From Chryseobacterium gleum (GTDB lineage Bacteria > Bacteroidota > Bacteroidia > Flavobacteriales_D > Crocinitomicaceae): a stretch of DNA of 64,000 bases. The position numbers and the translations under genes are program-made. Positions 1 through 64,000 of the stretch are shown one piece after another (the first letter of the stretch is position 1; the number at the start of each line of letters is the position of its first letter). The stretch lies in assembly GCA_945897565.1 (NCBI GenBank), contig CAMDFN010000007.1, positions 34,957-98,956 on the forward strand, written 5' to 3'. The notes under the pieces were generated by a model, which saw only the letters and a program-made list of their open reading frames with translations, had not been told where the DNA came from and searched no databases.

Positions 1-1728
1 CGCTATTTATTGATCCGCAGAAAAGTAACCAACGCTGCGCGCAAAAAACTCCGCAAGCTGCCTATTTTTGATTTAGGTCAAATGAAGGGGGGCATCATTG
101 ACAACATCGAGGTGATCTTGCGCAAAAAACCATTCGGTAACCTGCTCAACCGCACACTTGGCTACTTTAAAATTCAAAACCTTCACGATACGCTGCGCGT
201 CGGTATCGAAGGAGCCTATTACGATTATCTCAAGGGCGAACAAGGAAAGGAAATCGAACAGCGCATTTCGTCGGGCTGGAAACGCACTGGTAAAATCATC
301 AAAGACGCCGTTGAAGGAGCTGATGTCATTAGCACAATAGATAAAGAAATTCAGGAAGTAGCACATTCAGAGCTCGAAAAACAAATGATCTATATGGATG
401 CGCAGCACGGCAGTGTCATCTTAATGGAGGTTGAGACGGGTTATGTCAGAGCTATTGCCAATCTCACCAAAACAAGTAAAGGCAGGTACTCGGAGAGCTT
501 CAATTATGCCATTGGGCATTTAGAAGTACCTGGCTCCACCTTCAAACTCGCCTCTATAATGGCAGGTTTAGAAGACGAGCGCTTTAAAATCACGGATAAA
601 GTCAATGCAACGGGTCGTTACAATGTAGGTGGCGATGGCATGTCTGATGCCAACAATGGTATGGGCTACGGCGTCATTACCATCCAAAAAGCTTTTGAAA
701 AATCTTCGAATGTCATTTTGCAGCTCATGAACCGCAGCTACCGCAATGACCCAGAAGTTTTTATCGAAAGACTCAAGCAATTCGGCCTCACCGAAAAATT
801 AGGCATCGATTTAGAAGGGGAGCCGCGCCCAAAGGTTTCTCAGCCTGGCGATGCCAATTGGTCTGCACTTTCTTTACCTTGGACCTCAGTAGGTTATGAA
901 GTGATGCAAACGCCTTTGCAAACTTTGGCATTTTATAACGCTGTTGCCAACAAAGGTCAGTTGGTTCGTCCTTTATTTGTCGAGAAAATCAAAAGACACG
1001 GGCAGGTCATCAAAACCTTTAAGCCTGTAGTGCTCAATCCAGAGATTTGTTCTGCCCACACACTTCGAATTCTCCAAAATTGTTTGGAGGGCGTCATGAT
1101 CCGCGGAACCGGTAAGCAATTGAAAAGTTCGTTGTTTACCATTGCCGGCAAAACAGGAACAGCGCAATTGCGCGGCGATGCTGGTTACCGCGATGACAAA
1201 CAAAAGTCTTACCAAGCGTCTTTCGTGGGTTATTTCCCGGCTAAAAAACCCATTTATTCATGCATTGTAGTTATTGCCCGTCCTGTGCGTGCGTATTATG
1301 GTGCAGCAGTTTCAGGAACCGTTTTTGCGGAAATCGCCAACAAAATTTATGCCTCAGCTTTACAATATCACCGCGCTGTCAATGACCCCCGCGCCACGCT
1401 AGCAACAGATGTGCCAATGCTCAAATGTGGCAATAGCAAAGATTTGACCTACTTACTCAAGCAACTCAATGTGCGCTATCAACTCAATTCTTCAAGTGAA
1501 TGGGTGCAGAGCGACACCACCGATCAGCGCTTACAAGTACAGCGCAAGGCCATCCTTGATAAAAAGGTACCAAATGTCAGTGGAATGAGCGCCAAAGACG
1601 CTGTGTATTTATTAGAATCTCGCGGTTTAATTGTGCGGCTTATGGGCAGAGGCCAGGTCTATAGCCAGTCGATTTCATCAGGGCAGCCCTTCGCAAAAGG
1701 ACAGTTGATTCAAATCAAATTACAATAA
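1..1728 (+). CDS. ftsI: Penicillin-binding protein 2/FtsI (peptidoglycan transpeptidase) with C-terminal PASTA-like domain, 5' partial
   Basis: Frame is open from base 1 (ORF track starts at 10); motifs PGSTFKLAS (SxxK), SSN and KTGTAQ; dcw context; C-terminal PNVSGMSAKDAVYLLESRGL PASTA-like segment. Confidence 0.93.
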   Translation, partial: RYLLIRRKVTNAARKKLRKLPIFDLGQMKGGIIDNIEVILRKKPFGNLLNRTLGYFKIQNLHDTLRVGIEGAYYDYLKGEQGKEIEQRISSGWKRTGKIIKDAVEGADVISTIDKEIQEVAHSELEKQMIYMDAQHGSVILMEVETGYVRAIANLTKTSKGRYSESFNYAIGHLEVPGSTFKLASIMAGLEDERFKITDKVNATGRYNVGGDGMSDANNGMGYGVITIQKAFEKSSNVILQLMNRSYRNDPEVFIERLKQFGLTEKLGIDLEGEPRPKVSQPGDANWSALSLPWTSVGYEVMQTPLQTLAFYNAVANKGQLVRPLFVEKIKRHGQVIKTFKPVVLNPEICSAHTLRILQNCLEGVMIRGTGKQLKSSLFTIAGKTGTAQLRGDAGYRDDKQKSYQASFVGYFPAKKPIYSCIVVIARPVRAYYGAAVSGTVFAEIANKIYASALQYHRAVNDPRATLATDVPMLKCGNSKDLTYLLKQLNVRYQLNSSSEWVQSDTTDQRLQVQRKAILDKKVPNVSGMSAKDAVYLLESRGLIVRLMGRGQVYSQSISSGQPFAKGQLIQIKLQ

Positions 1729-1731
1729 CAA

Positions 1732-3189
1732 ATGAGTCAGGTCAAGCAGCTATTTTCGGATATTCCCTACACCCTTCTTCAGGGTGAAATGAGCGAGTTG
1801 CCTACCGCACTTGTATTTGATTCGCGCAAAGCTGAGCCTGGCGTTTTGTTTTGTTGCATGGTTGGCACCCAAACCGACGCTCACCAATTTGCGTCCAATG
1901 CCTATGAACAAGGTTGCCGCTTATTTGTGGTGCAACAGCAAATCGAACTTCCTGCAGCTGCTACAATTGTTTTGGTAGAAAACACCAATACGGCTCTAGC
2001 AAAATTGGCTTGTGCTTTTTATGGGCATCCGTCCAAAGAACTCACCTTGGTGGGTGTTACGGGTACGAATGGCAAAACCACCACTGCGACGCTACTCCAC
2101 GATTTATTTAGTCAGTTAGGCTTTTTCTGTGGCCTTCTTTCTACGGTTGTCAATAAAATTGGAACACAGGCAATTGCCGCTACCCACACCACTCCAAATC
2201 CAGTGGCACTCAACGCCTTGCTACGAGACATGGTGCGTGCAGGATGTCAATATTGCTTCATGGAAGTCAGTTCGCATGCCATAGACCAAGGAAGAGTTGA
2301 AGGTTTGCATTTTGCTGCGGCAGGCTTCACGAACATCACGCATGATCATTTAGATTACCACCATACTTTTGCGGAATATTTGCGCGTCAAAAAGGCCTTT
2401 TTTGATGGTTTGCCACCCAGCGCTTTCGCTTTGGTCAATTCCGATGACCGAAACGGGATGGTAATGCTGCAAAATACGCGCGCCAATCGCCAAACATACG
2501 CCCTCAAAACGCTTGCCGATTTCAAGGGTAAAATCATGGAGAACAGCCTGAGCGGTTTGGTTTTACAAATCAATGGGCAAGAAGTCCATACGCGTTTAGT
2601 AGGCGCTTTCAATGCTGCTAATTTGCTTTTGGTTTACGGCTTGGCTGTGGGCTTGGGTCAGGAGCCACTCGAGGTGCTGCGCGCAATGAGCCAACTCACA
2701 CACGTGGCTGGGCGCTTTGAGCACTTGCGCAGCCCTAAAGGCATTACGGCAATTGTCGATTATGCGCATACACCCGATGCGCTAGAAAACGTATTGGCAA
2801 CTATTGCCGCTTTTCAGCAAAACAACAAAGTGATTACCGTAGTAGGTTGCGGCGGCGATCGCGACAAAGCAAAGCGCCCACAAATGGCGGCTATTGCCGC
2901 AGCGCGTAGCCAGCAAGTTGTCCTGACCTCAGACAACCCACGCACCGAAGATCCGCAGCAAATTATTGCCGACATGGAAGCTGGCCTAGATGCTGCGGCT
3001 GCATCCCGCACCTTAGCTGTTCTCGACCGCAAGCAAGCCATCAAAACCGCTTTATTACTTGCACAGCCCGGCGATATTTTACTCATTGCTGGCAAGGGTC
3101 ACGAAACTTATCAAGAAGTCAACGGCGTTCGCACCTCCTTCGACGACGTTGCCATTACCAAAGCACTTTTTAATCAACTAGATAAATAA
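1732..3189 (+). CDS. murE: UDP-N-acetylmuramoyl-tripeptide synthetase (MurE)
   Basis: Mur ligase motif [24 protein letters not shown] motif, dcw order. Confidence 0.95.
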
Positions 3190-3190
3190 C

Positions 3191-4435
3191 ATGATCTATT
3201 ATTTGTTTTCCTGGCTCGATCAATTGAATTTTCCTGGTGCAGGTTTGTTTCAATTTATTTCTTTTCGCGCAGCTTTAGCGCTCATCACCTCCTTGGTTGT
3301 ATCTGTAGTGATTGGCAAGCGCATCATTGCCCGCCTGCGCCGCCAACAAATTGGCGAAACCGTCCGCGACCTCGGTTTGGCTGGGCAGTTAGAAAAATCG
3401 GGTACACCAACCATGGGTGGTCTGATCATTTTGGCTGCTATTTTGGTACCGACTTTATTGTTCGCCAAACTTCAGAATGTGTATGTCATCACCATGGTCA
3501 TTGCCACTATTTGGTTGGGCCTCATCGGTTTTTTAGACGACTACATTAAAGTATTCAAAAAGAACAAAGAAGGTTTAAAAGGCACTTCTAAAATCATCGG
3601 TCAGATTGGAGTTGGGCTCATTGTTGGCGGTATTCTCTATTTCTCTAATGATGTGGTGGTGCATAAAAGAGTTTCTGCACACTACAAGCTGCAGGCAGAT
3701 GAAACTTTTGTGACGCACGAACACGCTCAAAATACCGGTGAGCACTACAAATGGATCCGCACCGACGACATGACTACCACCATACCTTTTTTCAAAGGCA
3801 ATGAATTCAATTACAATTGGCTTATCGGCGACGTCAATAAGTCTTATGGCTGGCTGATCTTCATTCCAATTGTCATTTTTATTGTCATTGCTGTCTCCAA
3901 CGGTGCCAACATGACCGATGGCCTGGATGGTTTGGCGACCGGAACCTCTGCTATTGTTGGCTTAGCCTTAGCTGTATTGGCTTATGTCAGTTCGCACGCC
4001 AAATTTGCCGACTACCTCAACGTCATGTACATTCCAGAAGCCGAAGAGCTCGTGATTTTCATTGCCGCATTTGTTGGCGCGTGTGTCGGCTTTTTGTGGT
4101 ACAACGCTTTTCCTGCACAAGTATTTATGGGTGACACCGGAAGCCTGGCTTTGGGGGGTATCATTGCGGTATTTGCCATTGCCATTCGCAAAGAACTCCT
4201 CATTCCTGTACTGTGTGGCATTTTTCTTATTGAGAATGTTTCTGTGCTGCTGCAGGTGGGTTATTTTAAGTTTACCAAAAGGCAATACGGTGAAGGCCGG
4301 CGCATTTTTCTTATGGCACCGCTGCACCACCATTACCAAAAGCAGGGTATACACGAAGCAAAAATTGTTGCTCGCTTCTGGATTGTAGCTGTGCTCTTGG
4401 CTGTAGTAACCATCGTAACCCTCAAATTGCGTTAA
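3191..4435 (+). CDS. mraY: Phospho-N-acetylmuramoyl-pentapeptide transferase (MraY)
   Basis: [42 protein letters not shown] motifs. Confidence 0.96.
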
Positions 4436-4436
4436 G

Positions 4437-5783
4437 ATGGACGCTCAAAATCGCTTGCTTGTAATTTTAGGCGCCGGTGAATCTGGTGTCGGTGCAGCTA
4501 TTTTGGGCAAAGCGAAAGGCTGGCGTGTATTTGTTTCCGATGGCGCGCAGATCAAGCAGACGTATCAACAAGATTTGCAAGCAAACGACATCTCCTATGA
4601 ATCTGCGCAGCACACGATGTCGCAAATTTTGGCCGCAGACTTGGTGATCAAGTCACCGGGTATTCCAGAAAAGGCGGAGGTCATGAAGGCCATTCGTCAA
4701 AAAGGCATTCAGGTGATCTCCGAAATTGAATTTGCAGGTTATTATTCCACGGCAAAGCACATTTGTATCACGGGAAGCAACGGCAAAACCACCACAACTA
4801 TGTGGTGCTATCATATACTGCGTAAAGCTGGGCTAAATGTAGGTTTGGCCGGAAATGTCGGGCAGAGTTTTGCAAAGCAGGTGGCTACTGAATCTTTTGA
4901 TATTTATGTGTTGGAGCTGAGTTCTTTTCAACTCGACGACATGTATGCTTTCAAGGCCGATATTGCGATTCTAACCAACATCAGCCCCGACCATCTCGAT
5001 CGCTACAACTATCAAATGGAAAACTACGTGAGTGCGAAGTTCCGTGTCTTACAAAATCAACTTGCAAGCGACTATTTTATATACAATGCCGACGATGTCA
5101 CTATCAATTCCTACTTAAAAGAAATACAACCCAAAGCTCAATTAGCGCCTTTTTCTTTGACAACTGTTCAAGAAAACGGAGGCTACGCAGATCAGCAACA
5201 ACTATACATCAACATAAACAAACAACAACTTACCATGTCTATCCACGAATTAGCTTTAAAAGGCAAACACAACACCCAGAACGCGCTTGCTGCAGGAATT
5301 GCAGCAAGGCTCGTCGAAATCCGCACGGATATCGTGCGCGAAAGCCTCGAAGATTTTATCAATGTAGAGCACCGAATGGAGTTTGTTGCTAAAGTCAACG
5401 GAATTGAATTCATCAATGACTCCAAAGCGACGAACATCAATGCGGCCTGGTTCGCATTGGAATCAATGGAAAAACCAACCGTTTGGATTGTAGGTGGTGT
5501 AGACAAGGGCAACGACTACAGCGAGCTGCAAGATTTAGTGGCTCAGAAAGTAAAAGCAATTGTATGCCTTGGCGTCGATAATCAAAAAATTATTGAAGCT
5601 TACAAAGACAAGGTGGAAATAATTGTAGAGGCGAAATCGGCTCACGAAGCGGTTTCGTTTGCGTATCAACTTGCCAAAAATGACGACGCTGTTTTATTGT
5701 CTCCGGCTTGTGCAAGTTTTGATTTATTCAGCAGCTACGAAGACCGTGGTCAGCAATTTAAAAAAGCTGTCCGCATGTTATAA
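4437..5783 (+). CDS. murD: UDP-N-acetylmuramoylalanine--D-glutamate ligase (MurD)
   Basis: ITGSNGKTTTTMW, NDSKATN, LLSPACASFDLFSSYEDRGQQF motifs. Confidence 0.95.
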   Translation: MDAQNRLLVILGAGESGVGAAILGKAKGWRVFVSDGAQIKQTYQQDLQANDISYESAQHTMSQILAADLVIKSPGIPEKAEVMKAIRQKGIQVISEIEFAGYYSTAKHICITGSNGKTTTTMWCYHILRKAGLNVGLAGNVGQSFAKQVATESFDIYVLELSSFQLDDMYAFKADIAILTNISPDHLDRYNYQMENYVSAKFRVLQNQLASDYFIYNADDVTINSYLKEIQPKAQLAPFSLTTVQENGGYADQQQLYININKQQLTMSIHELALKGKHNTQNALAAGIAARLVEIRTDIVRESLEDFINVEHRMEFVAKVNGIEFINDSKATNINAAWFALESMEKPTVWIVGGVDKGNDYSELQDLVAQKVKAIVCLGVDNQKIIEAYKDKVEIIVEAKSAHEAVSFAYQLAKNDDAVLLSPACASFDLFSSYEDRGQQFKKAVRML

Positions 5784-5791
5784 GAATTGAT

Positions 5792-6985
5792 ATGAGAACC
5801 TATCTTTCCTATCTTAAGGGCGACCCCGTTATTTGGATCATTACTTTGCTAATGATGGCTTTTTCGTTGGTCACGGTGTATAGTTTCGTTCCTATTCTGA
5901 TCAAGATAGAAGGGGGTTCTCCGTTTTTATATCTTTTCAAGCATTTAATTTATGTGGTGCTGGGCTTTGGGAGTATGTATGCCATTCATCGGGTGCCGGC
6001 CAAATATATTAGTCAGTTGGCCAAGTTTGCCTATTATTTAGGCTTGGCCTTATTGATTTTCACTTGGTTTTTTGGTGCTGAGGTAAATGGTGCAGGCCGT
6101 TGGATACGCATTCCATTTGTGAATCTCACGTTTCAATCTTCCGATTTTGCCAAACTTGCGCTGCTCCTCTATCTGAGCAAGTTGTTGGTTAAAAAGCAGC
6201 AAAAGTTCGACAGCTGGCGAGAAGGGATATTCCCTTTATTGATCCCAATCGGAGCTATTTGTTTGCTCATCTTGAAAGACAACTTCTCTACCTCAGCAAT
6301 GGTGTTTATGTTGAGTATGCTGTTGCTGTTTATAGGTCGAGTTCCGATGTTGAAATTATTGACAATGGTGGGTGTTGGGCTTGGTTTGGTACTTCTGATT
6401 GTTAGCTTGCACCTTGCTATTCCGAAAGCTAATATTCTACCGCGCTACGATACCTGGATGAATCGCATCAATAATAGGGTAGATGCCAAAGACCAAAGTA
6501 TTGAAAGTTTACAAGCCAACCAGCAGGCCAATAACGCAAAGTTAGCAATTTCGGTAGGTGCAGTTTTCGGTCAGGGCGTGGGCGATGGCAAACTCAAAGA
6601 ATTTTTACCGGAGGCTTATGCCGATTTTTACTACGCTACTTTTGTAGAGGAATTCGGATTTGTCTCTGCTTTTATTTTAGTTCTGCTTTACATGATCTTG
6701 CTTTATCGCATGATCCGTTTTGCACTCAAAACCCAAGATTTATTTCAGAGTTATGTGGCTTTAGGTATTGGTATTCACCTACTGACCCAAGCGAGCGTAA
6801 ATATGTTGGTCTGTACGGGCGTTTTTCCTGTTACAGGTCAGAACATGCCATTTTTGGCGATGGGAGGCTCGGCCTTAGTGATGGCCTGCGTCTCAATTGG
6901 CGTGGTACAATCTTTTGCCAAAGAACTTCCTACCAAAGAACAAGAAAATCAATTTGCTAGCCCTGAACAAAATGAAATTGACTAG
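5792..6985 (+). CDS. ftsW: SEDS-family glycosyltransferase FtsW
   Basis: Multi-TM SEDS protein, GAGRWI motif, FVEEFGF, GQNMPFLAMGGSALV; position between murD and murG. Confidence 0.92.
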   Translation: MRTYLSYLKGDPVIWIITLLMMAFSLVTVYSFVPILIKIEGGSPFLYLFKHLIYVVLGFGSMYAIHRVPAKYISQLAKFAYYLGLALLIFTWFFGAEVNGAGRWIRIPFVNLTFQSSDFAKLALLLYLSKLLVKKQQKFDSWREGIFPLLIPIGAICLLILKDNFSTSAMVFMLSMLLLFIGRVPMLKLLTMVGVGLGLVLLIVSLHLAIPKANILPRYDTWMNRINNRVDAKDQSIESLQANQQANNAKLAISVGAVFGQGVGDGKLKEFLPEAYADFYYATFVEEFGFVSAFILVLLYMILLYRMIRFALKTQDLFQSYVALGIGIHLLTQASVNMLVCTGVFPVTGQNMPFLAMGGSALVMACVSIGVVQSFAKELPTKEQENQFASPEQNEID

Positions 6986-8075
6986 AATCATCATCTCTGG
7001 AGGCGGAACAGGCGGTCATATTTTTCCTGCACTGGCGATAGCCGACGAAATCAAGCGCAGAAATGAAGCTGCCCATATTTTATTTGTTGGTGCCGAAGGT
7101 AAAATGGAAATGGAAAAAGTGCCACAGGCAGGATATCCAATTGTAGGTTTGCCTATTGTGGGTTTTCAGCGCAAACTGACACTTAAAAACCTGTTGCTTC
7201 CGTTCAAATTGGCACTGAGTTTAACGAAGGTATTTTTTGTCATCAGACGTTTTAAACCTGAGTTGGTCATCGGTGTGGGTGGGTATGCGAGTGGCCCCAC
7301 TTTGCAAATGGCACAGTTACTCGGCGTGCCTACCTTGCTTCAAGAGCAAAACTCCTTCCCTGGCAAGACCAACCAAATTTTAGCGCGCAAAGCCAAGGCG
7401 ATCTGCGTAGCCTATCCCGAAATGGCAACATTTTTTGAAGCGTCCAAAATTCAGCTCACGGGCAATCCAGTTCGCGCAGCTTTACTCCAAAACTTGGAGT
7501 CAAAAAAGCAAGAGGCAGCCGCCTATTTTGGTTTAGATGCCAACCAACCAACATTGTTTGTAATGGGTGGTAGTTTAGGTGCCAAAACGCTCAACATGGC
7601 GCTGAGATCAGCCATCAATTATTTTGAAACTGAATCTGTTCAGTTACTTTGGCAGTGCGGTAAATCTTACGAGCAAGAATTGGCAACGTTTCAAAGTACT
7701 TTAACTCCGAATATCAAAGTTTTTGCCTTTATCCAACGAATGGACCTCGCCTATGCGCTGGCAACGGTTATTGTTTCGCGCGCAGGTGCGCTGTCTGTGA
7801 GCGAGCTTGCGCTCGTGGCCAAGCCTGCAATTTTGGTGCCTTCACCAAATGTAGCCGAAGACCACCAAACTAAAAATGCACGCGCGCTCGTGGATCGAGA
7901 CGCAGCTATTTTAGTGACCGATGCACAGGCCCAAGACCAATTAGTGCCCGCGGCGCTTACACTTTTGAAAGACCAGGCCCAACAAAAAGCCCTTGCTGAG
8001 GCCATTAAAGCAATGGGGCTGCCAAATGCAGCAAGAGATATTGTAGATGTCTGTTTGAAAGTAGCCAAGATATGA
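6972..8075 (+). CDS. murG: UDP-GlcNAc:lipid I transferase (MurG)
   Basis: MKLTRIIISGGGTGGHIFPALAIA start (ORF track start 6897 is upstream); overlaps the ftsW 3' end by 14 nt. Confidence 0.94.
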   Translation: MKLTRIIISGGGTGGHIFPALAIADEIKRRNEAAHILFVGAEGKMEMEKVPQAGYPIVGLPIVGFQRKLTLKNLLLPFKLALSLTKVFFVIRRFKPELVIGVGGYASGPTLQMAQLLGVPTLLQEQNSFPGKTNQILARKAKAICVAYPEMATFFEASKIQLTGNPVRAALLQNLESKKQEAAAYFGLDANQPTLFVMGGSLGAKTLNMALRSAINYFETESVQLLWQCGKSYEQELATFQSTLTPNIKVFAFIQRMDLAYALATVIVSRAGALSVSELALVAKPAILVPSPNVAEDHQTKNARALVDRDAAILVTDAQAQDQLVPAALTLLKDQAQQKALAEAIKAMGLPNAARDIVDVCLKVAKI

Positions 8076-9451
8076 AGCAGCTAGCGGCGTTTGATCGGGT
8101 ATATTTTGTGGGCATTGGCGGCATAGGCATGAGCGCTCTGGCGCGTTATTTCAAGTTCAATGGCAAACAAGTGGCTGGTTACGATAAAGTAGAAACACCG
8201 CTTACGCTCAAGTTATCCGATGAAGGTATTGCTATTCATTACGAGGACCTCGGAGCTGAAATTCCATCGGCTTTCCAAAACCCAGAAAACACGCTTGTGG
8301 TATATACACCAGCCATTAAAGCGCTGGGCGAGTTGGCTTTTTTCCAGGCCCAAAAATTTACCATTCTCAAACGCGCCGAAGTGCTCGGTGCACTGACCAA
8401 AACATATAAGGGTCTTTGTGTGGCCGGTACCCATGGTAAAACCACTACAAGTGCCTTACTGACTCATCTATTGACAGCAATTGAAGTAGGTTGCACTTCA
8501 TTTTTGGGCGGAATAGCAAGTAACTTTGACTCAAATTTAGTGTTGCACGCGAGCAGCCAATATGCGGTCATAGAGGCAGACGAATTTGACCGCAGCTTTT
8601 TACAGCTCTCCCCGTATGCGGCTATTGTAACGGCTGCAGACCCTGATCACCTCGATATTTATGGCAGTGAAGATGCCTTTGTACAAGGTTTTCGTCAGTT
8701 CACCATGCGTGTAGATCCAAAAGGATTTTGCATTCAAAAAGAAGGTTTGCAACTCCAGAGTTTGGCGCCGGTTTTCACCTATGCAATTGCTTCTCAAACA
8801 GCAAATTACAGTTTTTTAAATCTGCGCTATGTGAATGGTTTTCAAGTGGCTGATCTTAAAATTGGTGAGCTCATGCACGAAGGTTTTGAATTGGGTTTGC
8901 CCGGAATTCACAATGCGGAAAACGCACTGGGCTGTATTGCGCTGCTCCATTGTATGGGTTTCGATGTAGACCTGCTCCGGCCAGCGCTCAAGAGTTTCAA
9001 AGGAGTCAAAAGACGTTTTGAATACCAACTGCGCACCGAAAATTTAGTCTACATAGATGACTACGCGCATCATCCGACAGAGATCAATGCCCTGATCTCA
9101 TCGGTACGGGCCATATATCCAGGCCAAAAAATTACAGGGATTTTTCAGCCTCATTTGTTTTCGCGTACCCAGGATTTTGCAGCAGAATTTGCGTTGGCGC
9201 TCGCTCAACTCGATGCGCTTTATTTGTTGCCCATTTACCCTGCTCGCGAACTGCCTATTCCCGGTGTGAGCAGCGAGTGGTTGGCTGGCCTCACTCAAAT
9301 GCAACATAAATGGGTACTGCAACCTCATGAGGTGCTCACTGCACTTCAAAAACCTCAAAATGGGGTATTGCTCACTATTGGAGCTGGCGACATCGATAGG
9401 TTGGTTGGTCCGTTGACAGATTTACTCAAAATGCAAACTCTACACCGATGA
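8072..9451 (+). CDS. murC: UDP-N-acetylmuramate--L-alanine ligase (MurC)
   Basis: GIGGIGMSALAR, GTHGKTTTSALL, DDYAHHPTEI motifs. Confidence 0.94.
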   Translation: MKQLAAFDRVYFVGIGGIGMSALARYFKFNGKQVAGYDKVETPLTLKLSDEGIAIHYEDLGAEIPSAFQNPENTLVVYTPAIKALGELAFFQAQKFTILKRAEVLGALTKTYKGLCVAGTHGKTTTSALLTHLLTAIEVGCTSFLGGIASNFDSNLVLHASSQYAVIEADEFDRSFLQLSPYAAIVTAADPDHLDIYGSEDAFVQGFRQFTMRVDPKGFCIQKEGLQLQSLAPVFTYAIASQTANYSFLNLRYVNGFQVADLKIGELMHEGFELGLPGIHNAENALGCIALLHCMGFDVDLLRPALKSFKGVKRRFEYQLRTENLVYIDDYAHHPTEINALISSVRAIYPGQKITGIFQPHLFSRTQDFAAEFALALAQLDALYLLPIYPARELPIPGVSSEWLAGLTQMQHKWVLQPHEVLTALQKPQNGVLLTIGAGDIDRLVGPLTDLLKMQTLHR

Positions 9452-10242
9452 AAATTTGGCTTTTTAGGATTTTTTGGTTGCTGCTCGCTTTTGGTGTAGC
9501 TGTCGTTTTTTACTTGGCTCAAGCATCGGAACAACAAAAAGTGCTCAGCACGCCCAAAATCGCCATTCATGCAGCTGATGAAAACGCGTTTTTAACCAAA
9601 CCTGAATTGTTAACGCGCCTTCAGTTGCGCAAATTATTTCGACGCGATATGCAGGCTAATGAACTCAATATTCACGGCATCGAACGCGCGATAGCTGCCA
9701 TGGCAGAGGTGAAGACCGTAGATGTGTACAAGCATTTAGGCGATCGGTGGGAAATCAAATTAGAACTGCGCAAACCTATTGCGCGAATTTTCAATTTACA
9801 AGGCCAGAGCTATTACCTTGACCAAGACGGTTTTATGATGTATCGATCCGCTTTGCATACGGCCAGAACGTTGGTCTTTTCAGGGCATATTTCAGATACC
9901 TATAACCCCCGTCTTCACTGTGATTTTATTAACAATCCGAATTTGAAAAGTTCTCAAAAAATTGGTCAAATCTACCGCATTTCAAATTATGTTTGTAATG
10001 ATCCATTAATGCAGAAATTAATAGGTCAAGTTTACCTAGAACCCGACGGAGATTTCATCCTTATTCCGTTGCTTGGTGAGCAACAAATTGTCTTCGGTCC
10101 AGCGCGCACCACCGAAGAAGTTTCAGACAAATTTGAACGTCTGAACCATTTTTACAAAGAAGCCCTGCCCTACGAAGGCTGGAACAAATACAAAGAAATA
10201 AGTGTCAAGTATGAAGGACAAATCGTTTGCAGAAAAAAATAA
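9448..10242 (+). CDS. ftsQ: Cell division protein FtsQ
   Basis: N-terminal TM, POTRA/FtsQ-like sequence, position between murC and ftsA. Confidence 0.82.
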   Translation: MKIWLFRIFWLLLAFGVAVVFYLAQASEQQKVLSTPKIAIHAADENAFLTKPELLTRLQLRKLFRRDMQANELNIHGIERAIAAMAEVKTVDVYKHLGDRWEIKLELRKPIARIFNLQGQSYYLDQDGFMMYRSALHTARTLVFSGHISDTYNPRLHCDFINNPNLKSSQKIGQIYRISNYVCNDPLMQKLIGQVYLEPDGDFILIPLLGEQQIVFGPARTTEEVSDKFERLNHFYKEALPYEGWNKYKEISVKYEGQIVCRKK

Positions 10243-11593
10243 CAATCCCGAGGTAAAGCGCACACGTGTGGTTGTCGGTTTGGATATTGGCACCACTAAA
10301 ATCGCCTGCTTTGTCGGCCGCAAGAACGAGCACGACAAAATCGAAATCATCGCTATGGGCAAAAGCGAGTCTTTGGGCGTTATGCGCGGAGTTGTTTCCA
10401 ATATTGAGCGCACTGTCCAATCTATCAACACCGCCGTAGAAGCTACTCAAGAAGCCGTTGAGGGCGACCTCAAAATTAAAAATGTGCACGTGGGTATTGC
10501 TGGGCAGCACATCAAAAGCATGCAGCACCGTGGCATCTACACGCGTCGCGCCACCAACGGTGAAATCTCCCAAGTCGACATCGATGCATTCGTAGACGAC
10601 ATGTATCAAATGGTCATGAGCCCAGGAGAAGACATCATTACGGTCATTCCACAAGAATACATCGTCGATGGCGAACGTGAAATCAAAGACCCAATCGGTA
10701 TGGCTGGCGTACGTCTAGAGGCGAATTTTCATATCATTACCGGTCAGGTATCCAACGTTCAGAACATTACGCGCTGCGTAGATCGCTCAGGCTTGAGTGT
10801 CAAAGACATCATCTTAGAGCCAATCGCCTCTGCCGAGGCAGTGCTCTCCGAGGAAGAAAAAGAAGCGGGTGTTGTGCTTGTCGATATCGGCGGCGGCACT
10901 ACCGACGTAGCTATTTTCCACGATGGCCTCATTCGCCATACCGCAGTCATTCCTTTTGGCGGTAACGTCATTACACAAGATATCAAAGAAGGTTGCCGAA
11001 TCATGCAGCGTCAGGCCGAGATGCTCAAAGTAAAGTTTGGTAGCGCATTGGCTTCTGAAAGCAAAGAAAACGAAGTCGTTTGCATACCTGGTTTGCGCGG
11101 TCGTGACCCAAAAGAAATTACCTTGCGCAACTTGGCGAGCATCATTCAAGCGCGCATGGAAGAAATCATCGAATTGGTGAACCTCGAGATCAAAAGCACC
11201 GATTACGAGAAAAAACTTATTGGTGGTATTGTAGTTACGGGTGGTGGTTCGCAACTCAAGCACCTTACCCAACTCATTGAATACCTCACAGGTATGGATG
11301 CGCGCATTGGTTATCCTACTGAGCACCTAGCCAACACCAACGATATCGACGTTTTGTCCAGTCCGAAGTACGCAACAGGTATTGGTTTGGTTTTGAAAGG
11401 ATTTGAAAGTTTTGAGGCAGCCAAGCCCTGGGAGCAGCAACCAATCACCAACCAAGATGACCCTATCATCGAGAAAAAAATTGCTGAGAAGCAAGAAAAG
11501 ATCAAAACACACTCAAATGCTGAACGCAGAGGTGAATTCTTTGGCCGCATTTTAGACCCACTCAAAAAATTCTTTGACGGTTCAGAAGATTGA
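10211..11593 (+). CDS. ftsA: Cell division protein FtsA
   Basis: GLDIGTTKIACFVG, VLVDIGGGTTDVAIF actin-fold motifs; ATG at 10211 preferred over GTG at 10202. Confidence 0.95.
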   Translation: MKDKSFAEKNNNPEVKRTRVVVGLDIGTTKIACFVGRKNEHDKIEIIAMGKSESLGVMRGVVSNIERTVQSINTAVEATQEAVEGDLKIKNVHVGIAGQHIKSMQHRGIYTRRATNGEISQVDIDAFVDDMYQMVMSPGEDIITVIPQEYIVDGEREIKDPIGMAGVRLEANFHIITGQVSNVQNITRCVDRSGLSVKDIILEPIASAEAVLSEEEKEAGVVLVDIGGGTTDVAIFHDGLIRHTAVIPFGGNVITQDIKEGCRIMQRQAEMLKVKFGSALASESKENEVVCIPGLRGRDPKEITLRNLASIIQARMEEIIELVNLEIKSTDYEKKLIGGIVVTGGGSQLKHLTQLIEYLTGMDARIGYPTEHLANTNDIDVLSSPKYATGIGLVLKGFESFEAAKPWEQQPITNQDDPIIEKKIAEKQEKIKTHSNAERRGEFFGRILDPLKKFFDGSED

Positions 11594-11628
11594 TATTTAA
11601 GACAAAATTGGTTATACAAAGCAGTATT

Positions 11629-13278
11629 ATGGAATTTGATTTACCCAAACACGACACCCCTCAAGCCGCTTCTATCATTAAAGTGATAGGCGTTGGCGGC
11701 GGCGGCTCAAATGCCGTCAACCACATGTATTTACAAGGCATCGCCGGCGTAGATTTTATCGTTTGCAACACCGATTGCCAAGCGCTTGATCTTTCACCAG
11801 TTCCGCACAAAATACAATTGGGTCCGAACCTGACTGAAGGTCGTGGCGCAGGCATGATTCCTGATGTGGGCATGAATGCCGCCATGGAAAACATCCAAGA
11901 AATCCGTGAACTACTTTCCAAAGACACCAAAATGGTTTTTGTAACTGCCGGAATGGGTGGGGGCACAGGAACAGGTGCTGCGCCAGTGATTGCACAGGTT
12001 GCCAAAGACCTCGGTATTTTAACGGTAGGTATTGTTACTGTTCCGTTTAATTTTGAAGGTCGCAAAAGACGCCAACAAGCCGAAGAAGGTTTGGAGCGCA
12101 TGCGCCAAAATGTAGATACCTTACTGATCATCAACAACGAACGTTTGCGCGAGTTTGGCAAGAACATGTCTCTGTCTGAGGCCTTTTCTCATGCCGACGA
12201 CGTATTAACGGTTGCCGCAAAAGGCATTGCAGAAGTGATTTCCGTCACTGGCGCCATAAACGTAGACTTCAACGATGTCAATACAGTCATGCGCAATTCA
12301 GGCCATGCCATTATGGGAAGCGCTCTTGCTTCAGGTGAAGACCGCGCAGTTGTTGCCGTTAAAAATGCACTCAATTCGCCCTTACTCTACGACAACGACA
12401 TCAACGGCGCACGTTATGTCTTGCTCAACATCTCTTACGGTGAGCGCGAAGTCATGATGGACGAAATCACCGACATCACCGATTATATCCAAGAAGCAGC
12501 AGGCTCTACAGCAGACGTCATTTGGGGTCATGGCCACGATGCATCTCTCGGAGACCAACTCAGCCTTACAATTATTGCAACTGGTTTTAGTTCGTCACCT
12601 TTAACTGGTTTTGAAAAAAGCCCTGAGCGCACTGTAGTCGATCTTGAAGAAGATAAAAAGCAACAAATCACCTCACCGCTCAGTTCTCCTTTTGAGACTA
12701 TTGCTTCAGCTCCTGTTGCGCACATCACAGAAGAGCCCTTCATGAAGCAAGTTGAGGCTCCGCTTGCCAATCCTTTTCAAGTTCAAGAAACACCCATAGA
12801 CGCCGTTGCGGCGAGTCCCAAAACTACTTTCAACCTTTATGATGAACAAGAACAAGTAGTTTCTTCTACTCAAACTTCTATGAGCTGGGAAGTATTTGAT
12901 GTGCAAGCAGACGCTATTGCGCCAGTATCTGCAGCGCCAACGCCTATTCAAGATGAAGTGGTAAAGCACGTTTTAGAAGATGACAGCCAGCAGCACATTG
13001 AAATGGAAATGCCAAAGCGCGTATTGAGCCCAGAAGAACAACAGCGCAAGAATCAAGAGCGCGTTTCGCGCATTCAAGAATTTACATCTAAGCTCAAAAA
13101 GCCAGATGGTTTATTAGAGTTTGAAAACGAGCCAGCATTTGTGCGCAGAAATATCCAATTACAGCAGCAAGAACCTAGTTCGCAAGATGCCATTTCGCGT
13201 TTTGGAATTGGTAAAGATGCCCATGGAAATAGCACTTTGCGCAGTACTAATAACTTCCTTCACGACAACGTCGACTGA
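11629..13278 (+). CDS. ftsZ: Cell division protein FtsZ
   Basis: GVGGGGSNAVNHM, GMGGGTGTGAAPVIA tubulin signature; ATG 11629 (MEFDLPKHD) preferred over track start; C-terminal STLRSTNNFLHDNVD. Confidence 0.96.
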   Translation: MEFDLPKHDTPQAASIIKVIGVGGGGSNAVNHMYLQGIAGVDFIVCNTDCQALDLSPVPHKIQLGPNLTEGRGAGMIPDVGMNAAMENIQEIRELLSKDTKMVFVTAGMGGGTGTGAAPVIAQVAKDLGILTVGIVTVPFNFEGRKRRQQAEEGLERMRQNVDTLLIINNERLREFGKNMSLSEAFSHADDVLTVAAKGIAEVISVTGAINVDFNDVNTVMRNSGHAIMGSALASGEDRAVVAVKNALNSPLLYDNDINGARYVLLNISYGEREVMMDEITDITDYIQEAAGSTADVIWGHGHDASLGDQLSLTIIATGFSSSPLTGFEKSPERTVVDLEEDKKQQITSPLSSPFETIASAPVAHITEEPFMKQVEAPLANPFQVQETPIDAVAASPKTTFNLYDEQEQVVSSTQTSMSWEVFDVQADAIAPVSAAPTPIQDEVVKHVLEDDSQQHIEMEMPKRVLSPEEQQRKNQERVSRIQEFTSKLKKPDGLLEFENEPAFVRRNIQLQQQEPSSQDAISRFGIGKDAHGNSTLRSTNNFLHDNVD

Positions 13279-13280
13279 TC

Positions 13281-13733
13281 ATGACTTTTACCGAACGCAT
13301 TAACCTAGATATCAAAAACGCCATGCTTGCTCGTGAAAAAGAGAAGCTTGCCGCGCTGCGCGATATCAAATCCAAACTTTTGCTCGAAGCTACCTCTGGT
13401 GCTGACGCCGGGGTTTCTGAAGAAACTGCAATTAAAATCTGCATGAAGCTTCACAAACAACGCATGGAGACTTACGCGCTCTACCAAGCCCAGCAGCGCG
13501 AAGACCTTGCAGCCGAAGAATTATTTCAAGCTGAGGTTATCGAGGCGTATTTGCCAAAAATGCTCACCGAAGATGAAATTCGTGCCGAAGTACAAGCTGC
13601 CGTCATCCAAACAGGGGCAAATGGTCCACAAGATATGGGCAAAGTAATGGGTGTGTTGTCAGGTAAATTAGCGGGTAAAGCCGACGGTAAAGTCATCGCT
13701 GCGCTTGTCAAGGAGACGCTTGCCAACTCATGA
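13281..13733 (+). CDS. GatB/YqeY domain protein
   Basis: LNLDIKNAMLAREKEKLAALRDIKS-like YqeY sequence, GKVMGVLSGKLAGKADGKVI. Confidence 0.88.
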   Translation: MTFTERINLDIKNAMLAREKEKLAALRDIKSKLLLEATSGADAGVSEETAIKICMKLHKQRMETYALYQAQQREDLAAEELFQAEVIEAYLPKMLTEDEIRAEVQAAVIQTGANGPQDMGKVMGVLSGKLAGKADGKVIAALVKETLANS

Positions 13734-14311
13734 AAGCAGCTTTAGTTCAACTCATCAGAACCCTCAACGCCAGAGGTTGGTCACCAGCTACCTCGACTAA
13801 TTATTCTTTTATAGACGAACACCAACAATGTTGGGTCTCTCGATCTGGAGTCAATAAAGCTGAGTTTACAGAACAAGACTTCATGAGCATCGATGGTAAT
13901 GGCATCGGATCGGGTATGTTTCACGGTGTCAAACCTTCAGACGAAACCCAAATACATCTCTGGATTTACCAACATTTTCCCGAGGCCAAGGTTATTTTGC
14001 ACAGCCACGGTAAATATCCGGTCTTGATTTCTCAGTTTAACGAAGATTTCTTTCCTGTTCAGGGTTATGAAATCCAGAAAGGCTTCAAGGGCTGTACCAA
14101 CCACCTCGAGAGCTTGCAAATCCCAATCATTGACAACCAGCAAGATATGGCTGAGCTCTGCACATCTTTAGACGCTAGGCAAACTGATATGCAACAACAT
14201 TGCTTTATCATTGCGGGCCATGGTACCTATGCTTGGGGAGACACCCTTTTTGCTGCCCAGAGGCATCTCGAAACCCTAGATTATCTTTGTGAGTGTGAAT
14301 TTTTACTCTAA
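13730..14311 (+). CDS. mtnB: Methylthioribulose-1-phosphate dehydratase (class II aldolase fold)
   Basis: NARGWSPATSTNYSF, HSHGKYPVLIS, AGHGTYAWG; adjacent to mtnD and mtnC. Confidence 0.88.
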   Translation: MKAALVQLIRTLNARGWSPATSTNYSFIDEHQQCWVSRSGVNKAEFTEQDFMSIDGNGIGSGMFHGVKPSDETQIHLWIYQHFPEAKVILHSHGKYPVLISQFNEDFFPVQGYEIQKGFKGCTNHLESLQIPIIDNQQDMAELCTSLDARQTDMQQHCFIIAGHGTYAWGDTLFAAQRHLETLDYLCECEFLL

Positions 14312-14314
14312 AAA

Positions 14315-14860
14315 ATGGCTATTCTATTTATTCCGGATCAAGGTGTTCAAATCAATGGAGCCTTAGAAATCAAAACTTTTTTAACTCAATACGGTATCTT
14401 TTTTGAGCAATGGGAATGTCCGGTTGAATTCAAGGCCAGCGCCAGTCAAGAAGATATTTTAGCGGCATATACCAAAGATTTAAAACCCTTTATGGATAAC
14501 GGAGGCTATCAATCAGCCGACGTCATTTCTATCAATGCACTCACGCCCAATTACGACCAAATCCGAGCCAAATTCTTGGCTGAACATATCCATGATGAAG
14601 ATGAAATCCGCTTTTTCGTCGATGGTCAGGGCTTGTTTTGGTTTCATTTGAATGGTGCACCCATCTTCAATGTGCTTTGCCAACGCGGAGACCTCATCAG
14701 TGTACCGGCAGGCACCAAACATTGGTTTGATGCGGGCCCTGAACATCCATTTGTAAAAGCAATCCGCATCTTTACCGATATGTCCGGTTGGACACCTCAC
14801 TATACGCAATCTGGTATCGAAGACAATTACCTACATTTTAAAGCACCACATTTTGGATAA
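14315..14860 (+). CDS. mtnD: Acireductone dioxygenase
   Basis: HIHDEDEIRFFVDGQGLFWFHL cupin, VPAGTKHWFDAGP. Confidence 0.93.
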   Translation: MAILFIPDQGVQINGALEIKTFLTQYGIFFEQWECPVEFKASASQEDILAAYTKDLKPFMDNGGYQSADVISINALTPNYDQIRAKFLAEHIHDEDEIRFFVDGQGLFWFHLNGAPIFNVLCQRGDLISVPAGTKHWFDAGPEHPFVKAIRIFTDMSGWTPHYTQSGIEDNYLHFKAPHFG

Positions 14861-15536
14861 GCAAATCAAATATATCCTCACTGATATCGAAGGCACAACC
14901 AGCTCTATACATTTTGTTTATGAGGTCTTGTTCCCCTATTTTCGGGAGCATCTCAATGACCTCACCCAACATGCGCAGAACAATGAGGTCAAGCAGGCGT
15001 TTTCAGAAATCATAGAAATAGCAGCAAAGGAAGAGGGGATACACCTCACTACAACAGAAGATGTTTTGGCTTGTCTTAAACAATGGAGTGAAGAGGACCG
15101 CAAGCTCACGCCACTCAAGGCCGTTCAGGGAATCATCTGGAAAAGCGGTTATGAATCTGGACAAATCACTGGGCATGTTTATGAAGACGTTCCCACTGCA
15201 CTCAATCAATGGCGCGCACTCGGCTTAAAAATAGGCGTGTTTTCTTCGGGTTCAGTGTCGGCTCAAAAATTATTATTCAAGTACAGCGATTTCGGCGATT
15301 TATCGAATCATTTTTCGAATCATTTTGATACCACTACAGGTCCTAAAAAAGAGATAGAGACCTATCTCAAGATCACTCAGCTCTTGGGGTTGGCACCAGA
15401 ACAAATCTTGTTCTTATCAGATATAACTGACGAACTCACTGCTGCGGCAGCAGCAGGTTTACAAACGACCCAACTTGTTCGGCCGGGGGCAAGCGCCAAT
15501 TGGCCCAGTACGGCCCAACACTTTTTGGAAATATAA
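14853..15536 (+). CDS. mtnC: Enolase-phosphatase E1 (MtnC)
   Basis: ILTDIEGTTSSIHFVYEVLFPYF, SSGSVSAQKLLF, FLSDITDEL; likely TTG start overlapping the mtnD stop. Confidence 0.93.
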   Translation: MDKQIKYILTDIEGTTSSIHFVYEVLFPYFREHLNDLTQHAQNNEVKQAFSEIIEIAAKEEGIHLTTTEDVLACLKQWSEEDRKLTPLKAVQGIIWKSGYESGQITGHVYEDVPTALNQWRALGLKIGVFSSGSVSAQKLLFKYSDFGDLSNHFSNHFDTTTGPKKEIETYLKITQLLGLAPEQILFLSDITDELTAAAAAGLQTTQLVRPGASANWPSTAQHFLEI

Positions 15537-15550
15537 AATGTATACACACA

Positions 15551-15580
15551 AAAAAAGCCACTCCGAGAAGTGGCTTTTTT
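15551..15580. terminator. Bidirectional intrinsic terminator between mtnC and the DUF1573 gene
   Basis: AAAAAAGCCACT-CCGAGA-AGTGGCTTTTTT perfect 12-bp stem with A and T tracts. Confidence 0.9.
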
Positions 15581-15606
15581 GATGTTTAAAAATCTTAGTT
15601 GTTGGC

Positions 15607-16050
15607 TTAATTGTTAGTGGGCGCACCGGTATTGTTAACGGGCATTCCGCTCTCTGGAGCTGGGCCAACTTCACCTTTAATGCGGATCACTTTGTTGGGC
15701 TCGTTGAGTGCATTAGAGGTAATGGTAACACTCTTGTTGATTGGACCCGGACGATTGGTATCGTATTTTACACGGATAGAACCTTTTGCACCTGGTGCAA
15801 TTGGCTCTTTGGGCCATTCAGGAACAGTACAACCGCAAGATCCTTTTGCGTTCGAGATGATCAAAGGCTCATCACCGGTATTTTTGAATTCAAAAGAACA
15901 GTAAGGCTCACCACCATATTTGATGTTTCCGTAGTCGTGTACCTCTTTGCTGAATTCAATTTTAGCACCTTTTTCAATTTGTGCATTGATGCTGTTAAGG
16001 CCAAGTACAGCCATGAAAACAACACCAAAAGAAAGCAATAATTTTTTCAT
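15607..16050 (-). CDS. DUF1573 secreted protein
   Basis: Signal peptide; FEFKNTGDEPLIISNAKGSCGCTVPEWPKEPIAPG signature. Confidence 0.88.
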   Translation of the reverse strand: MKKLLLSFGVVFMAVLGLNSINAQIEKGAKIEFSKEVHDYGNIKYGGEPYCSFEFKNTGDEPLIISNAKGSCGCTVPEWPKEPIAPGAKGSIRVKYDTNRPGPINKSVTITSNALNEPNKVIRIKGEVGPAPESGMPVNNTGAPTNN

Positions 16051-16123
16051 AAGTATCAGTTTAACTTTCCGAAAGATAAGGAGCTTCTTTAGGTGTTTTT
16101 TGTATTTAACACTTCATTAACAT

Positions 16124-17131
16124 CTAGTCGCGCTTTAGCCAGCCGCGCTTGACAAAGAAAAGGAAAAGGCCTAAAGCCAAAGCAAACATAACACCTACAA
16201 CAGTATAATAACCATGCGGGTAGTCTAATTCAGGCATGTATTTGAAATTCATGCCATAAACACCAACAATAAATGTCAGCGGTATAAAAATGCTACTTAC
16301 GACGGTTAAAACTTTCATAATGTGGTTCATGCGTTGCCCTTGCACCGCATAGTATAGGTTGGCTAGTCCGTCTAAAATCTGTTTGTGTTCATCGATGTCT
16401 TCCATCAAACTTATACAACTGTTTCTTAGGTTTTTGTAGTAGTGCTGGTTGCTCGCTGCAATGAGCATATTGTCCATTGATTCAAGTGCAGCAAGCAAGT
16501 CTTTGATAGGTTGTACAATCCTGCGCATGCTAATGAGTTGCCTTTTTTGGTCTTCAATAGTGCGCAAAAGGTCGGCCTGCATTTTGGTGTGGATGCGTTG
16601 GTCTATGCGGTCAATTTCATCTGAAACGAGCGAGGCGCACTGAAACAATTCGTCTAGTAGGGTTTCGAGGAGGCGGAATAGCAAAAAATCAGCTTGTTGT
16701 GTTCTGATTTTACCTTTTGATTTCTCGATGCGCTCGCGCACTTCTCCAAAATGCAGCCCTTCATTGGTTTGAAACGAGAGTAAAAATTGTGAACCGAGTA
16801 CAAATGTAATTTGATCGGTTTGGTTGGCATTGAGGTTCGTATTTTGAAGTGTATGGAGCTGAAAAAGCAAATAATTAGGGTATTCTTCAACTTTAGCGCG
16901 TCGAAGCGGCAAGAAGATGCTTTCATAGCTTAGTTTGTCTATGCCTATCTTTTGGCAAATTCTTTCAATACTTGTGCGGTCTTCGAGGTCGTGAAAATTG
17001 AGCCAATAAACGTTGTCTTTATCGATGAGCTTTGGATCAAATTCATCGGCAAAATCGCTAGCTGATCCTTTTTTTACAGCAAAAAAATCATGACTGTATT
17101 GGTAGGCTTGTGCTTTTTGAGTTGGATTCAT
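16124..17131 (-). CDS. corA: Magnesium/cobalt transporter CorA
   Basis: C-terminal IPLTFIVGVYGMNFKYMPELDYPHGYY (GMN motif) and two TMs. Confidence 0.94.
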   Translation of the reverse strand: MNPTQKAQAYQYSHDFFAVKKGSASDFADEFDPKLIDKDNVYWLNFHDLEDRTSIERICQKIGIDKLSYESIFLPLRRAKVEEYPNYLLFQLHTLQNTNLNANQTDQITFVLGSQFLLSFQTNEGLHFGEVRERIEKSKGKIRTQQADFLLFRLLETLLDELFQCASLVSDEIDRIDQRIHTKMQADLLRTIEDQKRQLISMRRIVQPIKDLLAALESMDNMLIAASNQHYYKNLRNSCISLMEDIDEHKQILDGLANLYYAVQGQRMNHIMKVLTVVSSIFIPLTFIVGVYGMNFKYMPELDYPHGYYTVVGVMFALALGLFLFFVKRGWLKRD

Positions 17132-17258
17132 GTTGGTTTTTTGGCGTTAGTCCGCAACCCTTGCAATTGTCTTGCTGCTTAAAAAACAGCTGGTAAACGT
17201 GCCTCAGCAGGTAAATTCCTGCGGTGAGAATAAGTGCCAAGACCAAGATTTGTTGCAT
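17088..17258 (-). CDS. Small FeoB-associated Cys-rich membrane protein-like ORF (56 aa)
   Basis: Own translation: MQQILVLALILTAGIYLLRHVYQLFFKQQDNCKGCGLTPKNQHESNSKSTSLPIQS; single TM plus CxxC directly downstream of feoB; below the ORF-track length cut-off; overlaps the corA start by 44 nt. Confidence 0.7.
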   Translation of the reverse strand: MQQILVLALILTAGIYLLRHVYQLFFKQQDNCKGCGLTPKNQHESNSKSTSLPIQS

Positions 17259-17282
17259 GAGCGAAAGATAACGATAAAGTGC

Positions 17283-19223
17283 TTAAACCAACAGTTGAAA
17301 TACGATAAATGCACTCAAATACGCAACAATACCCATGAAAACAAGCTGTAGAAGTGGCCATTTCCAAGAATTGGTCTCGCGCTTCACTACAGCCAGTGTA
17401 GCCATACACTGCATAGCAAAAACATAAAATACGAGTAGCGAAGCACCGGTTGCTAGGCTATAGGTGGCTTGCCCCTTTTGGTTTTTTTCTTCTTTGAGTT
17501 TCTCGATCAAGCGTTTTTGAATATCGGCGTTGTCTCCAACTGCGTAAATAGTGGCCAATGAACCTACAAAAACTTCGCGAGCCGCAAATGAGCTCAGTAA
17601 GGCTATACCGATTTTCCAATCGTAACCAAGTGGTGCGATAGCGGGTTCCATCCATTTGCCAAAATGACCAATGTAGGATTCAGCAAGCAATACGCCGTTG
17701 TCGAGTTCTTGCTGTTTGGCTTGAGTGGCTTTTGTATAGGCGCGCTGTTGATGAAGTTCTTGAAGCGCTTTTTCTCTAGAAGCAGGGCCATAGGTGGCCA
17801 AAGCCCATAATATAATGGAAATAGCCACAATGATTTTTCCTGCATCGAAGACAAAAACCTTCACTTTTTCAAATACTGTGAAACCAACGTTTGCAAGTCT
17901 TGGTGTTTTGTAATCAGGGAGTTCCATGAGATGAAATCCAGGTGTGCGGCTCTTGACGAGTAACTTGAGCAATAAAGCGGTACCCAATGCAAACACAATA
18001 CCGAGCAGATACAAGCCGAACAAAACAAGCCCTTGCAGGTTCAAAAAGCCGCCAATATAGATTTTGGGAATCACCAAGCTGATCAGCAAAGTATAAACGG
18101 GTATTCTAGCTGAACAGCTCATAAACGGCGCCACCAAGATAGTGATCAGGCGTTCTTTCCAGTCCGAGATTGTTCTAGCCGACATAATACCAGGAATGGC
18201 GCAAGCTACGCTTGAGAGCAGCGGCACAACGCTTTTGCCATTGAGCCCAAACGGCCGCATCAGGCGGTCCATGATAAAGACAACTCGCGATAAATAGCCG
18301 CTTTCTTCTAAAAGCGAAATAAAGAAAAACAATATGGCAATTTGTGGCACAAATACCAAAACACCCCCAATTCCAGGAATCAGTCCTTGGGTAATGAGTT
18401 TGCTCAGTAATCCTTCAGGTAAATGAGCGGCTATCGCGCTACTCAAATGCACGAATTGTCCGTCGATGAAGTCCATCGGGATGCTTGCAAAACTGAAGAT
18501 GAACTGAAAAATAATGAGTAAAATCGCTGAAAAGATCAGGTAGCCAAATACGCGATGTGTCAAGATGCGGTCTAGGCGAGTAGACGGATTGACAACAACT
18601 CTTTTGGCATCAGATACAAGCCCCAATGCCCTGATTTTTTCCAGGCGTTCGTTGGAATTCTGCGTCTGTTCTGCGTCTGTTTGTAGCGTTTGAAAATTGT
18701 GGTCGTCGAAAGCGGTTCTTTCGCCGTTGTGAAGATGGTCAAGCGACTTTATGATACGGTCTTTACCGAGAGAAACCCGCGCATTGGCTGTCACGACTGT
18801 TGCTGCTGGAAAGTATTTTTGGAGTACATCGAGCTTGATTTCTAAGCCTTTTTGTTGGGCGCGGTCCCACATGTTGAGTACCAAAATGATCGGGAAACCG
18901 AGATCGTATAGCTGACTAAAAAATAAAAGATTGCGCTCCAAGTTGGCAGCATCTGCCACATAAATGATTGATTCGGGGTAATCGGGGTGGAGTGGGTTGC
19001 TGAGCACTTCTTTGACCACCTGCTCGTCTAAAGAACGCGCAAAAATACTGTAGGTGCCTGGGAAGTCGGTGAGTTGGTGTTGCCCTTGTGCAGTTTTGAA
19101 ACTCCCCCTTTTTTTATCGACAGTAACCCCCGGGAAGTTGCCCACTTGCTGGCGCAAGCCGGTCAGCATATTGAATATGGTGCTTTTTCCAGTATTTGGG
19201 TTGCCGAATAACGCGATTTTCAT
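17283..19223 (-). CDS. feoB: Ferrous iron transport protein B
   Basis: GNPNTGKSTIFNMLTG G1 motif, DFPGTYS, NMWD, multi-TM Gate domains. Confidence 0.96.
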   Translation of the reverse strand: MKIALFGNPNTGKSTIFNMLTGLRQQVGNFPGVTVDKKRGSFKTAQGQHQLTDFPGTYSIFARSLDEQVVKEVLSNPLHPDYPESIIYVADAANLERNLLFFSQLYDLGFPIILVLNMWDRAQQKGLEIKLDVLQKYFPAATVVTANARVSLGKDRIIKSLDHLHNGERTAFDDHNFQTLQTDAEQTQNSNERLEKIRALGLVSDAKRVVVNPSTRLDRILTHRVFGYLIFSAILLIIFQFIFSFASIPMDFIDGQFVHLSSAIAAHLPEGLLSKLITQGLIPGIGGVLVFVPQIAILFFFISLLEESGYLSRVVFIMDRLMRPFGLNGKSVVPLLSSVACAIPGIMSARTISDWKERLITILVAPFMSCSARIPVYTLLISLVIPKIYIGGFLNLQGLVLFGLYLLGIVFALGTALLLKLLVKSRTPGFHLMELPDYKTPRLANVGFTVFEKVKVFVFDAGKIIVAISIILWALATYGPASREKALQELHQQRAYTKATQAKQQELDNGVLLAESYIGHFGKWMEPAIAPLGYDWKIGIALLSSFAAREVFVGSLATIYAVGDNADIQKRLIEKLKEEKNQKGQATYSLATGASLLVFYVFAMQCMATLAVVKRETNSWKWPLLQLVFMGIVAYLSAFIVFQLLV

Positions 19224-19249
19224 GACTTAAAAAGCTAGTAAAATTTGCT

Positions 19250-19477
19250 TTAAGCCCGCTGTACTTCTACTTGCATGGCTTCTTCTTTGCGCATAGAGAT
19301 GATGTTGCCGTTGATTTCGTAGGCGATGGGGTCACCAAATGGTGCTTTGAAAATCGCTTTGATTTTTTGACCTTTAGTGAGGCCCATTTCTGTGAGTTTG
19401 GGTGCTATTGTGTTGTTGACAATAGCCGAAATTTCTACGAGCTCATTTAATAAAATGGAATCCAAAGTCTGTGACAT
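19250..19477 (-). CDS. feoA: Ferrous iron transport protein A (FeoA domain)
   Basis: MSQTLDSILLNELVEIS..LTEMGLTKGQKIKAIFKAPFGDPIAYEINGNIISMRKEEA; start trimmed from track 19555 to 19477. Confidence 0.88.
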   Translation of the reverse strand: MSQTLDSILLNELVEISAIVNNTIAPKLTEMGLTKGQKIKAIFKAPFGDPIAYEINGNIISMRKEEAMQVEVQRA

Positions 19478-19551
19478 GTGCAAATGTAAACTCATTAATA
19501 GAAAAACCACATACCATTTTTGTGGTATTTTGAATCTTTCTAAATAAAACA

Positions 19552-20835
19552 TCAAGATTTGGTCTGCAAAACCAAGCGAGCCGTGTTACGGGTCTGTTGG
19601 TTCACTAAATTGGTTTTGCCCGCACTCATTTGTGCAAGAATAGCATCGTTGTAATGGCGGATGGTCACGAGTTCTAAATTTTCGTTGTAGCGGATGTGAT
19701 AGCGCGCTCCAAGTGCGCGTTGTAAACCATCGACGTCCATTTTGTCGCGATCTATCAGGACCGAGAAATTGAGTGCTGAATTTTGCATCAGGTTGATATG
19801 CGCCTGCATGGTAGCGAGTGCCGCAAATATCTCAGCGAGTTGCTTTTCGGCAATAAAAGAAAAATCTTTGGAGCTAAAAGTCACTAAAACTTGGTTGAAC
19901 TTCACAATGTAGGAAGGAATCTGTGCATCGCGCTCCGCATTGGCAGAAATAGTGGTGCCCGGAGCTGCCGGATCAAGGAAAGAGCGCACATATAAAGGAA
20001 TATTTTTCTGTTGTAAAGGTTGCACAGTTTTGGGATGGATTACGCTTGCTCCATAGTAAGACAACTCAATGGCTTCTTTAAATGAGATTTGTGCAAGCAG
20101 CTGCGTGTTTTCAAAGTATTTTGGATCTGCATTGAGCATTCCCGGTACATCTTTCCAGATTGTGACGCTTTCGGCTTCGCAACAATAGGCCAATATACCA
20201 GCGCTGTAGTCCGAACCTTCTCGGCCAAGTGTTGTGGTAAAACCTTCGGCTGTATGGCCAATAAAACCTTGTGTAATTGCGATATCTACGCGTTCAAATA
20301 CTTGCTTAACGTTTTGTTGGCATAAATCGATGGTTTTTTTCCAGTCGACTTGTGCTTCTTGGTAATTGTTGTCTGTGCGGATGAGTACTTTGGCATCGAG
20401 CCAATAGCTGCTATAGCTTTGTTGGGTCAAATAAGCTGCCAGAATTTTACTTGAAATCAGTTCGCCGCAAGAAACGAGTTGGTCGTATTGAAATGAGCGG
20501 TTCTCTTCCAAAGGCTCGAAAAACAATTGAGCTATCTGTTCAAAGATGTCCTCGAGTTCTTGGTGAACTTGCATATGACTTTCGGCAAACAAGCCCCATA
20601 AAATTTCTTGATGATATGCTTTAAGATCGTCGAGTAGGCGTGAATAAATAGAATGATCTTGAGCATAAAGGGCACTGATCAGCTCCTCTAGTTTGTTGGT
20701 GGTTTTGCCCATTGCCGACACTACAACGAGTAGCTTTTGGTTGGGGTAGCGCGCTAAAATAGCGCTTACATTTTTGACAGCAGCGGCATCTTTTACCGAT
20801 GCGCCGCCAAATTTAAAAACCTTCATCTTAGGCAA
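19552..20835 (-). CDS. lysC: Aspartate kinase
   Basis: KFGGASVKDAAAVKNV, TTLGREGSDYSAGIL, VTIWKDVPGMLNADPK. Confidence 0.93.
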   Translation of the reverse strand: MPKMKVFKFGGASVKDAAAVKNVSAILARYPNQKLLVVVSAMGKTTNKLEELISALYAQDHSIYSRLLDDLKAYHQEILWGLFAESHMQVHQELEDIFEQIAQLFFEPLEENRSFQYDQLVSCGELISSKILAAYLTQQSYSSYWLDAKVLIRTDNNYQEAQVDWKKTIDLCQQNVKQVFERVDIAITQGFIGHTAEGFTTTLGREGSDYSAGILAYCCEAESVTIWKDVPGMLNADPKYFENTQLLAQISFKEAIELSYYGASVIHPKTVQPLQQKNIPLYVRSFLDPAAPGTTISANAERDAQIPSYIVKFNQVLVTFSSKDFSFIAEKQLAEIFAALATMQAHINLMQNSALNFSVLIDRDKMDVDGLQRALGARYHIRYNENLELVTIRHYNDAILAQMSAGKTNLVNQQTRNTARLVLQTKS

Positions 20836-21826
20836 GTTTTTCAGCTAAAATTTTCATTTCAAGAGCAGGGGCATTTTTCTCATAAATAATGCGGTATACT
20901 GCGGTGAGGATAGGCATGTCCACCTCAAATTTTTGATTGATTTCGTACAAACTTTTGGTGGCGTAATAGCCTTCCGCAATCATGTTCATTTCGAGTTGGG
21001 CTGTTTTGACTGAATAACCTTTGCCAATCATGAAACCAAAAGTGCGGTTGCGCGAAAAGTTAGAATACGCCGTCACTAATAAGTCACCGAGGTAGGCGCT
21101 TGTTTTGGTGTCGCGGTGCACTGGATGCAACACATCTATAAAACGCTCAATTTCTTGAATGGCATTAGACACCAACACCGCTTGAAAGTTATCGCCGTAG
21201 CCCAAGCCATGGCAAATGCCAGCGGCCAGCGCATAGACGTTTTTGAGTACGGCCGAGAATTCTGTGCCGAAAAGGTCATCGCTGGTGGTGGTTTTGATAT
21301 AGCGACAACTCAATGCAGCAGCCATTTGCTGAGCGCGTTGTGCATTTGAACAAGCTAATGTAAGGTAAGAAAGACGTTCCATGGCTACTTCTTCAGCGTG
21401 GCAGGGCCCCGAAATGATGCCAATGTGGTCATACGGAACACCAAAACTTTTGTGAATGAAGCGCGCCGGAATGGCATTGAAAGTCGGGATAATTCCTTTG
21501 ACAGCCGAAAAAACGACTTTATTGGCAAAATGACTTTCGCCGATGCCTGCAAAAGCTTCTTCCAAAAAAGCAGCCGGCGTGGCGATAATGACCCAATCAA
21601 CGGCATTTAAGGTGCTTTCTAAATCTGTACTCAGGACCAATTGCTTGGTGTCAAAAGCCACAGATTGAAGGTATTTGGGGTTGTGTCCAAATTGCTGGAT
21701 GTGCGCAATGGCTTCTTGGCTGCGCATCCACCAATGGACTTGCGTGCAATTGTTGCAAAGAATTTTGACCAATGCTGTAGCCCAGCTGCCGCCGCCAATG
21801 ACCGCAATTTTTTGTGGTGTTTCCAT
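20828..21826 (-). CDS. gpsA: Glycerol-3-phosphate dehydrogenase [NAD(P)+]
   Basis: GGGSWATALVKIL, SGPCHAEEVA, KNVYALAAGICHGLGYGDN, AYLGDLLVTAYSNFSRNRTFG. Confidence 0.94.
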   Translation of the reverse strand: METPQKIAVIGGGSWATALVKILCNNCTQVHWWMRSQEAIAHIQQFGHNPKYLQSVAFDTKQLVLSTDLESTLNAVDWVIIATPAAFLEEAFAGIGESHFANKVVFSAVKGIIPTFNAIPARFIHKSFGVPYDHIGIISGPCHAEEVAMERLSYLTLACSNAQRAQQMAAALSCRYIKTTTSDDLFGTEFSAVLKNVYALAAGICHGLGYGDNFQAVLVSNAIQEIERFIDVLHPVHRDTKTSAYLGDLLVTAYSNFSRNRTFGFMIGKGYSVKTAQLEMNMIAEGYYATKSLYEINQKFEVDMPILTAVYRIIYEKNAPALEMKILAEKLA

Positions 21827-21872
21827 TTGGCAAAGTTAAGCAATCCTCCGCAATCCTAGACGGCGATGGTCG

Positions 21873-22715
21873 TTAAACTCTTGGGTTGTTTAGGGAGCGA
21901 ATACCTTCGGCTTCCAAAGCAATGCGTCTGTGTTTGTATAACTTACCAATTGCTTGCTTGAATGTTTTTTTACTCAATCCGAGCACCGCGCGCACTTCAT
22001 CTGGGTCGCTTTTGTCGGTGAGTGCCAAAAAGCCGTCGTTGCCAGTCAAAACATCCAATATTTTTTGCTCGGCTGCGTCATAACGGCTATCGTTGGGTAC
22101 TTCTAGGCGAATATCTAATTTGCCGTCGTCACGTACTTTGGCAACGTAACCTTTGCACTCTTGTTCGCTTTGTACCGGTTGGTTGAGGTGGTCTCTAAAG
22201 ATGAGCCCTTCGTAGCGGCTATTGACAATGACATTTCTGCCCAATTTTCCCTCATCGCAGATCAATAAATCAACTTCCTGACCTTCCATACTTAAGTCCT
22301 GACAAGGGGTGAGTGCTTTTTTGACCTTCATGCTGCCAAATAAGCGGTCGGTTTCAGTGTCGTAGAGTAATGTGAATAATTCGCGATCGCCAATGACCAA
22401 GCGCTGGCGCTGTTCGGCAAAAGGCACAAACAAATCTTTGTCTAAACCCCAGTCAACAAAAGCTCCGTACGGATTGACCTCAACTACATTTAGAAAAGCG
22501 AGTTCGCCAAGTAGGATGTATGGTTTTTCGGCGACGGCCACCATGCGCTCAGAGGAATCTTTCATCACAAACACCTCTACCTCTGTGCCTTCTTCCATAT
22601 CTGGTGTCAGGTATTTATTGGGCAGTAAGATTTCATTTTCTTGTAAATCGACAAGATAAGCTCCAGGAGGTGCAAAGCGCTTGATGGTGAGTGTATTTAT
22701 TTTTCCGAGTTCCAT
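21873..22715 (-). CDS. S1-like RNA-binding protein (CvfB family)
   Basis: GAYLVDLQENEILLPNKY, VNPYGAFVDWGLDKDLFVPF; winged-helix-like C-terminus. Confidence 0.83.
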   Translation of the reverse strand: MELGKINTLTIKRFAPPGAYLVDLQENEILLPNKYLTPDMEEGTEVEVFVMKDSSERMVAVAEKPYILLGELAFLNVVEVNPYGAFVDWGLDKDLFVPFAEQRQRLVIGDRELFTLLYDTETDRLFGSMKVKKALTPCQDLSMEGQEVDLLICDEGKLGRNVIVNSRYEGLIFRDHLNQPVQSEQECKGYVAKVRDDGKLDIRLEVPNDSRYDAAEQKILDVLTGNDGFLALTDKSDPDEVRAVLGLSKKTFKQAIGKLYKHRRIALEAEGIRSLNNPRV

Positions 22716-22720
22716 AGGAT

Positions 22721-23779
22721 TTATTCTTGATAAGATTCTGGGTTAGTTGGTCTGCTGAAGAACTTGAAACGCTTGCGCTTCTTTTGGCTTGGGTTGAGTT
22801 CTGGGTTGTTGGCGGGCGTTGGTAGATTGGCTTGATGCGTGCCATTGCCTGGGTTTTGTTGGTCTGAGGGGTTCATCCAGTCGCCGCGCATGCGGTTCTT
22901 TTCGACTTTACCTGTTTTTTGATTGAGCGCATAATAATAGCGCTCGCCAACGTCATCAGGGTTGGTGGCAATTACATCCGCTTCGAGGTTCCATAGTTCG
23001 CGGTCGTAGTCGTAAACGTAGGCATCGTAGGACATATCCGGAAAATAATAGGAGTACACCCCTTCAAGTGCAGGAGCCTCCGGAGACAAGTGATCGAAGA
23101 CAATGCGCGCACGCTTGGGCTCGAACTCAAGCGACATACTGGCCATATTGGCGTATTCAAAAACAACGCGTTTTTTCAATGTTTTGGGATCTTTGAACAC
23201 AGGACTACCGAATTTAGCACTCTGCCCAGTAAAACTCAGCACATCTAATAATTTGAAATTGCTCATGGTGGTGCCGCCATCGTAGCCAAAAAGTAAATAT
23301 TGGGTTTTTCCCTGAAAAGAGAAGTCGATGATTTTGTAGTAAATGGCGCCATACCAGTTTTTGGTATCGACTACATTTTCTGGTTTGCTGTTGTAGGGGT
23401 CGAGCATATCGATGAGTTCTAGTACCAATACCCGCTCTTTTCCATCTTCTCTTCGCAAGACAAAACCACCGTAGGTATTGGAAAGATCGGATAACTCGAC
23501 GTTCCAAGTCAGCAAGCGAACCGTTTGGTCGTTGCTTTTGAGGTCGGCAATTTTGAGGGCTTGTAAAGGGAAGTCAAAGAAATCTTTGCTGCGCACGAGT
23601 TCAGACATTGCTTTTTTGAAATCGGCGTGTAATTTTTGGGTTTGGGTGTCGTCTTTGCTCGAGCGGAGCGCGGTCAAGAGTTGGTAAGCCTCTTGCTCTT
23701 TTTGCGCAAGCCCCTGTGCTTGGCTGAAAAACGGCAAAAGCAACAAAGACAAAAGGAGTAAAGCAATAAGGTGCCTCAT
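22721..23779 (-). CDS. Secreted protein of unknown function
   Basis: Signal peptide (MRHLIALLLLSLLLLPFFSQAQ), intact 352-aa ORF, flanked by same-strand genes. Confidence 0.7.
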   Translation of the reverse strand: MRHLIALLLLSLLLLPFFSQAQGLAQKEQEAYQLLTALRSSKDDTQTQKLHADFKKAMSELVRSKDFFDFPLQALKIADLKSNDQTVRLLTWNVELSDLSNTYGGFVLRREDGKERVLVLELIDMLDPYNSKPENVVDTKNWYGAIYYKIIDFSFQGKTQYLLFGYDGGTTMSNFKLLDVLSFTGQSAKFGSPVFKDPKTLKKRVVFEYANMASMSLEFEPKRARIVFDHLSPEAPALEGVYSYYFPDMSYDAYVYDYDRELWNLEADVIATNPDDVGERYYYALNQKTGKVEKNRMRGDWMNPSDQQNPGNGTHQANLPTPANNPELNPSQKKRKRFKFFSRPTNPESYQE

Positions 23780-23817
23780 GTGGCGTTTAACGTCGAATGT
23801 GCTGTTTGGTTACGCAA

Positions 23818-24462
23818 TTACAAGCTTTTTAGCTCGGCTATGGTAGCCACAGGATCGGCCGCGCCAAAAACAAAGCTTCCTGCTACTAAGGCATCGGCTC
23901 CGGCAGCTGCTAATTGCGCGCCTGTTTCTAAATTCACTCCGCCATCTACTTCGATTAAAAAATGAGCGTTGTGGGCTGTTCGTAGCGCTTTGAGACGCGC
24001 TACTTTGTCTGTAGCTGCAGTGATAAACTTTTGACCTCCAAAACCTGGATTAACGCTCATGATCAAGACGAGGTCTAGCAGATGAGCTACTTCGTTCAAT
24101 ACTTCGATTGGCGTATGTGGATTGAGCGCCACGCCTGCCTTCATGCCGAGTTCTCGTATGCGACTTAGGGTGCGGTGGAGGTGTGGGCAGGCTTCGTAAT
24201 GTACGGTCAGGATATCGGCGCCGGCCTTTTTAAAATCTTCGAGGTAGGCGTCTGGGTTGGCAATCATGAGGTGTACGTCGAGTATTTTATCGGTGTGCTT
24301 GCGGATGGCTTGCAAGACCGGGAAACCAAAAGAAATATTCGGCACAAACACGCCGTCCATGACATCGATGTGCAACCAATCTGCAACGGAATGGTGCAGC
24401 ATAAGCGTATCGCGCTGGATATTGCCGAAATCACAGGAAAGTACAGATGGAGAAACGAGCAT
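23818..24462 (-). CDS. rpe: Ribulose-phosphate 3-epimerase
   Basis: SPSVLSCDFGNI, HIDVMDGVFVPNISFG, VNPGFGGQKFI, EVDGGVN. Confidence 0.96.
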   Translation of the reverse strand: MLVSPSVLSCDFGNIQRDTLMLHHSVADWLHIDVMDGVFVPNISFGFPVLQAIRKHTDKILDVHLMIANPDAYLEDFKKAGADILTVHYEACPHLHRTLSRIRELGMKAGVALNPHTPIEVLNEVAHLLDLVLIMSVNPGFGGQKFITAATDKVARLKALRTAHNAHFLIEVDGGVNLETGAQLAAAGADALVAGSFVFGAADPVATIAELKSL

Positions 24463-24482
24463 GGTCTAAATTTTTGCTAAAA

Positions 24483-26072
24483 TTAGCCATTATTTCCCGA
24501 ACGAAATAGCGCAATAAGTGCGCGTTCCTTTTGATAGAGGTCTAAGTGAAAATACAAGCCTTTTTGGTCGGCAGTGACCGTGTAATATTCAACAAAAATC
24601 GGAATGGCCTTTAGTAAGCGTATTTTTTGGTGCCGCTGTTGATCAATCAAGCGTTGAAGAGAATCTCCATTCACTTTATTATACTTTGTACCGAAGCTAT
24701 CTTGGTTTAACATCAGTTTGCCAAGTTCAATTGGATCCTCTGCGCGCATGCAGCCGTGCGAAAAGCTGCGAAAGTTTTGCCTAAACAGCCCTCTGCTAGG
24801 GGTGTCGTGTACATAGACGGAGAAATGATTGGCAAAATCAAATTTGATCAGTCCGAGACTATTCCAAGGCCCCGGATCTTGTTCAATCAAATAAGGAAAG
24901 GTGTTGTTCTTTATTTTTTTCCAGCGGACCATTTTTGGATCGATTTCTTTTTTGCCCGCACCATAGATACGCATGTGCTCCTTTTCGAGGTAAGCCGCAT
25001 TGCGTTTCAAGGCAGGTAAAATTTCATTTTTTGCAATAGAGCTCGGTACGCGCCAATAAGGCATTGCGATCAACTGATAAATTTTTGATTGCAATAGGGG
25101 TGTTTGGTGTGCTATCTTCCCAATGATGATCCGGTGTATAGACCTCAGGGTGTCATTGGAGATGAAATGCAATTCAAAGGAAGGAAGGTTAATGGCGACA
25201 AAAGTTGTCGGTTTTTTTGCAGTTTGCCTGAGTTTATCTAGGGAAATTTGCGCGTGATATAGTTGATCTTGTTTTGATTGTGCAAATGCTAAAACAGTTG
25301 CTGAACCTACACGACCATCTGCATTGAGCCCTTGTTTTTTTTGATATACTTTTAATGCGGCTCTAAATTCTAAACTATCGGTGTTTTCAGCGCAATAACC
25401 GAGCCCGATGAGCGCAATTTGGAGTTGTTGCCAAGCTAAAGTTTTGTCGTCTTTTTCTGCGGTCAGCTTAAATGACAACGTATCTAATTTTGCAGTATCA
25501 GCAAAGTGATACAGGTGTTGGGCCATATAACGGTAGTTGGTGTCTGCAGGCCCGCAGCTCAGCAAAAGTGAATCGGTGTTTTGTGGTTTGGTGAGCCAGG
25601 CAGTCGGGAATTTTTTCCATGTCTTGACTTTGAAGGCTTGTTTATTGAAATCTATCAAGCCGCTGTCGAGGTCATGAACCATTGTGCCAATTTGGTAATT
25701 GAGCACTAGTTCCCGGACCAATTGAGGTTTTACTTGAAAGGAAATGACCCTAGCCTTTGGCAAGCCAAAATGATGGTGTTTTGAAATAGTTTTCAGCCAA
25801 TGTTTTTGAATAGTTTGGCCAATTGCAGTGCGCGAATAAACCGATCTGAAGCCAATTTTTTGATAGAAGGCATAAAGCTCTTGGCGTTGTGTTTTGTCGA
25901 GTGGCAACAAGGAGTGCCCATCGGTAAGGAGCCGTTTAATTTTGACGGCAGTGGGCAATTTTCGATCAAAAAGAAAATCTTTTGGAGCTGTTGTTGCAGG
26001 CCCATCTTTACAAGCAAAAAGCACCAAGAACGATAGGAGCAGTACGGAGCAGATATGTAAGGCGTACTTCAT
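24483..26072 (-). CDS. L,D-transpeptidase (YcbB/LdtD-like) with peptidoglycan-binding domain, lipoprotein signal
   Basis: YQKKQGLNADGRVGSATVLAF PG-binding; YkuD motif HDTPSRGLFRQNFRSFSHGCMR; LFAC lipobox. Confidence 0.92.
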   Translation of the reverse strand: MKYALHICSVLLLSFLVLFACKDGPATTAPKDFLFDRKLPTAVKIKRLLTDGHSLLPLDKTQRQELYAFYQKIGFRSVYSRTAIGQTIQKHWLKTISKHHHFGLPKARVISFQVKPQLVRELVLNYQIGTMVHDLDSGLIDFNKQAFKVKTWKKFPTAWLTKPQNTDSLLLSCGPADTNYRYMAQHLYHFADTAKLDTLSFKLTAEKDDKTLAWQQLQIALIGLGYCAENTDSLEFRAALKVYQKKQGLNADGRVGSATVLAFAQSKQDQLYHAQISLDKLRQTAKKPTTFVAINLPSFELHFISNDTLRSIHRIIIGKIAHQTPLLQSKIYQLIAMPYWRVPSSIAKNEILPALKRNAAYLEKEHMRIYGAGKKEIDPKMVRWKKIKNNTFPYLIEQDPGPWNSLGLIKFDFANHFSVYVHDTPSRGLFRQNFRSFSHGCMRAEDPIELGKLMLNQDSFGTKYNKVNGDSLQRLIDQQRHQKIRLLKAIPIFVEYYTVTADQKGLYFHLDLYQKERALIALFRSGNNG

Positions 26073-26118
26073 TATTATGCTTAATTTCGTTGAAAGTAGT
26101 TAAAACTTTGCACTCACC

Positions 26119-26724
26119 ATGGTAATTTTCCTGATCATACTTACAACATTCCTATCTTGGCAAGGATTTCAAAATCCGGCTTTTTTGGAGCGCATGCTTT
26201 TTATCCCCTACCGCAGTAAACATAATGCTGAGTGGTACCGGTTTTTTACACACATGTTCGTGCATCTCGATTGGTCGCATTTGTTGTTCAATATGCTTAC
26301 GCTTTGGTTTATAGGTGGTTTTCTAGCTGCTGAGTATAGCCTCATTTTTGGTGTAATGAAGGGCACTTATTATTTTGCCATGCTCTATCTAATGGGCGGG
26401 CTATTTGCAACACTTTATTCCTTTTATAAACATCAAGATCAACCGCATTACCGCAGTTTGGGTGCTTCAGGAGCGGTAAGCGCGGTGCTTTTTGCCTTTA
26501 TTGCAGCACACCCTACACAAGGGCTCATGCTCATGTTTATTCCGATACCAATTCCAGCCTATATTTTTGGCCCTATTTATTTGCTTATCGAGTATTATGC
26601 GTTTAGAAAGGGCAACACCGGTATTGCCCACGACGCACATATTGCTGGTGCGCTTGCGGGTCTTTTGTTCGTTTTTATTTTTTTACCGGGCTATGCGCAA
26701 TTTTTTGCATCTTTGTTTCACTAG
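26119..26724 (+). CDS. Rhomboid family intramembrane serine protease
   Basis: FVHLDWSHLLFNML, LGASGAVSAVLF (GxSG), AHIAGALAG. Confidence 0.91.
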   Translation: MVIFLIILTTFLSWQGFQNPAFLERMLFIPYRSKHNAEWYRFFTHMFVHLDWSHLLFNMLTLWFIGGFLAAEYSLIFGVMKGTYYFAMLYLMGGLFATLYSFYKHQDQPHYRSLGASGAVSAVLFAFIAAHPTQGLMLMFIPIPIPAYIFGPIYLLIEYYAFRKGNTGIAHDAHIAGALAGLLFVFIFLPGYAQFFASLFH

Positions 26725-26738
26725 AAGTTCTGCCATCC

Positions 26739-27590
26739 ATGCGCTACGTCAATAACAACGGTACCTTATTGCCAGCAGATGCCCCAACCATCTCGCCAGG
26801 TAACCGCGCTCATTTATATGGCGATGGCGTGTTTGAGAGCATCCGCATCATTAATGGCCGCCCACTCAACTTAGAAAACCATATTTTGCGCTTGTTGGCC
26901 GGTGCGCGCGCCATTCACATGCGCCCATCTGCGAGTTATACAACTCCTTTTTTTGAAGCAAAAATTATCGAGTTGTGTCAGCATTCGGGTATCAATGAAG
27001 GGGGCAAGTGTCGTTTGTCTTTGGACAGAATTAGCGGTGGTGCTTATTTGCCAGATGCCAATGAAGCAATCTACTACATTGAGGTGGCACCCTATGAGGT
27101 CAATCATTTTGAACTCAATGCCCGCGGTTTAGAGCTCGATATCTATCAAGAAATCAAGTTGCAGAAAAATCTGTTGTCCAATTTCAAGACCAAAATGGGT
27201 TTGCCATACGTAATGGCCGCATTATATGCCAAATCTAAAGATTTAGACGATGTGTTTTTAACAGATTACCGCGGCCAAATACTCGAAACCTCTTCTTGCA
27301 ATTTTTTCATTATTAGCAATGGCGTGCTTTACACACCAAGTTTAGAAGAAGGCTGTTTGGCCGGCACCATGCGCATGCAAGTCATCAATTTGGCCTTGGC
27401 CAACGGCATCAAAGTCTACGAGAGCCCGATCTTACCTCAGCATTTGCTTGCCGCAGATGAAATCTTCCTCACTAATGCCATTCGGGGCATCAATTGGGTA
27501 GGTGGTTACCGCACGAAGCGTTACCAAAATAATATTTCACGTAAATTGGTGGTGCTTTTAAATGCTCATTGGGAAAAAGCCACACAATAG
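26739..27590 (+). CDS. Class IV aminotransferase (branched-chain aminotransferase/ADC lyase-like)
   Basis: YGDGVFESIRIINGRPLNLENHI, ETSSCNFFII, LAADEIFLTNAIRGINWV. Confidence 0.9.
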   Translation: MRYVNNNGTLLPADAPTISPGNRAHLYGDGVFESIRIINGRPLNLENHILRLLAGARAIHMRPSASYTTPFFEAKIIELCQHSGINEGGKCRLSLDRISGGAYLPDANEAIYYIEVAPYEVNHFELNARGLELDIYQEIKLQKNLLSNFKTKMGLPYVMAALYAKSKDLDDVFLTDYRGQILETSSCNFFIISNGVLYTPSLEEGCLAGTMRMQVINLALANGIKVYESPILPQHLLAADEIFLTNAIRGINWVGGYRTKRYQNNISRKLVVLLNAHWEKATQ

Positions 27591-27656
27591 TTTTCAACAA
27601 TTGCCAAGCCGCGCAGTAGAATTCCCTAAATTTAGAGTTCTCATTTTACTGCTGCC

Positions 27657-30600
27657 ATGTACCTCATTTTTGACACCGAAACCACCGGTCTACCCCGCAA
27701 TTTTAATGCACCCATTACCGACCTAGACAACTGGCCGCGCGTGGTGCAGCTCGCTTGGCAGCTCCACGACGAAGCTGGTGAGCTCGTTGCGCAACAAGAC
27801 TTCATTATTCGTCCGGATGGTTTCAATATTCCATTTGAGTCAGAGCGCGTTCATGGCATTTCCACCGAATTAGCGCTTGCCGTTGGCGAAAGCCTCTCAG
27901 ACGTATTGGCGTTATTCAATAAAGACCTCGCACGGGCTAACTTCATGGTTGGTCACAACCTGCGTTTTGACCTCAACGTCATGGGAGCCGAATACCTGCG
28001 CTTGGGCCAAGAAACTCCGCTTACGCTGCCCGTGCTCGATACCTGTACTGAAAATAGCGCCCAATTGTGTCAAATTCCAGGTGGCCGAGGGGGTAAATTT
28101 AAATTACCTACGCTTACCGAGCTTCATCAGCATCTTTTTGGCGAAGCATTCAGTGAGGCACACAACGCCACCGCCGATGTCGAGTCCACTACCCGCTGTT
28201 TTTTGGAGCTCTTGCGCAAAGAACATTATTCCCTCGGAGAAATTCATCAAGAGCCCGGCTATTTCGAATCGTTTAAGACACTCAATCCAGCACCTATTCA
28301 AAAAGTAGGGCTGCAGCATGTCAACCTAAAGGCAGAAAGTGAGAAAATACGCGCAGCCAAGCGCCCTACACAAGCGCCACCCATTCCAAAACCAAGTGTA
28401 CAGCTCGGTCAAGAAGCCGTTGTGTTTGCACACCTACACAACCATACCCAATATTCCATCTTGCAATCTACAGCAGAGGTGGGTGCGCTCATCGCAAAAG
28501 CTGCTGAAATGAAGCAACCAGCAGTTGCCCTTACCGATACCGGCAATATGATGGCTGCCTTTCAATTTGAAAAAATAGCGGCTGCCCACAACGCCAAAAT
28601 AGCTGCTGCCCGGGCAGAAGCGCAAGAAAAAGGAGCGCCTTTTGAGGGCCAAGAAATCTTGCCCATCATTGGTTGTGAATTCAATGTTTGCCGAAACCAT
28701 CAAGATAAATCTGTCAAAGACAACGGCTACCAAATCGTCTGTCTGGCCAAAAATAAAAACGGTTATCAACAACTGATCAAACTAGCTTCTATTGCCTACA
28801 CCCAAGGGATGTATTACGTCCCGCGAATAGACAAAGAAGTTTTGCTACAATACAAACAAGACCTCATCGTTTTGAGCGGCAACTTATACGGAGAAATCCC
28901 AAATTTGTTACTCAATGTGGGGGAGCGCCAAGCAGAAGAAGCCCTCCTATGGTGGAAAGCACAGTTTGGCGAAGACTTCTACATCGAAATTGGCCGCCAT
29001 AACATCGAAGTAGAAGAGCGGCTCAATCCGATGCTCGTATCCTTGGCTGAGCAACACCAAATAAAGCTCATTGCCACCAACAACACCTACTACGTCGAGC
29101 AAAAAGATGCAATTGCCCATGACGTCTTGCTTTGCGTTAAAGATGGCGAATTGGTCGAGACGCCAAAAGGGCGGGGGCGCGGCTTTCGCTATGGCCTCGA
29201 GAACGACTCCTACTACATGCGCAGCACCGAAGAGATGCAAGAGCTCTTTTCAGACTTGCCACAAGCCATCACCAATGTATCCGAAATTATTGCCAAATGC
29301 GAACACTACGGTTTGGCCCGCGAGGTCTTGCTTCCCGCGTTTGATATCCCCACTGAGTTTGTCGATACCCAAGATGCTCTAGATGGCGGCAAGCGCGGAG
29401 AAAACGCCTTTTTGCGTCATCTCGCGTATGAAGGCGCTAAAAAACGCTACACCGAACTCACCCCCGAACTCACTGAGCGCATGGACTTCGAACTCGCAAC
29501 CATCGAAAAAACAGGCTATCCCGGTTATTTCTTGATTGTCCAAGATTTCTGTAATGCTGCGCGCCAAATGGGCGTTTCGGTAGGGCCGGGTAGAGGTTCG
29601 GCGGCAGGCTCAGCCGTGGCCTACTGCATTGGTATTACCAACGTAGACCCCATCAAATACAATCTGCTCTTTGAGCGCTTCCTCAACCCAGACCGCGTCT
29701 CGATGCCCGATATCGATATCGACTTCGACGACGAAGGCCGCGGCCGCGTGATCGACTACGTCATCAACAAATACGGCGCCAAGCAAGTTGCCCAAATCAT
29801 CACTTACGGCACCATGGCCGCAAAGTCTGCTATCCGCGACACCGCTCGCGTCATGAACCTTCCGCTGCCCGAAGCAGACCGCCTGGCTAAGCTCATTCCC
29901 GATCTTTCTTTGCGCAAACTCTTTACGATACCAGAGCCTGAGCTCATCGATAAATTGCGCAACCAAGAGGCCGTGACAAATGCCAAAGAACTGCGCCGCA
30001 TTTACCAAGGTACCGACCTCCAAGCTCAGGTTTTACAAAAAGCCATGGAAATCGAAGGGTCTGTCCGCAACACCGGCATCCATGCCTGTGGCGTGATCAT
30101 CACCCCAGACGACCTCACTAATTTTGTCCCGGTAGCCACGGCCAAAGACTCCGATATGGTCTGTACCCAATACGATAACTCGGTTGCAGAAGAGGCAGGC
30201 TTACTCAAAATGGACTTCCTTGGGCTCAAAACCCTCACCCTGATCAAAGACGCCGTTCGTTTGGTCAGAGAAAACCATGGCATAGAACTTGACCCCGATG
30301 CGTTTCCAATTGACGACGAAGCAACGTATGCCTTATTTCAGCGCGGCGATACCGTTGGCATTTTCCAATACGAATCTCCCGGTATGCAAAAACACCTCAA
30401 GGAGCTGAAGCCTACTGTTTTTGCCGACCTCATTGCCATGAACGCTCTTTACAGACCAGGGCCAATGGAGTACATCCCTTCTTATTGCAAGCGCAAGCAC
30501 GGCGATGAACCCATCGTTTATGATTTACCCGATTGCGAAGACTACCTCAAAGAAACTTATGGGATTACCGTTTATCAAGAACAGGTCATGCTCTTGTCTC

Positions 30601-32009
30601 AAAAGTTAGCCGATTTTACCAAAGGTGAAGCCGACACCCTGCGCAAGGCAATGGGTAAAAAAGACCGCAAAGTGCTCGATAAAATGAAACCAACTTTTAT
30701 TGAGCGTGCAACGGCCAAAGGGCATCCCTCCACAACGCTAGAAAAAGTCTGGAAAGACTGGGAAGCTTTTGCCTCTTATGCTTTCAATAAATCTCACTCC
30801 ACCTGCTATGCATGGGTGGCGTATCAAACCGCTTATTTAAAAGCCAATTATCCAGCAGAATACATGGCGTCTGTGCTCAGTAATAACATGTCCGATATCA
30901 AACAAGTATCTTTCTTTATGGAAGAATGTCGCCGCATGGGCATTGAGGTCTTGGGCCCAGACATCAATGAATCTGGCTTTACATTTTCTGTCAATGCATT
31001 GGGCGCCGTACGTTTTGGTCTAGGTGCCATTCGAGGAATGGGCAGCGGCCCCGTTGAGGCCATTTTGGCTGAGCGTAAAAACGGTCCGTTTGACTCCATA
31101 TTTGATCTTACCAAACGTATCAACTTGCGCCTTTGCAACAAACGCGCCTTCGAGAGTTTGGTCTATGCCGGTGGTTTTGATTCCTTTAAAGAAGTGCACA
31201 GGGCCCAATATATGGTAGCTGATGCCAATGGCCGAACCTTTTTAGATGCCGCGATGCGTTTCGGTGCAAGTGTTCAAGAACAAGCACTGTCTTCTCAACA
31301 AAACATGTTTGGCGATGCTACGGGTACCACCATGCCGGCGCCAATAGTTCCTCGCGCCGAAGAATGGCCCGCTATCTACAAACTCAATCGTGAGAAAGAA
31401 GTGGTGGGCATTTTTATCTCGGGTCATCCCCTCGACGACTACAAAGTAGAGATCAGTTCTTTTTGTACGGGCACGGTTGCTATGCTCAACGATCCTGCCG
31501 CCTATTTAGGCCGAGACCTCCTGCTTGCCGCTATCATCACCACGGCAGAGCACCGCATCACCAAGCGCGGAGATGCCTTTGGTTCACTCATCATTGAAGA
31601 TTACCAAGAGGCGTTTAAGCTAAATTTATTCAATGAGTCTTACCTCAAGTTCAAGCATTTTATGGAACCCGGCACATTTGTAGCCATCAAGGGCCGCATA
31701 GAAGTGCCGCGTTTTAGACAATACCCTGAATTTGTAGTGCACCACATCGAATTGCTGCAAGAGCTTCGAGACAAACGCGCCAAAATGCTCAAGTTGCGCT
31801 TTTCAGCCAAACAGCTCGATCAATTGGTTATTGACCAACTTCACGATCTCTTTGAAGCCAACCCAGGGGCTTGTCAATTGCATTTTACTGTATTTGATCC
31901 ATTAGATGGCATTGAAGTTTCCTTGCCGTCGCGCAGCATTAGGGTGCAGCCTTCAAGTCAGTTGTTCAAAGAACTCGCCAAGCTCGATATTCAATTCAAG
32001 TTGAACTAA
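27657..32009 (+). CDS. dnaE: DNA polymerase III alpha subunit with fused N-terminal DEDDh exonuclease domain and PHP domain
   Basis: FDTETTG / HNLRFD / HNATADVE exonuclease motifs, then PHP (HLHNHTQYS), then PDIDIDFDDEGR and the Pol III alpha body, OB domain. Confidence 0.96.
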   Translation: MYLIFDTETTGLPRNFNAPITDLDNWPRVVQLAWQLHDEAGELVAQQDFIIRPDGFNIPFESERVHGISTELALAVGESLSDVLALFNKDLARANFMVGHNLRFDLNVMGAEYLRLGQETPLTLPVLDTCTENSAQLCQIPGGRGGKFKLPTLTELHQHLFGEAFSEAHNATADVESTTRCFLELLRKEHYSLGEIHQEPGYFESFKTLNPAPIQKVGLQHVNLKAESEKIRAAKRPTQAPPIPKPSVQLGQEAVVFAHLHNHTQYSILQSTAEVGALIAKAAEMKQPAVALTDTGNMMAAFQFEKIAAAHNAKIAAARAEAQEKGAPFEGQEILPIIGCEFNVCRNHQDKSVKDNGYQIVCLAKNKNGYQQLIKLASIAYTQGMYYVPRIDKEVLLQYKQDLIVLSGNLYGEIPNLLLNVGERQAEEALLWWKAQFGEDFYIEIGRHNIEVEERLNPMLVSLAEQHQIKLIATNNTYYVEQKDAIAHDVLLCVKDGELVETPKGRGRGFRYGLENDSYYMRSTEEMQELFSDLPQAITNVSEIIAKCEHYGLAREVLLPAFDIPTEFVDTQDALDGGKRGENAFLRHLAYEGAKKRYTELTPELTERMDFELATIEKTGYPGYFLIVQDFCNAARQMGVSVGPGRGSAAGSAVAYCIGITNVDPIKYNLLFERFLNPDRVSMPDIDIDFDDEGRGRVIDYVINKYGAKQVAQIITYGTMAAKSAIRDTARVMNLPLPEADRLAKLIPDLSLRKLFTIPEPELIDKLRNQEAVTNAKELRRIYQGTDLQAQVLQKAMEIEGSVRNTGIHACGVIITPDDLTNFVPVATAKDSDMVCTQYDNSVAEEAGLLKMDFLGLKTLTLIKDAVRLVRENHGIELDPDAFPIDDEATYALFQRGDTVGIFQYESPGMQKHLKELKPTVFADLIAMNALYRPGPMEYIPSYCKRKHGDEPIVYDLPDCEDYLKETYGITVYQEQVMLLSQKLADFTKGEADTLRKAMGKKDRKVLDKMKPTFIERATAKGHPSTTLEKVWKDWEAFASYAFNKSHSTCYAWVAYQTAYLKANYPAEYMASVLSNNMSDIKQVSFFMEECRRMGIEVLGPDINESGFTFSVNALGAVRFGLGAIRGMGSGPVEAILAERKNGPFDSIFDLTKRINLRLCNKRAFESLVYAGGFDSFKEVHRAQYMVADANGRTFLDAAMRFGASVQEQALSSQQNMFGDATGTTMPAPIVPRAEEWPAIYKLNREKEVVGIFISGHPLDDYKVEISSFCTGTVAMLNDPAAYLGRDLLLAAIITTAEHRITKRGDAFGSLIIEDYQEAFKLNLFNESYLKFKHFMEPGTFVAIKGRIEVPRFRQYPEFVVHHIELLQELRDKRAKMLKLRFSAKQLDQLVIDQLHDLFEANPGACQLHFTVFDPLDGIEVSLPSRSIRVQPSSQLFKELAKLDIQFKLN

Positions 32010-32060
32010 TTGAAATTGTGAAAAGTTTAAACGTGCACAGGCACTAAACTTAAAGACATA

Positions 32061-32089
32061 AAAAAAGCGCTCGAAGGAGCGCTTTTTTT
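32061..32089. terminator. Bidirectional intrinsic terminator between convergent dnaE and the zinc-ribbon gene
   Basis: AAAAAAGCGCTC-GAAG-GAGCGCTTTTTTT. Confidence 0.9.
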
Positions 32090-32109
32090 GTTTGAGCAAT
32101 GATTTAGAA

Positions 32110-32859
32110 TTATGCTTCTGTTGCTTCTTGCGGAACCAGAACGCGGCCGCAATGTTCACAAACAATTATTTTCTTTTTGGTAACGATATCGAGCTGACGC
32201 TGCGGTGGAATTTTGTTGAAGCAACCGCCACAAGAACCACGCATCACTTGCACTACAGCTAAGCCGTTCTTGGCATTGGTGCGCAAACGCTCATAAGCAA
32301 ATACCAAACGGGTTTCGATGTTTTTCTTGGCTGTGTCAGAGGCCTTGATGAGTTTTTCTTCATCTTTTTGCGTTTCGCTGACAATGGCATCTAGTTCTGA
32401 TTTTTTGCCGTCGAGGTCACCTTGTTTCATTTCAACGCGCTCAACTGCTTCGGTCAGGGTTTCTTTCTTGAGGTCAATTTTGAGCTTGGCTTCTTTAGAC
32501 TTTTTGTCGTGTAATTTAATTTCGAGTTCTTGGAATTCAATTTCTTTAGAAAGAGATTCGAACTCGCGGTTGTTGCGCACGTTGTTTTGCTGCTCTTTGT
32601 ATTTAGCGATAGCACCTTCGGCGTCTTTTACGGCGATTTTACGGTCAGAGATTTCTGTCTCGACTTCTTTGATGTCGTCGTTGATTTTGGAAACGCGTGT
32701 ATTGAGTCCGATGATTTCGTCTTCTAGACTTTGCACTTCTAAAGGAAGTTCACCACGGATGGTGCGAATGCGGTCGATTTCAGAGTCGATTTTCTGGAGT
32801 TCAAAAAGCGCATCTAATTTTTCTGCGATGGTACCTTCTTTTTTAGTTGCTGCTGCCAT
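32110..32859 (-). CDS. C4-type zinc-ribbon / coiled-coil protein (COG1579-like)
   Basis: Long coiled coil plus C-terminal GSCGGCFNKIPPQ...IIVCEHCGRVLV zinc ribbon. Confidence 0.88.
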   Translation of the reverse strand: MAAATKKEGTIAEKLDALFELQKIDSEIDRIRTIRGELPLEVQSLEDEIIGLNTRVSKINDDIKEVETEISDRKIAVKDAEGAIAKYKEQQNNVRNNREFESLSKEIEFQELEIKLHDKKSKEAKLKIDLKKETLTEAVERVEMKQGDLDGKKSELDAIVSETQKDEEKLIKASDTAKKNIETRLVFAYERLRTNAKNGLAVVQVMRGSCGGCFNKIPPQRQLDIVTKKKIIVCEHCGRVLVPQEATEA

Positions 32860-32862
32860 GGG

Positions 32863-33957
32863 CTATAGATAGTTAACGGGATTCGTATTCAACTGAGTTA
32901 AACGGACCGCAAAGTTAGGAAATTTTTCCGTAAGTTGTTCAGCTAAAAGTTCACTTGTAAATTGCTCACTTTCATAGTGACCGATATCGGCAATAATAAT
33001 TTGGTCTTCGGCATCAAAAAATTCGTGGTATTTGAAGTCGGACGTGATGTAAATATCTGCTTTTGCGCGAAGGGCATCTGGCAGTAGAAAGCTGCCAGCG
33101 CCACCACACAATGCAACTGTTTGGATCTGCTTTGCGGGTAGCTTCGTATATCTGATGGCTCCGCAATTGAACTTTTCCTTGATCATTTTTAAAAATTCCA
33201 TGGGTTCAATTGGTGCTGAAAGCTGCCCGACAAAACCTGCTCCGCGTTCTTGATGTAGATTTTGTGTGGCGAGTAACTGGTATGCTACTTCTTCGTAGGG
33301 ATGTGCTTTGCTCATGGCTTGGAGCACCGCAGAGACCACACTGGCCTCCACCACATATTCCATTTTGAGCTCTTGAACAGATTCGCGTTGTCCGGCGCTG
33401 CCTAAATACGGATTCGCTTTTTCATTGGGTCTGAATGTGCCTGTGCCAAGTGTTCTAAAATGACAGTCTTGATAGTTGCCGATATGGCCAGCTCCTGCAG
33501 CTAAAATAGCGGTATCTAAGACCTCATAATCTTCTTGTGGTACGTAGACTTCTAATTTGAACAATTGCGCAGCCATAGGCCTGAGTATGCGGCAGTCTTT
33601 TAAGTCTAATTTTTGCGCAATTTTAAAATTCACGCCTTCTAAATGGTTGTCCAGATTGGTATGAATGGCATATAGTGCGATGCCATTTTGAATACAGCGT
33701 TCTAAGACGCGTTCGACGAATGATTTTCCATTGAAGCGCTTGAGTCCTTTGAAAACGACAGGATGGTGCGCGATTATTAAATTGCAACGATGGGCAAGCG
33801 CTTCGTCCACAATGGCTTCAGTGACGTCAAGTGAGATCAAAATACCTGTTACTTCTTGCTCTCCGCGCCCGTAAATGAGCCCGCTGTTGTCATAGCTTTC
33901 CTGAAGTTGTAGAGGAAACTTAGCCTCTAAAAAGTTGGTGATGTCTTGGATTTGCAT
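32863..33957 (-). CDS. Nif3-like dinuclear metal center hexameric protein
   Basis: YDNSGLIYGRGEQEVTGILISLDVT, IAHHPVVFKGLKRF, IHTNLDN, DIGHYESEQF. Confidence 0.93.
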   Translation of the reverse strand: MQIQDITNFLEAKFPLQLQESYDNSGLIYGRGEQEVTGILISLDVTEAIVDEALAHRCNLIIAHHPVVFKGLKRFNGKSFVERVLERCIQNGIALYAIHTNLDNHLEGVNFKIAQKLDLKDCRILRPMAAQLFKLEVYVPQEDYEVLDTAILAAGAGHIGNYQDCHFRTLGTGTFRPNEKANPYLGSAGQRESVQELKMEYVVEASVVSAVLQAMSKAHPYEEVAYQLLATQNLHQERGAGFVGQLSAPIEPMEFLKMIKEKFNCGAIRYTKLPAKQIQTVALCGGAGSFLLPDALRAKADIYITSDFKYHEFFDAEDQIIIADIGHYESEQFTSELLAEQLTEKFPNFAVRLTQLNTNPVNYL

Positions 33958-34656
33958 TTAAAGTTGTTTTGAAAGACCAATATTGAGGCCCCAGCCCATG
34001 CTTTTGTGTATGTAGTCTTCGTAGGGGCTATATGAATTGTTAAGTTGGTTTCGATACAATGCACCCAGCCGCAGCGCATAATTGTTGTCTAATTGTGCTT
34101 CTATACCCACAGATACCATCCAGGAAAGTGTAAAGCTATTCATGGCGTTATTGACTTTAATTTGGTCATCGTATTTGGCGCCCAGCGCGTTGGTCCATTG
34201 GAGGTCTTGTTTGTAGCCTTGATAAAGTGCGGGCACCAAACCCAAGCCACCGTAGCATTTAAATTTTTGACCAAAAGTCACTTTCATCTGTAATGGCAGG
34301 GCCAAGTAGCGGTAACGCGTTTGATAGGCAAAAGTGGAGTCGGAATCTAGTGCAGCAAATGCATACGCTTCTGCGTTTTGCAGCCAAGCCACCCCGCCAT
34401 CAAGGTAAAAATGTTGAGATAAGCCCATGCATATACCTAATTGATGAGACCAAGCAGTGAGTGCCATTTCATTGGCGCGCTCACCCAGCGGTGTTGGCAA
34501 AAATGCATCATTAGAGGCCAAACTTCTGAACAATTCCATCCGTTGACTTTCAAAGTAAAAGCAGGAAGGATAAGTTTCTTTTAGGTTTTCATTGAGAAGT
34601 TGCGCGTGTGCAAAACTGATCAAAAGAAGAAAGTATAAAACGATGAGTTGCTTCAT
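33958..34656 (-). CDS. Secreted/outer-membrane beta-barrel-like protein, unknown function
   Basis: Signal peptide, alternating-hydrophobicity strands, RLGALYRNQLNNSY near the C-terminus. Confidence 0.6.
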   Translation of the reverse strand: MKQLIVLYFLLLISFAHAQLLNENLKETYPSCFYFESQRMELFRSLASNDAFLPTPLGERANEMALTAWSHQLGICMGLSQHFYLDGGVAWLQNAEAYAFAALDSDSTFAYQTRYRYLALPLQMKVTFGQKFKCYGGLGLVPALYQGYKQDLQWTNALGAKYDDQIKVNNAMNSFTLSWMVSVGIEAQLDNNYALRLGALYRNQLNNSYSPYEDYIHKSMGWGLNIGLSKQL

Positions 34657-34731
34657 AGTTCAAAAATACGCTTTTTGAATGGCTTCAAAAAGTCTTGATG
34701 CAGGTCAAGTATATTTGGTAGCCACGCGCCA

Positions 34732-34739
34732 TACCTTTG
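34732..34739 (+). promoter_or_regulatory. Candidate Bacteroidetes -7 box (TACCTTTG) upstream of the YceI remnant
   Basis: Matches TAnnTTTG; no TTG at canonical spacing found. Confidence 0.35.
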
Positions 34740-34767
34740 TCAAAATTCTAAAATAAATTGAAAATGG

Positions 34768-35052
34768 GATCGCGATGGCCACCTCAAGTCTGCCGATTTC
34801 TTTGACGCAGAAAGCCATCCAGCTTTGACCTTTACCTCTACAGGCATTACAAAAATCAACGACGAAACGCTAGAAATTGCAGGTCACCTCCAGATCAAAG
34901 GGCAAACGCATCCTGTGGTGCTCAAAGCAGCATTTGCTGGCATTGCCGTAGATCCTTACGGCCAAACCAAAGCGGGCATGACGCTTTCTGGCAGCATCAA
35001 AAGAAGCGATGACATCAAGCTTGCTGCCGAACTTCAGTTCATCAAGCAGTAA
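34768..35052 (+). pseudogene. YceI-family protein remnant (5' truncated, probable internal deletion)
   Basis: In-frame reading DRDGHLKSADFFDAESHPALTFTSTGITKIN...IKGQTHPVVLKAAF...DPYGQTKAGMTLSGSIKRSDDIKLAAELQFIKQ; no upstream in-frame N-terminal half. Confidence 0.75.
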
Positions 35053-35512
35053 GCATATTTCGAACCACCTTGAGGGCCTCAGTAATGTGCCCAACAGGGT
35101 TGGTCTGTGAATTGAAAATACCGGCTACTTTTCCGTCGAGCCCAACAACATAAGAGACTCTTCCCGGAAGCAAGCCAAATAAAGAAGCAGGTACGCCAAA
35201 TAATTGGCGTACCTTTTTTTGTGTATCTGACAAAAGCGGGTAGGGCAGTTGATGTTTTTGTTGGAATATTTGGTGCGCATTGCTGGCATCTGAAGAAATG
35301 CCAAAAACTTCACAACCTAGCTCCACAAAATCAGCATAGGCATCTCTAAACGCACAAGCTTCCTTAGTACAACCTGGGGTGTCGTCTTTAGGATAAAAAA
35401 AGAGCACTAAGATCTTTTGCCCAAGGTAATCATCGATGTGAATTTCGTTCCCTTGGCTGTCTGGAAGACTAAACGCGGGGCAGTTGTCTCCGATTTGGAT
35501 GGCTTGGCTCAT
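35042..35512 (-). CDS. bcp: Thioredoxin-dependent peroxiredoxin (Bcp/PrxQ)
   Basis: LVLFFYPKDDTPGCTKEACAFRD. Confidence 0.93.
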   Translation of the reverse strand: MSQAIQIGDNCPAFSLPDSQGNEIHIDDYLGQKILVLFFYPKDDTPGCTKEACAFRDAYADFVELGCEVFGISSDASNAHQIFQQKHQLPYPLLSDTQKKVRQLFGVPASLFGLLPGRVSYVVGLDGKVAGIFNSQTNPVGHITEALKVVRNMLTA

Positions 35513-36807
35513 GGTTGTAAGGCGGTTTTAAATCGATCTAAAACGCGTTCGCGCGCCATTTTATGATCGATAATTGGTTTTGTATATGCAGGTGTTCCGA
35601 ATTCTGGAACCCATTTTTTGATGTATTCAAATTTCGGATCGAATTTCTTTTGCTGCGCTTCTGGGTTGAAGACCCGAAAATACGGCGCGGCGTCACAACC
35701 GCAACCAGCGGCCCACTGCCAGCCGCCCACATTGCTCGCCAACTCAAAATCGAGCAGCTTTTCGGCAAAGTAACGCTCTCCCCAACGCCAATCAATGAGC
35801 AGGTGTTTGGTAAGGAAACTCGCCACCACCATGCGCACACGGTTGTGCATAAAGCCAGTTTCATTGAGTTCGCGCATGCCTGCATCAACTAAAGGATAAC
35901 CCGTTTTACCCTCGCACCAAGCTACAAAATCGGCTTCGTTGTTTTGCCAAACAATGCGGTCGTATTGCGGCTTGAAGGCGTTGTCTGTGGTGGCTGGAAA
36001 ATGAAATATAATGGCTTGATAGAAATCGCGCCAAATGAGTTCGTTGAGGTATTTCTCGTTCAACTGCAGTGCTTTTGTAGCCAAAGCGCGAATAGAAATG
36101 GTGCCAAAACGCAAATGCAAACTGAGTCTGGAGGTGCCTAATACGGCAGGGATATCGCGCTGTTCATGGTACTTCTGAATGATGTTACTTGGGGTTGAGC
36201 GCTCTGGAAAAGGCTGAGTTTTTTGCTCCTCAAAACCCATTTCTTGAAGTGAAATCAGCGCTTCGTTTCGGAATGGATGTAAATTTTGGATATATTTTTC
36301 GGTTGGGTACGCTTTGAAATGGTAGTCGCTAAGTTTTGCTTTCCATTTACGTGCATAAGGCGTATAGATGGTGTAGGGCAAGCCGTCGTCTTTGGTGATT
36401 TCATGTTTTTCAAAAATAACCTGATCCTTTCCCCCCATAAAGTCGATGTTTTCTTTTTTGAGCAACTCAAAAAGAAACTGATCTCTTGCAATGGCATTTG
36501 GTTCGTAATCTCTATTTATGAAGACCGCAGTCACATTCCACTTTTTGGCTAGCTTCGGTATTTCTATTTTCGGATCACCGTAAAGCACTTCTATATCAGC
36601 GCCAAATGAGCGATAGTTTTCCTTGATTTTATTGATTTCTTGGTGGATAAACAACACGCGCTGGTCGTTTTTTGGCAGCAGGTCAAGAATGGTGCTGTCA
36701 AAAACAAATACAGGAATGACTTTCGCACATTGTTTGAGTGCTTTATATAAACCTGCGTTGTCGTTTATCCTGAGGTCTCGGCGATGCCAGAAAAGGGCAG
36801 TACTCAT
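35509..36807 (-). CDS. phr: Deoxyribodipyrimidine photolyase / cryptochrome family
   Basis: LFWHRRDLRINDN, ELIWRDFYQ, MRELNETGFMHNRVRMVVASFL, NVGGWQWAAGCGCDAAPYFRVFNP; start trimmed to MSTALFW. Confidence 0.94.
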   Translation of the reverse strand: MSTALFWHRRDLRINDNAGLYKALKQCAKVIPVFVFDSTILDLLPKNDQRVLFIHQEINKIKENYRSFGADIEVLYGDPKIEIPKLAKKWNVTAVFINRDYEPNAIARDQFLFELLKKENIDFMGGKDQVIFEKHEITKDDGLPYTIYTPYARKWKAKLSDYHFKAYPTEKYIQNLHPFRNEALISLQEMGFEEQKTQPFPERSTPSNIIQKYHEQRDIPAVLGTSRLSLHLRFGTISIRALATKALQLNEKYLNELIWRDFYQAIIFHFPATTDNAFKPQYDRIVWQNNEADFVAWCEGKTGYPLVDAGMRELNETGFMHNRVRMVVASFLTKHLLIDWRWGERYFAEKLLDFELASNVGGWQWAAGCGCDAAPYFRVFNPEAQQKKFDPKFEYIKKWVPEFGTPAYTKPIIDHKMARERVLDRFKTALQP

Positions 36808-37208
36808 TTTCCGTCGTATGCGATGATGTTGTTTTGGGTTTCCCAAAGCTTGAGACTGAGCCCATATTTAGCATCGAGTTTGACGCGCAACAAATTCCAA
36901 ATCACTACGGCAATATTTTCTGCAGTTGGGTTTAGATTGGCAAATTCAGGGCAATCTAGATTGAGGTTGCGGTGGTCAAAACGATCCTGTATTTCTGTTC
37001 CAATAAGGTCTTTGACGAGTTTGAGGTCGATGAGGTAACCCGTTTCAGGGTCAACTTGCCCCTCGATCCATACCTCTAGGGTGTAGTTGTGACCATGAAA
37101 ATTCGGGTTATTGCATTTGCCAAAGATGGCATTGTTTTTTTCATCGGACCAATCGGGTCTATACAAACGGTGCGCCGCATTGAAGGTCGCTCTTCTACAT
37201 ACTTTCAT
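36804..37208 (-). CDS. 6-pyruvoyl-tetrahydropterin synthase / QueD family
   Basis: FNAAHRLY, FGKCNNPNFHGHNYTLEVWIEG, DHRNLN, PTAENIAVVIW. Confidence 0.92.
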   Translation of the reverse strand: MKVCRRATFNAAHRLYRPDWSDEKNNAIFGKCNNPNFHGHNYTLEVWIEGQVDPETGYLIDLKLVKDLIGTEIQDRFDHRNLNLDCPEFANLNPTAENIAVVIWNLLRVKLDAKYGLSLKLWETQNNIIAYDGK

Positions 37209-37731
37209 TTGCTGCTTTTATTATTTTTTCTAGGTGTTGGTCGAGTAAAATTTGAAACCAAACGGTAAATGATTCTCGGTTTTTTTCGAGTTCTTGGATG
37301 AGTTGATCAATGGTGATCCATTTAAAGGAAGCCACTTCATCTGGGTTGATAGTTGGTTTGTCGTTGGTGTAGCCAAATATGACATGATCGAGCTCGTGTT
37401 CGGTGAGCCCTTGGTCTAGTTTCACCTCGTACAAGAAAGAGAAAGCGGGTTTTAATGTTGCGTTTAAGCCCATTTCTTCTTGTAATCTTCTTTTGGCTGC
37501 GGCTGCAATTGTTTCTTCGGGTCTGGGGTGGCTGCAACAAGTGTTGGTCCAAAGCAATGGAGAGTGGTATTTGTGTGTAGCGCGCTGTTGGAGCAATAAT
37601 TCTCCGTTTGAATTGAAAATCAATACAGAAAATGCACGGTGCAAAAGACCTAAGCGATGCGCTTCTATTTTTTCAAGCTGACCAATTTCTCGGTCTTGTT
37701 CATCTACCAAGACAACGTATTCGTCGGGCAT
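37195..37731 (-). CDS. idi: Isopentenyl-diphosphate delta-isomerase (type I, Nudix)
   Basis: HRAFSVLIFNSNGELLLQQRA, WTNTCCSHPRPEE, AAKRRLQEEMG. Confidence 0.94.
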   Translation of the reverse strand: MPDEYVVLVDEQDREIGQLEKIEAHRLGLLHRAFSVLIFNSNGELLLQQRATHKYHSPLLWTNTCCSHPRPEETIAAAAKRRLQEEMGLNATLKPAFSFLYEVKLDQGLTEHELDHVIFGYTNDKPTINPDEVASFKWITIDQLIQELEKNRESFTVWFQILLDQHLEKIIKAANESM

Positions 37732-38567
37732 TAAAGCAAATTTAAATTGTGGCGTACATAGGAGGTGAGTAAAATGCGCATTTTGCGATAATTGGGGATG
37801 CGAATGCGCTCGTTGAGTACTTTTTCTGCAGGTGTTTGCTTGATCTTATTGAAGAGCTTGAAGTAATATTTGTAGGCCATATAGACCCCAAAACGCGCTT
37901 TTTTTGGCAACAATAAAATGCCTTCATAACCTTTCTGGAAGTCGAGTGCGATATCTGCTTCAATTTCTTTTTTAATGGCACTATTGAAGTCTGATAGATT
38001 GATCCCTGGAAAGTAAGTTCTGCCCAATTCTTGGTAATCTGCTTTGAGGTCTCGTAAAAAGTTAATTTTTTGAAAAGCAGCGCCAAGTTTCATGGCATAG
38101 GGCTTCAATTCTTCGTATGTTTTTTGATCTCCTTCTACAAAAACCTTCAAACACATCAGGCCAACGACCTCTGCAGAACCTAAAATATAGGTTTCGTACT
38201 TGCCTTGATCGAAGGTTTGTTGTTGCAAATCCATTTCCATGGAGTCTAGGAAGGTGTCGATGAGTTCCATTGGAATTTGGTACTTATTGACAGCCCATTG
38301 AAAGCTGTGGAGTATTGGGTTGAGTGAAATGCCCGCTGCAATGGCCTCGTAAGTTTGGGTCTTGAAATCTTGGAGAAGCTTTGCTTTATCATAACCATGA
38401 AAGGTATCGACGATTTCATCGGCGAAGCGCACAAATCCATAGATGGAATAGATGGCTTGTTGTAATTCCTTGTGCAAAAAACTAATACCCAAAGAAAAAG
38501 AGGTGCTGTACCTTTTGGTGGTAAGCTCGCTCATTTCTTGACATACGTTGTCGAATAATGCTTTCAT
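37731..38567 (-). CDS. crtB: Phytoene/squalene synthase
   Basis: YGFVRFADEIVDTF, GSAEVVGLMCL, AFQKINFLRDLKAD. Confidence 0.93.
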   Translation of the reverse strand: MKALFDNVCQEMSELTTKRYSTSFSLGISFLHKELQQAIYSIYGFVRFADEIVDTFHGYDKAKLLQDFKTQTYEAIAAGISLNPILHSFQWAVNKYQIPMELIDTFLDSMEMDLQQQTFDQGKYETYILGSAEVVGLMCLKVFVEGDQKTYEELKPYAMKLGAAFQKINFLRDLKADYQELGRTYFPGINLSDFNSAIKKEIEADIALDFQKGYEGILLLPKKARFGVYMAYKYYFKLFNKIKQTPAEKVLNERIRIPNYRKMRILLTSYVRHNLNLL

Positions 38568-38576
38568 AGAATAGGT

Positions 38577-40046
38577 TTATTGGTGCTTAGCGATGATATG
38601 TTTAGCGACAACTTCGCCAGAAACAATAGAAGGAGGAACGCCAGGACCTGGTACCGTAAGCTGACCTGTATAGTAGAGGTTTTTTATTTTTTTATGTTGC
38701 ATGCGCGGCTTTAATATAGCCGTTTGAAGCAAGGTGTTGGCCAAGCCATATGCATTTCCTTTAAAGGCGTTGTAGTCGCTTTTGAAATCGGCAACACAAA
38801 AACTTCTTTTGTAAACGATGTGGTCTTTGATGTCGTTCCCGGTTAAATCCTTGAGCCTTTTGACTAAAATATCGAAGTATTTGTCGCGCGTGGCTTCGTC
38901 GTCTTTGAGGTCGGGGGCCAAGGGAATCAAAAAGAATAAGTTTTCTGATCCCTCGGGCGCAACAGATGGGTCTGTCATGGAAGGCGCACTCAGGTAAAAA
39001 AGAGGTTTTTCAGGCCAACTTGGATCTTTGTAGATGGTTTTACCGTGTTCTGTTAATGATTCATCAAAGAAGAGGTTGTGGTGCTCTAAATTGTTGAGTT
39101 TTTTATTGACACCCACATAAAACAAAAGGCTAGATGGTGCCATCGTGCGTTTGTCCCAGTAGGCATTGGAATAGTTGGCGTTTTCTTTGAGGAGTTGTTG
39201 GTCTGTATGGGCGTAATCTGCACCAGAAATAACGATGTCAGCAGCATGAAAAACTCCATTTACAATGGTCCCAGTTGCTTTGCCGTTTTCAAGCACAATG
39301 CGTTCCACATTGGCTGAGGTTTCTATCTTGACACCTTGTTCTTGGGCAATGCGTGCAAAGGCCTTGATGAATTCGTGCATACCGTTCATCGGGTACCAGG
39401 TACCAAGTTGGATATCGGCGTAGTTCATCAGAGAATAAAGCGCAGGTGTTTCGTTGGGCATGGCGCCTAAGAATAACACTGGAAACTCTAGCAATGATAG
39501 TATTTTAGGGTGCTTGAAATATTTGCGGATGAAGCTCGAAAAAGAGGAGAAAAGGTGCATCTTGAAGAGCCCACCGAGCACGCGGCTGTCAAAAAACTCG
39601 GTTAAACTAAGACTGGGTTTGTAGACGAGGTCTTCCATGCCTACTTTGTATTTGTAGGCGGCATCTTTTAAAAAGGCTTGAAGTTGTAGGGCGCTTCCGG
39701 GCTCTAAAGATTCAAACCACTCTTCGAGTTGCGGCATCTGAGCCGGTACGTTGGTATAGCTGTGATCTGGCCAATAAACGCGGTACGATGGGTCTAGGCG
39801 CTTGAGTTCATAGAAATCAGCGGTGGTGTAGCCAAATTGCTGATAAAATTTTTCGAAGACATCTGGCATCCAGTACCATGAGGGGCCCATGTCAAAAACA
39901 AAACCTTGTGTTTCAAACTGACGCGCTCTTCCACCGATGGTTGGGTTTTTTTCAAAAATTTGAACGTCATAGCCTGCTTTTGCAAGAAATGAAGCTGCGG
40001 AGAGGCTCGAAATACCCGAGCCAATTACGTGAACTTTTTTTGTCAT
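38577..40046 (-). CDS. crtI: Phytoene desaturase
   Basis: VIGSGISSLSAASFLAKAGYDVQIFEKNPTIGGRA; C-terminal NLYYTGQLTVPGPGVPPSIVSGEVVA. Confidence 0.94.
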   Translation of the reverse strand: MTKKVHVIGSGISSLSAASFLAKAGYDVQIFEKNPTIGGRARQFETQGFVFDMGPSWYWMPDVFEKFYQQFGYTTADFYELKRLDPSYRVYWPDHSYTNVPAQMPQLEEWFESLEPGSALQLQAFLKDAAYKYKVGMEDLVYKPSLSLTEFFDSRVLGGLFKMHLFSSFSSFIRKYFKHPKILSLLEFPVLFLGAMPNETPALYSLMNYADIQLGTWYPMNGMHEFIKAFARIAQEQGVKIETSANVERIVLENGKATGTIVNGVFHAADIVISGADYAHTDQQLLKENANYSNAYWDKRTMAPSSLLFYVGVNKKLNNLEHHNLFFDESLTEHGKTIYKDPSWPEKPLFYLSAPSMTDPSVAPEGSENLFFLIPLAPDLKDDEATRDKYFDILVKRLKDLTGNDIKDHIVYKRSFCVADFKSDYNAFKGNAYGLANTLLQTAILKPRMQHKKIKNLYYTGQLTVPGPGVPPSIVSGEVVAKHIIAKHQ

Positions 40047-40049
40047 AAA

Positions 40050-40562
40050 TTAATTTGCTGAAAAAGCGAATTCCGGTAAAGCTTCCATCAGCTTTTTTCT
40101 GGCGATGAAAATCCGGCTTTTCACTGTTCCGATTGGAATACCGAGTTTGTCTGCGATTTCTTTGTATTTGAACCCTTCAAAATGCATTTCAAAAGGGGTC
40201 TGATACTCTTCTCCTAATAAGTTAATTTGTCTGTTGATGTCTTTGACACCAATTTTCTCAATTGCGCTGTCTTCATGGCTATGGATGTTCCCGACCAAGA
40301 AAACTTCTTTACTGTGGTCAAAGATGGCACCCGATTTTACTTTTCTACGGTATTGATTAATGAACAAGTTACGCATAATTGTGAAAACCCAAGCCTTAAA
40401 ATTGGTTTGTGGGGTGTAATAACTGCGGTACGTAATTGCTTTTAGCATGGTCTCTTGGGTCAAATCCCTTGCATCTTCTCGGTTTCGAGTAAAAGACAAG
40501 GCAAATGATTGTAGGTTATTTTCTAGACCGATTAATGCTTCATTGAATTCGATTGTCGACAT
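40050..40562 (-). CDS. ECF-type RNA polymerase sigma factor
   Basis: NREDARDLTQETMLKA, FKAWVFTIMRNLFINQYRR, FKYKEIADKLGIPIGTVKSRIFIARKKL. Confidence 0.93.
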   Translation of the reverse strand: MSTIEFNEALIGLENNLQSFALSFTRNREDARDLTQETMLKAITYRSYYTPQTNFKAWVFTIMRNLFINQYRRKVKSGAIFDHSKEVFLVGNIHSHEDSAIEKIGVKDINRQINLLGEEYQTPFEMHFEGFKYKEIADKLGIPIGTVKSRIFIARKKLMEALPEFAFSAN

Positions 40563-40573
40563 GGCTTTTAATT

Positions 40574-40640
40574 TTGTTTAACAATTGCGAGATAAAGTTA
40601 AACATAAATTGTTTAACAAAACAAGAAAAAGTTTAAACAA
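40574..40640. promoter_or_regulatory. Cluster of four TGTTTAAC-like boxes upstream of the sigma/crt block
   Basis: TTGTTTAACAA (40574-40584), GTTAAACA (40597-40604), TTGTTTAACAA (40609-40619), GTTTAAACA (40631-40639). Confidence 0.55.
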
Positions 40641-40680
40641 AACAATAAATTTTTTACATTATTCTTGTGGAAAAAAGCTA

Positions 40681-41613
40681 TTATAAGTTCTCCAGCATCA
40701 CTTTCACCATGGCTTTGGTATCAAATTGTGCCTTCCAACCCCAATCTTTGTGGGCCTGGCTGTCGTTGATAGAATTGGGCCAGCTGTCTGCAATGGCTTG
40801 GCGGAAATCTGGAGCGTAGTCTATGGTAAAACTTGGCTGCAGCGCTTGGATTTCTTGGGCGAGCTCGGCAGGTGTAAAGCTACATCCAGCCAAATTATAG
40901 GCCGATCTGATCTTGATCTGTTCAGCTGGAGCTTCCATCAGTTCAATTGTGGCGCGAATGGCGTCGTCAATGAACATCATTGGCAGCATGGTGTCTTCAC
41001 TTAAAAAGCAGGTGAATTTGCCTTCCGCTTTTGCTTTGTAAAAAATATCGACAGCGTAGTCGGTGGTGCCGCCGCCCGGCAAGCTTTTGTAAGAGATAAG
41101 GCCAGGGTAGCGGATGCTGCGTACGTCTACGCCAAATTTGTTGTGGTAGTATTCGCACCAACGCTCGCCTGCTTGTTTAGAGATGCCGTAAACGGTGGTG
41201 GGTTCCATAATGGTATGCTGCGGCGTTTGGTCAGCAGGTGTAGTGGGGCCAAAAACGGCAATTGAACTGGGCCAAAATATTTTTTGCAGCTGCCCTTCTT
41301 TGGCGAGGTCAAGGATGGTAAACAAACCTTCCATGTTGAGTTTCCAAGCAAAGTCTGGGTTTTTTTCGGCAGTTGCAGAAAGTAGTGCTGCTAGTAAATA
41401 AACTTCTTTGATATCTTGTTCTATAATGTAGGTGCGAACACTTGCTTTGTCGAGGGCGTCGAGTTGGATATAGGGTCCGTTGTTGAGGATAACAGGGCAC
41501 TCATCTCGGAGGTCGGCAGCAACAACTGCTATGTTTCCAAATTTAGCACGGAGTGCTAAAACGAGTTCGGTTCCAATTTGGCCGCATGAACCGAGTACCA
41601 ATATTTTTGACAT
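40681..41613 (-). CDS. NAD-dependent epimerase/dehydratase, probable SDR-type L-threonine 3-dehydrogenase
   Basis: VLGSCGQIGTELV, WPSSIAVFGP, TVYGISKQAGE, RSIRYPGLISYKSLPGGGTTDYAVDIF. Confidence 0.86.
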   Translation of the reverse strand: MSKILVLGSCGQIGTELVLALRAKFGNIAVVAADLRDECPVILNNGPYIQLDALDKASVRTYIIEQDIKEVYLLAALLSATAEKNPDFAWKLNMEGLFTILDLAKEGQLQKIFWPSSIAVFGPTTPADQTPQHTIMEPTTVYGISKQAGERWCEYYHNKFGVDVRSIRYPGLISYKSLPGGGTTDYAVDIFYKAKAEGKFTCFLSEDTMLPMMFIDDAIRATIELMEAPAEQIKIRSAYNLAGCSFTPAELAQEIQALQPSFTIDYAPDFRQAIADSWPNSINDSQAHKDWGWKAQFDTKAMVKVMLENL

Positions 41614-41684
41614 AATGTTGCTTTAATATAAGGACAAAAGTACGAAAACTGACCAAAATCATTTCTTGGATTCGCGTATTGGTT

Positions 41685-41692
41685 TAGTTTTG
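41685..41692 (+). promoter_or_regulatory. Candidate -7 box TAGTTTTG upstream of hmgA
   Basis: Matches TAnnTTTG about 20 nt before the ATG; TTG at 41666-41668. Confidence 0.45.
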
Positions 41693-41712
41693 CGGTAACA
41701 AAACTTTGTAAT

Positions 41713-42870
41713 ATGTCTTTTTACCACAAGCTCGGACAAATTCCGCACAAACGACACACCGTTTTTCGCCAGCCAGACGGCGCAATATACCACGAACAAC
41801 TCTTTGGTACCATTGGCTTTGACGGCATGTCTTCCTTGTTATACCATATCCAGCCACCAACGGTTGTCAAGTCTATCGGTGCTCAAACCAATATTGCGCC
41901 CGAAATTGGCATTCAAAAAAACATGATGATGCGCAGTTTCAGAGGTTTTGACCTCAAACCAGCTGCCGATTATGTAGAGAGCAGGGTTCCGGTATTGGTC
42001 AATTCAGATGTCTATCTCGAGCTTGCCGCGCCTTCCCAAAGCATGAAGGATTATTTCTATAAAAATGCCGACGCCGACGAAATTATATTTATCCACAAAG
42101 GTGCTGGCAAGTTGCGCACCCAAATGGGCAACATCGATTTTGCCTACGGCGACTACCTCGTCATTCCACGTGGCATGATTTACCAATTGGAATTCAATGA
42201 TGAAAACAACCGTTTATTCATCATCCAATCTTTTCATCCGGTCTATACACCCAAGCGCTACCGCAATTGGTTTGGTCAGCTTTTAGAGCACTCTCCATAT
42301 TGCGAGCGCGATATCCGCCCACCGCACGAACTCGAAACGCACAACGAAGAAGGCGATTTTCTGATCCGCATCAAAAAACAAGATGTCTTATACGACTACA
42401 CTTATGCGCATCACCCGTTCAATGTAGTAGGTTGGGATGGCTATAATTATCCGTATGCTTTTTCTATCCACGATTTTGAACCCATCACAGGCCGCGTGCA
42501 CCAACCGCCACCGGTTCACCAAACTTTCGAAACCGCTGCCTTTGCGGTGTGTTCGTTTGTACCGCGCTTATACGACTACCATCCAGACGCCATTCCATCG
42601 CCTTACAACCACTCCAACATCGATTCAGATGAGGTGTTATATTATGTAGACGGTGATTTCATGAGCCGCAACCATATCGAAAAAGGCCAAATTACCTTGC
42701 ATCCGGCAGGCATTCCACACGGCCCACACCCCGGTGCCTATGAACGCAGTATCGGAAAGACAGCAACCGAAGAATTGGCCGTTATGGTCGATACCTTCAA
42801 GCCGCTCTCGCTCACCAAGCGCGCTTTGGAGATGGAATTGCCAGACTACATGTTCTCTTGGCAGCACTAA
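41713..42870 (+). CDS. hmgA: Homogentisate 1,2-dioxygenase
   Basis: HRQPDGAIYHEQLFGTIGF-like start; NVVGWDGYNYPYAFSIHDFEPITGRVHQPPPVHQTFE; DEVLYYVDGDFMSR. Confidence 0.93.
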   Translation: MSFYHKLGQIPHKRHTVFRQPDGAIYHEQLFGTIGFDGMSSLLYHIQPPTVVKSIGAQTNIAPEIGIQKNMMMRSFRGFDLKPAADYVESRVPVLVNSDVYLELAAPSQSMKDYFYKNADADEIIFIHKGAGKLRTQMGNIDFAYGDYLVIPRGMIYQLEFNDENNRLFIIQSFHPVYTPKRYRNWFGQLLEHSPYCERDIRPPHELETHNEEGDFLIRIKKQDVLYDYTYAHHPFNVVGWDGYNYPYAFSIHDFEPITGRVHQPPPVHQTFETAAFAVCSFVPRLYDYHPDAIPSPYNHSNIDSDEVLYYVDGDFMSRNHIEKGQITLHPAGIPHGPHPGAYERSIGKTATEELAVMVDTFKPLSLTKRALEMELPDYMFSWQH

Positions 42871-42885
42871 CTCGCTTTTAATCCC

Positions 42886-42893
42886 TAATTTTG
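42886..42893 (+). promoter_or_regulatory. Candidate -7 box TAATTTTG upstream of hppD
   Basis: Matches TAnnTTTG. Confidence 0.35.
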
Positions 42894-42909
42894 ACTTAAA
42901 TTCAATAAA

Positions 42910-44070
42910 ATGGCTGAGATCAAAAACCTACAAGATATCCAAAACTACGACTACAGTCTGGAGAAAATATTCCACGATGCCGAAGATTTCCTTCCACTTT
43001 TAGGTACAGATTACGTCGAGCTTTATGTCGGCAATGCCAAACAAAGCGCACATTATTACAAAACAGCATTTGGTTTCCAATCGGAAGCTTATGCAGGGCT
43101 CGAGACCGGCGTCAAAGACCGCGTTTCTTATGTGCTCAAACAAGATAAAATCCGTTTGGTCCTCACAACGCCTTTAACAGAAGGTGGCGAGCTCAATGCA
43201 CACATCAATAAACATGGCGACGGCGTAAAAGTGGTTGCCCTCTGGGTAGAAGATGCCACTAAAGCATTTGAAGAAACCACCAAACGAGGCGCGAAGCCTT
43301 ACATGGAGCCCACCCGAGAAGAAGACCAAAATGGTTGGGTAGTGCGCTCAGGTATCTACACCTACGGCGAAACCGTCCATATTTTTGTGGAGCGCAAAAA
43401 CTACAACGGCATTTTCTTGCCGGGCTACAAAAAATGGGAATCGCATTACAACCCTGCTGATGTGGGCCTTAAATTCATCGACCACATGGTGGGCAATGTA
43501 GGCTGGAATGAAATGAACGACTGGGTTGAGTTCTACGGAAAAGTCATGGGTTTTGCCCAAATTGTTTCTTTCGATGACAACGACATCTCCACAGACTACA
43601 CCGCTTTAATGTCTAAAGTGATGTCCAACGGCAATGGCCGCATCAAATTTCCAATCAACGAGCCGGCAGAAGGCAAGAAGAAATCTCAAATCGAAGAATA
43701 CATCGACTTTTACAATGGCCCGGGTGTGCAGCACATCGCTGTTGCCACTAACAATATCGTAGAAACCGTATCTGCCATGCGTGACCGCGGTGTTGAGTTT
43801 TTGTATGTACCAGAAACCTATTACGAAGATTTATTAGAGCGCGTGGGTCAGATTGACGAAGACATCGAACTTCTGAAGTCTCATGGTATTCTCATTGACC
43901 GCGACGAAGAAGGATATTTGCTGCAGTTATTCACCAAACCGGTTGTGGATCGCCCAACTTTGTTCTTTGAAATCATTCAAAGAAAAGGTGCACAATCTTT
44001 CGGTAAGGGTAATTTCAAGGCATTATTTGAAGCCATTGAGCGCGAGCAAGAAAACCGCGGCACCCTTTAA
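42910..44070 (+). CDS. hppD: 4-hydroxyphenylpyruvate dioxygenase
   Basis: GVQHIAVATNNIVETV, FLYVPETYYEDL, GYLLQLFTKPVVDRPTLFFEIIQRKG. Confidence 0.95.
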   Translation: MAEIKNLQDIQNYDYSLEKIFHDAEDFLPLLGTDYVELYVGNAKQSAHYYKTAFGFQSEAYAGLETGVKDRVSYVLKQDKIRLVLTTPLTEGGELNAHINKHGDGVKVVALWVEDATKAFEETTKRGAKPYMEPTREEDQNGWVVRSGIYTYGETVHIFVERKNYNGIFLPGYKKWESHYNPADVGLKFIDHMVGNVGWNEMNDWVEFYGKVMGFAQIVSFDDNDISTDYTALMSKVMSNGNGRIKFPINEPAEGKKKSQIEEYIDFYNGPGVQHIAVATNNIVETVSAMRDRGVEFLYVPETYYEDLLERVGQIDEDIELLKSHGILIDRDEEGYLLQLFTKPVVDRPTLFFEIIQRKGAQSFGKGNFKALFEAIEREQENRGTL

Positions 44071-44717
44071 TTCAACTGTTCGAGGATTGCTTCGAATTCT
44101 TGATAAATTCCATTTTGTTTGTCGTCGTTGTAGGCCTTTTGGATGGCCTCTACTAGCATAGCAATTTCAGTAATGCCTTGCGCTTTTAAGCGATTCATCA
44201 CTTCTTGTATAACCGCTGGGCGCGGCCCCCAAGTAAAAACTTCCGCTCCTTTTGCATCTATGCAAATCAATTTAGGAATGGCGCGGCCACCATTTGTGAG
44301 GTAGGCGTCCATGATTTCTAGTTGCTCGTCGCGTAAAATATAAAACGTTTGAATATCGCCTACAGCTAAAGCTAATTTTTCAAGCACCGGCACACACTGC
44401 GCAGCATCACCACACCAAGGCTCGGTAATCACCACCCAAGTCCAATGCTTGGCCTTTGTATGAAGCAATTGTTTCAACAATACAGGAACTTCAGCCGTTT
44501 TATTGAGCCGTTTCATTCGCTGTAAATTGAGTTTAGTATAGTGTACATATGGCGCGCTTTGGTTGGGCCCACTGGTGCGTTCTTCGGCAACAAGTTGTTC
44601 TGAAAGTTGCATGTAACCATGGTAGGACATAGCTTGCGCCAATAATTCGCTTGTAAAGAGGTCTTGTGCTTGCACGTAAGCTAGGGTGTTGAAGTATTTA
44701 ACTGCAAAACTACACAT
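44067..44717 (-). CDS. Thioredoxin-family protein with WCGDAAQC active-site segment
   Basis: TWVVITEPWCGDAAQCVPVLEKLAL, GGRAIPKLICID. Confidence 0.83.
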   Translation of the reverse strand: MCSFAVKYFNTLAYVQAQDLFTSELLAQAMSYHGYMQLSEQLVAEERTSGPNQSAPYVHYTKLNLQRMKRLNKTAEVPVLLKQLLHTKAKHWTWVVITEPWCGDAAQCVPVLEKLALAVGDIQTFYILRDEQLEIMDAYLTNGGRAIPKLICIDAKGAEVFTWGPRPAVIQEVMNRLKAQGITEIAMLVEAIQKAYNDDKQNGIYQEFEAILEQLN

Positions 44718-44767
44718 AGAATTATTGCCATTTTACAAAACCACAATTTAATATCAAGAAGATTTTG

Positions 44768-44775
44768 TATATTTG
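44768..44775 (+). promoter_or_regulatory. Candidate -7 box TATATTTG upstream of tRNA-His
   Basis: TAnnTTTG, 13 nt before the mature tRNA 5' end. Confidence 0.55.
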
Positions 44776-44788
44776 TACCCACCAAAAT

Positions 44789-44866
44789 GGAGGTTGTAGC
44801 TCAGTTGGTTAGAGCGTCGGATTGTGATTCCGAAGGTCGCGGGTTCGAGACCCGTCTTCCTCCCCA
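44789..44866 (+). tRNA. tRNA-His(GTG), CCA encoded, with G-1
   Basis: Cloverleaf: D-stem GCTC/GAGC, anticodon loop TTGTGAT, T-arm GCGGG-TTCGAGA-CCCGT, 3' C73-CCA. Confidence 0.93.
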
Positions 44867-44869
44867 GTT

Positions 44870-44898
44870 AAAAAGCCAGTAATTTCACTGGCTTTTTT
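44870..44898. terminator. Intrinsic terminator after tRNA-His (bidirectional)
   Basis: AAAAAGCCAGT-AATTTC-ACTGGCTTTTTT. Confidence 0.88.
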
Positions 44899-44902
44899 GT
44901 TT

Positions 44903-45715
44903 TTATAATTTTTCGAGTGTCTTTTTACACAACGCACTCAATTGCACGGGCATTTGTTGTTTATCCCAAGGGTGCGTAGCCCCAAAAACATGATCAGCAC
45001 CTTCGATTTCTATGACTTGCGTCCCAGACACTTCTGCCAATTCATAGGCCTCCGATAACGGCACCGAAGCGTCTTGGTCTCCATGGAAAATGCAGAGATT
45101 TTCACCTATCAATTTTGCAGCATTAAGGATATCCAATTTTTCTCGATTGGCCAAGAAATCGGTATACAACCCATATTGTTGAGGTAAATTTTGCTTGGTT
45201 CGGCTATTTTTGACAAATCTCGTCCCAAACTTTTCCCATTCAAGCAGTTCTGCCCCAGAAGGGAAGCGCCTCCCGATGTCGCAAATACCTGCCCAAGTGC
45301 AGACTTTGCCAAGAGCAGACTGAAAGTTCCAGTGTTGGCTTGCTAAAATAGCAGTTCCTCCCCCTCGAGAATGACCGATCAAATGAATGTGTTCCCAAGT
45401 TTGGTGTTTTGCTTCTAAATGACCAATTAGGCCCAAAGTATCTGCTACTTCAATAGAGTAGGTGTTCAGACCAAAAGCAACTAGATCTGTAAACGCGGTT
45501 GGTTCGTCTATTGTGGTGCCGTTGTGGCTGAGGTTGAAGCGGCAAAAGTCGTAACCGGCTCGACTATAAAAATCGCGTACTAAATGCCATGCGCCCCAAT
45601 CCATGAATCCCATAAATCCGTGCACAAATACAATTAATTCTTTGGCATTGTGTGTTGGTGTGAACTCATAACGTGCTTCTCGTTTTTGAGCACCTATGTA
45701 TGTGTTTTGCTCCAT
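44903..45715 (-). CDS. Alpha/beta hydrolase
   Basis: IVFVHGFMGFMDWG, LIGHSRGGGTAIL (GxSxG), HGDQDASVPLSEA; start trimmed to MEQNTYIG. Confidence 0.88.
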   Translation of the reverse strand: MEQNTYIGAQKREARYEFTPTHNAKELIVFVHGFMGFMDWGAWHLVRDFYSRAGYDFCRFNLSHNGTTIDEPTAFTDLVAFGLNTYSIEVADTLGLIGHLEAKHQTWEHIHLIGHSRGGGTAILASQHWNFQSALGKVCTWAGICDIGRRFPSGAELLEWEKFGTRFVKNSRTKQNLPQQYGLYTDFLANREKLDILNAAKLIGENLCIFHGDQDASVPLSEAYELAEVSGTQVIEIEGADHVFGATHPWDKQQMPVQLSALCKKTLEKL

Positions 45716-45731
45716 TGCTTTTACTTGTTCA

Positions 45732-46100
45732 TTAACATGAACCTTGAACAATATAGACAAGGTCAGCGCTGATCCGAAGGTAACCAAAATCGTAACAAAA
45801 GATATACTGTTGCCCCGTTTTGGCTTGTTTAGTGTGCGTGTGGTAGTCAAAAAGATAACCTTTAGCGCGCAAATCAATTTCTAAAACCCGCCTGCGTTTC
45901 TCGACAAGCAGGTAATGCGCCAAAATTTGCTGGTTCTGAACCAAAATCCGATTGATCTGACGCTGCAGCGCTAATTTTTGGGCATAATTGCGGTTGTTGT
46001 ATTGGTTCCTGCATTGATCCGAGCAAAATTTTTGATCGCTGCGTCCTTTGAGCAGCACCGCACATTCCCGACAGTAACGTTTAGAGAGGTAAAAATCCAT
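45732..46100 (-). CDS. Zinc-ribbon protein of unknown function
   Basis: YCRECAVLLKGRSDQKFCSDQCRNQYNNRN four-Cys motif; YIFCYDFGYLRI tail. Confidence 0.72.
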   Translation of the reverse strand: MDFYLSKRYCRECAVLLKGRSDQKFCSDQCRNQYNNRNYAQKLALQRQINRILVQNQQILAHYLLVEKRRRVLEIDLRAKGYLFDYHTHTKQAKTGQQYIFCYDFGYLRISADLVYIVQGSC

Positions 46101-46313
46101 ATGAACCAAACGCAGTTTGAAGGGTTAAGTATATACAGAGCAGTATCAAAGGGTTGAAATTTCTTCCATGACCCAAAAAAATCTTCATTCAACTCCGTAA
46201 AATATGCAGTAAAAGAGTGCATTGGCTCAAAACTTTGTAACGCAGGAAAAAAAAATACGTTGAAGGCGAACCTTTCTGCATTTTATCAGTACAAGGGAAG
46301 GCAATTAGAAAAT

Positions 46314-47183
46314 ATGAGGCAGTTAAAAATCGCAAAACAGGTCACCAACAGAGAGACCGCATCTTTAGACAAGTACTTACAAGAAATTGGTCGGGTCGAC
46401 CTAATCACCGCTGATGAAGAGGTAGAGCTCGCCCGCAAGATCAAAGCCGGAGACCGCTTGGCACTCGAGCGCCTTACCAAAGCCAACTTGCGCTTTGTGG
46501 TTTCTGTAGCCAAACAGTATCAAAACCAAGGTTTGGCTTTGCCAGACCTCATCAACGAAGGTAACTTAGGTTTGATCAAAGCGGCAGAACGCTTCGATGA
46601 AACCCGTGGTTTCAAATTCATTTCGTATGCCGTTTGGTGGATCCGTCAATCTATTCTTCAGGCTTTGGCCGAACAAGCGCGCATTGTGCGTTTGCCTTTG
46701 AACAAAATTGGCAACATCAACAAAATCAACCGTGCGTATTCAGAACTCGAACAAAAATTTGAGCGTCCGCCATCAGCAGACGAACTCGCCGAGTTCTTGA
46801 ACGTCACGCCAGAAGAGGTAAAGCAAACACTTTCTCAAAATGGCCGTCACATCTCTATGGATGCGCCTTTAATTGAAGGCGATGACTCCACTTCTACAAT
46901 GTACGATGTCATGCAGGGCGACTCCCTGCCTGGCCCAGAAGCAAGCCTCACTTTAGAGTCTTTGCGCTCAGACATCCGCCGCTCCCTCACGAGCCTAACG
47001 CCGCGCGAAAGCGAAGTCATTAGCATGTTCTACGGCTTAGATGGCAAAGCACCGCTATCCTTAGAAGAAATCGGCGACAAATTCGAACTCACCCGTGAGC
47101 GCGTCCGCCAAATCAAAGAGAAGGCCATCCGCCGCCTCAAACACACCAACAAAAATAAAGTGCTGAAAAGCTACTTAGGATAA
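46314..47183 (+). CDS. rpoD: Primary RNA polymerase sigma factor RpoD (short Bacteroidetes type)
   Basis: [82 protein letters not shown]. Confidence 0.95.
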
Positions 47184-47185
47184 AT

Positions 47186-47216
47186 AAAAAAAGGAACCGA
47201 GAGGTTCCTTTTTTTA
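47186..47216. terminator. Bidirectional terminator downstream of rpoD
   Basis: AAAAAAAGGAACC-GAGA-GGTTCCTTTTTTT. Confidence 0.9.
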
Positions 47217-47234
47217 TGTCTAAAAATACCGTTG

Positions 47235-47819
47235 TTAATTATTCTTACCGACCACAAAGAACAAAAGACCGACGAGCATCAATAAAATTCCAACAAGAAT
47301 ACTCGCAAATATGAGTATGAGAATGCCGATGATAATGAATACCCAACCAATTCCTGTTAAGGCGCCGTTGCCTTCGTCGTCAGCACCAATAGAGGCTTTG
47401 TGTTCTAGTGTTGCACCTTTTGAATATTGGGCTGCTTTCTTCATGTTGTAAGTCGGAGCCTTCTCAGCATGTGCGCTAACTATTTTACTTTGTTTTTCTA
47501 CGGCAACTTCACCCGTTTTGGATGTTGAATTCAAGTAATCCTCAGCTTGTAGGCCTTCATAATCTGTATTAGCAGTTGAATTGGTAATTTGTACTGTAGC
47601 TAGATTTTGATCAGCATCCGTATTTGTGCGGATAGCTAAATTAGTCGCTACATTGCCATTTTCGACCACCCTATCAGCAAGCGCCTCTTTTTCATTTGAC
47701 TTTTGAAATTTATCGCCTTTCCACTCAACTGTAAAACCTGGGCGGTAAACTCTTTTCTGAATGGTACAAGAACCTAGAAATAAAAGAAAGCCTAATAAGA
47801 TAATGGTAATATTTTTCAT
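47235..47819 (-). CDS. Lipoprotein with C-terminal TM segments, unknown function
   Basis: MKNITIILLGFLLFLGSCTIQKRVYRPGFTVEWKG lipobox; C-terminal hydrophobic WVFIIIGILILIFASILVGILLMLVGLLFFV. Confidence 0.75.
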   Translation of the reverse strand: MKNITIILLGFLLFLGSCTIQKRVYRPGFTVEWKGDKFQKSNEKEALADRVVENGNVATNLAIRTNTDADQNLATVQITNSTANTDYEGLQAEDYLNSTSKTGEVAVEKQSKIVSAHAEKAPTYNMKKAAQYSKGATLEHKASIGADDEGNGALTGIGWVFIIIGILILIFASILVGILLMLVGLLFFVVGKNN

Positions 47820-47910
47820 GTGTCGATTGATTGAAGTGGTTGATAATGTTTTTGTTTAAAAATAACGATTAATTCCAATCAACCACTTTTTTCTCAAAAA
47901 CACATAAAAC

Positions 47911-47938
47911 AAAAAAGGAACCGTGAGGTTCCTTTTTT
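47911..47938. terminator. Intrinsic terminator downstream of priA
   Basis: AAAAAAGGAACC-GTGA-GGTTCCTTTTTT. Confidence 0.9.
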
Positions 47939-47941
47939 GTT

Positions 47942-50425
47942 TTACATCGGATCTACATCAATGCTAATTTGAATGCCTTTGAAGCGGACGTTTTGGTAGA
48001 AGGTGTCGAGGTCTTGTAAGATTTTTGCCTTGACTTTTTTGTCGGGTGCGCCGCGTTCTATTTTGAGCTTGATTTCTTTGAGGAATTTGTTTTGAATGCG
48101 CTTGATGATCGGAAATTCAGGCCCTAAGACGCGTTCTTTAAAAACCTCGCGCAGTTGGTCTGCTAGAAATTGAGCGCCTTCTTGCACTACTTCTTCTTTT
48201 TCGTGTTTGAGGGTCAGTTGTATGATTTTATAATAGGGGGGATAGAAAAAGCGCTCGCGTTCTTCTATCTCCACTTCATAAAAGCCAATGAAGTCATGGG
48301 CCATAACGCGTTCAAGTACCCAGTGTTCAACTTGGGCGCTTTGAATGACAACCTTTCCTTGTTTTTCTTTGCGACCAGCTCTTCCGGCAACCTGAGACAT
48401 CAGTTGAAAGGCACGCTCGTAAGCTCTGAAATCTGGCCGATTCAAAAGCATGTCTGCGTCGAGGATTCCGACCAAAGAAACGTGGTCAAAATCTAGGCCT
48501 TTGGTGACCATTTGGGTGCCGATCAAGACATCGATGCGGCGATTGGCAAAGTTGTCGATGATTTCTTCGTAGGCATTTTTGGCGCGCGTGCTGTCGAGGT
48601 CCATGCGTTTGAAGATGGTGTTGGGGAAGAGGAGCTGGAGTTCATCTTCGATTTTTTCGGTTCCAAAACCAATCATGCGCAGGCGGTTGCTGCCGCAATT
48701 GGTGCAAGAACCGATAGGAGCGGTGGTGTAGCTGCAATAGTGGCATTTGAGCAAATTGCTGTGCTTGTGGTAGGTGAGGCTGACATCGCAGTGCTCGCAG
48801 CGAGGAGTCCAGGCGCAAACTTCGCAAGACCAAATGGGGGTGTAGCCTCGTCTATTTTGGAACAGGATAATTTGCTCTTTTTTCGCCAAAGCCTGTTTCA
48901 TTTCATCGAGCAACAAACTAGAAAAATGCGATTGCATATTTTTGAGTCGCTTTTCTCTTTTGAGATCGGCGCAAATCATGAGTGGCAATTGAAGGCCTTT
49001 GTAACGATCGGCAAGTTGGACTAAATGGTACTTGCCTTGCTTGGCATTTGAATAAGATTCGATAGATGGCGTGGCCGAACCCAACAGCACTTTTGCGTTG
49101 TGTAATTTAGCCAATACGATGGCCGCATCTCGGGCATTGTAGCGCGGAGAGGGGTCGTATTGCTTGAAAGACGCTTCGTGTTCTTCGTCTACAATCACCA
49201 AACCGAGGTCGGCAAATGGCAAGAATACAGAACTACGCGCCCCAACAATAATTCGGAATTTATGTGGGTCATTGGCCAATACATGATTCCAGATTTCGAT
49301 GCGTTCATTTTGATTGAAACGGCTGTGGTAAACGCCCACTAAATCGCCGAAGTAATGTTGCAAACGGCCAATGAGTTGGGTAGTGAGCGCAATTTCTGGA
49401 ATCAGAAATAATACTTGTTTGCCTAAATCTAGGTATTGTTGGATCAGTTGGACGTAAATTTCGGTTTTGCCCGATCCGGTTACACCGTAAAACAGACATA
49501 CATCTTTTTGGGAGAAGCCTGTTTCTATTTCTTGAAGGGCTGTTTGTTGTACTTCAGTAAGTGGCTTGAAGGCGCCTTTTCCCTCGCCTATACTTGCGTG
49601 TCGGTCTACTTGTAAACGTTCAATTTGAAAGATGCCCTGCTTTTCGAGCGTGGCGAGTGCCGATGCGCTGATGTCGTGCTTGAGTAAAAGTGTTTTGGAT
49701 ACTGGTGCAGCTAAACTGCCTGCTTCTGTAGCCAATTGGATGAAACGTAATAGTGCTTGGACTTGTTTTTCAGCCCGTGGTTTGCGTTCAATTGTATTCA
49801 AAAACGCGGTGAGTTGTGCTTCTTGTTGAAAAGCTGAATGTAAAAAGATAAAGAGCTGCGTTTTTGGGGTATAGCGCTCCTGCACTTCTTCGGCACTTGC
49901 AATGAGCTTGAGCTCGAGGAGTTTCTTGAGGTAAGGCTGAATGGTTTTGATGCCCAACCTTTCGGTGAGTTCTTTACTGCTCATTTGGCTTTGCACCATG
50001 AGGAGTTCTAAGATCTCTTCTGCGCGCGCACTGAGCTCTGGTCTTTGCAGAGGAGCGTCTGGATGCAGGCAAAATTTGGCTTCGCTCGCTAATTTGAAGT
50101 TGGCAGGAAGCGCCGCATTCATGACGTCGCCGATGGGGGCCATATAATAGCTACTGATCCAGTCCCAGAATTCGAGTTGTTTGCCGGTGATAATGGGGTG
50201 TTCGTCGAGGAGGGTATCGATGTATTTGGCTTGGTAATTTTGAGGCACGTTCGGATGAACGTTGGTTACTAAACCGGTCAGGAGTTTGTTTTTACCGAAG
50301 GGAACCAATACGCGCAATCCGCTTCTAATTTGCGCATTGAATTCAAACGGAACGCGATAAGTGAAAACCTGCCGCATCGGGACTGGCAGCAAGACATCGG
50401 CAAAGAGTGTCTGGCGGTCGGTCAT
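47942..50425 (-). CDS. priA: Primosomal protein N' (PriA helicase)
   Basis: LFYGVTGSGKTEIYVQLI, VDEEHE, LGSATPS, zinc-binding CEVCAWTPRCEHCD..CHYC..C..C. Confidence 0.96.
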   Translation of the reverse strand: MTDRQTLFADVLLPVPMRQVFTYRVPFEFNAQIRSGLRVLVPFGKNKLLTGLVTNVHPNVPQNYQAKYIDTLLDEHPIITGKQLEFWDWISSYYMAPIGDVMNAALPANFKLASEAKFCLHPDAPLQRPELSARAEEILELLMVQSQMSSKELTERLGIKTIQPYLKKLLELKLIASAEEVQERYTPKTQLFIFLHSAFQQEAQLTAFLNTIERKPRAEKQVQALLRFIQLATEAGSLAAPVSKTLLLKHDISASALATLEKQGIFQIERLQVDRHASIGEGKGAFKPLTEVQQTALQEIETGFSQKDVCLFYGVTGSGKTEIYVQLIQQYLDLGKQVLFLIPEIALTTQLIGRLQHYFGDLVGVYHSRFNQNERIEIWNHVLANDPHKFRIIVGARSSVFLPFADLGLVIVDEEHEASFKQYDPSPRYNARDAAIVLAKLHNAKVLLGSATPSIESYSNAKQGKYHLVQLADRYKGLQLPLMICADLKREKRLKNMQSHFSSLLLDEMKQALAKKEQIILFQNRRGYTPIWSCEVCAWTPRCEHCDVSLTYHKHSNLLKCHYCSYTTAPIGSCTNCGSNRLRMIGFGTEKIEDELQLLFPNTIFKRMDLDSTRAKNAYEEIIDNFANRRIDVLIGTQMVTKGLDFDHVSLVGILDADMLLNRPDFRAYERAFQLMSQVAGRAGRKEKQGKVVIQSAQVEHWVLERVMAHDFIGFYEVEIEERERFFYPPYYKIIQLTLKHEKEEVVQEGAQFLADQLREVFKERVLGPEFPIIKRIQNKFLKEIKLKIERGAPDKKVKAKILQDLDTFYQNVRFKGIQISIDVDPM

Positions 50426-51568
50426 TTAGTTACAAGCAAAAGACTCCTCTTGCCCCACGACGTTATCGCCGGGATGGTTGGAGCAAAAGAGCAAGAATCC
50501 GGTAATTGGGCCGTTGCAAAGCTCGCGGGTCGATTTTTTATCGATGGCTCTGATGTAAGCTTGCTGAGGTGAAGTGTAGAAAGGTTTGTAGTATGTGACG
50601 GTCTGGCGGGAGGAGAAAATACCCACTACGCGCTTGCCGTTGGTGACACTTAAATTGGTGTAGGTTGGTTTGCTTTGTGCCAAACTAGAGCTCGGTGAAT
50701 TGACACTCATGTAGTTGTAAAGTTCTTCGGCACCACCAGTGAGGATCACGCGAATGGCTTTGAAAGTGCGCTTGTCTATCGCTGGGTTATTGCTCACATT
50801 GGTTTTGATGAGGTCGTAGAACGTACGGCCCACAGCAGAATAAGTGCGAGTACTGTAGGGTTCTGCTGCTGCCTCGCCGAGCTTCCAACGGAATGATTTT
50901 TCAGCTACAGAAGTACCTTGGAATTCATTGAAAAGCACATCGAGGTGCGCACTTGTGATGTATGAATTACCGGTATTGGAGATAGCGATTCCGGTAGAGA
51001 TGTATTCTCCTGGATCGTCGGCAAATTTGAAGCTAAAGTTTTGAGATGCCGAAGGAGAGGTCATGCCACGCACAAGTTCTGTTTGCCCACTGACTTCAAA
51101 CTCACCGCCGTTAATGATGGCTTTGAATTGATACGTAGCAGTAGGTTTGAGCGAGCTCAGCATAGGGTTGCTTGCTGTTTGAATTGCCTCTAGCGGGCCC
51201 GTTGGGAGGGTCTTGAAATAGTAAGCTTTTTGTTCTGGGCCGTAAAATAGGCCGTTGGTGTCTTTGTCTTGGATGGTGGTGTCTTGGAGCGCCCATGTGC
51301 GGGTTACCTGACCATTTACCACTTCAGATACGGTTGCTTCTACTTGCTCAAAGTAACTGGAGTCTGGGATTTGAGCGATATCGAGGGCAGAACCTGGGCC
51401 AATAAAAGCACGGGTAATTTTGATCATGTGGATGGAGTCTGCTTGATCAAGTAGTCCGTATACCACTGCTGTTTCGACGAAGTCGCCATCTAGGATGATG
51501 TTTTCTTCACAGGAGTTCAATGTCAAAGCACCTGCAACAAAAATGGAGAGAAATTTTAATAAGCGCAT
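50426..51568 (-). CDS. DUF4249-family lipoprotein
   Basis: LNSCEENIILDGDFVETAVVYGLLDQADSIHMIKITRAFIG; late KRVVGIFSSRQTVTYYKPF. Confidence 0.8.
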   Translation of the reverse strand: MRLLKFLSIFVAGALTLNSCEENIILDGDFVETAVVYGLLDQADSIHMIKITRAFIGPGSALDIAQIPDSSYFEQVEATVSEVVNGQVTRTWALQDTTIQDKDTNGLFYGPEQKAYYFKTLPTGPLEAIQTASNPMLSSLKPTATYQFKAIINGGEFEVSGQTELVRGMTSPSASQNFSFKFADDPGEYISTGIAISNTGNSYITSAHLDVLFNEFQGTSVAEKSFRWKLGEAAAEPYSTRTYSAVGRTFYDLIKTNVSNNPAIDKRTFKAIRVILTGGAEELYNYMSVNSPSSSLAQSKPTYTNLSVTNGKRVVGIFSSRQTVTYYKPFYTSPQQAYIRAIDKKSTRELCNGPITGFLLFCSNHPGDNVVGQEESFACN

Positions 51569-51583
51569 GGTCTAAGGTACGAA

Positions 51584-52519
51584 TTATTGTGGGGTTTGGG
51601 TAGGCATTGGCATGGCCGTGTTTGGAGCAGCAGCTTTTTCTATTGCCATGAGTTCCATTTCAAAAATGAGTGGGGAATAAGGTTTGATGTTGGCACCTTG
51701 TGGTGGGTTGCCTGCGTAGCCAAGTTCTTGAGGCACAAACAAACGGATTTTACTGCCAACGCTCATGAGTTGGACGCCTTCTGTCCAGCCGGGAATCACT
51801 TCGTTGAGGCCAAAGCTAATGCCTTCTCCGGCAGGTGATTGGTCAAAAATACTGCCGTCGGGGTTCATGCCGATATAACTCATTTTGACGCGGGCGTCGC
51901 GGCCAGGCTTGGGGCCTTTACCTTCCTTGAGCACCATGTATTGAAGGCCACTCGCTGTAGTTTTGATGCCTGGTTTGTTCTTGTTGGCACTCATAAATGC
52001 TTCGCCATCAGCTTTGTAAGCTGCAGTAATTTTTTGATATTTTTGGTTCATGAGGGCTTCAAAACCAGCCATGATTTTTTTGCGGTCTTGACCTTTCAGG
52101 GCTTCGGTGTCTTTCTTGTTGAGGCCATCGGCAAAGCCTTTCTTGACAAAATCGCTGTTAATGAGTGCCTTGGCGTCGAGTTCTTCAAAGTAATGATCAA
52201 AGCGCTCGCGGTTGATTTTACCAACAGCAAAAGAACCCTGTTCTTTGTATTTTTCATTGAAGCTTTGTCCGTCTTGCCCAAGTAAAAGCTCGAGTTCTTT
52301 GTAGCATTTTTTGAGTTCGGTTTCTTTGACCGGATTTTCAAAACCTTCTATCATTTTTTCTTTGTCCATTTTGGTAAATGGAGCTTGTGTTATAAAAGGC
52401 TTGGCAATTTCTACACCTAAAAGGTAGGAGTAGCGCTCTTTGTCGGTTTTGAAAGTAACGACGTCTTCGCCACAAGCAAATAGGGTAAAGATTAGAGCAA
52501 GAAGGGGTAAGAATTTCAT
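51584..52519 (-). CDS. FKBP-type peptidyl-prolyl isomerase, lipoprotein
   Basis: FACGEDVVTFKTDKERYSYLLGVEIAK (FKBP_N), GSIFDQSPAGEGISFGLNEVIPGWTEGVQLM. Confidence 0.92.
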   Translation of the reverse strand: MKFLPLLALIFTLFACGEDVVTFKTDKERYSYLLGVEIAKPFITQAPFTKMDKEKMIEGFENPVKETELKKCYKELELLLGQDGQSFNEKYKEQGSFAVGKINRERFDHYFEELDAKALINSDFVKKGFADGLNKKDTEALKGQDRKKIMAGFEALMNQKYQKITAAYKADGEAFMSANKNKPGIKTTASGLQYMVLKEGKGPKPGRDARVKMSYIGMNPDGSIFDQSPAGEGISFGLNEVIPGWTEGVQLMSVGSKIRLFVPQELGYAGNPPQGANIKPYSPLIFEMELMAIEKAAAPNTAMPMPTQTPQ

Positions 52520-52531
52520 AGCGAAGAAGGA

Positions 52532-53131
52532 TTAGGCGATTGATAAAAGTTCGACATCAAAAATGAGTGCCGCATATGGTTGAATAGCGCCACCTGGATG
52601 CGGATTGGCGCCGTAAGCTAACTCTTGAGGAATAGTGAGGCGGTATTTTGAGCCTGCAGCCATGAGTTGCAAAGCTTCGGTCCAGCCGCGGATCACTTGA
52701 TTGACACCAAAGGTTGCGGGTGCGCCGCGCTCTACTGAGCTATCGAAAACGGTGCCGTCGGTGAGCGTGCCGTGGTAGTGAACGGTGACTTGGCTAGTTG
52801 GGCTAGGCTTGGGCCCGTCGCCTTCTTGCAGTACTTCATACTGCAAACCACTTGCCGTGGTCTTGACCTCCGGCCGCTGCGCGTTGTCGGCCAAGAAGGC
52901 TTCTCCGGCCAATTTATTGACTTCGTATTTTTGTGTTTTTTGAGCGTCTAGATAGCGCTGAATATGTTGGTTGGCTTCTTCTGCTGTAATGAGTGGAGTT
53001 TCGCCGTTGAAAATAGTGCGCATACCCGCCAACACCTGATCTAGGTCAAGGGTGGAGAGTTCTTGTTGTGCTAAGCTTTCGGCGATACTCATGCCGACGC
53101 CATATGATGCTTTTAATTTATCTGCTTCCAT
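52532..53131 (-). CDS. FKBP-type peptidyl-prolyl isomerase
   Basis: VTVHYHGTLTDGTVFDSSVERGAPATFGVNQVIRGWTEALQLM. Confidence 0.93.
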   Translation of the reverse strand: MEADKLKASYGVGMSIAESLAQQELSTLDLDQVLAGMRTIFNGETPLITAEEANQHIQRYLDAQKTQKYEVNKLAGEAFLADNAQRPEVKTTASGLQYEVLQEGDGPKPSPTSQVTVHYHGTLTDGTVFDSSVERGAPATFGVNQVIRGWTEALQLMAAGSKYRLTIPQELAYGANPHPGGAIQPYAALIFDVELLSIA

Positions 53132-53234
53132 AAAATGCTAAAAACGCGAATTTACCTAAAAAAGACCTGTTATGCTCGTTGTTTGGCAAATAAAATCATG
53201 AAACATTTGCGGTGCTTTTGCGTACAAACGCCCG

Positions 53235-53705
53235 ATGACAAAGCAACTTTCCTTTTCCTACCGTTTGATTTCTTCTAAACAAGCCTTAGCTGGCCCTGAC
53301 CAAGCATTATTGGCGGCGGCAAATAAAGCACTTTCAAGAGCCTATGCGCCTTATTCTAAGTTTCAGGTCGGCGCGAGTTTACTATTGGAAAGCGGTCTTA
53401 TTATCGAGGGCAATAACCAAGAAAATATTGCTTATCCATCTGGACTGTGTGCAGAGCGCGTCGCACTTTTTTATGCTGGGGCCAACTATCCAGAAGATCC
53501 CATTGTTAAAATTTGTGTTGTTGCACAAGGCGATTTGATGCCCAGCGGTAAGCTGCTGTCTCCTTGTGGTTCTTGCCGACAGGTCATGTTGGAGAGTGAG
53601 GCACGTCAGCAAAGTCCGATTGAGGTGCTCTTAGTGCAAGGTTCAGGTGAAATCATCGTCTTAGATACGGTTCAAAACTTATTGCCATTTGGCTTCTCGA
53701 AGTAG
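53235..53705 (+). CDS. cdd: Cytidine deaminase
   Basis: AYAPYSKFQVGASLLLESG, CAERVALFYA, SPCGSCRQVM. Confidence 0.93.
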   Translation: MTKQLSFSYRLISSKQALAGPDQALLAAANKALSRAYAPYSKFQVGASLLLESGLIIEGNNQENIAYPSGLCAERVALFYAGANYPEDPIVKICVVAQGDLMPSGKLLSPCGSCRQVMLESEARQQSPIEVLLVQGSGEIIVLDTVQNLLPFGFSK

Positions 53706-53726
53706 TGTAAATTCCAACGAGCGTAT

Positions 53727-53734
53727 TATCTTTG
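53727..53734 (+). promoter_or_regulatory. Candidate -7 box TATCTTTG upstream of the DUF4494 gene
   Basis: TAnnTTTG, 20 nt before the ATG. Confidence 0.45.
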
Positions 53735-53753
53735 TAGTCCAAATTTATTGCGC

Positions 53754-54356
53754 ATGAATAGCTGGTTTACCGTCAAAGTCAAATACACCAAACAACTCGA
53801 AAACGGCACTTTCAAAAGGGTTTCTGAACCTTATTTGCTAGCCGCCATGACCTTCACAGATGCCGAAGCGCGCATCTACGAAGAGCTCGGCTCCAGTATC
53901 CGCGGAGAATTCCAAGTAACCGGCATTGCCCGCACTGACCTCCACGACATCTTCCAATACGACGACGCCGAACAATGGTTCAAGTGTAAAGTCACCTATG
54001 ACCGCATAGACGAAGACGGCGAAAAGGCCAAAACCATTTCCCAAAACTTTTTAGTGAGTGCGGCCAATGTCAAAGAATCATATGACCGCATCGAAGAAAG
54101 CCTAGCTACCCTCATGATTGACTTCAATGTGGTTTCTATCACTTCATCGCCAATTGTAGAAATTTTCCCTTACCGCGAAGAAGACGTCCAATCTCCAGCG
54201 CAAAAAGCGCCCAAATTTGAAGAAGAAACCACCCACACGCCTATCCGCCAAGTGTTTTCTGCTTCGGGTTCCGATTCAGACGACGACCTCACCGACGACG
54301 ACGTCTTCCTGACCGACTCAGATTCCGAACTCACCGACGAAACCGCAGAGGCCTAA
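53754..54356 (+). CDS. DUF4494 family protein with acidic C-terminal tail
   Basis: MNSWFTVKVKYTKQLENGTFKRVSEPYLLAAMTFTDAEARI; tail GSDSDDDLTDDDVFLTDSDSELTDETAEA. Confidence 0.82.
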   Translation: MNSWFTVKVKYTKQLENGTFKRVSEPYLLAAMTFTDAEARIYEELGSSIRGEFQVTGIARTDLHDIFQYDDAEQWFKCKVTYDRIDEDGEKAKTISQNFLVSAANVKESYDRIEESLATLMIDFNVVSITSSPIVEIFPYREEDVQSPAQKAPKFEEETTHTPIRQVFSASGSDSDDDLTDDDVFLTDSDSELTDETAEA

Positions 54357-54358
54357 GC

Positions 54359-55003
54359 ATGAGTGAGTGGCTCAAAGCATACCGTCAAAACCACACCGAT
54401 TTCGACCAACCATCGGCTATTGGCAGCCTGCCTACTGATCCATTTGCAGCTTTTTCACTATGGTTCGATGCCGCTGTCAATGCCCAAGAGCGCGAGGCCA
54501 ACGCATTTGTACTAAGCACTTGCAACACCCAGTTACAAGCCTCTGCGCGCATCCTCTACCTCAAAGAATTACTCGACCATCAATTTATTTTTTACACCAA
54601 CTACAGCAGCCATAAGGGGCAAGAATTAGAGGTCAATCCTCATGCTTCCTTGCTGTTCTTTTGGCCTCAACTCATGCGTCAGGTCCGCATAGAAGGTCGT
54701 GTACAACAAATTGACCCAGCCATTTCAGACGCTTATTTTGCCTCCCGTCCGCGCGAGAGCCAACTCGGTGCTTGGGCTTCTCAGCAATCCGAGACCTTAA
54801 GCGATCGGTCTGCGCTTATTGCGCGTTTTGAAGCTTTTGATCTTCAATTTCCCGCTACAGTGCCTCGTCCGCCACATTGGGGCGGTTTTGCACTTCAGCC
54901 ACATTACATGGAGTTTTGGCAAGGCCAACCTTCCCGCTTGCACGAACGACGTGTCTACGCGCTCGGCCAAAATGAATGGAAATCCAAACTCCTCAACCCC
55001 TAA
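54359..55003 (+). CDS. pdxH: Pyridoxamine 5'-phosphate oxidase
   Basis: FIFYTNYSSHKGQELEVNPHASLLFFWPQLMRQVRIEG, SRPRESQLGAWASQQS, C-terminal RLHERRVY. Confidence 0.95.
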   Translation: MSEWLKAYRQNHTDFDQPSAIGSLPTDPFAAFSLWFDAAVNAQEREANAFVLSTCNTQLQASARILYLKELLDHQFIFYTNYSSHKGQELEVNPHASLLFFWPQLMRQVRIEGRVQQIDPAISDAYFASRPRESQLGAWASQQSETLSDRSALIARFEAFDLQFPATVPRPPHWGGFALQPHYMEFWQGQPSRLHERRVYALGQNEWKSKLLNP

Positions 55004-56245
55004 ATGAAGGCTTATCAACCCATTTGTGAAGTATTGTCTAACGGTACGCGCTTGGTTTACCTAAAAGTACCTAGTCAAGTAGCTCATTTGGGCTTTTTCT
55101 TTGCCGCGGGCTCACGCCATGAAGCCCCAAATCAAATTGGTTTGGCTCATTTTCTGGAGCACTGTCTTTTCAAAGGAACACACAAGCGCAAGGCTTTGCA
55201 TATTCTGTCGCGTATAGATTCCGTTGGCGGAGAACTCAACGCCTACACAGCCAAGGAAGAAATGTGCTTGTATGCCTCTTTTTCTAAAGAACATACCCAA
55301 CGGGCCATCGATTTATTGGCAGATATCTCCATACATTCTACTTTTCCACAAAAAGAAATCGAGAAAGAAAAAGAAGTCATTTTAGATGAAATCAACTCTT
55401 ACTTAGATTCTCCGAGCGATAAAATTTTCGATGACTACGACGCTAAACTTTTCGAAGGTCATCCCTTGGGGCAAAACATCCTCGGCACTAAAGAAAGTGT
55501 GTCGGGTTTTACCCAACAAGATCTACAAGACTACGTTCGGCAATATTTCACCGCCGACAACTTGGTGGTGTCCTTTGTTGGCAATATGCCTTTGTCAAGA
55601 CTCAAGTCTTCATTAGAGACCGCACTCGCAGATATGCCTAAAACGGCCGTGAGCCTAGCTCCTCAGCCATTCAACAGCACCGCACCTTTCAACGAAATTG
55701 TCAACGAAGCCAACTATCAAGCCCATGCTGTATTAGGTGGTTTTGCACCTAGCTACCACCAAGATGAGCGCATTGCGATGTCTTTGCTGATCAATATTTT
55801 GGGTGGTCCTGCGCTCAATTCTCGCCTTAATTTATCGGTCAGAGAGCGCTATGGCTATGCGTATTCCATAGAAGCCAATTACCATACCTTTGCCGATACC
55901 GGCTATTGGCAAATTTATTTTGGTTCGGAGTCTAAGAACATCAACAAAACATTGACCTTAATAGACAAAGAACTCGAAAAATTGAGAGAAAAAACGCTCT
56001 CTGTAAGCCAGCTGATGCAAGCCAAAAGACAATTCAAAGGTCACCTTGCTTTAGGGATGGATGTCAATTCAGGGCTTATGCAAGGGCTCGGCAAGAGCAT
56101 GTTGGCTTTTGGACAAATCGATACCATTGCCGAAATGCACCAGGCCATCGATAAAATTTCAGCTGAAGAAATTCAAGCTTTGGCACAGCAGTACCTCAGA
56201 AAAGAACAGATGTCTTCTCTGATTTTTGATGTTGAAAAATCTTGA
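55004..56245 (+). CDS. M16 family zinc metallopeptidase
   Basis: LAHFLEHCLFKGTHKR (HxxEH), GGELNAYTAKEEMCLYA. Confidence 0.94.
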   Translation: MKAYQPICEVLSNGTRLVYLKVPSQVAHLGFFFAAGSRHEAPNQIGLAHFLEHCLFKGTHKRKALHILSRIDSVGGELNAYTAKEEMCLYASFSKEHTQRAIDLLADISIHSTFPQKEIEKEKEVILDEINSYLDSPSDKIFDDYDAKLFEGHPLGQNILGTKESVSGFTQQDLQDYVRQYFTADNLVVSFVGNMPLSRLKSSLETALADMPKTAVSLAPQPFNSTAPFNEIVNEANYQAHAVLGGFAPSYHQDERIAMSLLINILGGPALNSRLNLSVRERYGYAYSIEANYHTFADTGYWQIYFGSESKNINKTLTLIDKELEKLREKTLSVSQLMQAKRQFKGHLALGMDVNSGLMQGLGKSMLAFGQIDTIAEMHQAIDKISAEEIQALAQQYLRKEQMSSLIFDVEKS

Positions 56246-56271
56246 TAAAGAAGCTTTGCAGATTGTGAGGC

Positions 56272-56931
56272 TTAACGTCCGCCAAAAATTTTGCTACCCA
56301 CCCTCACCATTGTGCTTCCATTTTGTATGGCCAATTGGTAGTCGCCACTCATGCCCATCGAAATTTCTTTAAAGCAGGACTTTTCAGCGAAATATTTGTT
56401 GTTGAGTGCTTCAAAAATTTGCTTTAATGTTCGGAACTCGGTAGCTACTTGCTTTTGATCGGCGGTATTGCTCGCCATGCCCATGACTCCGCAAATTTGA
56501 ATGCATTGGAGTTGTTTGAACTCCACCGAATCTAAAATTTCGTTTGCTTCTTGTAGGTCAAGACCAAATTTCGTTTCTTCTTGAGCAATAAAAAATTGAA
56601 GCAGTACATCTTGCACCCGCCCCGCTTTGCGGGCTTGTTTGTTGATTTCTTGGAGCAACTTGAGGCTATCCACACCATGTATGAGGTGAACAAAGCTGGC
56701 CATGTATTTGACTTTGTTGGTCTGTAAATGCCCAATGAGATGCCAATGGATATCGGTTGGAAGTTGCTGTGCTTTTTCGACCATTTCCTGTACTTTATTT
56801 TCTCCAAAATGTCGTTGACCTGCGTCGTAGGCCGCCTGAAGATCAGCAAGGGGTTTGGTTTTAGAAACGGCGATGAGCGTAACGGGTTCAGGAATTTCTG
56901 CCCGAACTAATTGAAGTTGTTTTGAGATCAT
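56272..56931 (-). CDS. YggS-family pyridoxal-phosphate homeostasis protein
   Basis: LIAVSKTKPLADLQAAYDAGQRHFGENKVQEMVEK, SMGMSGDYQLAIQNGSTMVRVGSKIFG. Confidence 0.94.
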   Translation of the reverse strand: MISKQLQLVRAEIPEPVTLIAVSKTKPLADLQAAYDAGQRHFGENKVQEMVEKAQQLPTDIHWHLIGHLQTNKVKYMASFVHLIHGVDSLKLLQEINKQARKAGRVQDVLLQFFIAQEETKFGLDLQEANEILDSVEFKQLQCIQICGVMGMASNTADQKQVATEFRTLKQIFEALNNKYFAEKSCFKEISMGMSGDYQLAIQNGSTMVRVGSKIFGGR

Positions 56932-58163
56932 GCTTCGAGTGAATAGATAGTAAGACCGCTTCTCAACTTGGGTTCAACCCAAGTAGATTTAGGAGGCATA
57001 TTGAGCCCCGCATCAGCCACTCTTTTGACGTCGTCTATGCTTGCGGGGTGCAGTAAAAAGGCCACCTCAAATTTCTTCGTGTCTATGGCATCTATCATTT
57101 TTTGTAAAGGCTCATTTCCGGGCACAAATTCTATTTGATCAGTAGTTTTGAGATCGGTAATACCAAAAACGGGTTTGAGAATGAGGTCCGAAAGAATAAA
57201 GGAGTCGAGGGTTTCTATCGGGTCTTGGTCATTGATGAAATGAAGGTTGGGTCTGAATTTGAGCCAGGTTTTTTCCATGTAAATATGGATATCGTGTTTT
57301 TGAGCAGGTAGTTGAGGGCTAGCTAATGTTTCGACTTTTCCTTCATTTGCTAAGATGGCGATGAGTCCTTTTAAATCGAGGCCATTTGTGGATTTGAGCA
57401 AGCGATGAAAAGCGGCAATTTGCACCTCGCGTTCATCGACCAAGTAGCCTAAAAAATAATCGGCTGCCGCCGGATAAGCTGTTCCTTTCTCTCGCAGTTG
57501 TTGCGTATAGCGTGCCGATGACGCCGAGCGGTGATGACCGTCTGCTATATACAGCGCAGGTACTTTTTGAAAGGCCTCGCAGATCAATTGGGAATCTGAA
57601 GGGCTCAAAAGCCAGACTTCATGCGTAATGCGATCGGTTGTAGTGAATTCGTATTCTGGCCTTGTCGCTAAATAGGCATCTAGTATCTTTTGGATGGGTG
57701 CTTGCCCCGCATAGGTAAGTAAAACAGGCTCTGCATTGAAACCAACCGAATGGAGGTAGTTGGTAAAAACGTCTTCTCGTGCTGTGAGGGTTTGCTCGTG
57801 TATTTTGATCGTGCCATCTAGGTAGTCGTCTACACTAACACCTGCAAAAAAACCAGAAACCTCAACACTTTCTCTGGTTTGTCTGTAAATGTAGAGCTGA
57901 GTTTGCTGATCAGTGGTGAGTATACCCGCGTCAAGAAACTCATTGAATCTTTGCTTCACCTGTAAAAACCGTTCAGTTGAATTGGGCTTGGTTTTGAATT
58001 GGGCGCCAAATTCAGGATTGATGATGTGTAAAAAGGTAAACGGGTTGTCTTCTAGTTTGGCTTTGAGTACATTTTTTTTGTAGGAGTAGTAAGGCCGCGT
58101 AGCCACTAAATGTACTTTATTCCGTACTGGCCGAATTCCTTTAAATGCTCTGATTTGCGCCAT
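56928..58163 (-). CDS. DUF1015 family protein
   Basis: FKGIRPVRNKV, LYIADGHHRSASSARY, LLHPASIDDVKRVADAGLNMPPKSTWVEPKL. Confidence 0.9.
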   Translation of the reverse strand: MAQIRAFKGIRPVRNKVHLVATRPYYSYKKNVLKAKLEDNPFTFLHIINPEFGAQFKTKPNSTERFLQVKQRFNEFLDAGILTTDQQTQLYIYRQTRESVEVSGFFAGVSVDDYLDGTIKIHEQTLTAREDVFTNYLHSVGFNAEPVLLTYAGQAPIQKILDAYLATRPEYEFTTTDRITHEVWLLSPSDSQLICEAFQKVPALYIADGHHRSASSARYTQQLREKGTAYPAAADYFLGYLVDEREVQIAAFHRLLKSTNGLDLKGLIAILANEGKVETLASPQLPAQKHDIHIYMEKTWLKFRPNLHFINDQDPIETLDSFILSDLILKPVFGITDLKTTDQIEFVPGNEPLQKMIDAIDTKKFEVAFLLHPASIDDVKRVADAGLNMPPKSTWVEPKLRSGLTIYSLEA

Positions 58164-58166
58164 TCT

Positions 58167-60503
58167 TTAGAATTTGTAACTGATACCCATACTTGGTAAA
58201 AAAGGGAATTGGTAGATGATTTCGTTGGTGATGCGGTTCACGTAAAAAATATTGTTGCGATTGTAGGCGTTGGTTACACCGAGTACAATTTCTAGATTGT
58301 TCTTGTTTTTGGTTGTGATGCTGTGTTTCACGGTGATGTCCAGGCGATGATAAGAAGGCAATCTTTGAGAATTAAAGGTGCCGAGCATAGTAGCTACGTT
58401 GTTGGGGTTATTGGTGACGTAGTCTGTGGTGAGGCCTTCTCCGAAATTTTCAAGTTGGTAGTAGCCGGCTGTCGGTGTGAAGGGTAGTCCTGAACCTAGA
58501 TTCCAACGGATATTGAGTTCGGTTTGCTTCTTTTTACCAAAAGCATATGAGCCCACAAGGTTGATGTTGTGACGTCTGTCAAAGACAGGGAAATAAGAAC
58601 CAAAACCATCCCAACGGGTGTTGTGACCCAGTGAATAGACGGCCCAAATAAAGATGCGGTCTTTGGCGTATTTGACGAGTGCATCTACACCATAAGATTG
58701 CCCAGATTCAATGATAAAGTCCTTTTTGAAGACGTCGTCGATGAGTTCAAACTGAGCGATGTCGGTGTAGAGTTTATTTTGGTTGATGTTGCTGAGTTGA
58801 TCAAAATATTTATAGTAGGCCTCTATGTTGACATTCCAATATTTATTGAGGTCATATTCAAAACCAGCGATGGCATGCCAAGCATATTGCAGACCATTTT
58901 TGATGTCAGAAACTTGCTGAAACTCATTGATAAATTGGTCCTGGACGTTAGTCGGGGCAGAGAGGAGGCCATTAAATAAATTGACTACATCTTTGTCTGA
59001 AGATGCAGAAGTGAAGTTTTGGGAGAATCTTCCGCCCGAGAACTTGAAGCGCAGTTTGTCTGTCGCGTTGTACTTGGCACCTATGCGGGGCTCGAGAGAA
59101 ACCGTATTCAGGGAGGCGTATAATTGCATGCGCAAACCTCCTTGATAAACCCAACGTGGTGTTACCAAACGGTAATTGACGTATGAGCCAATTTCTGTGG
59201 TGAAGTTACTCGCTTCAATTTTTCGTTCGAGTTCATTAAAAGTGATAAATTGGGTATTGAAACCACTCAAATTGAAACCGTAGTTGAGTTCGCTTTCATT
59301 CTTTTGAAAAAAGGTGAAGTCAAAACCGAGGTCAAAGCCACCAATTTTAGAATAACGGGGCTCTTGACCTGTTTCTAAAAAGGTTGTTTCATAGTTACTG
59401 CCGTTGACATGTCCGCGGATAAAGATCGGTGAACTACTTGGTACAAGTGTAAAATTGAGCCCGCCTCCGGCAGCATTCCAATCGAGGTCTGCAACGTTGT
59501 AATTGACTGAATCTTGATTAGAGAAACCAAAAACACTTACCTTAGAACCACCATCGCCATTGAAGGTAATTTTACCGTAAAGGTCGGTGAAGTTGAAGGG
59601 AAGGCCGTTGCCGTCGTTTATTGTGGGGTATAAAGACTTGCTAGTGTAATCCAAAAGTGAATGCTTACCCGTAAGCATATAGGATCCACTGGATAAACCA
59701 TCTTTTCCTTTTTTGCCCAGCGGACCTTCAATAACAGCCTTAGACATAAATGGAGATGCAGAAACCTTTCCAGCAAATTTGCTGCGGTTACCGTCGCGAT
59801 AGGTGATGTCCATAATGGAAGAAATCCGCCCGCCATATTTAGACTCAAAACCGCCAGTATAAATATCGACGGACTTCACAAGTTCGGTCTCAAAAATCGA
59901 ATAAAAACCAATGGAGTGGAAGGGGTTGTAGATGGTCATGCCATCTAGTAAAGTTTTGTTTTGGATAGGCGTTCCACCGCGGACATACAACTGACCTCCT
60001 TGATCGCCGGTAGTGATTACACCTGGCGTGACGCTCAAGGCGCCAACGATATCGCTTTCTGCACCATACATCGGAATGCGCTCAACGGCTTGTTTGTCCA
60101 TTTTGATTTCTGACATCCCAATTTGTTGCTTTTTTTCTTTGCCTTGATTGCTCACCCTTACGTCTTGGATGTTGAGTGTATTGGGGTTCAAGTTCCAAGA
60201 GCCGATATCGTATATTTTTTTAGCTGCAGTCATGTCTACATTGAGAAAGCTGAGCTCAAATTTACCTTTCTCAATTTTGAGAATATAAGAACCTATTGGC
60301 AATTTTGGCACCGAAAAGAAACCTGCAATATTGGAATAACCCACCGCAATTGGTGTGCTGTCTTGCTTGAGTACTTTTACGCGTTCATCGGAGATAGGCT
60401 CGCCGTTAGAGGCGTCGTGTAAAAAACCGCGGATGACGTAATCTTGGGCAGCAAGGTTGTTGCATACTAGAATTAGGAGTGGAAGGAGTATTCGTTTGAG
60501 CAT
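58167..60503 (-). CDS. TonB-dependent receptor with N-terminal carboxypeptidase-regulatory-like domain
   Basis: Signal peptide, GFLHDASNGEPISDERVKV, plug segment GALSVTPGVITTGDQGGQLYVRGGTPIQNKTLLDGMTIYNPFH, terminal aromatic YKF. Confidence 0.93.
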   Translation of the reverse strand: MLKRILLPLLILVCNNLAAQDYVIRGFLHDASNGEPISDERVKVLKQDSTPIAVGYSNIAGFFSVPKLPIGSYILKIEKGKFELSFLNVDMTAAKKIYDIGSWNLNPNTLNIQDVRVSNQGKEKKQQIGMSEIKMDKQAVERIPMYGAESDIVGALSVTPGVITTGDQGGQLYVRGGTPIQNKTLLDGMTIYNPFHSIGFYSIFETELVKSVDIYTGGFESKYGGRISSIMDITYRDGNRSKFAGKVSASPFMSKAVIEGPLGKKGKDGLSSGSYMLTGKHSLLDYTSKSLYPTINDGNGLPFNFTDLYGKITFNGDGGSKVSVFGFSNQDSVNYNVADLDWNAAGGGLNFTLVPSSSPIFIRGHVNGSNYETTFLETGQEPRYSKIGGFDLGFDFTFFQKNESELNYGFNLSGFNTQFITFNELERKIEASNFTTEIGSYVNYRLVTPRWVYQGGLRMQLYASLNTVSLEPRIGAKYNATDKLRFKFSGGRFSQNFTSASSDKDVVNLFNGLLSAPTNVQDQFINEFQQVSDIKNGLQYAWHAIAGFEYDLNKYWNVNIEAYYKYFDQLSNINQNKLYTDIAQFELIDDVFKKDFIIESGQSYGVDALVKYAKDRIFIWAVYSLGHNTRWDGFGSYFPVFDRRHNINLVGSYAFGKKKQTELNIRWNLGSGLPFTPTAGYYQLENFGEGLTTDYVTNNPNNVATMLGTFNSQRLPSYHRLDITVKHSITTKNKNNLEIVLGVTNAYNRNNIFYVNRITNEIIYQFPFLPSMGISYKF

Positions 60504-60557
60504 TTGTTCAGATAAGAGTTCCCGAAGTTAATGAATTGTTTTGATTTTTGTGTGCTG

Positions 60558-61940
60558 TTAACGCTTAATCAATACCATAAAACTCACTCCATTTAAATGA
60601 AGAAAATAAGAACCTTTTGGGAGCTCATTGAGAAGAATTGTTGAATTTTCACCACCCAATGTACCACCCTGCACGAATTGCCCTTGTAAATTCAAAATGG
60701 TATAACTGCAGTCAATCAAAGGAAGGCCTGCGATTTCTATGAAATCTTTTGCTGGATTTGGAAAAATATTCAGGGTATTTTTTTCGAATTCAGCAACTTG
60801 CGCAATATTGTTACTGTACTGACAGCCGTAATCAAAATACACCAATAATTGATAGACTCCCGAAAGGTTTCCTGACACTTGTAGGCTATCATTGGTTTCA
60901 CCAAGAATGGGTTCTCCATTGAGATACCATTGATAGGAGTTACCTTGGGTTGTGGTGCTGAGTAGGTTGCCGTTTTGGGTAATCAAGACGTCATCCAAAA
61001 CAAGGGCCGGGCAAGTTGTGGTGAGGGTTATTCCAGGAATGGTGTAGGAAATAAAGGCGTCATAGGCCAGACAAGAGGAATTCAGAAAATAGGATAACCA
61101 AGAATTGAGTTGCTGAAACATCAGGCTTTGTTGTTCTGCTCTGGTGAGGCTAATGCCTGTGGAAGTGGTGCTTTCGCCGAAGTCGCAATTGAAATTGGTG
61201 TTGGCAAAATAACAATGCCCACCGCCGATCAAGTTGGCGAAACTTTTGCACTCATGCGGGATGGCATTGTAAATAGGTAAGTGGTGCTGTGCGGGTGGCG
61301 TTACGCCGTCATTACTTCCTGAGAGAATAAGGGAGGGAATTTGAAGTGAAGCCGCCGCCGCAATGGCACTAGGGTTGGTTTCTGCAGGTGCAAGGCCTAA
61401 ATAACAATCAAAAATAGAACTTTGCGCTGCCGCCAAAACCGCGGCTCCGCCACCCATGGAGTGCCCCATGGCGCAGGTGTAATCAGAAAGTTTGGTGTAA
61501 AAAATACTGCTGCTACTTTGCCCCGCATCGGACATCTTTTGAGCGATTAGTGCGATATCTGAGCCGAAATCGCCATGGCTTGGAGACGGGAAAAGACCAC
61601 TTTCAGTTCTCGGAAAAGCCATGATATAGCCATAAGGAACCAAAGCAGACCAGATATTTGAATAGGCGTCCCAGTTCATGGCAAAACCGTGACCAAATAC
61701 GATGAGCGGCCATGTACCATTAGCAACAGCCACGTTTTCACCTGCCGCTGCCGCGGGATAATAAATCTCGGTTTGGATTTGTCTGCCAGGCCCACCGCCG
61801 CTGCCAAAACCTCCTGTGCGGTTGGGGTCGTTGAAGGTAAGGGTGGTATGGCCTACATTGAGATTTTGCGCAATAACAAGTTGTGCCGAGCACAAACCAA
61901 TGAGAAGGAAAAGGCAGAATTTGGATGTAGAGATTGGCAT
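60558..61940 (-). CDS. Secreted alpha/beta hydrolase (chlorophyllase/dienelactone hydrolase-like) with T9SS C-terminal sorting domain
   Basis: PLIVFGHGFAMNWDAYSN, CAMGHSMGGGAAVLAA; C-terminal LNIFPNPAKDFIEI...LPKGSYFLHLNG. Confidence 0.87.
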   Translation of the reverse strand: MPISTSKFCLFLLIGLCSAQLVIAQNLNVGHTTLTFNDPNRTGGFGSGGGPGRQIQTEIYYPAAAAGENVAVANGTWPLIVFGHGFAMNWDAYSNIWSALVPYGYIMAFPRTESGLFPSPSHGDFGSDIALIAQKMSDAGQSSSSIFYTKLSDYTCAMGHSMGGGAAVLAAAQSSIFDCYLGLAPAETNPSAIAAAASLQIPSLILSGSNDGVTPPAQHHLPIYNAIPHECKSFANLIGGGHCYFANTNFNCDFGESTTSTGISLTRAEQQSLMFQQLNSWLSYFLNSSCLAYDAFISYTIPGITLTTTCPALVLDDVLITQNGNLLSTTTQGNSYQWYLNGEPILGETNDSLQVSGNLSGVYQLLVYFDYGCQYSNNIAQVAEFEKNTLNIFPNPAKDFIEIAGLPLIDCSYTILNLQGQFVQGGTLGGENSTILLNELPKGSYFLHLNGVSFMVLIKR

Positions 61941-61993
61941 GGGCTTCTTTTCTATAAATGTACTGAATATAGCACTAACAACTTAAGTACAAA

Positions 61994-63520
61994 TTAGTTG
62001 CTCCGGTCCAAATTTCGGTACTGAATGGCTTCGGAGAGGTTAGCGGAGGTAATGCTTGGGCTCGCTTCGAGGTCGGCGATGGTGCGGGCTACTTTGAGGA
62101 TGCGTTCATAGGCGCGCGCAGAGAGGCCAAGTTTTTTCATCGCGCTTTGCAAGATGCTTTGCGCATCTGGGGAAAGCTTGCAGTGTTGCTCTACTTCGCG
62201 TCTGCTCATGTGTGCGTTGGCATAGGTGCCGGGTTGTTGGGCATAGCGCTCTTGTTGTATCTTGCGCGCGGCTAAAATGCGCAGCCTGATCTGCTGACTA
62301 CTCTCTGCCGCCGCGCTTTGATTGAGCTCTGTGTATTTGACGGGACTCACCTCTATATGCATGTCTATGCGGTCGAGCAGAGGGCCCGAGACGCGCTGCA
62401 GGTAGCGCTGCACAGCATTTGGGTGGCAGCCGCAGGCTTTTTCGGGGTGGTTTAAAAAGCCGCACGGGCAGGGGTTCATGGCGGCTACAAGCATAAAATT
62501 GGCCGGATAATCTATAGTAAAGCGCGCTCTTGAAATATTGACCGCGCGGTCTTCGAGGGGTTGGCGCAGTACCTCAAGTACGTGCCTTTTGTATTCTGGG
62601 AGCTCATCTAAAAACAAAACACCGTTGTGCGCCAAGGAGATTTCACCGGGTTGTGGGTAGCTCCCTCCACCGATGAGCCCAATATCTGAAATAGTATGGT
62701 GTGGCTTGCGAAAGGGCCGCTGAGACACAATGCCTGTGCTGCGTTTTTTGCCTGCAACACTATGTATCTTGGTGGTTTCGAGTGCTTCTTCGAGGGTCAT
62801 GGGGGGTAAAATAGTGGGCAGCCGCTTGGCCAACATCGACTTTCCGGCGCCTGGAGGCCCAACGAGGATGAGGTTGTGCGAGCCAGCAGCCGCAATTTCA
62901 AATGCGCGTTTGACATGCAATTGTCCTTTGACATCTGCAAAGTCTAGGTTGGTTTGCGTGGCGAGCTGCTCAAACTCTGCTGGGCCAATAGTTGGTGTTG
63001 GTAATACAGCAGATTTTCCATTGAGAAGGGATATGACTTCGAGAATATTCTTCACGCCATAAATCTCTAACCCTTGTACAATTGCTGCTTCGGGCGCATT
63101 TTCCATGGGTACAATTAAGCCTTTGAAACCTTCGGCTTTGGCTTGCAGCGCAATGGCCAAAACACCTTTGGTGCGCTGGATGCTGCCATCGAGGGAGAGT
63201 TCTCCGAGTAAGAGCAATTCGCTGAGCCGCGTTTCCTTTACTTGCTTGGTAACGGCAAGAATTCCGATCGCAATAGGAAGGTCAAAAACGGAGCCTTCTT
63301 TGCGGATATCTGCAGGGGAGAGGTTGATGGTTACTTCTTTTCCGGGAAAATGGAGCTTGTTGTTGCGAAAAGCAGCTTTGATGCGCTGATGGCTTTCTCT
63401 GACGGCGATATCTGGCAGGCCTACCAAATGAAAGTTGATTCCGATATCGATATTGACTTCGACTTGAATGGTGGTGGCAGAAATACCGAATACGGCACTG
63501 GAGTAGGTTTTGATGAACAT
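61994..63520 (-). CDS. comM: YifB/ComM family Mg-chelatase-like AAA ATPase
   Basis: GLPDIAVRESHQRIKAAFRN, GPPGAGKSMLAKRLPTILPP, FRKPHHTISDIGLIGGG, AAMNPCPCGF. Confidence 0.95.
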   Translation of the reverse strand: MFIKTYSSAVFGISATTIQVEVNIDIGINFHLVGLPDIAVRESHQRIKAAFRNNKLHFPGKEVTINLSPADIRKEGSVFDLPIAIGILAVTKQVKETRLSELLLLGELSLDGSIQRTKGVLAIALQAKAEGFKGLIVPMENAPEAAIVQGLEIYGVKNILEVISLLNGKSAVLPTPTIGPAEFEQLATQTNLDFADVKGQLHVKRAFEIAAAGSHNLILVGPPGAGKSMLAKRLPTILPPMTLEEALETTKIHSVAGKKRSTGIVSQRPFRKPHHTISDIGLIGGGSYPQPGEISLAHNGVLFLDELPEYKRHVLEVLRQPLEDRAVNISRARFTIDYPANFMLVAAMNPCPCGFLNHPEKACGCHPNAVQRYLQRVSGPLLDRIDMHIEVSPVKYTELNQSAAAESSQQIRLRILAARKIQQERYAQQPGTYANAHMSRREVEQHCKLSPDAQSILQSAMKKLGLSARAYERILKVARTIADLEASPSITSANLSEAIQYRNLDRSN

Positions 63521-63613
63521 AATAAATCTTGATTTGATTCAAAGTTCAGGATCTTGCACCAAAAAGGATTCAGTATAAATACCGAAGCCAAATATTCGAA
63601 ACGCAAAAATTGC

Positions 63614-64000
63614 TTACTCTATCAGTAATTTTTCCACTAAAAAACCATTTACGGTCAATAAATAACATCCTTTGGGTAAAAATCCGAGTTCCATTTGAAT
63701 TGATTTTTGACTTGTTGTCATTTGGAAAACTTCTTTCCCAAGTAAATCTGAACATGAGATTTTTGAATTCATGGGTAAATGATCGATGTGAAATAACCCT
63801 CTACTTGGATTAGGGAATACTGAGATCGTGCCACTAAAAGGCGCTTGAACACGACTCGTAACGCATTCTCCTTGGTAAAAGGAACTTACGCCATAGTAAT
63901 ACATGGCCTGACACGAATTTTGATAAGTAACAGAATCGCAACCGCACACGGGGTCAATGACACCCGGGCAAAGCACTTGGATGTCTATCAGACTTGAATC
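63614..64000 (-). CDS. Secreted protein C-terminus: Kazal-like Cys-rich domain plus T9SS sorting domain (partial, runs off the window)
   Basis: Frame open to 64000: DSSLIDIQVLCPGVIDPVCGCDSVTYQNSCQAMYYYGVSSFYQGEC; then ISVFPNPSRGLFHIDHL...LPKGCYLLTVNGFLVEKLLIE. Confidence 0.82.
   Translation of the reverse strand, partial: DSSLIDIQVLCPGVIDPVCGCDSVTYQNSCQAMYYYGVSSFYQGECVTSRVQAPFSGTISVFPNPSRGLFHIDHLPMNSKISCSDLLGKEVFQMTTSQKSIQMELGFLPKGCYLLTVNGFLVEKLLIE

Follow-up and report, generated by a model that had tools for sequence, protein, structure and literature searches.

Pigmented Bacteroidota abound in surface waters, and the manner in which their pigment genes are controlled is the question raised by the locus described here. 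Light induction of carotenoids is reported for at least one of them, Chryseobacterium lacus (PMC7064467). In the window, by which we mean the whole 64,000-nucleotide stretch of DNA that was analysed, from a freshwater bacterium, a gene for an ECF-type sigma factor heads a run that continues through crtI, crtB, an idi-like gene and the genes for a 6-pyruvoyl-tetrahydropterin synthase family protein (PTPS), a DNA photolyase and a peroxiredoxin, with intergenic gaps or overlaps of only a few bases throughout (Table 1). The CrtI subfamily name of the desaturase is one that we take from established knowledge. Beside this operon, on the plus strand, lie a homogentisate 1,2-dioxygenase-like gene (41713-42870; Pfam HgmA_N) and, by sequence look, a 4-hydroxyphenylpyruvate dioxygenase-like gene (42910-44070), which together form a tyrosine-degradation pair.

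The start codon of the sigma gene (40562, minus strand) is separated from the end of an epimerase gene (40681) by a gap of 118 bp (40563-40680). The original prediction for this gap had marked four short boxes and had offered two readings of them, an operator array for an unlinked dimeric regulator or an autoregulatory site of the sigma factor. All four boxes are present where it had placed them. What, then, is the unit that these boxes form, which protein would read it, and to what end?

Table 1. Window coordinates of the boxes, the candidate promoter elements and the genes of the operon
Feature	Position	Strand	Basis or context
Box TTGTTTAACAA	40574-40584 and 40609-40619		gap upstream of sigma gene
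Box GTTAAACA	40597-40604		gap upstream of sigma gene
Box GTTTAAACA	40631-40639		gap upstream of sigma gene
Putative distal operator pair TGTTTAA-N16-TTAAACA (box 1 + box 2, gene orientation)	40610-40639	minus	overlaps candidate -33 element
Putative proximal operator pair TGTTTAA-N16-TTAAACA (box 3 + box 4, gene orientation)	40575-40604	minus	overlaps -7-like element and sigma 5' leader
Candidate sigma-A -7 element TAACTTTA	40593-40600	minus	consensus TAnnTTTG; fused with box 3
Candidate -33 element TTTTG	40617-40621	minus	overlaps box 2; sequence and inference
ECF-type sigma factor, first gene of operon	40050-40562	minus	Pfam Sigma70_r2, Sigma70_r4_2
CrtI-type phytoene desaturase	38577-40046	minus	Pfam Amino_oxidase/NAD_binding_8; next to crtB
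CrtB phytoene synthase	37731-38567	minus	Pfam SQS_PSY
Idi-like NUDIX isopentenyl-diphosphate isomerase	37195-37731	minus	Pfam NUDIX and context
PTPS family protein	36804-37208	minus	Pfam PTPS
DNA photolyase	35509-36813	minus	Pfam DNA_photolyase, FAD_binding_7
Bcp-type peroxiredoxin, final gene of run	35042-35512	minus	Pfam AhpC-TSA

Geometry, rarity and conservation of the boxes

Read in gene orientation, the boxes follow one another as TGTTTAA, TTAAACA, TGTTTAA and TTAAACA, that is, as two inverted pairs TGTTTAA-N16-TTAAACA of 30 bp each, set 5 bp apart in an array of 65 bp (40575-40639). Across the whole 2.24-Mb genome, TGTTTAA-N12..N19-TTAAACA occurs in two places only, both of them here and both at N16. 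Allowing one mismatch at N16 adds no further place, whereas a reversed-pattern control gives five, and the inner motif TTAAACA-N3..7-TGTTTAA has a single occurrence in the genome, which is this array. A genome-wide count of the single box, the check that the original prediction had put forward, was negative, with 9 places for the palindrome TTGTTNAACAA against 11 for the reversed-pattern control, and TGTTTAAC stands at chance level in the window (3 found, 3.05 expected). With the single palindrome at chance and the pair nearly unique, the pair is the informative unit. The worry that AT-rich DNA throws up such boxes by chance is not borne out once the pair is followed: it is unique to this gap in the genome rather than equally common in other AT-rich DNA, and among orthologues it is kept upstream of every crt-sigma locus examined.

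Orthologous sigma genes were gathered from relatives by protein similarity and yielded 109 upstream regions, 82 of them distinct and long enough; the sigma proteins of these 82 loci are 67-99% identical and the loci share descent, so the counts that follow are not independent. The four-box array stands in the same order in all 82; no box has more than one mismatch, and 61 loci have none at all. The spacer of the distal pair is N16 in 82 of 82 and that of the proximal pair N16 in 65 and N17 in 17, while the gap that separates the two pairs differs by 2 bp among loci. The box cores reach nearly 2 bits of information, as against a mean of 0.27 bits over 40 columns upstream; the flanking DNA diverges, and no other signal in the DNA upstream of sigma can be aligned. 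Mononucleotide shuffles of the same sequences produced the array in 2 of 4100 cases. The predicted array is real, but its unit is not the 11-bp palindrome TTGTTNAACAA, the outer bases of which differ among relatives; what is kept is the 30-bp pair of 7-bp half-sites. We read the four boxes as two copies of one conserved 30-bp site, not as AT-rich noise. Several MAG contigs (L063, L070, L085, L087, L095 and others) bear organism names (Sphingomonadales, Polynucleobacter, Chitinophaga pinensis, Chryseobacterium gleum) at odds with their Flavobacteriales-group sigma-crt locus, and their record titles look mislabelled.

The array also appears to overlap a promoter. The -7-like element conforms to the consensus of the Flavobacterium sigma-A -7 box (PMC9723704); its last base is A or G among relatives, and the CTTT that follows box 3 is nearly invariant. 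Between this element and the candidate -33 element lie 16 nt, on the short side for a spacer, so that the -33 assignment and the placement of the promoter are tentative. An E. coli-type promoter scan is not informative for this phylum. So placed, the distal pair would cover the -33 region, and the proximal pair both the leader and the -7 box, a position that fits a repressor.

The same half-sites, being inverted repeats, could in principle act at the RNA level as the arms of a hairpin in the leader. If box 3 holds the -7 element, however, box 4 would be alone in the transcript, and 13 of 15 middle-base departures from the consensus fall on one arm only, with 1 complementary. The arms thus change independently, and the hairpin, to which we assign next to no probability, was rejected.

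The pair and its neighbours outside the genus

In each of eleven genomes from other families, picked by the presence of the sigma protein and not by motif, one or more copies of TGTTNAA-N16-TTNAACA lie in the 200 bp that precede the sigma gene, and the neighbouring spacings N4-N15 and N17-N32 give zero pairs upstream of sigma in these 11. The spacing is N16 in 35 of 38 sigma or crtI upstream regions of a broader set, partly motif-chosen. Outside the genus, the distance between successive pairs is not conserved, and several loci have a single pair. Since N16 is fixed while the spacing between pairs varies and some loci have only one, the 30-bp inverted pair would therefore be the functional unit. 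A dimer site composed of box 2 and box 3, after the manner of a MerR-like dyad (R-N3..5-F), was considered and discarded: its spacing varies in the genus and widely outside it, whereas F-N16-R is fixed.

Directly upstream of sigma and in the same direction, 10 of the 11 other-family genomes have a gene for a MerR-type protein with B12-binding domains (merR-B12), with the pair in the gap between the two genes; in the window's genus merR-B12 and sigma are unlinked. In an order-wide sample, 12 of the 24 merR-bearing genomes among those listed have merR and a pair no more than 300 bp apart, where the chance of such proximity is about 0.1% per genome, as estimated from some three pairs per 3.5-Mb genome. 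A perfect pair is found in none of the five merR-less genomes among those listed in this sample. Over the class, 18 of 30 pair loci adjoin merR, sigma, crtI, photolyase or PTPS, and further class loci have a second pair before PTPS (L203) or before sigma-photolyase (L212). Judged by what these genes appear to encode, the theme common to the pair-associated genes is protection from light.

These neighbourhoods bear directly on the second of the two original suggestions, namely, that through the boxes the ECF sigma factor regulates its own gene, and on the related reading of the boxes as its promoter. Copies in the window and its genus do stand only upstream of sigma. Elsewhere in the class, sigma-less loci contradict the suggestion: the gene order is merR, pair, crtI, crtB in L180 and L185 and pair, merR, crtI, crtB in L181, with sigma absent from each, and in L207, L208 and L228 the pair is found at merR-crtI, likewise without sigma. 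Four inverted half-sites at N16 are, moreover, unlike a -35/-10 pair. We regard a sigma site as extremely improbable; to judge from gene order, the boxes go with merR and crt, not with sigma.

A further consideration is whether some other unlinked transcription factor occupies the array, merR-B12 being merely an operon neighbour in other families. Its unlinked position in the window's genus would accord with this, as would G004, a genome of the same genus, 93% complete, that has the array and sigma and no merR-B12 match, either because the regulator has been lost or because the assembly has a gap there. Yet the pair and merR adjoin across many families, including at loci that share only merR and crtI; the pair precedes merR itself in L169, L181, L207, L208 and L228; and inverted repeats are what MerR-type dimers bind. 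Another factor is very unlikely on these grounds.

Pairs were also seen at other positions. At L201 and L205 one stands on each side of the sigma gene, the second preceding a photolyase gene. Three genomes from one genus of another family have a conserved perfect pair (L187:3272-3301, L188:3756-3785, L191:2896-2925) that an RpoD-type sigma gene follows after approximately 215-230 bp; merR-B12 is present in them, in two beside crtI without a crt-type sigma, and in this genus a second sigma factor, of the primary type, may be under the control of the same switch. A perfect pair lies beside a TonB-dependent receptor gene (L193:4154-4183) and is matched by a site in another genome of that genus (L194:2016-2045), and in one genome another lies 36 bp upstream of a gene for a fasciclin-domain protein (L196:3650-3679). 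The receptor and fasciclin-domain genes are possible further members of the regulon.

A candidate regulator with two B12-binding domains

There is good support for the first of the original suggestions, that the boxes are the operator array of an unlinked regulator: a CarH/LitR-type candidate is encoded on another contig of the same genome. Three MerR-type proteins are encoded there, one of which has both B12-binding domains. Its single-copy gene (C2:38110-38976) lies between leuS and engB-like genes and specifies a protein of 289 aa with the Pfam domains PF13411 (MerR HTH), PF02607 (B12-binding_2) and PF02310 (B12-binding), the last of which falls slightly under its curated cut-off in the 289-aa protein and above the cut-off in the genome search. 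The closest solved relatives are the Thermus thermophilus CarH structures 5c8d and 3whp (phmmer E about 8e-20). A PduO-type adenosyltransferase, which could supply AdoCbl, is encoded in the genome, as are other B12-domain proteins.

Among 63 homologue rows, the AdoCbl-contact residues G128, E141, H177, G199 and P203 are present in every one, W131 in 62 and H142 in 61. From the light-response signature published for AdoCbl photoreceptors, GxxW, EH, GxxH and GxxxP (PMC11796333), this genome's protein has the first, second and fourth motifs in full and GxxH in part, with H177 kept and the Gly replaced by His. That Gly (position 174) is His in 31 of the 63 rows and His, Asn or other in most. His132 is found in none of the 63, which have L, Q, S, T, M, A or G instead (Leu in this genome). 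In Thermus CarH, His132 serves as the second axial cobalt ligand after illumination, and the H132A variant is reported to be unable to monomerise in light; CtMerR, with Arg at 132, nonetheless passes from tetramer to monomer in light, and the position is reported to be variable among confirmed photoreceptors, hence no strict criterion for the family (PMC11796333). Light release by the MerR-B12 protein appears likely; with His132 absent from the homologues, its photochemistry may differ in detail from that of Thermus CarH.

Alternatively, the protein could regulate these genes without being a direct light switch, as a sensor of B12 status, a relay from a partner photoreceptor, or an activator. 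The absence of His132 and the replacement of Gly at position 174 in most homologues point in this direction, and there are precedents in a class II LitR of Pseudomonas mendocina that is under the control of a LOV protein (PMC9758184) and in Streptomyces LitR, which is said to promote the transcription of litS (PMC12705666). An indirect or activating role is nevertheless rather unlikely, given the near-invariance of the other AdoCbl-contact residues, the behaviour of CtMerR, the photoprotective character of the targets, and sites that overlap the promoter as they would for a repressor.

The merR-B12 promoter of the window's genus (L137-L166) carries a different dyad, GAACAA-N13-TTGTT, at exactly N13 in 25 of 30 genomes. 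Autoregulation through a site of different geometry is one candidate reading of this dyad, and a site of another regulator is the other.

Known operators and the proposed light switch

Class I LitR, exemplified by CarH of Thermus thermophilus and Bacillus megaterium, shares with the present system the MerR and both B12-binding domains, the residues W131, E141, H142 and H177 together with GxxxP, crt genes as targets (putatively so here), an operator over the promoter, and a half-site, TAAACA, that fits the TnnACA core. The CarH operator, however, is built from 11-bp direct repeats in tandem, three or four in number, in contrast to inverted pairs at N16. By inspection, no register of the repeat nnnnTnnACAn fits the array, in which TnnACA half-sites alternate in orientation at N16, and the array does not match the CarH direct-repeat type. 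Also different here are the missing His132, a regulator gene that is unlinked in the window's genus, and an ECF sigma gene at the head of the target operon.

The nearest known arrangement is the Myxococcus xanthus CarA/CarH operator at Pcrt, which is about 55 bp long and consists of two inverted repeats for two dimers (PMC9304148). The array resembles it in having two inverted repeats, in its comparable length (65 bp), in its promoter overlap, the pairs extending over the -7-like element, and in its proximity to carotenoid genes. The Myxococcus operator, bound cooperatively by the two dimers, differs in sequence and spacing, and the regulator is single-copy here.

Class II LitR of Pseudomonas (PplR1, PmlR2) likewise employs a pair of inverted sites, of which the first covers the -35 region and the second lies between the start site and the start codon, and its targets include photolyase and the pterin gene folE (PMC9758184), a parallel to the PTPS and photolyase genes of the present operon. 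Its site, TGTACA-N12-TGTACA, has hexamer centres 18 bp apart, compared to 24 here, where N16 separates the 7-mers (N18 between hexamers) around another core, and the array is accordingly not a class II site. These regulators are without the second B12 domain and work with a LOV protein, whereas the MerR-B12 protein has both B12 domains. In the LitR-LitS system of Streptomyces coelicolor, a B12-type LitR controls an ECF sigma factor that is tied to carotenoid genes, an arrangement that may have its counterpart here, where the operator precedes sigma and merR adjoins sigma in relatives. There the sigma factor acts on the crtE promoter and an activating role is ascribed to LitR, whereas here sigma and crt share one operon and repression is proposed. 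In the literature searched, which included few subscription journals, neither the present operator nor any Bacteroidota CarH/LitR operator is described, and a prior description is possible.

In our judgement, the array is probably the operator of an unlinked repressor of the CarH/LitR type, one that represses the operon in the dark with AdoCbl and is released by light. Each 30-bp inverted pair would constitute one binding unit, probably for one dimer, and two such units side by side over the promoter would allow the bound protein to block RNA polymerase. In the dark, AdoCbl-bound MerR-B12 dimers on both pairs would repress the entire operon from sigma through peroxiredoxin. In light, the Co-C bond would break, binding would weaken and RNA polymerase would enter, switching on carotenoids, photolyase and sigma, and the sigma factor may in turn extend the response to genes elsewhere.

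More tentative, and in our estimate somewhat short of an even chance, is the broader proposal that the Bacteroidota harbour a branch of CarH/LitR in which dimers bind TGTTTAA-N16-TTAAACA, the bis-His ligand is absent, and photolysis is coupled to release in a manner unlike that of Thermus CarH. Through much of the class, such a branch would serve as the shared master switch for the genes of carotenoids, photolyase and sigma; in some genera an rpoD paralogue would come under it as well.

A candidate regulator, its exact putative site and its targets across many families have been named here from sequence alone, and the question of pigment control can now be put to the test with one protein and a 65-bp probe. 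The pair can also be used to search uncultured genomes for the light regulon. An intact AdoCbl pocket, combined with the lack of His132 across the homologues, would furthermore offer a natural test of how photochemistry is coupled to the release of DNA.
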